Assembly: GCA_002719775.1 (NCBI GenBank) | Contig: PBEP01000020.1 | Span: 1-40,389, forward strand | From: Chloroflexota bacterium | GTDB lineage: Bacteria > Chloroflexota > Dehalococcoidia > Lucifugimonadales > Australimonadaceae | DNA length: 40,389 bases | Direction of reading: 5' to 3' | Shown: positions 1 through 40,389 of the stretch, piece after piece | How the letters are laid out: every line of letters begins with the position of its first letter | Numbering within the stretch: position 1 is the first letter of the stretch | Translations under genes and position numbers: made by a program | The notes under the pieces: model-generated | Told to the model about the DNA's origin: nothing | Seen by the model: the letters and a program-made list of their open reading frames with translations, nothing else | Database searches by the model: none

Positions 1-20
1 ACTCCCATGCACTCCCGCCA
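1..20 (+). tRNA. 3' terminal 20 nt of a probable tRNA-Sec, cut by the window edge
   Basis: ACTCCCATGCACTCCCGCCA is identical to 281-300, the T-loop/T-stem/acceptor/CCA end of the tRNA-Sec-like 3' half. The 5' part lies outside the window. Confidence 0.55.
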
Positions 21-101
21 AGCTCTATTTAGCTGTAAATATGAGCCTGATGCCTTTAGCACATAGCCAATATCACTTCCCCCTGGCATCGAGGCCATAG
101 G

Positions 102-125
102 ATTAGTACCCCCATTAGTACCCCC
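102..125 (+). repeat. Perfect tandem duplication of a 12-mer, ATTAGTACCCCC x2
   Basis: ATTAGTACCCCC at 102-113 and 114-125, inside the spacer between the two tRNA-Sec 3' ends. Confidence 0.9.
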
Positions 126-234
126 AAGCTAAGAGAAAGCTGTAGCTGATTCAGTTGATTACTGGTGGTTGTGTACGCCTAACTAGCTCTATAAGCATGT
201 GCTAGGTATTAAGGCTAGAAGTGGTGGTAAAAGA

Positions 235-300
235 ACTTCAAAACCGTTGGGGGGATATTACGTATTCCTCGGTGGGTTCGACTCCCATGCACTCCCGCCA
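235..300 (+). tRNA. tRNA-Sec (UCA) 3' half fragment: anticodon loop to CCA, no matching 5' half
   Basis: CTTCAAA anticodon loop (TCA), long variable-arm hairpin GGGGGATA-TTACG-TATTCCTC, T-arm GTGGG-TTCGACT-CCCAT, then 8-nt acceptor strand GCACTCCC + G + CCA, as in bacterial SelC (8+5 architecture). Upstream sequence cannot pair with ACCGTT of the anticodon stem, and no GGGAGTGC 5' acceptor strand occurs at 21-234. Confidence 0.72.
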
Positions 301-362
301 CACAAGTACAGTTTTTCCTGAGTGGTAATATACCCAAATTTGACTATGGTTGTTACTTGAAT

Positions 363-581
363 TTAGATCTGTTTGAATACAATAACCAAACCTATTGCTA
401 CGTAGACACTTCCTAATAAAACCCCAAGTGCGATCCATTCACTTTTTTTATTTGGCAAATTCACTGGAATCCCATGCCATTTAAATGATTTCATATTCTG
501 TCCTTCCATAAGATACGTATAAAGCGATGACATCTCCGCTGGAGTAATTTTCTCAATATAGTATTTTATATTTATGTCCAA
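363..581 (-). CDS. Small protein with C-terminal transmembrane segment, hypothetical
   Basis: 72 aa ORF with hydrophobic C-terminus (WIALGVLLGSVYVAIGLVIVF); divergent from the next gene. Confidence 0.4.
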   Translation of the reverse strand: MDINIKYYIEKITPAEMSSLYTYLMEGQNMKSFKWHGIPVNLPNKKSEWIALGVLLGSVYVAIGLVIVFKQI

Positions 582-595
582 TATAGGGAGTTTTT

Positions 596-1213
596 ATGAA
601 TTCTAGAATTCTTTCAGGATGGCTCTTAATCGTTGGCCCCTTGGCTATACTGACTGCATTTCTTATGTGGCCTACTAGTGCTGAAACAGCTCAAGAGGAG
701 TTATTAGAATTAGCCAAAAATCCTTCAAGTAGCATCGGGGTTATGGCGCTTTTTATTACTGGGATCACATTACTTTTTTGTGGTCTTTCAATTGCTTCCA
801 GAGCAATTGATGAAAGTAAATGGTCTTCGCTATCAGTTGTCTCTGCCACATTATTCCCGTTAGTTATTCCCATAATGATGGGTTCTGTCGGCCTTAACTT
901 TGGTGCCGTTCGGCTTTTTGAAACATCACCGGAAAGTGCCAGTGCAATTTATCTAACTGGATATCACCTAACTGATGTAGCTGATTTACTGATGGGCATA
1001 TCTTTCGTTTTTTTTGCTGTAGCTTTAGTTGATCAATTCAAAGATTCTTTACGTAGGGGAATTGGATTTCTATATCTGATTATCGGGGTTGTCCATATCA
1101 TTTCTGTATTTGCACAAGAAGACGCAATGGATATTGCTGCTTGGATGGGCATGTTTATTGTATCAATAGCATTCGGAGTTGTAGTGCTCAGAGCAAAAGC
1201 TAGTAATAACTAA
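596..1213 (+). CDS. Multi-pass membrane protein, hypothetical
   Basis: 205 aa with several hydrophobic segments; GGGAG upstream of ATG. Confidence 0.8.
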   Translation: MNSRILSGWLLIVGPLAILTAFLMWPTSAETAQEELLELAKNPSSSIGVMALFITGITLLFCGLSIASRAIDESKWSSLSVVSATLFPLVIPIMMGSVGLNFGAVRLFETSPESASAIYLTGYHLTDVADLLMGISFVFFAVALVDQFKDSLRRGIGFLYLIIGVVHIISVFAQEDAMDIAAWMGMFIVSIAFGVVVLRAKASNN

Positions 1214-1266
1214 AGCATTTTAATGCAAATCTACATAGCCAACTGTGTAGTAGGACGGACGAAGAT

Positions 1267-2163
1267 TTGAGCGTATTTAAAGGGATATGCCTAGGGTTCC
1301 TATTTTCATTTTTTTATGGCTTAATTCCAGGATTTTTCATTCTGATGTTGCTTGGTGGTATTTCATCCAGCTTTCTTCCGGGAATTTCTGTAATGGGGAG
1401 CTCAACAATGGGCCCACTTGTACTGCCCTTCATAAGCATGGTGATAGGAGTCTTCATATTCCCAGTCGCTGGAGCACTATGGGCTAGAAAAGGCGCAGGT
1501 GAGAGTAAAGCGAAATTAGGGGTAAGCACTTTATTAGTACATACTTTATTTGCATATGGCTTGTTAGTGAGCATAACCCTAGAAGTCCCAGAAGGATACC
1601 AAACCGATATTGGCCCCCCCATTCAAACTGAAATTTCAGCACCTGAGAAGCAGACTCTGGCAGCTCCCACCATTGAGGGTTTGAATTATTACGAGCAGGG
1701 TTTAAAACTATTGGAGGATCGGAATTATCCCTTAGCGATAGAAAACTTAACGGGGTTCATTAACATAAACCCTAAGCATTTGGAGGCATACATGGCGAGA
1801 GGGCATGCGTATGCCTCCCTAGAACAATATGACAAAGCCTTAGTTGATTATGAAATGGCTAATCAGCTAGACAAGAGCTACGTTTGGCCTTATCACTATT
1901 TGGCCTTAACACTAAGAGATCTTGGTCGATACCAAGAATCTATAAATAATTCGGAAACATATGTTGAATTACGTTTAATGGAATCAGATGTTTGGTCAGA
2001 AACTGAGCAAGGATTGGGAGCATATTTCCATATGGGCGAAGTTTATTTTCAAATTGGCCAGTACAAAAAATCTATTGAATATTTTGATAAGGTTCTAGAA
2101 ATAGATGAAGATCACGCAGTCGCACTTCAGAAGAAATTGGAAGCTGCAGGCTTGATTGAATAG
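1267..2163 (+). CDS. Membrane protein with C-terminal TPR repeats
   Basis: TTG start; N-terminal TM segments then TPR-like repeats (YYEQGLKLLEDRNYPLAIENLTGFININPKHLEAYMARGHAYASLEQYDKALVDYEMA). Confidence 0.8.
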   Translation: MSVFKGICLGFLFSFFYGLIPGFFILMLLGGISSSFLPGISVMGSSTMGPLVLPFISMVIGVFIFPVAGALWARKGAGESKAKLGVSTLLVHTLFAYGLLVSITLEVPEGYQTDIGPPIQTEISAPEKQTLAAPTIEGLNYYEQGLKLLEDRNYPLAIENLTGFININPKHLEAYMARGHAYASLEQYDKALVDYEMANQLDKSYVWPYHYLALTLRDLGRYQESINNSETYVELRLMESDVWSETEQGLGAYFHMGEVYFQIGQYKKSIEYFDKVLEIDEDHAVALQKKLEAAGLIE

Positions 2164-2204
2164 AGCCTTAGCTCCATCAAAAACCAACACTTTCTGATTT
2201 TTAA

Positions 2205-3125
2205 TTAACTAAGACCCCACTTAAGAACAACTGGGTCGAGTGGTTCCATTAACTCGAAGAGTCCATTTTTCGAACTCTGGTCAAGGGGCTGAATCGGATG
2301 TCGTGAAAAATCTGACTTAATTACTTTTCCTTTGAGCATTGCTGCTTTTGTTCCACGGAATCCACACTGTCTATTTTCATAATTAATGATCGGCAACACT
2401 TGTTGATAAGAAGTTTTAGCAATGTCACGATTCCCGGATAAATGTGCATTTATGATTGGACCTATCAGGTCTGGAATCAGTGCTGAGGTCATGGATCCGG
2501 TTGCACCCGCATCCAAATCAGCAAGTAAAGTAATGCCCTCTTCACCATCAAAAGGACCTTCAATTGCAGACCCGCCTATTGCTAGCAGTTGCTTTAACTT
2601 GTTAGCTGCTCCAGCAGATTCAATTTTGAATAGCTTCACCATTTCAATTTCATTAGCCATTTTTGCTAATAATGATACTGGAAGATCAACACCTGATAAT
2701 GGCGCATCTTGAATCATAATGGGTATTCCAACATCGCCTACTGCCTTAATTTGTTCAAATGTTTGCTCTGCGTTTCCTTTGAGTAAAGCCCCATGATAAG
2801 GAGGCATCATCATTACTACAGATGCACCTAGATCACGGGCTAGTTGAGCACGCGTAATAGCGATAGGAGTGGCAAAATGGCTGATAGTCACAATTACAGG
2901 CACGCGTCCATTGACATGATCTAAGCAAAGTCTCGTTAAATGGTCACGTTCATGGTCAGAAATTAAGAACTGTTCTGAGAAATTTGCAAGGATGCATATG
3001 CCATCGACTTTTTGATCCACCATGCAATCGAGAACGTTTTTCATACTTTGATCATCGACTGTACCATTATCGTGGAAAGGGGTGGGGGCTACTGGCCAAA
3101 TGCCTTTGTAGATTGTACTGACCAT
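2205..3125 (-). CDS. Dihydrodipicolinate synthase / N-acetylneuraminate lyase family protein
   Basis: KGIWPVAPTPFHDNGTVDDQSM N-terminus typical of the DHDPS/NAL TIM barrel. The given ORF extends to 3215, but a start at 3125 (or 3149) avoids overlap with the upstream gene. Confidence 0.85.
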   Translation of the reverse strand: MVSTIYKGIWPVAPTPFHDNGTVDDQSMKNVLDCMVDQKVDGICILANFSEQFLISDHERDHLTRLCLDHVNGRVPVIVTISHFATPIAITRAQLARDLGASVVMMMPPYHGALLKGNAEQTFEQIKAVGDVGIPIMIQDAPLSGVDLPVSLLAKMANEIEMVKLFKIESAGAANKLKQLLAIGGSAIEGPFDGEEGITLLADLDAGATGSMTSALIPDLIGPIINAHLSGNRDIAKTSYQQVLPIINYENRQCGFRGTKAAMLKGKVIKSDFSRHPIQPLDQSSKNGLFELMEPLDPVVLKWGLS

Positions 3126-3156
3126 AGGACTATTAACCTCTATTAACATATTGGGA

Positions 3157-3999
3157 CTAGATCTCTCTTCTTGAGTACCTTCGCCATGCAAGTAATGCAA
3201 GTATTGGGGAAGCAATTAGAGTAGAGATGAGGGGTTTGTATCTGAAGTGCGCGTCTAACTCAAAGACCTGTCCAAAAAATGAAATCATTCCGGAATTTAC
3301 TTCTGATTCTGTGACAGACATAAATGCCTGTGTATCGCTTAAAGCTGCGGGCCACCAAAGGAGTGTTCTCCCTACATAGGACACATACTCCCATTCTACT
3401 GGAGGAGTGTCCATGAGCCCACGCATTAGCAACTCCACAGTTATTAGTGTTGTACCAATGATCGGTATTCCGATAAGTACTGCCAGGGTTAACAATACTG
3501 AAGCAACAGAGCCTCTGAAAATTGATGAGGTGAATAACATGAGTGACACATAGAAAAAGCCTGAAATTAGCTCCAAAAAAATACCCCATAGTACCCAATT
3601 GAGATTAAGGGGATCAGAAGTGTCAAAAAGAAACATGCTGATGATTAAAGTTAAGATAAATCCTGAGTAGAAGAGAATACCAGAAAACGAGAAGTATATT
3701 ACTAACTTCGTGAGAATTATTTGCTTCATGGTGAATCTGGTTCTGAGGAATATCGAAGAATCCTTGTTACTATCAAAAGCTAAAGAGGAAACAACAATTC
3801 CGACGAACACTAATAACCCGACAATTGAGATAGTCATGTACAAATCTAGCGCTCTAGCGTGGGAGAAATTTGCATAAGCACGGTCGATGAATATTCCTAT
3901 AACAACCGCCAATATGCTTGCTAATAGGTAAAATCCTATTAAAGTCCAGCCGCGCCAACTACGGTATAAATGAATGAGTTCCATTTTCCACAAATTCAT
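3157..3999 (-). CDS. ABC-2 type transporter permease
   Basis: 280 aa, six or so TM segments, overlaps the adjacent ABC ATPase gene by 4 nt. Confidence 0.8.
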   Translation of the reverse strand: MNLWKMELIHLYRSWRGWTLIGFYLLASILAVVIGIFIDRAYANFSHARALDLYMTISIVGLLVFVGIVVSSLAFDSNKDSSIFLRTRFTMKQIILTKLVIYFSFSGILFYSGFILTLIISMFLFDTSDPLNLNWVLWGIFLELISGFFYVSLMLFTSSIFRGSVASVLLTLAVLIGIPIIGTTLITVELLMRGLMDTPPVEWEYVSYVGRTLLWWPAALSDTQAFMSVTESEVNSGMISFFGQVFELDAHFRYKPLISTLIASPILALLAWRRYSRREI

Positions 4000-4700
4000 T
4001 CGACGTTACCTTTTGACAGGAGCAACTCAAGCACTGCATCTTCGAATGATTGTCCAGCGGATTTTCTAATTCCACTGACACTACCTCCATACAATGCCTT
4101 GCCCTTATTAACTACCGTTACAGAATCACAAACGTCCTCTACATCGCTTAGAATGTGAGTAGAAAACAAGACAGTAGATTTTCCTCTCATCTGAGAGATC
4201 GTGTTTAAAACTTCTCTTCGCCCAATGGGATCCAATGCTGAACATGGCTCGTCCAGCAGGATAAGCTGAGGTTTGCCGATTAAAGCCGTAGCTAGACCAA
4301 GGCGCTGTTTCATTCCTCTAGAAAAACCTCCAACTTGCCGATCAGCTGAATCCTGTAACCCAACCTCTTCTAATATTTTTGAAACAGCATCTACATTCAC
4401 TTCTTTTCGGAAGGGCCATCTTGCGAGGTCTACGACTTCCTGAGCAGTCAAAAGAGGAAAAAAATCAGGAGTATCGGGCATTAACATCATCTGGTTTTGT
4501 GGAATGCTAAATTTGATGTCACCTGAGGTCTTGCGCTTAAGCCCAGATACAATTGATAGCATAGTGGTTTTTCCAGCTCCATTTGGACCCACAAAGCCGT
4601 GAATTGAGCCAGAATCGAGTATGAGGTCCAAGGAATCCAGAGCATAAACATTGCCAAATGTCTTCGTAAGACCTGAAAGCGTTAGTATCGGGGGCATCAT
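3996..4700 (-). CDS. ABC transporter ATP-binding protein
   Basis: Walker A GPNGAGKTT, signature FSRGMKQRL, Walker B LILLDEP. Confidence 0.95.
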   Translation of the reverse strand: MMPPILTLSGLTKTFGNVYALDSLDLILDSGSIHGFVGPNGAGKTTMLSIVSGLKRKTSGDIKFSIPQNQMMLMPDTPDFFPLLTAQEVVDLARWPFRKEVNVDAVSKILEEVGLQDSADRQVGGFSRGMKQRLGLATALIGKPQLILLDEPCSALDPIGRREVLNTISQMRGKSTVLFSTHILSDVEDVCDSVTVVNKGKALYGGSVSGIRKSAGQSFEDAVLELLLSKGNVE

Positions 4701-4884
4701 TTCACCAACTTAATAAATGGAGCAAAAATAACTTCGATAAATATCTTATTCCAAGTCTTTGTAATTGATAAGCTTTAAAAATGGAATTGATATCAACCAA
4801 AATAACGATCGTAATCCCTTATTTCAAAGCTAAAAGATTGCAAATACGCTATTTTGAACTCTACCTCTCGTGTAATCTTTAGAA

Positions 4885-5526
4885 ATGCTAAAAGCTTTAC
4901 TCCTTACTTTCTTTATTATATTTGGATCAGCATGTGGCCCTACAGAGGTCATAGTCGAAGTAGATGAAGTTAACGTTGATACAGAATTCAATAACTCGAT
5001 GCAGATGCCAAATTACACACAATCTGAGATTGGCACTGAAAATCTCCGGGCTACAATTGTTATCCCTACACCAGTTGGACTGGAAGCTATCAGTGAAGCA
5101 GTTGGTGGACTGTCTACTCTCTCCGAAGAGTTACAAAAAACTGTAGGAGGGTTTAGTGATGTGATTCAGTCACTGAATACTCCCACTCCTTCTGTCAAAA
5201 CAGAAACAGCCAATGCTGGAAAAACAATAGGTCTGAATGAATTGCTTTTGTCAGGGTTCATCGTAACTGAGGAAACTACCTCATCTTGGACCTATGAAGG
5301 ACTTGAGAGAAGTTATAAAGGGTATTTTCAGCTAGATAACTTGCAGAGCTTTCTTGAAGTACTTATTTTTGTTGATTCTATAAGTGACCCATCATTTGCT
5401 AGCTCAATTGCAGTAGATTTTTTTCGAAAAGATAACCGCGAAATCAGTATTACGAAAAATATAGTGTTTGCTTGCGCATCAAAAGAAGTTTGTGAAAGTT
5501 TGACTAGGCTAATATGGGTGGGGTGA
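4885..5526 (+). CDS. Putative lipoprotein, function unknown
   Basis: Signal peptide with lipobox (FFIIFGSAC). Confidence 0.7.
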   Translation: MLKALLLTFFIIFGSACGPTEVIVEVDEVNVDTEFNNSMQMPNYTQSEIGTENLRATIVIPTPVGLEAISEAVGGLSTLSEELQKTVGGFSDVIQSLNTPTPSVKTETANAGKTIGLNELLLSGFIVTEETTSSWTYEGLERSYKGYFQLDNLQSFLEVLIFVDSISDPSFASSIAVDFFRKDNREISITKNIVFACASKEVCESLTRLIWVG

Positions 5527-5527
5527 G

Positions 5528-6034
5528 GTGGTTTTGCTAAGCAATGAAGAAATCGAGCAAAGAGTAAAAAACTCGTTGAAAGAGATAGGTGTTGCTTATG
5601 ATTGGGTGGAGGTAGACCCACAGTTTGCAGACACTATGATTTGTTGCGAAAAGTATGGATTCGAATTAGACCATACTGGGAACACAATTATCGTAGCCTC
5701 TAAGAGAGGCGAAAAAAAGTACGCAGCGTGCATAGTCCGCGGTGTAGAAAAGCTAGATGTAAATAGAAAAGTCAGGCAGCTAATGGGAGTTTCAAGATTA
5801 TCATTTGCAAATGCTGATGATACTCTCCAAATTACACAAATGATGATTGGTGGAGTCACACCGTTCGGACTTCCCTCAGCTTTACCGATTTATATTGATG
5901 ACACGATTATGAATTTGGACTATTTAATTTTAGGAGGAGGAAGCAGGTCAGCAAAATTGATTGTACCTCCAGAATCTCTTCTTATGATTCCTAATACTTT
6001 TGTAATTGAAGGTCTCTCACAGGCTAATACGTAA
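5528..6034 (+). CDS. YbaK/EbsC-type aminoacyl-tRNA deacylase-like protein
   Basis: GNTIIVASKRGEKKYAACIVRGVEKLDVNRKVRQLMGVSRLSFANADDTLQITQMMIGGVTPFGLP matches the YbaK pattern (VGGVSPFG). GTG start. Confidence 0.8.
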   Translation: MVLLSNEEIEQRVKNSLKEIGVAYDWVEVDPQFADTMICCEKYGFELDHTGNTIIVASKRGEKKYAACIVRGVEKLDVNRKVRQLMGVSRLSFANADDTLQITQMMIGGVTPFGLPSALPIYIDDTIMNLDYLILGGGSRSAKLIVPPESLLMIPNTFVIEGLSQANT

Positions 6035-6094
6035 GTGCCAATTCATATTATAAATTTTCAAATAACTTATTTTTTTAATAATAGAGGTGCGTAA

Positions 6095-6997
6095 ATGGAA
6101 TTGTGGATTCCTATTACGTTGGTTGCGGCTTTAGCACAGACTACCAGAACTGCTATTCAGCGACAGATGAAAGGGCCTCTTGGAGACTTCGGTGCTTCTG
6201 CAATTAGGTTCATATATGCGGTTCCATTTGCTTGGTTATGGCTTTTAGTCATACTAATACTTTCTAAGCAGGATTTCCCAAAACCCAGTTTTGAATTTGT
6301 AATATGGTCTGTAATTGGCGGAATTTCTCAGATTCTTTTTACTGTATTTTTAATCAAACTATTTAGTTATAAGAATTTTCTTGTAGGTGTCGCTTTTTCA
6401 AAATTTGAAGTTCTTTTAGCTGCGATAATTGAAGCTTCATTTTTCTCAGCAATTATTACTACTCAATTCGGCCTTGCTATTGTCATAGGTATAGTCTCAA
6501 TGCTCCTACTTTCCCTTAGAACGAGTACATTCAGTTTTACAGAACTTCGAATTAGTTTGTATTCTAGGTCCACCATCTTTGGGTTATTTTCCGCGACTTC
6601 ACTTGCGGTAAGTGTTGTTTCATTTAGAACAGCAATAAACACTTTTCCAGATATTGATTTTGTTTTCAGGGCAAGCGTTACAGCAGCTCTCGTTATAGTC
6701 GGCCAAGCTTTGGGGTTTGTAATATTCCTGTATATTTCTCGTATAAGAGAATTGAAAGCTGCTTTTACTTTATGGAAACCTGCTATGGCTGCTGGGTTTT
6801 TTGGGGCAGTCTCTACAGCTGCATGGTTTTCTGCATTTGCTTTGCAGCGTGCGGCTCCTGTTCGAGCTGTAGGCCAGTCTGAATTATTATTTGCTTTAGC
6901 GTTTACCGTACTGCTTTTTCACCAACGATTGACCAAAATTGAACTAGCTGGTGTCTTCCTTTTAATCGGATCAATTCTCCTAGTGATATTAAATTAA
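6095..6997 (+). CDS. EamA/DMT superfamily transporter
   Basis: 300 aa with about 10 TM segments in EamA-like arrangement. Confidence 0.8.
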   Translation: MELWIPITLVAALAQTTRTAIQRQMKGPLGDFGASAIRFIYAVPFAWLWLLVILILSKQDFPKPSFEFVIWSVIGGISQILFTVFLIKLFSYKNFLVGVAFSKFEVLLAAIIEASFFSAIITTQFGLAIVIGIVSMLLLSLRTSTFSFTELRISLYSRSTIFGLFSATSLAVSVVSFRTAINTFPDIDFVFRASVTAALVIVGQALGFVIFLYISRIRELKAAFTLWKPAMAAGFFGAVSTAAWFSAFALQRAAPVRAVGQSELLFALAFTVLLFHQRLTKIELAGVFLLIGSILLVILN

Positions 6998-7034
6998 AAA
7001 GCACTAAACTTTGCACAAATTGTTTTCCAGTTAA

Positions 7035-7256
7035 TTACCTTAAGGGTAATAACCAAAGGACAATAACTAAGGCAAGTACTGTTCCAAAGGACCAATAAAT
7101 TATTGATTTTGAAATATGACTATCGGGAGTTTCTGCATGTAAACGTACCATCTCGTATAATTGTTCGGTTTTTACTTTAAGATCATCTACCTCTAGCTTT
7201 AGGCTTTCCAATTTTTCCTTTTGCGTATTGCCTGGCTTTTTACCAGCACCTTTCAT
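7035..7256 (-). CDS. Small coiled-coil plus C-terminal TM protein
   Basis: 73 aa, AGGAG upstream of ATG, immediately upstream of nothing but downstream of livF on the same strand. Confidence 0.6.
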   Translation of the reverse strand: MKGAGKKPGNTQKEKLESLKLEVDDLKVKTEQLYEMVRLHAETPDSHISKSIIYWSFGTVLALVIVLWLLPLR

Positions 7257-7268
7257 TTCCTTCTCCTT

Positions 7269-7985
7269 TTAGGTATTTACTCCTAGGAAATAACCCCCAA
7301 TATCAGGATCATTGAGGATGCTTTTTGCGTTCCCGGAAAACACCACTTTCCCATTTGAAAAAATATAACCACGGTCAGATCTTGCAAGCGACAATCTTGC
7401 ATTCTGCTCTACTAAAAGCACTGAGATTCCATCATTTCTGAGACGATCAATATTAGCAAGTATTTCTTTTTGGTATCGAGGTGATAGGGCAGCGGTAGGC
7501 TCATCTAACATCAAGAAACTAGGGTTTGAAATTAGTGCTCTGGAAATAGCAAGCATTTGCCGTTCTCCACCAGATAGTGACGCTGCAAGATCATTCATTC
7601 GAGATTTCAAATCGGGGAACATCCTGCAAGCACGGTTAATTCCTTTTGTTATCTCGTCAGATTTCATATTGATTCCACCCATCAACAAATTTTCATTAAC
7701 TGATAATGATGGAAATACATTGTCGACCTGAGGCACGTAGGCAATGCCTCTTTTAACTAACCTATCAGTGCGCCATGCAGACACCTCTATGTTATTGTGC
7801 AGAACTGAACCTTTATGATGAGTGGTGAGCCCAAATAGCACTTTCAAGAAAGTAGATTTACCACAACCGTTTGGCCCAATAATAGTGACAAATTCTCCTT
7901 GATCAACATACAGATCGATACCGTTTAAAATTTGAACACTTCCATACCCACCTTCAAGACCAGTGACTTCCAAAACCTTAGTCAT
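7269..7985 (-). CDS. livF: Branched-chain amino acid-type ABC transporter ATPase, LivF-like
   Basis: GPNGCGKST, LSGGERQM, FLMLDEP; position in liv cluster. Confidence 0.9.
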   Translation of the reverse strand: MTKVLEVTGLEGGYGSVQILNGIDLYVDQGEFVTIIGPNGCGKSTFLKVLFGLTTHHKGSVLHNNIEVSAWRTDRLVKRGIAYVPQVDNVFPSLSVNENLLMGGINMKSDEITKGINRACRMFPDLKSRMNDLAASLSGGERQMLAISRALISNPSFLMLDEPTAALSPRYQKEILANIDRLRNDGISVLLVEQNARLSLARSDRGYIFSNGKVVFSGNAKSILNDPDIGGYFLGVNT

Positions 7986-8763
7986 TTGGCACTTCCCCTG
8001 AGCTTCCTAGGTATGCTTCAATTACATCCCGACTTTCTCTGATCTCTTTAGGTGATCCTTCCATTAGAACCTGGCCGTTGTTCATTACAATAATTCTGTC
8101 AACATCACGGCGCAGGATGAAATCCATATTGTGTTCGATTACCAACATGCCGATACCTCTTTCTGTGGTCAACCGGCGCAGGTTCTGGAAAATTCGTTCA
8201 GCAAGAGGGCCAGCAACTCCAGCCACAGGTTCATCGAGTAACAAAAAGCGGGGATCGCTCATTAATGCTCTACCAATGTCTACCAATTTACTCTGTCCAC
8301 CTGATAGCTCACTAGTTAGGTTGTGTGCCATATGAGGAACTTCTAATAGATCTAGCACCTCATATGCATTTTGGATTCGTTTTGCTTCTGACTCGCGTGT
8401 ACCTGGTTTCAATAATGCTAATAGTGCATTAGGTTGAAACTGGTGACGGGGAGGCACAAGTAGGTTTTCTACTACCGTCATTTCGCGCCATAGCCAAGTA
8501 TGCTGAAAGGTTCTTGTTAGCCCTAAGCGCTGTATTTGGTCTGGCCGCATTTCTGTTGCATCTTGCCCAAGAACTTCTACCTTTCCAGATGTTAATTTAA
8601 GCATTCCAGAAATGCAGTTGAACGTAGTTGTTTTTCCGCACCCATTTGGGCCGATTAAACCCACAAGCTCACCTTCGTCAACTTGCAAAGAAATATTATC
8701 CACAGCCCTTAGACCACCAAAATCTTTGGTCAATTCTGATATACGCAACGCTGGTTCAGCCAT
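7978..8763 (-). CDS. livG: Branched-chain amino acid-type ABC transporter ATPase, LivG-like
   Basis: GPNGCGKTT, LSGGQSKL, FLLLDEPVAGVA; overlaps livF by 8 nt. Confidence 0.9.
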   Translation of the reverse strand: MAEPALRISELTKDFGGLRAVDNISLQVDEGELVGLIGPNGCGKTTTFNCISGMLKLTSGKVEVLGQDATEMRPDQIQRLGLTRTFQHTWLWREMTVVENLLVPPRHQFQPNALLALLKPGTRESEAKRIQNAYEVLDLLEVPHMAHNLTSELSGGQSKLVDIGRALMSDPRFLLLDEPVAGVAGPLAERIFQNLRRLTTERGIGMLVIEHNMDFILRRDVDRIIVMNNGQVLMEGSPKEIRESRDVIEAYLGSSGEVPND

Positions 8764-8765
8764 AA

Positions 8766-11717
8766 TTACTTACCTTCATCTCCAAAAGCTTGCAGTTGGG
8801 GCTGTACATTTTCGTAGGTATCAGGAGGAGAACTATCTTCAATTACAGTAGGACGTTTCGGCCTACTGGGGACTTCTGGGATCAACCCCCTAGAAGACAT
8901 AAGCAGCGCACTAATAATCACAAGACCGATAAGTGCTAATTTCAGATGTGGTAGTGATAATAATACGTTGCCGTGTGCAAATATTTCGTTTATCGACCTT
9001 TCTGACCAGACCAATCCTCCAACGTTAATAATTAACCAGGAAAAAACACTGTCAAGAAACGAAGTTAAACCATGGAAAGGAAGGCTTGCACTTCCTCGAG
9101 AAACGACCATGACGTTGAAAACAAATTCAACGATTACAATTATAAAAGCTCCGATAATCATCCCGCGGTTATTGCCACGTCCTCCAACAATATATGCTGC
9201 CCATATCAAAAATGTAGTACGTACAGGATTCATAAAATCAGGCCAAATATTAGTGTTTAGCCAAGCCCATAGTGCTCCTGCGAGGGCAGCAATTGCTGCT
9301 CCTAACGCCAAACTAGCTGCTTTGTGAGTCAGAACATTGTGGCCATGATGTTGACTCACTGTCTCATCTTCCCTTATGGACCTTAATATTCTGCCCCAAG
9401 GTGAGGAAAGAAGTGTATTGAGCAAATACCAGACCAAGATAGTGAAAATGATAGCCATGGATGCGAGCAGAATTACGTACGGTGCGCCAGCAGGTAGGCC
9501 CAAAAGATTTCCTACTGTTTCTGATGGACTTCCTTTCCACCAACCTTCAAATGGGCGAGCGAATTGGGAAATACCTATACCAGAAGTGACAGTACCAGCC
9601 CTAAGCAATGGCTCAGCCTGAAGTGAAATGCGCAACATTTCAGCTAGTGAAATCGTCAAAATTGCAAAATAGTCCATTCTTAACCGAGCAGTTGGATAAG
9701 CAAGTAACCACCCTGCTACCGCTGCGATTATTACTGCGACAATTGTGGCAACCCAAGGATTCCAACCATACCCATTAGTTTCAACAGGTGCAGATAACAA
9801 ACCAACAACTACTGCGCCTATCCCTACAAAGAAAATCACCCCAAAATTTGTCATTCCGGTAATTCCAGTATGCAAGTTCAATGAAAACGCAGCTAGCCCG
9901 AAAATACCCAGGAGTGTGAATATGCGCGCAACCTGCAGAGTTTTCGTGAGGGCACTTACACTAGGAAGGAGCAAGACAATGATGAAAAGAACTAAAAATA
10001 GGATTATAAAAAGTGTCCAAGAACCTCGTTCAGTGTCGTTTTTAACTTTTAAAAGCCTACCGGTGTGGAGCTTCATAGTTGAAAAAGGGAAATTAATAAT
10101 AGCGAATAAGAGGTTCAGGATTTTTAAGGCACGATCCAGATACTGCTTAAGGAAATTCCAAGATAGTGCTATAAAGCCTTTGGATAAATCAATTGATGCC
10201 TCTATTTTTTTAATAGTGCGTCCAAAATAATCTATTAAAGACTTACTTTCCTGAGAAATCTTTGAAGAAGCTTGAAGATCCTCATCATCAAATGGAAAGG
10301 AAGGGGCAGTCTCGTTCATTCTTCTTTTCCTGATTCGCTCTATATTCCAACTTTCTATTGCAGAGCCAATACCTCTTGGCGCTAACATTAATAACCCTAC
10401 AAGGAAAATAAAGGGCATTACCTCAGCAAAGCCACTAGCTGTTGGTCGGTCAAGTGAGTTTCCAGCACCGATCAATACGGGCTCCGATAGGGCTCTTAGC
10501 AAACCAACTATGAGTCCACCGATGAGAACTCCAGGAATTGATCCAATTGAACCTAATACGATCACAGCAAATGCTGGTAGTAATAACATTAGGCCTAGCT
10601 CAGGATTTATTGGCAAGATGCCGGCTAATAGTGATCCACCCAAACCCGCTATTCCCGCAGAAAGAAATGAAGTGCTTCTATGTACATGTTCGAGATGAAT
10701 ACCACTAGAAGCTGCAAGATCAGGGTTATCTGCTACTGCCCTCATTTGTCTGCCCAGTCGAGTTTTCTGTAGCAATAGTATGAGAAATATTATTGCTGCG
10801 AATATGCCAAATACCAGAGCTATTTTTGAATAAGCAAAGCCGTAGGGATTTACGTTTGCTGAGTATTCCATGAGCGGTGTAGCCACGCGATCTCCAAGAT
10901 TTAAGTTGAGTAACCCTGTAGGAATATCTATTGTAGAGGTGCTCAATCTCCAATCTCGGTCGGGGACGAAGCGGAAAGTACTCGCGCTGAATCGCATGAA
11001 CAATATCGCACGAAGCACCATTGAAACTCCTAGTGAAGCTATCATCATCACCTGGGGAGTCGCCATTTTTCTGCGAAGTCTTCTAAAAACTAAGTGATCT
11101 ATCAATAAGCCTGTGAATCTAGTGACGATAAAAGCGCAGATTGAAGCCCAAATCAATAAAGTCCAATTGATACTCCCATCTTGAGGAGCATCAGAGATAG
11201 AGAAAAAAGTGTCGGACCACATAAGTGTTAGCGCTACATAAGAACCAACAAGCATCATTTCCGCTTGAGCAAAGTTCGCGAATCGTTGAACTTTATAAGT
11301 CAGTGTTAAACCTATTGCTATGCTTAGATAAACAGCAGACCAATACAGGCCACTCAATAAAATTGAGGAAAGATTAAAGTTGATTGTGGCAGAGCGATTA
11401 AGGCCTGATATCAAAACTTCGAGGACTAAAAACGCAATTAGTCCCACAAGAATGGGAGTAAATATAATGATTGGGGTTTTCCATTTTGGAGTTGCTTGGT
11501 TCACTACGATGCGAATCAGAATTAAACCAGAAGCCATCATTTCAGCTGATAAAACTATCCATTTGAACTGACCAGAGAATAAGCCTGAGCCTGCAACCAA
11601 GCCAAAGTTATATATTGCACCAACATAAGCATCGAATAAAAAAAATAAGCCAAATAAGAGTTGGCGTAGCCATGGAGTTTTAAGTAACCGCTGGTGCCGT
11701 ATTGCGTTCAAAGGCAA
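8766..11717 (-). CDS. Fused LivH-LivM ABC permease
   Basis: 983 aa single ORF: LivH-like half (GLYWSAVYLSIAIGLTLTYKVQRFANFAQAEMMLVGSYVAL, GSIGSIPGVLIGGLIVG), hydrophilic linker about residues 460-570, LivM-like half (IFTLLGIFGLAAFSLNLHTGITGMTNFGVIFFVGIGA, GRILRSIREDE). Confidence 0.9.
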   Translation of the reverse strand: MPLNAIRHQRLLKTPWLRQLLFGLFFLFDAYVGAIYNFGLVAGSGLFSGQFKWIVLSAEMMASGLILIRIVVNQATPKWKTPIIIFTPILVGLIAFLVLEVLISGLNRSATINFNLSSILLSGLYWSAVYLSIAIGLTLTYKVQRFANFAQAEMMLVGSYVALTLMWSDTFFSISDAPQDGSINWTLLIWASICAFIVTRFTGLLIDHLVFRRLRRKMATPQVMMIASLGVSMVLRAILFMRFSASTFRFVPDRDWRLSTSTIDIPTGLLNLNLGDRVATPLMEYSANVNPYGFAYSKIALVFGIFAAIIFLILLLQKTRLGRQMRAVADNPDLAASSGIHLEHVHRSTSFLSAGIAGLGGSLLAGILPINPELGLMLLLPAFAVIVLGSIGSIPGVLIGGLIVGLLRALSEPVLIGAGNSLDRPTASGFAEVMPFIFLVGLLMLAPRGIGSAIESWNIERIRKRRMNETAPSFPFDDEDLQASSKISQESKSLIDYFGRTIKKIEASIDLSKGFIALSWNFLKQYLDRALKILNLLFAIINFPFSTMKLHTGRLLKVKNDTERGSWTLFIILFLVLFIIVLLLPSVSALTKTLQVARIFTLLGIFGLAAFSLNLHTGITGMTNFGVIFFVGIGAVVVGLLSAPVETNGYGWNPWVATIVAVIIAAVAGWLLAYPTARLRMDYFAILTISLAEMLRISLQAEPLLRAGTVTSGIGISQFARPFEGWWKGSPSETVGNLLGLPAGAPYVILLASMAIIFTILVWYLLNTLLSSPWGRILRSIREDETVSQHHGHNVLTHKAASLALGAAIAALAGALWAWLNTNIWPDFMNPVRTTFLIWAAYIVGGRGNNRGMIIGAFIIVIVEFVFNVMVVSRGSASLPFHGLTSFLDSVFSWLIINVGGLVWSERSINEIFAHGNVLLSLPHLKLALIGLVIISALLMSSRGLIPEVPSRPKRPTVIEDSSPPDTYENVQPQLQAFGDEGK

Positions 11718-11770
11718 TCATACCCTTCAATTGGGACTCTCATCATTGGATAACACTATTACATGTGCGT

Positions 11771-11811
11771 AAATCGGTCTGCTTCCCTTTATTGCGAAAG
11801 CAGACCGATTT
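11771..11811 (-). terminator. Intercistronic hairpin (attenuating terminator or stabilising structure) between livJ and livHM
   Basis: Perfect 14-bp inverted repeat AAATCGGTCTGCTT / AAGCAGACCGATTT with a 13-nt loop, just downstream of the livJ stop. Confidence 0.75.
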
Positions 11812-11836
11812 CTTATTCTAGTAACTAAACTGGAAG

Positions 11837-12991
11837 TTAGTTAGTTGCTAATCCAGCATCAGCCGTCCAAATGCGAGGGCAGGAGAAGTTTGTGCCATCA
11901 AATTGGCAAACTTCATACCCAGTGCCTAATACATCACCAGCTGCATCGAACGTGTGAGTTCCGCTGGCTCCAGCATAATTCACACCAGTTTTGTTTAAAG
12001 CATTAACCAGATTACCGTCTGGATCAGAAACAATGGCAGCAGCTGCTAGTTTGATTGCATCATAAGTTTCACCAGTATAAATAGCTCCGTCTGCACCACC
12101 TGCTGCAGCATATGCTGCTTCGAAGCTTGACTTAGCACTAGACTCTTCACCTGGCCTTGGCCTCGTTGCGATAAGTCCACTAACTGCTGATGTGTCAGTA
12201 AAAGATTCCGTAAATGCTGCGTCTGCTATACCGTCAGCACCAATGATCTGGCCATTGAAACCTTGAGCAGATAGAGCTTCCATAATAGCCGCTCCATCAG
12301 TTGCGTAGGACATCAATAAAACAGAATCACAGCCACCATCGATCACAGATTGCGCCAAAGTTGATGCGTTGTAAGAACCCTCTGCTGGGTCATAACCAAC
12401 TTGAGTACATACATCTCCTGACCAATTTGCCGCAAAGTTATCTCCAAGTCCAGCACCGTAGTCGTTAGTCATATATAGAACTGCAGGTTTGCTTGCACCG
12501 GCAGCAGATGCAACAGCTACCAAAGCAACAGCTTGTTGAGCATCGCTTGGCACAACTCGGAAAAGATGACCATTATCATCTGCAGTTGAAATTGCTGGTG
12601 AGGTACTTGCATACGACACCATTGGAACCCCTGCAGGTGCAGCAACAGCGATTGCACCTAGCGTGGCACCGGAACAGGCTGCACCAACAATTACTTTGAC
12701 ACCACTATCTATTAAAGTTTGGGCAGAAGTTGCTGCTTGAGTGCCGTCACAACCAGAATCACCAACAATCAATTCAAACTTGTAATCTCCGTCATGAGTG
12801 GCATTAAGTTCCGAAATTGCCACTTTCCCCGCGTCCTCAAATCCAGGTGCGTATTGTGCGATTGGACCAGTTTGCGGACTGAGGAGTCCAATTTTAACTG
12901 TTTCACTCCCACCGAACACTCCGCAGCCAACTGCAAAAGCGGCCAGTGCCACCGATATCAATAGCAAACGAAATGCATTAATTGATTTCAT
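11837..12991 (-). CDS. livJ: Branched-chain amino acid-type ABC transporter substrate-binding lipoprotein, LivJ-like
   Basis: Lipobox AFAVGC, periplasmic binding fold KIGLLSPQTGPIAQYAPGFEDAGKVAISELN; AGGAG upstream of ATG at 12991 (the given ORF starts further upstream at 13018). Confidence 0.9.
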   Translation of the reverse strand: MKSINAFRLLLISVALAAFAVGCGVFGGSETVKIGLLSPQTGPIAQYAPGFEDAGKVAISELNATHDGDYKFELIVGDSGCDGTQAATSAQTLIDSGVKVIVGAACSGATLGAIAVAAPAGVPMVSYASTSPAISTADDNGHLFRVVPSDAQQAVALVAVASAAGASKPAVLYMTNDYGAGLGDNFAANWSGDVCTQVGYDPAEGSYNASTLAQSVIDGGCDSVLLMSYATDGAAIMEALSAQGFNGQIIGADGIADAAFTESFTDTSAVSGLIATRPRPGEESSAKSSFEAAYAAAGGADGAIYTGETYDAIKLAAAAIVSDPDGNLVNALNKTGVNYAGASGTHTFDAAGDVLGTGYEVCQFDGTNFSCPRIWTADAGLATN

Positions 12992-13244
12992 GGTGTTTTC
13001 ACTCCTTCTAAATTCCAAAAAACTGTTTAATATCGCAAGTTTACTCTATTAAACCAATGATATCCTCTAATTATCTGTGATTTTTTTCGAATTCTGCATA
13101 CATGTACACTAATGAGAAAATATAAAATACCCTAACAAAACTCTAATATTTTTGTTCAGCTGTGGACCCTTTTCAAGCCTATGGTCCCAAAGGGAATGAA
13201 TTTTCCAGTGTTTGGGTTTTTGATATTCGTCACCAGGAGTCAAT

Positions 13245-13664
13245 ATGGAACATAAACATGACCAAGAAAATGCAATTGTGATTACTAGACCTTCACAACG
13301 GGAAGTTGAGATCAACTCAGGAGCGATGAGTCGGTTAGCTGGTGTTTCAGAGATCTTGACTGGATCTACGGGAATTCACATGGCAATTGCTACAGTGCCC
13401 CCGGGGCGCTGTTCTATTGCCCACTACCATGTGAATTGTGAGTCTGCACTTTATGTTGCCGAAGGTAGAGGTAGCTTTCTTTCAGGAGAAGGATTAGAAA
13501 TAGAACAAGAAATTGAAAAGGGGGATTTCATTTATGTTCCATCTCAAGCAAACCACCAACCAGTTAATTCTTCTTCCACTGAAAATTTGGTTTTGATAGT
13601 TGCACGTAACGCTCCAATAGAGATTGTTGTCGAATTGGAAAATCTAGGAAGAAAAGACTGTTAA
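13245..13664 (+). CDS. Cupin domain protein
   Basis: PPGRCSIAHYHVNCESALYVAEGRGSFLSGEGLEIEQEIEKGDFIYVPSQANHQPVN: cupin motifs 1 and 2. Confidence 0.85.
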   Translation: MEHKHDQENAIVITRPSQREVEINSGAMSRLAGVSEILTGSTGIHMAIATVPPGRCSIAHYHVNCESALYVAEGRGSFLSGEGLEIEQEIEKGDFIYVPSQANHQPVNSSSTENLVLIVARNAPIEIVVELENLGRKDC

Positions 13665-13698
13665 CAATCACAGTTGAAGTTTCAGTAATTCTTTACCT

Positions 13699-14436
13699 CT
13701 AACGCAGATGGGCGTCTGAAGAATGGCGTTCCCTAAGTCCTTTTTTCATTCTCATGAGGGATCTTTGCTTATCGTTCAGTAAATTGAACCATTCAAGAGG
13801 AAAATCGTCGTGTGGGTCATTTTGGAACAAGAGCATGTGCTTTCGGTAATGAGCAAACAAAGCTCGTCTGGGTTTACTGGTTTGATTTGCTGAGGCTGCG
13901 TGCCAAACTTGCCCGTTTATAACCAAAACAGTTCCTGCAGCTCCCACAGCATTGACTATATGAGGGACCATCATTTCTTGGGGAGGTTGGTCCAACCCGC
14001 TCTTATGAGATCCTGGGACTACTCTTGTGGCCCCGTTTTCTATTGTGAAATCATCTAACATCCAAATAGTGTTCATCATTACTGGCGATTGGTTATTTAG
14101 CAGCAGTTGAGGAATATCACTGTGCAAATCTTGATCTTCCGTGTCTCCAGGGCGCACATTTCTGGAGTTAAGACTTCCTAAAATCATTGAATCACCCAAG
14201 TGATACTCTAATAAGGGCAATATTTTTGGGTGATCAATAATTTTAAAAAAAGAAGGATCAACAGTTGGAAGGTTTGCTACATGAACAAAAGCTTGACCTC
14301 TAGTAACTTGCTCATTTCCAACCTTTGATTCTGCCTCTTCCAAAGCCGTTAATAGATTTTTTATTTCAGATTTAGAAAGTACGTTAGGGATTGTGGTGAA
14401 ACCGTAGACATCTAATTCCCAAATGTGTTGTTGCAT
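13699..14436 (-). CDS. Phytanoyl-CoA dioxygenase (PhyH) family protein
   Basis: HSDIPQ iron-ligand-like motif, GATRVVPGSHKSG, NGQVWHAASAN. Confidence 0.88.
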   Translation of the reverse strand: MQQHIWELDVYGFTTIPNVLSKSEIKNLLTALEEAESKVGNEQVTRGQAFVHVANLPTVDPSFFKIIDHPKILPLLEYHLGDSMILGSLNSRNVRPGDTEDQDLHSDIPQLLLNNQSPVMMNTIWMLDDFTIENGATRVVPGSHKSGLDQPPQEMMVPHIVNAVGAAGTVLVINGQVWHAASANQTSKPRRALFAHYRKHMLLFQNDPHDDFPLEWFNLLNDKQRSLMRMKKGLRERHSSDAHLR

Positions 14437-14438
14437 AG

Positions 14439-16406
14439 TTACTCCTGTTGACTTAGGGAGTCAAATTTTGAAGATTGAGATTTAACAACAAATTCAAAAT
14501 CTTCAAGAAGCAGATAGCCGTCAGTTACTAATGTTTCTACTTCGAATTCAACCAATCTAAGGTAATGATCTTTGCTTTTGTATCGCTTTTCAACTGACTG
14601 CCTTGGATCTTGTAAATGCTTCCTTATCTCCTCAGTTAAAGGCAAATAGTGAGTAGAACCTTGCATTGGTATAATTTGATCAGGTGCTCCGCTTTCTGAA
14701 TGTCTAGGATTCCAACCCGAATACGTAGCAAGAGGCACACTGATATCAGGAAGCTTTATGCCGCTTAGTTCATTTCCATCAACATCGATCGCAGAAACAA
14801 AACAAGGGTAGAAACGCCCTTCCAAAGGGGGATAGGACCCGACTCCCGTTGAGGCAGCTTCCCCTAAATCAATTTCCCTCAAGCTCCAAAGAAATTCAGA
14901 GTTTGGTTTACTCATGTCAGGAATTTCTGGGAATTTTGCCAAAGCTGTGTCTCTGGATACTGCGGTTTGATCATCCAACCTCGGATGGTTACTGTCAGGT
15001 GGATTTATGTTCTGTGTTACCCACCTGTCTAGGTTGAAAAATGCTGCTCGTAACAAGGGCCTATAGTCGATAATATTAGGAAAATGTTGGCCCATGGTTC
15101 CATCGGCCGCGTCAGATCCTGGTGGTGCAAGACTTTTAGAATCAATGTGTTGGGTGCCAGCAAAAAGATAGATTCTAGAATCTGCATTTGGTTCAAGATC
15201 TCTTCGACCGTCCATGCTGATGTGTGAGAGTGAACCGTCACCTCTCCAATATTCTGCTGAAGTGTTTGTATATATGATTTTTGGGACGGTATTTGCTTCC
15301 CTTAATTTGACTAAAAGACCATCTGTCTTCTGCGAAAACGGGTCTTTATTATTATCATCAGAAAATGGTGGAAGATGACCAAACCCTGGCATAGATTGTA
15401 CTGAAGGTTGCGCAAAGCGATGATTGAATTCACCCATCCTACTTCCAGCAACGTGCGGTAAGAGGCCGTCAAAAACTTTCCCCCCTTGTTCATCAGTATT
15501 CAAGCCCAAATACATGAGATGTCTTAACAATCTTCCAGTTTGAGAAACTCCATAGCCAAAAATCCAATCGAAGCCTTTGGGCATTGGATTGAGTGGACTG
15601 GGAGCTCGAAGGAAGCTAGCGATCTCTCGTACGGCAAGCAGACCTACTCCCACAACCGGACATCTCTCTGGAGAGTAGACGAGATGATAAATCAAACCTG
15701 GCTGGAACCCATTTTTTAAAAAAATATGTTCACGAGATGGTTCTAATTTACCTCCAATTAACGTTCCAAATTCCCATTCCTCTCTATTAATTAATTTCGG
15801 TGAATCGTCTTCCCAGTGTCTGACGTAAAGCTTGGCTAAATCATTTTCTTTAGCGGCTGGATTTGGTTGATGAACTCGATCAGCCAAAAGACGTGAATGC
15901 TGAATTCTATCTGGTCTTATTTCTACCATGGCAAGTCCCTTTTCAGGGCCACTGATAACTTCGGCCTCGGGAGCCTCAAGTCCTAAAAGGTTAGTATTTC
16001 TGAGAACATCCCATTGCCACCCAATAGCGATAACAGAGTATCCATTTTTGAATAAATACCCATCCCCTGGAGGCATTTCTGTGGAATCTGGTGGCTCTGC
16101 TTCAGCTAAGTTTATTGTTGAAACAAACCTGGGCCGGCCTCTATTGACTACATCGACTATTAACTTTTGGTTGCTCATACTTTTGTTCTCAGGGATCAAA
16201 AGGCTGAAATCTGATGTGAACTCAACTAACCCAGATGAATTTAATTTGGCCAACTCTAAGTCTGTGATTGTTTTATTAATAGCTAATGCTGGATTAACAG
16301 CAAACTTAACTTTGCCTGTAATTTTTTCGTATCTACCTACTGGACCAAAGATTCTACCAGCAGCATAAATATGCCTCTCTTCTATGTTAAAACCTAGTAC
16401 TGGCAT
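14439..16406 (-). CDS. Alpha/beta hydrolase domain-containing protein (large, about 655 aa)
   Basis: Motifs such as VVNRGRPR, DGYLFKNGYSVIAIGWQWD, GYGVSQTGRLLRHLMYLGLN (nucleophile-elbow-like GVSQTG), typical of the large Abhydrolase_10-type family. Confidence 0.8.
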   Translation of the reverse strand: MPVLGFNIEERHIYAAGRIFGPVGRYEKITGKVKFAVNPALAINKTITDLELAKLNSSGLVEFTSDFSLLIPENKSMSNQKLIVDVVNRGRPRFVSTINLAEAEPPDSTEMPPGDGYLFKNGYSVIAIGWQWDVLRNTNLLGLEAPEAEVISGPEKGLAMVEIRPDRIQHSRLLADRVHQPNPAAKENDLAKLYVRHWEDDSPKLINREEWEFGTLIGGKLEPSREHIFLKNGFQPGLIYHLVYSPERCPVVGVGLLAVREIASFLRAPSPLNPMPKGFDWIFGYGVSQTGRLLRHLMYLGLNTDEQGGKVFDGLLPHVAGSRMGEFNHRFAQPSVQSMPGFGHLPPFSDDNNKDPFSQKTDGLLVKLREANTVPKIIYTNTSAEYWRGDGSLSHISMDGRRDLEPNADSRIYLFAGTQHIDSKSLAPPGSDAADGTMGQHFPNIIDYRPLLRAAFFNLDRWVTQNINPPDSNHPRLDDQTAVSRDTALAKFPEIPDMSKPNSEFLWSLREIDLGEAASTGVGSYPPLEGRFYPCFVSAIDVDGNELSGIKLPDISVPLATYSGWNPRHSESGAPDQIIPMQGSTHYLPLTEEIRKHLQDPRQSVEKRYKSKDHYLRLVEFEVETLVTDGYLLLEDFEFVVKSQSSKFDSLSQQE

Positions 16407-16424
16407 TTTTCACACATCTCATTT

Positions 16425-17351
16425 TTAATCGAGATTCCATAGCGTTGTAAGGGCTTTCTGGTGATTCTCAAAATCATATACTGGGCAAACAAGAAGCATT
16501 TCAGCACCACTATCAGCAATTTCCTCTAGCTGTTCAATCACGATTCCTTCAGGCCCCCATATACTGACTTTGGATCCTAAATCTTGGTTTTTGTAATACT
16601 CTCCAAACCAGTTGCGAATTTCTCCCTCTGCCCTTTCCGGTTTATCATCAAATGCAATATATACTCTTTTACTTATGGGAAACGTAGCTGGATCACGATC
16701 GTGTTTTTCCAACATCATTCTTACTAACTGAACTTGTTCTTTGAATTCTGAGAATGAAGAAGAACCAGCACCCATCCATCCATCGCCATGAAGTACTGCG
16801 CGCGAAATTGCTGCTTCTGCCCTTGCGCCGAACCATATCGGTGGATGCGGTTTTTGAAGTGGCATAGGCGACATTGAAACCTTATCCAGACCCCATAATT
16901 TGCCTTGAAAGCTTGATTCATTGGAAGTCCACAAAGACTTCATTACATTTAAACCCTCGGTTAACCGCAAAAGCCTCTTATCCTTTTGAATACCGGTGAT
17001 GCCAGGCGAAACATCCTTGCTACCCGCACCCAGGCCCAGTATTAACCGACCTGCTGAAAGATGATCCAAAGACGCCACCTGTTTTGCAAGTTGGATGGGA
17101 TCATGGCGTGCCATAACTAATACTGAGACTCCCAGCTTTACATTTTGCGTTTTATTAGCAAGGCTACTGAGAAGAGTTAAAGGCTCAAGGGAAGGTGCGG
17201 TTCCTATTTGCTGTTCCTGAACCCAGAGACTATCGAAATTAAAACGATCTGCGTGTTCTGCTACCCTATGGATTAAATGAATATCGATTTTGCCGTCTAT
17301 AAATATTTGGGGTACTGGAAAACCCAATTTTGCTTTATCACCTAGTGACAT
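16425..17351 (-). CDS. LLM-class flavin-dependent oxidoreductase
   Basis: FDSLWVQEQQ, VLVMARHDPIQLAKQVASLDHLSAGRLILGLGAG. Confidence 0.92.
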   Translation of the reverse strand: MSLGDKAKLGFPVPQIFIDGKIDIHLIHRVAEHADRFNFDSLWVQEQQIGTAPSLEPLTLLSSLANKTQNVKLGVSVLVMARHDPIQLAKQVASLDHLSAGRLILGLGAGSKDVSPGITGIQKDKRLLRLTEGLNVMKSLWTSNESSFQGKLWGLDKVSMSPMPLQKPHPPIWFGARAEAAISRAVLHGDGWMGAGSSSFSEFKEQVQLVRMMLEKHDRDPATFPISKRVYIAFDDKPERAEGEIRNWFGEYYKNQDLGSKVSIWGPEGIVIEQLEEIADSGAEMLLVCPVYDFENHQKALTTLWNLD

Positions 17352-17397
17352 AATTTCCCTCGTTCGAACTGATACTATTTTTCTGGATGGCTATTTT

Positions 17398-17898
17398 TTA
17401 TGTGAAATAGTCGTCATTCTTTTTGTGAGTCAATGCTTGACCTTTAAATCCAAGTTGACGCCAAGATTCATAAATTACTACAGCTACAGCATTGGACAAA
17501 TTAATACTTCTATTAAAAGGAATCATTGGAATTTTAAAATGATTTTTTTGTGGTATTTTTGAAAGTATTGAAACTGGAATACCACAACTCTCTGATCCAA
17601 ATAGAACCACATCTCCCTCAGTGAATGAAATTTCGTCATAAGAAATTTTTGCATCCGGAACCGTAACATAAATATTCGGAGGATTTGATGATGATAAGAA
17701 TTCCTCCCAGGACTCATACAGAAAAACATCTGCTAAGTCACGATAGTCTAAGGAAGCCCTTCTTAAGTTAGCGTCATTTAGATTAAACCCTAGTGGCTTA
17801 ATTAGGTTAAGTCTCGCCCCAGTATTTGCACATAATCTAATTATATTTCCAGTATTCTGGGGGATTTCTGGAGCAATTAAAGTAATGTTTATAGCCAT
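17398..17898 (-). CDS. trmL: tRNA (cytidine(34)-2'-O)-methyltransferase
   Basis: SPOUT motifs APEIPQNTGNIIRLCANTGARLNLIKPLGF, LFGSESCGIP, IPMIPFNRSINLSNAVAVVIYE. Confidence 0.92.
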   Translation of the reverse strand: MAINITLIAPEIPQNTGNIIRLCANTGARLNLIKPLGFNLNDANLRRASLDYRDLADVFLYESWEEFLSSSNPPNIYVTVPDAKISYDEISFTEGDVVLFGSESCGIPVSILSKIPQKNHFKIPMIPFNRSINLSNAVAVVIYESWRQLGFKGQALTHKKNDDYFT

Positions 17899-17973
17899 CT
17901 ATGCACCTTAAATACATACAGGGGTTTTGGGAAGCACTTTCTATTATTTAGGTGTTACTATGCATAAATCGTA

Positions 17974-19263
17974 ATGTTGTTAAGCAAATTCCCTAATTTT
18001 TATTATGGCTGGGTAGTAGTTGCTGTAGCAATTATCGCCGGTGCGTTCACTGCGGGCATTTCTGTCTGGTGCGCTGGTACTTTCCTGATACCTATGACTG
18101 AAGCATTCAGTTGGACACGTACAGAATATAGCCTTGGTCTTGCAATCAGAGCATTATCGACTGCATTTGTTGCACCCTGGATTGGCCCATGGTTCGATAA
18201 ACCCAATGGGCCACGTACCCTCATGACGATATCAGTTTCTGCTATGGGCCTTTCTATGGTTGGGATGGGGTTTATCGGTGACCTTTTCAGTTTTGGAATT
18301 CTTAGCCCTTTGGCTCAATATTACTTGCTATATGGTGTGATTGGCGGTGCGGCTCAAATGGGGGCTGGTATGGGCCTTACTCAGACAGTTTTACCAAAGT
18401 GGTTTATTAAGAAAAGGGGTAGAGTTCTAGGAATTGCAGCTACAGGAAGCGCTCTGGCTCCTCTGATATTCCCCCCAATGGTTCAATTCTTCTCTGATGA
18501 ATTTGGCTTTCGCCATACATGGGTGATTTTAGGAATTTCTTTAATGGTAATTCTGGTACCACTTTCGAGACTGGTAAAAACTCAGCCTGAAGATATTGGT
18601 TTGCTACCAGATAACGATGACCCTACAACAGAGGAGGAAACTTCAAACTCCAAGGATAATATTGATGATGGAGTTTATACTCGATCTATGGCTGTGAGGA
18701 CGAAGGCATTTTGGCTATTGGCGGCTTCATTTGCTTTTATAAGTTTGGGAATGGCTGGATACCAAGTAAATTGGCAACCTTACTTTATCGATGTGGGGTT
18801 TTCTGCTAGCACTGCAGCATATGCCGTTTCGTTTTATGCCATTTTCTCGATTGCTTCTAGGCTGATTTGGGGTTTTCTTGGTGATCAATTTCATCCCAGA
18901 AAATTATTAGTCATTGGGCTTTTATTAATTTGCTCATGCGTTATTTTCTTGCAGACTGTCGATTCGATGACCGAATTAATAATCTTCGGTATTTTTCAGG
19001 GGTTGAGCATAGGCTCTTTTATAATTTTAGAGCCTTTATTGGTTGCTAGATATTTTGGTAGACAAAACCTTGGTGCAATTTTTGGATTAATGCGACCTGC
19101 CATGACACTGCTGGGGGCTTCAAGTCCTTTAGTAATAGCAGCTTTGTATGATTTCCAAGGTACGTACGTATTAGCCTTTGCGGTAGTGGCAATGTCTTGG
19201 TTCTTAGCGGCAATCTTAGTGGGTATTGCTAAAGAACCTAAGCATAAACCCGAGGCACTTTAG
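17974..19263 (+). CDS. MFS transporter
   Basis: 429 aa, 12 TM; GPWFDKPNGPRTLM loop; LLLPKWFIKKRGRVLGIA-type segment (LPKWFIKKRGRVLGIAATGSA). Confidence 0.9.
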   Translation: MLLSKFPNFYYGWVVVAVAIIAGAFTAGISVWCAGTFLIPMTEAFSWTRTEYSLGLAIRALSTAFVAPWIGPWFDKPNGPRTLMTISVSAMGLSMVGMGFIGDLFSFGILSPLAQYYLLYGVIGGAAQMGAGMGLTQTVLPKWFIKKRGRVLGIAATGSALAPLIFPPMVQFFSDEFGFRHTWVILGISLMVILVPLSRLVKTQPEDIGLLPDNDDPTTEEETSNSKDNIDDGVYTRSMAVRTKAFWLLAASFAFISLGMAGYQVNWQPYFIDVGFSASTAAYAVSFYAIFSIASRLIWGFLGDQFHPRKLLVIGLLLICSCVIFLQTVDSMTELIIFGIFQGLSIGSFIILEPLLVARYFGRQNLGAIFGLMRPAMTLLGASSPLVIAALYDFQGTYVLAFAVVAMSWFLAAILVGIAKEPKHKPEAL

Positions 19264-19291
19264 GCCTTGATTCCATAAAGTGTCCTCAGGG
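19249..19291 (+). terminator. Hairpin spanning the MFS stop codon, possible terminator
   Basis: CCCGAGGCACTTTA ... TAAAGTG(T)CCTC(A)GGG: 7 bp plus 4 bp with single-nucleotide interruptions. No clear T-tract. Confidence 0.4.
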
Positions 19292-19361
19292 CAGGTGTGG
19301 TTTCTATGGAAAATCACATTAATGGACATCTTGTTATAATCCCTATAAGGGGCATTTAGTT

Positions 19362-20555
19362 ATGAAAATTAAAAAAGTAGAAGTTGTAGATTTTGGTTTA
19401 ACCGAATTCAAGGCAGAGCAAAGGAAGGTATGGGATAAAAACGGCCGTCGCCCACCCTGGTCAGCTTCCGGGCCTGTTGCAAACCCTATGACGCCATACC
19501 CCCGCTACTCTGCCTATAGACCTTCATGGATGCCTCCAGCCAATAGTACAGCTAATCCATCTGCAGGTGTCTTGGTGACTGCCGATGATGGCTCTCAAGG
19601 GTTTTCAGTTTTCTACTGGGCTGATTTTTTGGGTTCGATAATTAGTGATTACCTAGGCCCAAGGATTCAGGGTGAACCAGCTATGGCTACTGAAAAAATT
19701 TACGATATGATGGTTCGCTTATGTGCACCATTTGGTGCCTCAGGATTAGCATCCTATGCAGTAAGCGCGATAGATCTTGCGCTTTGGGATCTCAAGGGAA
19801 AAGTATTGGATAAACCAGTCTACGAATTGATTGGTGGCCCGCAAAAAGATTTCATAAAATGCTATCCCACGGGCGGGGATGTGGATTGGCATATGGAATT
19901 AGGTTTCCCTGCTACTAAGCTCCCATGTCCTTATGGTCCTCATGATGGCTTGGATGGACTCCACAAGAATGTTGAATTGATTGCTGCAACACGTGAAATT
20001 GTTGGCCAAGATATTGAAATTATGCTCGATTGCTGGATGGCTTTTGATGTTGAATACACTGTGAAGCTGGCTGAGAGGCTTAGGCCGTATCAATTAAGCT
20101 GGATAGAAGAAACTCTTAGACCAGAGGAATTTTCTGCACACCAAGAACTACGTCGCCGCCTTCCTTGGCAAATTCTGGCAACCGGCGAGCATTGGTATAC
20201 CACCAAACCCTTTTTCGAAGCAGCCAGATCACATGTAGCTGACATTCTTCAACCAGACATTGGATGGGTAGGAGGGTTAACCCCCCTTATAAAAATATGT
20301 GCAATAGCTGAAGCAGCTGGATTAAGCGTGGTTCCTCACGGGGGAGCTATTACGCCATATGGGCAACATGCAATTTTCTCCATGCCAGCCGTTCGATGGG
20401 GTGAATACTATATTGGATCTCCTCCGGGTGTAAGCTTGGCTGACGCGGTTCTCATGCCTGGTGTCCCCTATGCTGTTGACGGGAAACTTATACCTAGTGA
20501 TGCACCAGGATTTGGGGTTGCTTTAAAACCTGAAAACTTTACCATTATTAGATAG
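19362..20555 (+). CDS. Mandelate racemase/enolase superfamily protein, L-rhamnonate dehydratase-like
   Basis: SAIDLALWDLKGK, metal-ligand regions LDCWMAFD, IEETLRPEE, ATGEHWYT, and VPHGGA. Confidence 0.9.
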   Translation: MKIKKVEVVDFGLTEFKAEQRKVWDKNGRRPPWSASGPVANPMTPYPRYSAYRPSWMPPANSTANPSAGVLVTADDGSQGFSVFYWADFLGSIISDYLGPRIQGEPAMATEKIYDMMVRLCAPFGASGLASYAVSAIDLALWDLKGKVLDKPVYELIGGPQKDFIKCYPTGGDVDWHMELGFPATKLPCPYGPHDGLDGLHKNVELIAATREIVGQDIEIMLDCWMAFDVEYTVKLAERLRPYQLSWIEETLRPEEFSAHQELRRRLPWQILATGEHWYTTKPFFEAARSHVADILQPDIGWVGGLTPLIKICAIAEAAGLSVVPHGGAITPYGQHAIFSMPAVRWGEYYIGSPPGVSLADAVLMPGVPYAVDGKLIPSDAPGFGVALKPENFTIIR

Positions 20556-20564
20556 CAAAAGCTT

Positions 20565-21176
20565 TTAGTTTCCTCTTAGGTCATAAAGCAATGCTTCACC
20601 ATTCGCGCCAGTGTCTATTTTTAAGAAATCTAAATCTTGGTTACTTTTCTTTGCATAGCTCACCGAATCATCAAGATATCTTAAAAGTCCGGACCGAATT
20701 TCACTATGATTTTGAATAAGAGTGTAATTGTGTGTTCTATAGTGAAAATTCATGATCGCTTTTCCTGAGGGTGCACTCTCAGAACGCCAAATACTGAGCG
20801 ATGTTAATTTACCAGAATCAGCTGGCTCACACCAAAAAATTTCACTGATATTCGTTTCCTTTCCTAATTCATGGTGATTGGTAGTTCTCAGGTTTGGGAT
20901 CGCAATAGTAAGACCATTCTCCCAGCTTGTTCTTTCTGGACCAGGTGGCCTCCAACCCCTTATTAATATTTCAGTATTTTCAGTTACGTAAGTAATTTTT
21001 GATAATGACGCTTTGGCATTAGGTTTTATCCTGAATACAAAACACAAGTCCGGCTGTTTCGAGTAGATAACAATTTCATCATTTTCTGATGTGATATTCC
21101 AAACAGATGAAACGCAATTTGGCTGAGTGCCGACAGCAAACATGGCCTCTTTATCTTCAAGGTTTATGCTTTGCAT
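20565..21176 (-). CDS. Hypothetical protein, last gene of the minus-strand run
   Basis: 203 aa ORF, 9 bp after the FedA-like gene; no recognised domain. Confidence 0.65.
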   Translation of the reverse strand: MQSINLEDKEAMFAVGTQPNCVSSVWNITSENDEIVIYSKQPDLCFVFRIKPNAKASLSKITYVTENTEILIRGWRPPGPERTSWENGLTIAIPNLRTTNHHELGKETNISEIFWCEPADSGKLTSLSIWRSESAPSGKAIMNFHYRTHNYTLIQNHSEIRSGLLRYLDDSVSYAKKSNQDLDFLKIDTGANGEALLYDLRGN

Positions 21177-21185
21177 TAATCACCG

Positions 21186-22625
21186 CTAGTGTGCAATTAA
21201 GGGTTGAGCCAATATCCACAAACTAAGAATAGTGTAGCCTACCATTAATAAGAGCACCGGATATTGGCTCCGAAGGGCCATTTCTCTTCTCTCAATGTAC
21301 CTGATAGCTATTATATGTGCGGTAACAACAGCCATGACATGGCCAATGATTATTGAAATCAGGCCGACAAGCCAAGCTAATTTTGCATTCACTAAGGCTA
21401 TATTGATTTTATAATCGATTGTGCCGAAAAGATCCCATTCGAAGCCGAAAGGATCCGATATAAGTGGAATGATAAGCTGACCCTGTATCAATAGGTATGA
21501 AAAATAATGAGCTATGTGATAGGCGGCTGCAATTGGGATCAGCGAAACGGCATACAATTTTAATAACTTAAACGTACTTTGGCGGGTTCTGCTTATACCC
21601 CTAGATACTAAACAAGTAATCCAGAAGAGTAACAAAAATATCAGTGGTGCAAAAACAATTCCTACACTTCCAGCCGCTAAGAAAATATTTGAATTAAATA
21701 TTGACAGCCAATCTTGTAGTGAATTTACTACACTTACCCATAATCCAGTTTCTTTGAAACCGTCGAAAGTAACAGTGGATAATATGAAGATCAAAAGGAA
21801 TGATTGACCCTTGGGCTGACTTTCTTGTTCTATTAATCCCAGTCCCCAAGGCCTTAAACTCAAAGTTTCTTTATTTCTTGATTTAAGAGGTGAAAGGCGC
21901 GAAAAAAATGTAAATATTATGCTGAAAAACTCAGCGTTTTTTATCCATGATTCTTTGCCATACAAAACCATCCCCGCGAATGTAATTAAGCTGTAAATAA
22001 ACCACAAAACCGCTAATTTGGATGGTTCAATACCATCTGGGTCTACCAATTCCGTCCAACTGAAAACCCCAAAAAACAACACTGCAGGCCAGCTGCCTAA
22101 CCTATCTGGATAAGTACTTTTATGTTTTAGCCGCCTTAAATTAAATGTGCCAAATAGCTTATCTACAAGTTCGTAAATAGTTTTCCATGGATTTAAGATC
22201 CGCCAAATATCTCCGAGCAAAATTGATATAAAAGGTATACCAACCCAGAAAATTATCCATGTCAAAGTAGGTGCAATGTTTTTGTTTGGATCATCCGAAC
22301 CATAAAAACCCGCTACAACCATCAGTATTAATGCTAAAACGCCAACAGCTTTCAGAATTCCCATGATAAATTGATTAAATAACAACCGTGTATACCTAAA
22401 CCTAAGCAAATTAATTGTTGGGAAGCTGTAGGTTTTTAATTCACCTCTAGCAAAAATCCCAAGAATTAGGAATGATATGAATACGGCTAAAGCTGCTCCG
22501 AATAAATATAAAGGGAGCGGCACTGGTAGGTCATAACGTTCGCCAAAGCCATGTGCATTGACTAATTTCTGAGGGAATAAGAGGAACCATGATCCAATTA
22601 AGCTGATACTGATGAGTACTTTCAA
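21186..22625 (-). CDS. Polytopic membrane protein resembling 'fenitrothion hydrolase' (FedA)-annotated proteins
   Basis: AHGFGERYDLPVPLPLYLFGAALAVFISFLILG N-terminus characteristic of this annotated family; many TM segments. Confidence 0.7.
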   Translation of the reverse strand: MKVLISISLIGSWFLLFPQKLVNAHGFGERYDLPVPLPLYLFGAALAVFISFLILGIFARGELKTYSFPTINLLRFRYTRLLFNQFIMGILKAVGVLALILMVVAGFYGSDDPNKNIAPTLTWIIFWVGIPFISILLGDIWRILNPWKTIYELVDKLFGTFNLRRLKHKSTYPDRLGSWPAVLFFGVFSWTELVDPDGIEPSKLAVLWFIYSLITFAGMVLYGKESWIKNAEFFSIIFTFFSRLSPLKSRNKETLSLRPWGLGLIEQESQPKGQSFLLIFILSTVTFDGFKETGLWVSVVNSLQDWLSIFNSNIFLAAGSVGIVFAPLIFLLLFWITCLVSRGISRTRQSTFKLLKLYAVSLIPIAAAYHIAHYFSYLLIQGQLIIPLISDPFGFEWDLFGTIDYKINIALVNAKLAWLVGLISIIIGHVMAVVTAHIIAIRYIERREMALRSQYPVLLLMVGYTILSLWILAQPLIAH

Positions 22626-23011
22626 TTGGGATTAACTCTTAGTCGACCTACTATTTTCTCTTCTGTCTCATCGTTTGATTCATGATCATGATCATGGTCA
22701 TGATCATGATCATCCACTTTTTCAAAATGCAAAGCTAAATTAAATATACCTGTAGCGTTTAACTGAACCTTTTTAAAGTTTGTGGAATTGGCATCAAATG
22801 GGATTTCAATATCGTAACCGTGCAAATGTATGGAGCCATTTACATTACCCGTTACTTCAAATGTTATTGAGTCCCCTTGCTTAGTTTCAAGTTCAGATTT
22901 CCCAATTACTGCATCATCTTTAATTGTTAATTCCCAAATATGCTCAACTGGAGCTGACGAAGAGCAGCCCATAAGGAAAATAAGTAAAATTAACAGGAGT
23001 CGATTGACCAT
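22622..23011 (-). CDS. Small His/Asp-rich lipoprotein, cupredoxin-like
   Basis: Lipobox LIFLMGC; beta-rich GDSITFEVTGNVNGSIHLHGYDIEIPFDAN; DHDHDHDHDHE tract. Overlaps the next gene by 4 nt. Confidence 0.75.
   Translation of the reverse strand: MVNRLLLILLIFLMGCSSSAPVEHIWELTIKDDAVIGKSELETKQGDSITFEVTGNVNGSIHLHGYDIEIPFDANSTNFKKVQLNATGIFNLALHFEKVDDHDHDHDHDHESNDETEEKIVGRLRVNPN
22681..22713. repeat. Period-6 microsatellite (CATGAT)n encoding the His-Asp tract
   Basis: CATGAT CATGAT CATGGT CATGAT CATGAT CAT: five units with one substitution. Confidence 0.9.
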
Positions 23012-23051
23012 GTTACCTCAACTATAGAATACATGTTTCCACGAAGTACTT

Positions 23052-24647
23052 TCAATCAAAAACGGTACTTGAATAGCTTTCAACATCAATATTTACTTCG
23101 ATAACACTAGGGCCATTTATTGATAATGCCCATGTCAGTAATTCGGCAAAAGATTCAGGGCCATCCGCAGAATGACAGGGGACTCCAAAGTAATTAGAGG
23201 GACTTGTAAAAGGAGCACCTAAGTAAGAGTCACCAATTCCGAGGTCAGCTTTTTCTTGTTTTACTTTCATTAATCCCAACCAGCCGTCATTTAGAACAAT
23301 GATGGGGACTTTCAGATTCAACCTACGAGCAGTAGCCAGCTCCCCAACGGTCATTTGAAAACAGCCATCGCCTACTACTCCGACAACTGTGTGATCGGGG
23401 TAGAGCAATTTCGCTGCGTAAGCAGAGGGCATTCCGTATCCCATAGATGACCACCCATTCGTCGCTACAATTGAATTTGGTTTATCAGTCCTCCATTGAC
23501 TTGCGATTTGATGCGTATGTGCACCAACGTCATACGTTAGGATGGAATCATCGGGCAAAGCTTTTCTAAGAACATCCAAAACCTTATCGGCGGTAAAGTT
23601 TTGAGATAACGGACGTAAATTTTCCTGAAATCGTTTTTGATGATCTACCCATTGCTCTGATGACCATTCGTTAGTAATAGGAGCTATATTTAGCAAATCA
23701 GAAATCAGGGAATCCAAATCACCAAATGTATCTAAGACAAACTCAACTTCTGACTGAGAATCTGCCGCACTCCAGCTTAAATGTGCTACTGGAATTCCTT
23801 CCAGCCATTCTTCGTAGTTAATTTCTACAGGGTCATACCCAATTGCTATTATCAAATCTGATGACTGAATTATCTCTTTCACATCAGTCCTTCGAGCTCT
23901 TCCAATAACACCTAGGGAACCTACATAACTTTCAGGCAAAAAGCCTTTCGCATGAAGAGTGCTGACGTACGGTAGCCCTTGCTTTTGAAGAAATTCAAAA
24001 AGCCTTTGAGGGTTGCGAGTTCTTGTAAAGCCTTGGCCAGTTACCACTAAAGGGCGTTTTGAAGCAGATAATAACTCGGACATTTCATCTATGAATGCTG
24101 GAGAGGTTTCCGGTTTTGTATTTAAGTGAATTTTGCGTGACATTACCTCAGCAGGTGCAAGCCCGACGTCTTCAGGAAGTTCCAGAAGTACTGGCCCAGG
24201 CGGTTCCTTTTTAGCTAATTCCAAAGCTGCTCTAACATTACTTTCAAAATTAGACCTGCTTAATCGAATTTGCCCTTTAGTAAAACTACTGAACAGAGAC
24301 AAGTGGTCTATGCGCATTTGAGTTCTTCTCTCAAGCATAGACTCTTTGTACGTGCAAACAATTGCTATCAAGGGTGATTCATCAAGCCATGCACCTCCTA
24401 CACCTGTAGATAGGTTTGTTGCACCCGGGCCTAAAGTAGAGACACAAACACCTGGAATTCCGCTCAACCTTCCAGAAGTTTCGGCCATGAATGCTGCACT
24501 TGTTTCACTAGCGGTTAAAACAAAATTAGTAGAATCGCTATTTCTCAGCGCTTCGATCAGAGGTAATACAGGACCACTCGGAACACCAAAAACATTTCCA
24601 ATACCTGAATTTTTCAGGATTTTGACTAACAATTCAACGTTATTCAT
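23052..24647 (-). CDS. Thiamine pyrophosphate-dependent enzyme (acetolactate synthase-like)
   Basis: FGVPSGPVLPLIEAL, TASETSAAFMAE (catalytic Glu region), GDGCFQMTVGELATARRLNLKVPIIVLNDGW ThDP motif. Confidence 0.92.
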   Translation of the reverse strand: MNNVELLVKILKNSGIGNVFGVPSGPVLPLIEALRNSDSTNFVLTASETSAAFMAETSGRLSGIPGVCVSTLGPGATNLSTGVGGAWLDESPLIAIVCTYKESMLERRTQMRIDHLSLFSSFTKGQIRLSRSNFESNVRAALELAKKEPPGPVLLELPEDVGLAPAEVMSRKIHLNTKPETSPAFIDEMSELLSASKRPLVVTGQGFTRTRNPQRLFEFLQKQGLPYVSTLHAKGFLPESYVGSLGVIGRARRTDVKEIIQSSDLIIAIGYDPVEINYEEWLEGIPVAHLSWSAADSQSEVEFVLDTFGDLDSLISDLLNIAPITNEWSSEQWVDHQKRFQENLRPLSQNFTADKVLDVLRKALPDDSILTYDVGAHTHQIASQWRTDKPNSIVATNGWSSMGYGMPSAYAAKLLYPDHTVVGVVGDGCFQMTVGELATARRLNLKVPIIVLNDGWLGLMKVKQEKADLGIGDSYLGAPFTSPSNYFGVPCHSADGPESFAELLTWALSINGPSVIEVNIDVESYSSTVFD

Positions 24648-24678
24648 TATTTAAGCATCTACCGAATATATTAATTTA

Positions 24679-25803
24679 CTAGACATCTTTGGGTGTACCA
24701 TCATCAGAATCCCACGATGAATAATTAGGCTCAATGTGTTGATAGGGTCGGGAGGCTATAACGGATTCATCTAAATCAATACCCAAGCCAGGTTCTGTCG
24801 GGATATCAAAAAACCCATTAGTAATTGTGAGTGGCTTTATTTGAACCGAATCATGCCATGGCATATCTCGTGCTGTTTCTAATATCATGAAATTAGGCAT
24901 TGCAGCTGACACATGAACACTAGCCGCACAGGCTACCGGGCCATTAGGGTTGTGAGGAGCAACTAAGACAGACTCAACCTCTGCCATTGACGATATTTTC
25001 ATGATTTCAGAAATACCGCCACAGTGACACACGTCTGGTTGGATTATATCAACTAGGTTTCGTCCGAGGAGATCTTTGTAACCCCATCTGAAAAACAAAC
25101 GCTCCCCAGTAGCCAAGTCAATGCTGGGTTTAGCATTGCGTACTACCGCAAGAGTATCAAGGCTGTCTGGAGGAGTAGGTTCTTCAAAAAATGTAGGATT
25201 GTATTGAGCAACAGCCGATATCTGCTTTATTGCTAGCGATGGCCTTGAGCGGCCGTGATTATCAATCATTATTTGAACATTTGGGCCAAGCTCATTCCGC
25301 ATTGTTGATATTTTTTCTGCCAAAGCGGAAGGAACTTCTTCATCTAGAAAATCAGGTTTGGTAGTGATCCATCCTGATGTTTTGAGGGCACTATATCCCT
25401 GTTCGATTAAATTGTGAGCAGTACTTATGTCATTCGCATGTGAATAAGCCTTGACTCTGTTTCTTAGAGTACCACCTAAAAGTTTATAAACAGGTTGGCC
25501 GTAGACTTTTCCGGTAATATCCCAAAGTGCTTGATCTATCGCACTTAGAGCTGAACCAATTACTACCCCACCACGCCAAAAGCCGTGTCGGTACATTTTC
25601 TGCCACAAGTACTGGATCCGCGTAGGATCTTCGTCAACAACCATATGGGCTAAATGAAAAACGGATTCTTTTACAGCATTTTCTTGGCGTTCAAGCGTGC
25701 CTTCGCCCCAGCCATAGATACCTTCATCAGTAAGAATTTTGACAAAAACCCAATTTCTGCGGATGGCGTGCATCACGTGCACTTTAACATCAGTGATTTT
25801 CAT
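24679..25803 (-). CDS. Mandelate racemase/enolase superfamily protein, galactonate dehydratase-like
   Basis: FVKILTDEGIYGWGEGTLE, SAIDQALWDITGK, IMIDNHGR, FFEEPTPPDS, ATGERLFFR, APHNPNGPVA. Confidence 0.9.
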   Translation of the reverse strand: MKITDVKVHVMHAIRRNWVFVKILTDEGIYGWGEGTLERQENAVKESVFHLAHMVVDEDPTRIQYLWQKMYRHGFWRGGVVIGSALSAIDQALWDITGKVYGQPVYKLLGGTLRNRVKAYSHANDISTAHNLIEQGYSALKTSGWITTKPDFLDEEVPSALAEKISTMRNELGPNVQIMIDNHGRSRPSLAIKQISAVAQYNPTFFEEPTPPDSLDTLAVVRNAKPSIDLATGERLFFRWGYKDLLGRNLVDIIQPDVCHCGGISEIMKISSMAEVESVLVAPHNPNGPVACAASVHVSAAMPNFMILETARDMPWHDSVQIKPLTITNGFFDIPTEPGLGIDLDESVIASRPYQHIEPNYSSWDSDDGTPKDV

Positions 25804-25817
25804 TGGGCTATAATTTC

Positions 25818-26711
25818 CTAAGCATCACGCCATGTGCGAGTTGGGTTCCAGTCCAACATTCTTCTGGCTTTGCCGTTACTTATTGGAGACTGGAAACCGC
25901 TGATTGTGGTTTTCCTTTCGGCGTCGGGATACCATCTTTTCAGCAATTCATCTGTTGGCGTTGTAACAGTAGTGTCATCAGCCTGTATGAAAAAAGCTTC
26001 GTGGCCAACCCAGTCTTTCTCAAACGCCAAAATTGTAGCTTCTGCTGCTTCATCAAGGTCTGTCCAACTCCAAAAATTCCTTGCCATTCGCTCGTTGTTT
26101 GCGTCATCTTTTTTGGCTGGATAAATGTCAGATTTACTGCCCTTATTCCACTCAGACTGGCGTTCACGAGACCAAAGCCCGTGATATCTGAGGCTGGCGA
26201 TTTGCAAATTCCTACGCCTGCAAAATGACTCCGCCATGATTTCTCCGAGTAATTTTGATTGTGCGTACGCATCTGCAGCCTTACTAAGACTATCCTCGTC
26301 AAGCGGCATGTACTCTCGGACTTGAGCTTCCCAAAAAGAAGCTCCAATTGCATTAATTGAAGATGCCATTACAACCTTTGGCACACCGAAGATTTCTGCA
26401 GCTTCAAGAACATTCCAATTAGAAAGCATATTGATTCTGAAAACTTCATGCTCAGGGCGCCATATTGGGTTAGGTATAGCTGCAAGATGGATAATAGCAG
26501 CCACACCTTTAGTGACAGCTACCACTTTGCCAAAATCAGTTGTGTCTAACGTCACTGTAGTAAGGCCAGATTCCATATCAGGCATTCTTCTTATGCCACT
26601 GGAAGGAGGAGCAGAATCAACGCTGACAACCTCATAACCTTTTTGCAAAAGAAGATTCACAATGGAAGTACCTGCTAAACCCGAACCACCTGTTACCAAA
26701 ATTTTCAACAC
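25818..26711 (-). CDS. NAD-dependent epimerase/dehydratase family protein
   Basis: TGGSGLAGTSIV Rossmann motif; YAQSKLLGE (YxxxK). Confidence 0.9.
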   Translation of the reverse strand: MLKILVTGGSGLAGTSIVNLLLQKGYEVVSVDSAPPSSGIRRMPDMESGLTTVTLDTTDFGKVVAVTKGVAAIIHLAAIPNPIWRPEHEVFRINMLSNWNVLEAAEIFGVPKVVMASSINAIGASFWEAQVREYMPLDEDSLSKAADAYAQSKLLGEIMAESFCRRRNLQIASLRYHGLWSRERQSEWNKGSKSDIYPAKKDDANNERMARNFWSWTDLDEAAEATILAFEKDWVGHEAFFIQADDTTVTTPTDELLKRWYPDAERKTTISGFQSPISNGKARRMLDWNPTRTWRDA

Positions 26712-26721
26712 ATACTCCTAA

Positions 26722-27780
26722 TTACCCTGCTGCTGCCTGGGAGACACTTGAATCAGAAGACAAACCGAACGCTTGAGAAATAAGCTCATACGATCTAGCG
26801 CGATCTGCGTAGTCATAAGTAATCGTAACTATGCCAACTTCATCAGCCTGATACAAATCTGCAACCTCTAAAATCCCCGCTTTAACTTGGCTAGGATTCC
26901 CATCGATATAACCACTTTTAAATTTACCCATCCACTCTCTCGCTTGGTCAGTTAGCTCAATTTCCAAAGCTTCGTCAGGAGGAATCAACCCTGGCTTTAT
27001 ATTTAATGTCCACCCTGCTTTGTTTAGATTTCTACTAGCCCCGAGATACTCAGCTTTCTCTTCAGTTTCTGCACATATCGCTTGAACAGTGACATTGACC
27101 CTAGGTTTATCTAGATATGCGGAAGGCTTAAAATTGTTCCTGTATAACTCAGCTACTACTGGGCCTCTGCTGCGAATGTCTCCAAAGAAATCAGCAAATG
27201 CAAAGGCAACACCTAATTCGGCAGCTAATTGAGCGCTATAATCACTTGAACCCAATAACCAAACTTCAGGAGTCTCTTCAGGAGCGGGTCCGGGAAGTGG
27301 TCGTAATTGTGCAAAGGGATGCTCAGATACCATTGTGTTGTTTAAGTAACCCAATACATCTACCACTTGCTGAGGGAAATGGTTAACATCTGCAGGGTTT
27401 TTTGGATAGGCAAGGGCTGCCATTGTTATTTGGTCACTACCCGGCGCTCTCCCGATACCGAGCTCGATTCTGCCGGGATAAAATGCATTCAGCACGCTAA
27501 ATTGTTCGGCAACTTTGAACGATGAATAGTGAGTGAGCATTACGCCACCGCTTCCGACTTTAATTGAGTTGGTTCTGGCCGCTATTTGGCCGATCATGGT
27601 TTCAGGACTTGGTCCTGAAAATGACCCTGAGTTGTGATGCTCAGCTACCCAAAAGCGATGATATCCAAGTTTTTCAGTTATCTGGGCTAATTCAACCGTA
27701 GCTTGCAGTGATTCTGCTGCCGTAGTGCCACGAGGAATTGGCGATTGATCAAGTACGCCGAGAATAGGTTCTTTACTCAA
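26722..27780 (-). CDS. LLM-class flavin-dependent oxidoreductase (LuxA-like)
   Basis: LGVLDQSPIPRGTTAAESLQATVELAQITEKLGYHRFWVAEHHN, GSGGVMLTHYSSFKVAEQFSVLNAFYPGRIELGIGRAPG. Confidence 0.95.
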   Translation of the reverse strand: MSKEPILGVLDQSPIPRGTTAAESLQATVELAQITEKLGYHRFWVAEHHNSGSFSGPSPETMIGQIAARTNSIKVGSGGVMLTHYSSFKVAEQFSVLNAFYPGRIELGIGRAPGSDQITMAALAYPKNPADVNHFPQQVVDVLGYLNNTMVSEHPFAQLRPLPGPAPEETPEVWLLGSSDYSAQLAAELGVAFAFADFFGDIRSRGPVVAELYRNNFKPSAYLDKPRVNVTVQAICAETEEKAEYLGASRNLNKAGWTLNIKPGLIPPDEALEIELTDQAREWMGKFKSGYIDGNPSQVKAGILEVADLYQADEVGIVTITYDYADRARSYELISQAFGLSSDSSVSQAAAG

Positions 27781-27909
27781 TTAATTTCTCCTTCACATTA
27801 GACTAGCGCAAACCTGTACATTTACCAATAACCAAAAGTTCCGTTGACACCTAATGTATTGCATGCAAGCATCTAGTTTACCTGTTTATTATTTAAGGTT
27901 GTAAACCTC

Positions 27910-28449
27910 ATGCCTCAAAATAACAATCGTAAAATTATAACTCCTGAAGAGAATGAATCTTTCTTTTCATTTCCTCATCCTGTAAATGAATATTCTGCTA
28001 GGACTGTAGCTGGAATCACTATGCTGATTGCAGGTTTATCAGTTTGCTTCGATTTGCCTCTACTACTGTGGTTCCTTTTCTATGAATTCACAGCCCGGGT
28101 TTTAACCGGACCGAAATTAAGCATTGTGGGTAGCTTGACCACAAAAGTTCTAGTACCTCGATTGATTAAAAAAGACAAGCCAGTGCCAGGTCCGCCAAAG
28201 CAATTTGCACAAACCATTGGAATGTTTATTACTTTAGCTGCACTGGCTCTAATGTATCTCCTTAATTTAACAGGTGCTGCTTACATATTGATTTCAATTA
28301 TCGTTATTTTTGCAGCACTTGAATCTATTTTAGGATTTTGTGCTGGGTGTTTTGTTTTTGGGTACCTAATGAAGTGGGGATTAATTCCAGAATCTACGTG
28401 CGAACGATGCGCAAACCTTGATTTGCCAAATTCATCATTAAATAGCTAA
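27910..28449 (+). CDS. DUF4395-like membrane protein
   Basis: NEYSARTVAG N-terminus and FCAGCFVFGYLMKWGLIPESTCERC C-terminus typical of DUF4395. Confidence 0.75.
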   Translation: MPQNNNRKIITPEENESFFSFPHPVNEYSARTVAGITMLIAGLSVCFDLPLLLWFLFYEFTARVLTGPKLSIVGSLTTKVLVPRLIKKDKPVPGPPKQFAQTIGMFITLAALALMYLLNLTGAAYILISIIVIFAALESILGFCAGCFVFGYLMKWGLIPESTCERCANLDLPNSSLNS

Positions 28450-28502
28450 TACTTGAACTAATTCAACTTGTTGGTTGCATTACTCTCTGCTACTGTAATC
28501 AC

Positions 28503-29276
28503 ATGCCCAGACGCCGGTACCGTTCTAATCGACAAACTCAGTCGATCAAGGCTTCTTTGTGTGTTACATGCCTTGTCGATCAATTTTTTCCGGAAGTTGG
28601 AATTGCCACTGTTAATTCACTTAGAAAAGCCGGTGTCGATGTTGACTTTCCTTCTGATCAAACTTGCTGTGGACAAATTGCCTTTAACGGAGGTTTTCAG
28701 TCAGAGGCTAAAAAAATTGCAGAACGTTTTCTAGATATTTTTGAAGGAGAAAGCTACGTCGTTGTTCCTTCTGGGTCATGCGCCAGTATGATAAAGGTCT
28801 ACTATCTTGAATTGTTTCAAGATGATCCCGTCTTGCTTGAACGTGCTCAAAAGCTGAGCGAGCGTACCCATGAACTGTCAGAGTTTTTAGTCAATGTTGC
28901 TGGGCATCAAAATATTGATGCGTCTTACCATGCGAAAGTGACATATCACGACGCTTGCCATTTGCTTCGTGAACTCGGGATCTCAGACGAACCAAGGGAG
29001 TTAATGAAGTCGGTTGAAGGTTTAGAGCTCTCCGAGATGCAAGATAGTGATCGATGTTGTGGCTTTGGTGGTTTATTCTCCGTAAAGTACCCCGAAATTT
29101 CAAAAGCCATTCTAGAAGAAAAATTACGCAATATTGAATCTTCGGGAGCTGATATTTTAGTTGCAAATGATTGTGGTTGCTTGATGCATATTCGAGGGGC
29201 TATGAGTCGCCAAGGTATGAAACAAGAAGCTATGCATATCGCACAATTACTATCACCCGATGCCGATAGGAGCTAA
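28503..29276 (+). CDS. lutA: Lactate utilisation protein A-like (Fe-S)-binding protein
   Basis: CVTCLVDQFFPEVG, DQTCCGQIAFNGGF, YHDACHLLRELGI, DRCCGFGGLFSVKYPEIS: two CCG domains. Confidence 0.92.
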   Translation: MPRRRYRSNRQTQSIKASLCVTCLVDQFFPEVGIATVNSLRKAGVDVDFPSDQTCCGQIAFNGGFQSEAKKIAERFLDIFEGESYVVVPSGSCASMIKVYYLELFQDDPVLLERAQKLSERTHELSEFLVNVAGHQNIDASYHAKVTYHDACHLLRELGISDEPRELMKSVEGLELSEMQDSDRCCGFGGLFSVKYPEISKAILEEKLRNIESSGADILVANDCGCLMHIRGAMSRQGMKQEAMHIAQLLSPDADRS

Positions 29277-29277
29277 T

Positions 29278-30723
29278 GTGGCCGAAGTTAAAACAGCAAA
29301 ATTTAAAAAAGCATCATCTCAAGCTGTAAGTGACCCAAAGCTACAGAACACCCTTGAACACGTAATGGGACATTTCATTGAAGCCCGTGCAGGTGCTATT
29401 GAAGAATTTGGAGATGAATCATGGGATCAAATGAGAGAGAGAGCAAGCTCAATTAAAAAGCATGCTTTGGAAAATTTGGATTATTACTTGGATCTCATTG
29501 ACAGAACAATTCAAAAGAATGGCGGGCATGTTCACTTCGCAAAAGATACTCAAGAAGCCAATAGGATTGTCTTAGACATAGCTAAAAAAGCTGAAGCTAA
29601 AAGAGTGATTAAGAGTAAATCAATGGTTTCAGAAGAAATGGGGTTAAATAAAGCTCTTGAAAAAGCTGGTATTGAGCCAGTAGAAACAGACTTGGGCGAA
29701 TATATTATTCAGCTCGCTGATGAACCGCCATTTCACATTATCGCCCCCGCAATGCACAAAACCAAACAAGAAGTTTCAGAGTTATTTCAGGATTGGCTTA
29801 GGACTGCTCCTACTCAAGACATTAAGCAACTCTGCATTATTGCTCGAGATGCACTGAGAGAGAAATTTTCCACTGCAGATATCGGAGTTTCTGGGGCCAA
29901 TTTCGTTGTCGCAGAAACAGGTACTGTAGTGCTTGTTACAAATGAAGGTAATGGTCGAATGACAACATCGACCCCGAAAATTCATATAGCCGTTAGCGGG
30001 ATTGAGAAAGTATTGCCAGCTATCGAAGACGTTGGTTTATTTCTTAGGCTCTTGCCTCGATCAGCAACTGGACAAAGAATTACAAGTTACAACACATTTG
30101 TGAGTGGTCCAAAGTTTTCGACAGACGAAGATGGGCCTGAAGAATTCCATTTAATCATGGTGGATAACGGTCGCTTAAACCTCATGAGAGATCCAGAATT
30201 TAGGGAAGCTTTGAAATGTATCCGATGCGGCGCTTGCCTTAATACTTGCCCTATATATAGAAAAGTTGGTGGCCATTCTTACGGTTGGGTATACCCTGGT
30301 CCAATCGGAGCAGTTATTACTCCTGTTCTAACAAACATAAAGCAATCCAAAGATTTACCGTACGCCTCTACCCTATGCGGAGCTTGTCGAGATGTTTGTC
30401 CTGTAAAAATCGATATACCCAAATTGTTACTTAAATTAAGGCATATGGCTGTTGAGGGAGATTCTTCTCAAAGATCTGTTTCATGGATTGAGCGACTAAT
30501 GATTGGGCAGTGGAGAAAAACAGTTAGTACTAGGAGTTCTATTGAGAGAGCAACAAATCTAGCTAGGTTTTTACAAGTGGTGGTTACGAAAAAAGGAATT
30601 ATTCGAAATCTCCCTTTGCCTCTTATTTCTGGTTGGACTAAGTCACGTGACTTTCCAGCATTAGCACCTAAATCATTCGCTCAATTATGGCAAGAGAAGT
30701 TTTCAGAGGAAACTGATGGTTGA
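29278..30723 (+). CDS. lutB: Lactate utilisation iron-sulfur protein LutB-like
   Basis: IRCGACLNTCPIYRKVGGHSYGWVYPGPIGAV and CGACRDVCPVKIDIP. GTG start at 29278 after AGGAG is favoured over the upstream ATG at 29260. Confidence 0.93.
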   Translation: MAEVKTAKFKKASSQAVSDPKLQNTLEHVMGHFIEARAGAIEEFGDESWDQMRERASSIKKHALENLDYYLDLIDRTIQKNGGHVHFAKDTQEANRIVLDIAKKAEAKRVIKSKSMVSEEMGLNKALEKAGIEPVETDLGEYIIQLADEPPFHIIAPAMHKTKQEVSELFQDWLRTAPTQDIKQLCIIARDALREKFSTADIGVSGANFVVAETGTVVLVTNEGNGRMTTSTPKIHIAVSGIEKVLPAIEDVGLFLRLLPRSATGQRITSYNTFVSGPKFSTDEDGPEEFHLIMVDNGRLNLMRDPEFREALKCIRCGACLNTCPIYRKVGGHSYGWVYPGPIGAVITPVLTNIKQSKDLPYASTLCGACRDVCPVKIDIPKLLLKLRHMAVEGDSSQRSVSWIERLMIGQWRKTVSTRSSIERATNLARFLQVVVTKKGIIRNLPLPLISGWTKSRDFPALAPKSFAQLWQEKFSEETDG

Positions 30724-31465
30724 GAAAGAAACAAAAACTGACAAATCTGATTTCTTGCAGTTAGTTCGTGAAGCTATAGGGAGAAAAACTCCTCTTTTGT
30801 ACGCTCCTGACTATCCGCCTTTGAAATCAAACTACACTCGCCAGCAAGAAAAAGTCAGAACAATTACTGCAAAAAATTTGGCTCGCAAGTCTAAAATTCT
30901 CGACCAACTTATTGAAAATGCTTCTTTTGCGGGATGGAATGTGCATCGCGTCAGTGATCACGAAAGTGCGGCTGAGAAAATTGGTGAAATCGCCGCGTCA
31001 GTTAAAGCAAAATTAGCTGTGAGAACTACTGAGACTATCCTTAAATCTGTGAATGTCGACGGTGCACTAAGGAGTAAGAAAGTCACTCCTGTAGTTTTAG
31101 CTTCAGGGCGCTACAGATCCAAGTCTGACTTGAAAGAAGTTGCCTTCAAGGCTGATCTGGGCATTTCTGGTGTTTCATTTGCTATCGCAGAGACAGCAAG
31201 TTGTGTACTAATACCTAGAAAAGGTGTAGCGAGGCTAACGTCTTTGGCTCCACCTGTTTTTGTGGCTATTGTTCAAGCAGACCAAGTCTTAGAAAACCTA
31301 GATGATTACTTTGCCATGGTGAGGTTGCAGTTCCAGAAAACTAGAGGCAGATATCCAAATTATACAAATTTTGTTTCTGGCCCTAGTAGAACGGCTGATA
31401 TTGAACAAACTCTGACTATAGGGGTACATGGCCCCGGCATCGTTCATATGGTTTTAGTTGGATAG
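30716..31465 (+). CDS. lutC: LUD domain protein LutC-like
   Basis: DLGISGVSFAIAETASCVLI, NFVSGPSRTADIEQTLTIGVHGP; overlaps lutB by 8 nt. Confidence 0.93.
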   Translation: MVEKETKTDKSDFLQLVREAIGRKTPLLYAPDYPPLKSNYTRQQEKVRTITAKNLARKSKILDQLIENASFAGWNVHRVSDHESAAEKIGEIAASVKAKLAVRTTETILKSVNVDGALRSKKVTPVVLASGRYRSKSDLKEVAFKADLGISGVSFAIAETASCVLIPRKGVARLTSLAPPVFVAIVQADQVLENLDDYFAMVRLQFQKTRGRYPNYTNFVSGPSRTADIEQTLTIGVHGPGIVHMVLVG

Positions 31466-31467
31466 GA

Positions 31468-32571
31468 ATGCTTAAGTTAATACTTTTGATGGCTGCTGCA
31501 TTAGCTATATTTACTGGATGCCAAGATTCAAAAAGAACTATTCAAACTCCAATTGGATACCCAACTCCCACACCTCATGAAAAGTTTCTGAAACAGTCGG
31601 TTGTAGGAGAGAATGTTCAATTAGTACTACCAGAGATAGTAAATTATCTCGATGCAGAGTATGACTGGAGGCAGATCTACGGCCCCGAGGTTTTGCTAAA
31701 TAATCCCAAAACAAAAGAACCCCAATTCACACCTGTGGAAGCTGGGGTGTATGGCTTCGAGTCCATTGTGCGGCAAGGTACAGTTATTTCATCCATAGTA
31801 ATACTTAATGTTGAAGTCACCAAAGCTCCGCCAAAAATAATCATTAATTCCCCACATTCAGGTTATTTCGGCACAGATTTGCCCATAAACATTTCGTCAG
31901 AAAAATCACTGAATAGTAACTCAAGAATTTCAATATCCTATTCACTTGATGGCGGATACTCTTATAAAGAGGCAGCAATTAATCCAGACAAAAACCTAAG
32001 AAATGATAATGAGTATCTGTGGCTTGCATCGAAAGACTTTGTAGCCAATGATGTGATAGATGTTGTGCTAAAAAGTCAGTATGCCGAAGATTTTGCTCTA
32101 GTTGTTTTAACTTATGATCAGGACTTCGCCGATGTTTCAAGAATTTGCTTGCTTCAGGCTAAAGTCTGGCCTTTTATGAAAGATTTATCTTCTCAGGTAC
32201 ACTTAGATTTAACTGTTTGCCAGAGGGATATTGCGGCTAAAGTTGTCGACGATTTTAGATCGCATATTGCTGTGATATACGAAGATTTTGATCAAACTAT
32301 TTTGTTGAATCTACCAATATGGCTATATGAACATTCAATTGCCGCTAATAACAGACTCACTAATATAGTTGAGCTTGAATTTTTCTTGGAAAAGGCTTCA
32401 GAAAACATTGCACAAATAGAATCACTAACTCTTTTAGCCATTTCAGAAGCATCAACTAACCTAGACAGTCAAATAACCGACGCAATTATAAATAGCCTCA
32501 ATGAATTAAGGGTGATTACGAAAGTACGGCACGAATATACTCTTGCTAGGGCGAGGCACGTACTATATTGA
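31468..32571 (+). CDS. Putative lipoprotein with PKD/K319L-like domain
   Basis: Lipobox AIFTGC; YDWRQIYGPEVLLNNPKTKEPQFTPVEAGVYGFESIV resembles the 'W(R/K)QxxGPxVxLxxxxxxxPxFxxPxxGxYxFxLxV' pattern. Confidence 0.65.
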   Translation: MLKLILLMAAALAIFTGCQDSKRTIQTPIGYPTPTPHEKFLKQSVVGENVQLVLPEIVNYLDAEYDWRQIYGPEVLLNNPKTKEPQFTPVEAGVYGFESIVRQGTVISSIVILNVEVTKAPPKIIINSPHSGYFGTDLPINISSEKSLNSNSRISISYSLDGGYSYKEAAINPDKNLRNDNEYLWLASKDFVANDVIDVVLKSQYAEDFALVVLTYDQDFADVSRICLLQAKVWPFMKDLSSQVHLDLTVCQRDIAAKVVDDFRSHIAVIYEDFDQTILLNLPIWLYEHSIAANNRLTNIVELEFFLEKASENIAQIESLTLLAISEASTNLDSQITDAIINSLNELRVITKVRHEYTLARARHVLY

Positions 32572-33714
32572 TCACTTAATTATTAGATACCCACCATTGA
32601 GCGCTTTGTAACAAATTCGCTCTGAAGCATCCACTAACTTTTGATAAGAGTCTTCAAAATCTGGAACGGGATCCGTGTTCTTAATAGTAGGCTCTAATTC
32701 GAAAAATCCATATTGATTAAGTTCTTCGATACCATTTTCAATACTCCCGCCAATTCCTAGACAAGGAGTTTTGAGTGCTACTGACCTTGCAGCAATTTCT
32801 AGAGGAGCTTTATTAAAAAGTGTTTGTTTATCAATTCTACCTTCTCCAGTTATAACTAAGTCTGCTTTTCTAATATGATCATCAATCTTTAACAGATCGC
32901 AAATCATCTTTGCTCCCCATGTAATTTTTGCACCTATGACCGACATCCCAGCTGCAAGACCACCCGCTGCTCCCATACCTGGTATTCCATTGACTTGAAT
33001 TCCGAGATCTTTGTCCAATACTTGAGCAAAATTATTTAGTGCCTTATCGAATAAAGATATGTCCTTTTCTAGAGCACCTTTTTGGGGACCATAAATTGCT
33101 GAAGCACCATTTTTTCCGCATAAAGGGTTGTTAACATCAGTGATTAGAAGAATTTCAGCTTGAAGAACACTTTCAGGTAACTGGCTTATATCAACATGCT
33201 CTAAGTCAAGCAAACCTCTGGGCCCATACGAGATCTGGTTACCTTCTTTGCCTGTCAGCATAGCTTTTAGAGCTTGGAGAGCCCCAGCGCCAGCATCCAT
33301 TGTTGCGCTTCCGCCTAGGCCAATTAATATTTTATTGCAGCCAAGATCCAAAGCTTTTCGGATAAGTTGCCCCGTTCCAAAAGTTGTGGCAGTCCAAGGA
33401 TCAAGGTGCTTTTTTTTTGCATGAACTAAACCAGATGCTTCAGCCATTTCCAATACTGCAGTTTTCTTGTCTTGAGAAACGCCCCAGTTTGCAAATACTA
33501 ATTTGCCGTAAGGGCCAATGACTTTTGATTTTCTAATCGATGCGCCTAATGGGTGCGCTAACACTTCTAAAGACCCATGTCCTCCGTCGGCAATTGGGAC
33601 TAAATCGAGATAAGAATCAGGAAAAACCCTCCTAGCACCTTCGGCTATTGCATTAGCTGCACTTTGGCCAGGTAGAGTGCCTTTGAATCCTTGAGGAGAA
33701 ATCAGAATTCTCAT
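32572..33714 (-). CDS. Glycerate kinase
   Basis: ISPQGFKGTLPGQSAANAIAEG, PIADGGHGSLE, IGLGGSATMDAGAGALQAL, GEGRIDKQTLFNKAP. Confidence 0.93.
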   Translation of the reverse strand: MRILISPQGFKGTLPGQSAANAIAEGARRVFPDSYLDLVPIADGGHGSLEVLAHPLGASIRKSKVIGPYGKLVFANWGVSQDKKTAVLEMAEASGLVHAKKKHLDPWTATTFGTGQLIRKALDLGCNKILIGLGGSATMDAGAGALQALKAMLTGKEGNQISYGPRGLLDLEHVDISQLPESVLQAEILLITDVNNPLCGKNGASAIYGPQKGALEKDISLFDKALNNFAQVLDKDLGIQVNGIPGMGAAGGLAAGMSVIGAKITWGAKMICDLLKIDDHIRKADLVITGEGRIDKQTLFNKAPLEIAARSVALKTPCLGIGGSIENGIEELNQYGFFELEPTIKNTDPVPDFEDSYQKLVDASERICYKALNGGYLIIK

Positions 33715-33769
33715 TCCAGAAGTATAAGTTGAGAGTTACAATTTGTACCGTAAAGGAGAATGAAGGAAA

Positions 33770-34246
33770 TTGAATATTAGAAAAGCCACACAAAAAGACT
33801 TTGAAGCTATTGAATTACTCTACAGGGAAGCAGACTTAATAGCTTATGAATTATTGCCATCATTTTTCAAACACCCATCTGAATTCACTAGAAGCAGGGA
33901 TGAGCTAGACAAACAAATTGGAGATCACTTGACAGAGGTCTTTGTTGCAGAGGACGAGAGAGGAATAGTTGGCTTATCTGTCACTGTGTTGCAAAAAACC
34001 CCAACAGCATTTGAGGGTTTCGTTGAACGAAAATTCGCAGAGTTGGTTGATTTGGTCGTCAGTACCCAAGCAAGAAGGGAAGGTATTGCAACAGTGCTAA
34101 TCTCCCATGCGGAAAATTGGGCAAAGCAATCAGGAGCAGAATCTATTGACCTGACTGTGGTTGAAGGGAATTCAGGTGCAGAAATCCTTTACCACAAATC
34201 AGGATACATCGCTAGGTCTCATCGAATGTGGAAGAAATTAGCCTAG
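33770..34246 (+). CDS. GNAT family N-acetyltransferase
   Basis: NIRKATQKDFEAIELLYREAD; LVVSTQARREGIATVLISHAENWAKQSGAESIDLTVVEGN. TTG start. Confidence 0.88.
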   Translation: MNIRKATQKDFEAIELLYREADLIAYELLPSFFKHPSEFTRSRDELDKQIGDHLTEVFVAEDERGIVGLSVTVLQKTPTAFEGFVERKFAELVDLVVSTQARREGIATVLISHAENWAKQSGAESIDLTVVEGNSGAEILYHKSGYIARSHRMWKKLA

Positions 34247-34840
34247 TTAGAGTGATACGCTTCTGGGCGGTACTTTACATCTTTCAGCTTCAATTATTTT
34301 CAAAATTTGATCGACTGTCTTTTCGATGTCATCTGTTTGGTTGATAATCACGTGATCAAACCATTCTGACTCCTCCATTTCCTGAATAGCAGTTGATAAT
34401 CGGCGTTCGATATCTAGCAATGTTTCTGTTTTTCTTTCTTTCAGCCTTCGTTCAAGCTCTTGACTTGAAGGGGCATTCAGGAAAATCAAAATAACATCTG
34501 GGATCAAGTGCTTAATAGTTCTAGCTCCTTGAACATCAATTTTTACGATAACGTCTTTTTGATTTTGTAGTGCAGTGCGTAACGGACCTATGGGGACTCC
34601 ATACCATTTCCCATAGACATTTGCAGACTCAAGAAAACCAGAAGAGGCACTTAGGTTGTCAAATTGTTTTTTTGTGAGAAAGTGATAATCGACACCATCT
34701 AATTCAGATGGACGTTGTTTTCGTGTTGTAGCAGTGACGCTGAAATGAAATTTTGACCCCTGGTGCTTTTTCATTGCATCTAAAACGGCATCTTTGCCGA
34801 CACCAGAAGGACCTGAAATAACAATTAGCAGAGGATTCAT
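34247..34840 (-). CDS. gmk: Guanylate kinase
   Basis: ISGPSGVGKDAVL, TTRKQRPSELDGVDYHFLTKKQFD, VIVKIDVQGARTIK. Confidence 0.95.
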   Translation of the reverse strand: MNPLLIVISGPSGVGKDAVLDAMKKHQGSKFHFSVTATTRKQRPSELDGVDYHFLTKKQFDNLSASSGFLESANVYGKWYGVPIGPLRTALQNQKDVIVKIDVQGARTIKHLIPDVILIFLNAPSSQELERRLKERKTETLLDIERRLSTAIQEMEESEWFDHVIINQTDDIEKTVDQILKIIEAERCKVPPRSVSL

Positions 34841-34844
34841 TTGC

Positions 34845-36128
34845 TTATACTTTTCCGTCTATAAGGTTAGAAATATGATTCCAAAAAGATGGGTAGGTAA
34901 CGGAAGCATGTTCTGATCCTTTGATCTGAGTTTCTCCTTTGCTCAATAATCCTGCTATACCTAACATCATAGCTATTCTGTGGTCACCATAACTTATACA
35001 ATTATTGCCGGTTAATGGAGCAGATTGAGTTATCAGCATTCCATCTGCCGTTTCCTGTATTTTTGCCCCCAGACGCTTCAACTCAGTTACTATGGTATGA
35101 ATCCTGTCAGTTTCTTTTACTCTGAGTTCTTCAGCGTTTTTAATTTCAGTCTTACCTTTCGCAAAGCATGCAGCTAAAGCTAGGATTGGGATCTCATCTT
35201 GTACTCTGGGTATCATCGACCCAGAAATTTCAGTGCCGATTAAATCACTAGAACGCGCTATCAAATCAGCGACTGGTTCTCCACTTTGTTCACGGTGGTT
35301 CAGAACCTCAATATTCGCACCCATAGACTTAAGGACATCCAGAATGCCTGTACGTCCTGGGTTCACACCTACGTTATTGACCCTTATTTCGGCATCTGGA
35401 TGGCATGCTGCGCCTACGAGCCAGAATGCAGCAGAGCTAATATCTGCAGGTACAGTCACGTCTCGTGAAGTTAATTTCCCAGGTGAAATAGATATTTTAA
35501 GACCATCAATCTCGACTTTTGCTCCCATATCTTTGAGCATTCTTTCTGTGTGATCTCGAGATAAATCAGGTTGATTGATAACAGTTTTGCTATCTCCATA
35601 CAAAGCCGCAATTAAGATGGCACTTTTTACTTGGGCACTTGCGACATTCATGCCATATTCGATGCCTTTTAACTGCCTGCCTTGGATAGATAGTGGTGCT
35701 AGAGTATTGTTTTCTCTGCCAGATATTTCAGCACCCATCAGCCTCAATGGTGTAATCACTCTTTCCATTGGCCGTGACCTTAATGAACGGTCACCAGTGA
35801 TTACAGTGGAGAATGGTTGAGCAGAAAGCAGACCAGCCATCAAGCGCATTACTGTCCCACTATTGCCAGCATTTAAAACTTTATGAGGTTCTGTAAAAGA
35901 ATCACCTTGGATCAGAAAATCGCTGTCATTGATTTTGGAAATTTTTGCCCCAAGGTCTTTTAGAACTCTGATAGCTGCATAACAATCTGCCCCTGATCCG
36001 AAATTTCTAATTTCTGCATCACCAGAAGAGATGGAATTCAATATAACAGCTCTTACTGAAATCGACCGATCACCTGGGGGTGTCAATTCTCCTGAAAGTC
36101 TATTTGGGCTACTGATTATTCGATGCAA
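34845..36128 (-). CDS. aroA: 3-phosphoshikimate 1-carboxyvinyltransferase (EPSP synthase)
   Basis: NAGNSGTVMRLMAGLL, GDRSLRSRPMERVITPLRLMGA, RVKETDRI, YGDHRIAMMLGIAGL. Confidence 0.97.
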   Translation of the reverse strand: MHRIISSPNRLSGELTPPGDRSISVRAVILNSISSGDAEIRNFGSGADCYAAIRVLKDLGAKISKINDSDFLIQGDSFTEPHKVLNAGNSGTVMRLMAGLLSAQPFSTVITGDRSLRSRPMERVITPLRLMGAEISGRENNTLAPLSIQGRQLKGIEYGMNVASAQVKSAILIAALYGDSKTVINQPDLSRDHTERMLKDMGAKVEIDGLKISISPGKLTSRDVTVPADISSAAFWLVGAACHPDAEIRVNNVGVNPGRTGILDVLKSMGANIEVLNHREQSGEPVADLIARSSDLIGTEISGSMIPRVQDEIPILALAACFAKGKTEIKNAEELRVKETDRIHTIVTELKRLGAKIQETADGMLITQSAPLTGNNCISYGDHRIAMMLGIAGLLSKGETQIKGSEHASVTYPSFWNHISNLIDGKV

Positions 36129-36144
36129 GACTTTCCTCTATACC

Positions 36145-36831
36145 CTATCCGACCAACTTGTTCGCCAAGTTTAACACTGGATCAAAGAGATACCCCAAGA
36201 TCCTAGCGCCTATAAAAAATTGGAGCATAAAAATCCCAAAGAGCAATACTGGACCATAAATCTCTATGCGACTTATAAAGGGAAGCCAACTCTCGGGTAC
36301 AATTCCCCTTAAAACCCCAGAACCATCAAGAGGGGCCATTGGTAACAAATTAAATACAGCTAAAATCAAATTTAACGTTAGTAAGTGTTGAAAAAAAATA
36401 GCAACATAACCAAGCGCCAAAAATTGAGTCCAACTTGAAAAATGATAGGTTTGTACATCCAAGAAACCTAGTTGAAAAAAAATTGCTATAAACAGAGCAA
36501 AGAAAATATTTGAAGCAGGCCCCGCTGCTGCTATTAAAGCCAATCCTCTGCGTCCACTTTTTACGAGACTTGGATTTACTGGAACAGGTCTTCCCCACCC
36601 AAAGCCTATGAGTAAAATCAGGATGCTACCCACGGGTTCTAAATGTCTCAAAGGATTCAGCGTTAGCCGGCCATGATTTTTCGCAGTTTGGTCTCCTAGC
36701 CAAAATGCTGCATAAGCATGACTGAATTCATGCACAGAAATGCTAATTACAAGGGCAGCTATTATTGGTATTAGCCAAAGCAAAAAATAACCGGGCTGCG
36801 TTAATAAAATGTCAAATCCAGCTAAAAGCAC
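36145..36831 (-). CDS. M50 family (site-2 protease) membrane metalloprotease
   Basis: HEFSHAYAAFWLGD (HExxH) and NLLPMAPLDGSGVL (NxxPxxxLDG). Confidence 0.92.
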   Translation of the reverse strand: MLLAGFDILLTQPGYFLLWLIPIIAALVISISVHEFSHAYAAFWLGDQTAKNHGRLTLNPLRHLEPVGSILILLIGFGWGRPVPVNPSLVKSGRRGLALIAAAGPASNIFFALFIAIFFQLGFLDVQTYHFSSWTQFLALGYVAIFFQHLLTLNLILAVFNLLPMAPLDGSGVLRGIVPESWLPFISRIEIYGPVLLFGIFMLQFFIGARILGYLFDPVLNLANKLVG

Positions 36832-36848
36832 GCTTTATTCCCGCTACC

Positions 36849-37634
36849 TTAGTAATATCCATCATCTTCATCGTCTAGTTCCTCAGGCGTTGTTAGAGGC
36901 TCGGAGCTAGCAGCAACTCCACCAGGAATTCCAAGAGCAGGGATTTTGGCATTTCGTTTATCATTGCGCTTCATGGATGTGCTCTCAGCTAGGCTAAGCA
37001 TAAGATCATAGTTTGATTTAAGTTGTTTTAAATCTAAATTATCTAAATCTATTACTATTGCGTTTACTCCCAAATCCCTCAGCATTTCAAGCTCTGTTTT
37101 TCCAGGGAATCTTTTTAAATGCACAAGCAACCATTTGCCAGTTACACTTCTTACGCGTGATATCTGGATTAAGTCAGTTAGCCTTAAATCTTCATTTTCG
37201 CATAGTGAGATCATGAAGCAATCAATAGGAATATCTTCAATAATTCTTAGGGTACTATCTTCCATTTCAGGATCAATTTTTAGAATTGATGATTGATCTT
37301 CAACTTTTAATACGCTCACTGGAGTAAGTGCAGAATTAAAAACTTGAAAATCTGAACCTTTGAAATTCTCACCCTTGGGAACTTTTGGCATAACACCCCA
37401 TAAAGTTCCTTCAAGCTTTTTTGATAATTTTGCAACTTGGGATTTCGTTGTAACATCAACCAATATTGCAGCGTCAATTGGTGATTTGCTAACAAGTAGC
37501 GCATCTGAGTCAGTGGCGACATTTGCGATTAAAAGCAATGGCGATTTTTTAATAGACTCTGCCTTTCTTCCAAATCCTATTGGTTGTGGAGAGTTTTGTG
37601 AGATTTGATCAAAGCTGTCTAATAATTTACTCAT
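36849..37634 (-). CDS. Hypothetical protein
   Basis: 261 aa ORF with acidic C-terminus; no recognised domain. Confidence 0.7.
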   Translation of the reverse strand: MSKLLDSFDQISQNSPQPIGFGRKAESIKKSPLLLIANVATDSDALLVSKSPIDAAILVDVTTKSQVAKLSKKLEGTLWGVMPKVPKGENFKGSDFQVFNSALTPVSVLKVEDQSSILKIDPEMEDSTLRIIEDIPIDCFMISLCENEDLRLTDLIQISRVRSVTGKWLLVHLKRFPGKTELEMLRDLGVNAIVIDLDNLDLKQLKSNYDLMLSLAESTSMKRNDKRNAKIPALGIPGGVAASSEPLTTPEELDDEDDGYY

Positions 37635-37722
37635 GTTTAGCGCCTTAGCTGATGATTGGCCAAATGGCCACGGTAACAGTATTCTAACTCATTGGCTTAT
37701 TTAAGGCTTCAAGGGGTTTAAG

Positions 37723-38436
37723 TTGGAACAAGAAATCTCAGTTTTGAAATACTTAGTTTCATCTGGAATAGGTTCAAGGAGAGTTTGCGCTTCTTTAATT
37801 ATGAAAGGTGAAGTCAAAGCTAACGGACAGTTAATTACTAGCCTAAAGCATTTAATTTCAAACCATGATTTACTGGAAGTGAGCGGGCAACAAATTAGTA
37901 TTGGACAAACCAAGAAAGTCCACTTAATTCTCAATAAACCAAAAGGATATTTATCTTCTGTTAGTGATGATAGGAATAGGCCTACTGTTTTAGATTTAGT
38001 GCCAGAAAAATATAAGGTGCCAGGATTAGTTCCAGCGGGACGATTGGATTATTTAAGCTCAGGTTTAATGATTCTGACCAATGATGGTGATTTGGTATAT
38101 CGCATTACTCATCCTAAATTTAAAATCGAAAAGGAATATCTAGTGTTTCTAGATAAACCACTTCTTGAATCAGATATTCAGAAATTAACTAGGGGATACA
38201 AGATAGAATCAGGGTTCGCTAGAGTTTTGGCTGTTAAGACAATAAATAGATCTAATAATCAATATTCTATTGTTCTCAATGAAGGGAAAAAACGCGAAAT
38301 CAGGCTATTGATTAAGGGCCTAGGAATCCATGTTAAGGACTTACAAAGAGTCAGGATTGGCCAAATTAGACTAGGTAGATTGGCATCTATGGACATTGCA
38401 CCCATGACTAAATTGCAAATCGAATCACTGCGTTAA
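37723..38436 (+). CDS. RluB/RsuA-family pseudouridine synthase
   Basis: S4-like N-terminus (LKYLVSSGIGSRRVCASLIMKGEVKANG) and catalytic PAGRLDYLSSGLMILTNDGDL. TTG start. Confidence 0.93.
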   Translation: MEQEISVLKYLVSSGIGSRRVCASLIMKGEVKANGQLITSLKHLISNHDLLEVSGQQISIGQTKKVHLILNKPKGYLSSVSDDRNRPTVLDLVPEKYKVPGLVPAGRLDYLSSGLMILTNDGDLVYRITHPKFKIEKEYLVFLDKPLLESDIQKLTRGYKIESGFARVLAVKTINRSNNQYSIVLNEGKKREIRLLIKGLGIHVKDLQRVRIGQIRLGRLASMDIAPMTKLQIESLR

Positions 38437-38445
38437 TTTCTTCTT

Positions 38446-40116
38446 TTACTCAGGCATTGGATATCCGTCGCTTCGACGATCAGTGCCTCCAATTCTCGTG
38501 TTACTTAAAGGATTTATTTGAATTAGCTGCACAGCGCCTGGTGTTTGGCCCTCGGGTACCGGCTTCACATCATGGCCTTTATTTGATAGCGACTTTAAGG
38601 TTTCATCATCAAACCCTTCTTCGAAGCGCAATTCAAACGGCAAATCGGATGTAGCTGGATCACTTCCTGGGAAATGATGCCATCTAGGAGTATCGGCTGC
38701 AGCCTGTACGTTCACTCCATAATCCAATAGGGCCGTAATCATCTGGATGTTCCAAGATGGTTGACGGTCTCCTCCCGGGGTACCTCCTACCAAGATTGGG
38801 CGTCCATCCTTAATAACCATATAAGCTTGAATTGTATTCATGCTTCGTTTAAGAGGAGCAATCACATTAGGGTGATTTTCGACTAAATAGAATCCCCTAC
38901 CAGCCCTATCGTTCAATAAGACTCCTGTGTTTCCAGCGACAAATCCTGAACCAAAATATTGAGATAGGCTGTGGATAAATGATACACAGTTACCCTGTGA
39001 ATCAATTACGTTGAAGTACGAAGTACTTTGAGAAGTCCCAGACTGAAGTTGATCAGGAGTTCCTGCGCTTGGATCATTTGACGAGAATTTTGGATCAATA
39101 CTTTCAGATCGGATTTTTGCATATTCTTTGCTAATAATTGTATTTAAAGGTACGTCAATAAAATCAGGGTCACCGAGGTAGTTTAGGCGGTCTATAAACC
39201 CTAACTTCAGCGCTTCTACCATCAAATGGATAGATTCGGCAGAACCCCAGCCCATCGAGCGCAAGTCGTAATTCTCCAAAATATTAAGTACTTCTAAAAG
39301 CATGTAACCTTGTGAAGGCGGGGCGCTGGCGAAGACTGTATTGCCTCTATAATTTGTAGATGCTTGAGCTTCAGTGACAACCGTTTTTTGGCCAGCTAAA
39401 TCCTCAGATGTCATCAACCCGCCTGCGCTGATAATCGCATCGGCTATTTCTTGAGCTAATGCGCCCTGATAAAATTCATCAATTCCCTTACTTGAGATTC
39501 TTCTTAATGTTTCGGCTAAGTCTTTTTGCACTAGAAGGTCACCTGGCACAAAAGGAAAATCTCCATTTAAGTAGATTTTCTTTGTAGAGGGGTAATTCGA
39601 TATTTTGTCTTTATATGCTTCGAAGTAAGTACCAATTCTACCGGGCAATGGAAAACCTTGGTCAGCTAGCCTTATTGCAGGTGCAATTAAATTGGCTAAG
39701 TCTTGAGTTCCGAATTGCTCTAATATAGTTTGCCAAGCATGCAATTCCCCGGGCACCGTTGGCGTAAGCGGCCCTTCTGGGGGCATTTTTGTATAGCCTT
39801 TCGAAGTGAAATACTCTGCTGTCGCATTTTTTGGTGCGCGACCACTACCAGTGATGTCGTAGACCTTCCCACTTGAAGATTCATAGAGAAGGGCAAAAAC
39901 CTCACCGCCAATACCACACATTGGAGGTAATACAACAGCTTCTGCAGCTGCCACTGCTATGGCTGCATCAAATGCATTGCCACCAGACTTGAGAACATTT
40001 GCACCAATTGAACCGGCTAAAGGAGATGCTGAACAAACCAAACCACCCTGAGTGAGGACGGCACTTCTAGTTGAAGACACATAACTGGCATTGTTCTTTA
40101 GCATAAATTCATCCAT
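38446..40116 (-). CDS. ggt: Gamma-glutamyltransferase family protein
   Basis: SPLAGSIGANVLKSGGNAFDAAIAVAAAEAVVLPPMCGIGGE; STSYFNVIDSQGN (nucleophilic Thr region); GTPGGDRQPSWNIQM. Confidence 0.95.
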   Translation of the reverse strand: MDEFMLKNNASYVSSTRSAVLTQGGLVCSASPLAGSIGANVLKSGGNAFDAAIAVAAAEAVVLPPMCGIGGEVFALLYESSSGKVYDITGSGRAPKNATAEYFTSKGYTKMPPEGPLTPTVPGELHAWQTILEQFGTQDLANLIAPAIRLADQGFPLPGRIGTYFEAYKDKISNYPSTKKIYLNGDFPFVPGDLLVQKDLAETLRRISSKGIDEFYQGALAQEIADAIISAGGLMTSEDLAGQKTVVTEAQASTNYRGNTVFASAPPSQGYMLLEVLNILENYDLRSMGWGSAESIHLMVEALKLGFIDRLNYLGDPDFIDVPLNTIISKEYAKIRSESIDPKFSSNDPSAGTPDQLQSGTSQSTSYFNVIDSQGNCVSFIHSLSQYFGSGFVAGNTGVLLNDRAGRGFYLVENHPNVIAPLKRSMNTIQAYMVIKDGRPILVGGTPGGDRQPSWNIQMITALLDYGVNVQAAADTPRWHHFPGSDPATSDLPFELRFEEGFDDETLKSLSNKGHDVKPVPEGQTPGAVQLIQINPLSNTRIGGTDRRSDGYPMPE

Positions 40117-40223
40117 TTCGTATTATTTAGAAATAATCCTTAGAGTTGTTACCCCTTAAAGATAGATGTTTGATTCAAAAGCGTCAAAAAGTCGATATTT
40201 ATCGAAATAACTCATTATTATGT

Positions 40224-40252
40224 TTGAAAAATTATATTTTGAGGCTTAATAT
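40224..40252 (+). promoter_or_regulatory. Predicted sigma70-type promoter
   Basis: TTGAAA (40224-40229), 17-nt spacer, TAATAT (40247-40252). Confidence 0.6.
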
Positions 40253-40258
40253 GCCAGT

Positions 40259-40309
40259 ATCCGTTTCACGGATCATCATGAGGACTTGTGTCCGTATGAG
40301 GAGGCGCAA
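40259..40309 (+). promoter_or_regulatory. Compact structured 5' leader: two hairpins then Shine-Dalgarno
   Basis: Hairpin 1 ATCCGT-TTC-ACGGAT (40259-40273); hairpin 2 CATGAGGAC-TTGT-GTCCGTATG (40277-40298, one A.G mismatch and one G.U); AGGAGG before ATG at 40310. Confidence 0.5.
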
Positions 40310-40389
40310 ATGCCAGGAACGTTTACCGCAGCAAGTAGAGGACAGCTTGAAGCTGATGCTCCTTTAGGGGAGATTCCCAATTTAATAGG
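40310..40389 (+). CDS. 5' end of a CDS running off the window, product unknown
   Basis: ATG after AGGAGG; MPGTFTAASRGQLEADAPLGEIPNLI... open to the window end. Confidence 0.6.
   Translation, partial: MPGTFTAASRGQLEADAPLGEIPNLI

Follow-up and report, generated by a model that had tools for sequence, protein, structure and literature searches.

The first 300 bases of the window, which is the entire 40,389-nt contig C20 of the host assembly (G000:C20:1-40389), probably represent both ends of an element that entered selC by site-specific integration and lost its middle. In this model, the anticodon-loop part of selC would have been the crossover site of a recombinase, putatively of the tyrosine type. 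The element would have brought a new 3´ half that restored the gene, and the last 20 nt of this new half would be bases 1–20. The original selC 3´ half of the host would have been displaced to the far side of the element, where bases 235–300 are found. Between these two segments, the spacer would retain a left arm (21 to about 126), where the tandem 12-bp repeats may bind an integrase, as well as a short right arm (about 185–234), with no integrase and no cargo. The likeliest history would be the internal deletion of a larger island, leaving a scar that could be moved only by a recombinase acting in trans.

The displaced selC 3´ half and its direct repeat

The displaced 3´ half, which is read as attR, occupies bases 235–300 of the forward strand. 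It comprises the anticodon loop (CTTCAAA, 236–242), the variable arm, the T arm, the 3´ strand of the acceptor (GCACTCCC, 8 nt), the discriminator G and a CCA that ends at base 300. The variable arm folds as an unbroken 9-bp hairpin. Aligned with a selC gene of the type found in relatives, the 3´ half reaches a score of 91 versus a shuffle maximum of 31, whereas the alignment of the preceding bases with the selC 5´ half stays at the shuffle level (p = 0.18). In an alignment with 24 intact selC genes, the similarity begins at the anticodon loop. Comparison of bases 1–330 with 393 genomes of the class recovered many selC genes (best E 4e-17), and these matches start at approximately 233–237 or later and stop at 299–312. 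The Rfam covariance model for tRNA-Sec matches bases 217–296 with 27.6 bits versus a gathering score of 47; the score falls below the cut-off because the 5´ half is unpaired. ARAGORN detected no tRNA anywhere in the window, and the complete cloverleaf of a functional tRNA-Sec, with paired acceptor and anticodon stems, is not present at 235–300. GGGTTCGACTCCCATGCACTCCCGCCA occurs once in the 40 kb and is absent from 100 shuffles. To the right, between 300 and 4885, where an older island could have left its mark, no further selC fragment above chance was found in the window.

The first-pass annotation, which had recommended ARAGORN and a covariance-model search, had assigned this segment to tRNA-Sec from the anticodon loop through the CCA, recognized the 8-nt acceptor strand of SelC and placed the end of the similarity at the anticodon loop. 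It had also regarded the right copy as a displaced att-type selC fragment. The direct reading, the model match and the alignment scores bear out the first three assignments, and the split at the anticodon loop together with the same layout in related genomes agrees with the fourth.

Bases 1–20 (ACTCCCATGCACTCCCGCCA, forward strand) contain the 3´ strand of the T arm, the 3´ strand of the acceptor, the discriminator G and the CCA, and are identical to bases 281–300 in the same orientation. The recurrence had been reported by the first-pass annotation; the exact identity stands, and the length of 20 nt has to be read as a lower bound, because base 1 is the contig end, which truncates the left copy, and the repeat may continue into leftward sequence that cannot be read. 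The repeat is not a product of chance, as eight shuffled patterns gave 0 matches over 1.14 Mb of selC loci. The reading of the left copy as the attL junction is supported indirectly, since the sequence that follows it matches the sequence after the intact selC gene in G005, a genome of the same family. An intact selC gene would then lie to the left of base 1, as suggested by the 20 nt and the arm homology.

The host genome (G000; Dehalococcoidia-type, Chloroflexota) comprises 1.28 Mb in 24 contigs and is 75.6% complete. It is termed Dehalococcoidia-type after the closest matches to its selC fragment, which come from Chloroflexota and chiefly from Dehalococcoidia. No selC match above the cut-off was found in this 75.6% complete assembly, and a scan of the assembly for the selC 5´ half returned background only; such a match was obtained in 36 of 39 genomes, a set to which the genome of the window belongs. 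The usual upstream neighbours of selC in relatives are trxA and an ABC binding protein gene. Neither trxA nor, in a search run without a positive control, the ABC binding protein gene was found in the host assembly. Use of selenocysteine by the organism is suggested by a selB match that exceeds the curated cut-off, and because selB is present, the host selC should sit in the unassembled quarter of the genome. The selB gene is apparently split between two contig ends (G000:C7:59055-59825 and C14:118174-119178), which suggests that C7 and C14 are neighbours. Apart from XerC/XerD-like proteins, no recombinases were found in the 75.6% complete host genome.

The spacer and its putative arm sites

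The two selC-derived segments enclose a spacer of 214 nt (21–234, no strand assigned) without genes. Outside the selC part, no match was found in the 393 class genomes, in phages or in plasmids. No integrase remnant was found in the spacer, and its RNA structure is no better than that of shuffles. Bases 44–126 (forward strand) are homologous to the DNA directly after the intact selC gene in G005 (local alignment score 55; shuffle maximum 36) and probably belong to the left arm. This alignment includes the tandem motif GTACCCCCATTNGTACCCCCA. At 102–125 of the forward strand, 81 nt after the CCA, a 12-bp direct repeat (ATTAGTACCCCC) is present twice in tandem and may form a pair of integrase arm-type sites. 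Besides the selC repeat, it is the sole repeat of 9 nt or more in bases 1–600.

Tandem repeats of 11–12 bp are also located 59–78 nt after selC in G001, G004, G005, L055, L058, L085, L227 and L238, with differing sequences. Counted at 55–85 nt after selC, they occur at approximately 8 of 149 selC sites, integrase-bearing loci among them; such a tandem repeat is found at that position in 0.9% of random windows, or in 0.2% when 11 or more matches are demanded. In G004, tandem repeats follow the intact selC gene (attL side), and none are visible by eye in the flank behind the displaced fragment on the attR side. From their sequence and position, the tandem repeats after selC are candidate recombinase arm sites. 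A second pattern is formed by AGCTCTAT, which directly follows the CCA (21–28, forward strand; possible left arm site) and is present again 51 nt before the displaced fragment (185–192, forward strand; possible right arm site). The p value of about 0.005 for the AGCTCTAT pair is post hoc and weak; this pattern and the tandem repeats were noticed after several kinds of repeat search, and the figures for both are descriptive and not those of pre-planned tests. The AGCTCTAT pair has the same geometry as GATACGAA, whose copies in the L058 and L096 ends lie at positions +1 and −57.

In two E. coli genomes, a comparable motif is found close to genes of element type, namely a phage integrase in one genome and an integrase fragment in the other; with E-values of about 6, these matches are only suggestive for the arm-site reading. 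A literature search on the GTACCCCCATT repeat returned unrelated papers only.

selC loci in related genomes and competing explanations

Comparison with related genomes, which the first-pass annotation had likewise recommended, revealed both a selC site that may be unfilled or healed (G009) and integrase-bearing selC loci (L058 and L085), and supports site-specific integration at selC. In G009, trxA, selC and a homologue of the small lipoprotein-like gene at 4885–5526 (forward strand) of the window are all adjacent, so that this gene marks the downstream flank of selC. G009 shares 12–13 nt after the CCA with the element side of G004, a member of the sister genus. In G004, trxA and selC are located at the end of contig C21, with approximately 337 nt remaining, and contig C5 opens with a correctly oriented selC 3´ end of 31 nt, after which comes a homologue of the same gene (41–43% identity for the homologues in the two genomes). 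From this layout, G004 very probably carries an element at selC, and its assembly broke at the same repeat as that of the window.

In the window, the 4885–5526 gene lies 4.6 kb to the right of the fragment. Because of this distance, the right flank underwent other rearrangements that fall outside the integration model. No second scar was found between the fragment and the gene. Five host-like genes are present in the interval (300–4884). The neighbourhood in G026 was set aside as maybe an unrelated rearrangement; lut-type genes are found 4 kb from selC there, and in the window their homologues are 28 kb away from the fragment.

Across genome contigs, the TTCGACTCCCATGCACTCCCGCCA pattern identified 79 stretches, nearly all from Chloroflexota; most are intact selC genes and a minority are displaced 3´ fragments. 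The displaced fragments start at the anticodon loop, as in the window, in L057, L059, L091, L096 and L097, and in the T arm or T-loop in L049, L072, L076, L082 and L106. Second selC copies within a locus have the same orientation as the first. The spacings from selC to the fragment are 0.7 kb (G044), 1.1 kb (L106), 1.4 kb (G243), 1.7 kb (L082), 2.6 kb (L057) and 14 kb (L089/L059). Phage_integrase (tyrosine recombinase) genes adjoin selC in L058 and L085 and the displaced fragment in L076. Islands with selC at one end and a displaced 3´ fragment at the other are present in many Dehalococcoidia, and selC is a recurrent integration site across this class.

The contents of several loci were recorded as well. 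Tyrosine recombinase genes are located directly downstream of selC in L058 (547–2929), L085 and L123 (G007). L058 has an additional small helix-turn-helix (excisionase-like) frame, and the recombinase-like frame of L123, just under the Pfam cut-off, overlaps the selC 3´ end. The 698-bp unit of L243 (G044:C252, reverse complement 2310–3008) extends from selC to a degenerate displaced 3´ half and encodes nothing but a HicA toxin and an antitoxin that resembles HicB (Pfam), forming an integrase-free mini-island. The other selC-bounded units encode a nucleotidyltransferase and a HEPN protein (1.1 kb, L106:1–1174), an endonuclease/exonuclease/phosphatase-family protein (1.4 kb, L244 of G243, 2299–3744), and a DUF5131 protein with an unassigned 257-aa protein (1.7 kb, L082:1509–3245). 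In L246 (G056:C68), selC is present twice on a single contig, with 4.5 kb between the copies, both of which appear intact. The 256-bp spacing in L085 was dropped as a parallel mini-element: the second copy abuts a run of N and extends into the D arm, and is probably a further selC copy at a scaffold gap. No viral contig with an exact selC 3´ end was found, and six viral-contig matches to the anticodon-loop pattern were rejected as attP, with no tRNA in any of them.

Among the alternatives to a single integrated element, the one that survives best, although it is unlikely, is a tandem array. Bases 1–20 would then be another displaced fragment, at least one further element would separate base 1 from the true selC, and the 214-bp unit would belong to an accretion series. 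The fragments of L096 and L049 are located 12.2 kb apart on one contig, with no intact selC there, and G242 and G115 have four and three selC matches, respectively. The ssrA islands of Dehalococcoides also form tandem series, some without integration genes (PMC3146451), and the contig of the window breaks exactly at the repeat. However, a single element is the simpler explanation, and the left arm matches the DNA right after the intact selC gene in G005, a match that is compatible with an array as well. Slightly less plausible is a mini-element that is complete but not autonomous: the 280-bp unit would consist of a tRNA 3´ half with a recombinase arm at either end of the spacer, and larger selC islands would supply the integrases that move it in trans.

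It is quite improbable that the 214-bp spacing is unreal and arose in assembly, either because the left and right arms of a larger island were falsely joined or because a repeat was collapsed. The selC 3´ ends are located 100 nt or less from a contig end in 7 of the 79 loci, versus 1.2 expected, so a contig end at the selC repeat of the window is unsurprising; the assembly of G004 breaks at the same place. A false join would have had little sequence to work with, however, given that the tandem 12-mer is the only other repeat of at least 9 nt in bases 1–600, and other assemblies also contain small spacings, such as those of G044 (698 bp) and L106 (1.1 kb).

It is very improbable that the selC 3´ end and the neighbouring DNA were simply duplicated in tandem on the spot, without a recombinase. 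Precedents are found in L051 (7519–7870; 128-bp unit) and L038 (G020; about 92-bp unit), in which plain tandem duplications of the selC 3´ end and the following DNA mimic att repeats. In the window, however, the DNA after copy 1 (21–100) and that after copy 2 (301–380) are unrelated (p = 0.57), and the fragment starts at the anticodon loop, which is integration-like. Least credible of all is a decayed or unusual tRNA in place, in which bases 217–300 would be either a pseudogene of selC or a tRNA that is split or permuted: the weak full-length Rfam alignment (27.6 bits) would allow it, but the 3´ half shows no damage and the 5´ half does not rise above chance, decay would not halt at the anticodon loop, and a separate 5´ half was not found in the host assembly.

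Relation to known tRNA-gene islands

Integration into selC followed by loss of the middle would place bases 1–300 close to known systems; they behave like the scar of a tRNA-gene island and probably are one. Islander catalogues anticodon-loop and T-loop-type crossover subsites in tRNA genes and defines islands by a length of 2–200 kb and an integrase gene within or overlapping the island (PMC4383910). Like the tRNA/tmRNA islands of this class, the window has an anticodon-loop split and a displaced 3´ fragment (235–300) downstream, in the orientation of the gene. It differs from them in its size (280 bp as assembled, far under the 2-kb limit), in the spacer, which has no gene or integrase remnant, and in that no intact gene is visible, with 20 nt at the contig end and no intact selC in the incomplete assembly. 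The Dehalococcoides ssrA islands with tandem cis-mobilizable members (PMC3146451) also occur in Dehalococcoidia, target a single-copy RNA gene, have 20-bp 3´ direct repeats and include members without integration genes, but they use ssrA instead of selC, a T-loop crossover and the serine recombinase DsiB. The Pf-tRNA-Sec prophages of Pseudomonas (PMC7549136) share selC as attB and a duplicated 3´ end (27 bp in Pf), but they use the T-arm/acceptor end and are large functional elements of another phylum. selC is also mentioned in an enterobacterial context (PMC7545054). For selC islands in Chloroflexota, no paper was found in the open-access literature, which is weak evidence. The enterobacterial selC islands have selC as attB and a duplicated 3´ end, and are large functional elements in another phylum. 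The mechanism is known, the unit is unusually small and the host group is new.

Very small integrase-free units occupy selC, and standard island finders are designed to discard such units, which are shorter than 2 kb and have no integrase (PMC4383910). If the 280-bp unit were a complete mini-element, it would be the smallest of the class-wide integrase-free selC mini-islands, such as those found in G044 (698 bp) and L106 (1.1 kb). If such units move in trans, individual toxin-antitoxin or defence-like modules would have a minimal vehicle in them. The contig breaks that recur at selC may explain why this tRNA gene, which is required for selenoprotein synthesis, is absent together with its islands from some draft genomes.
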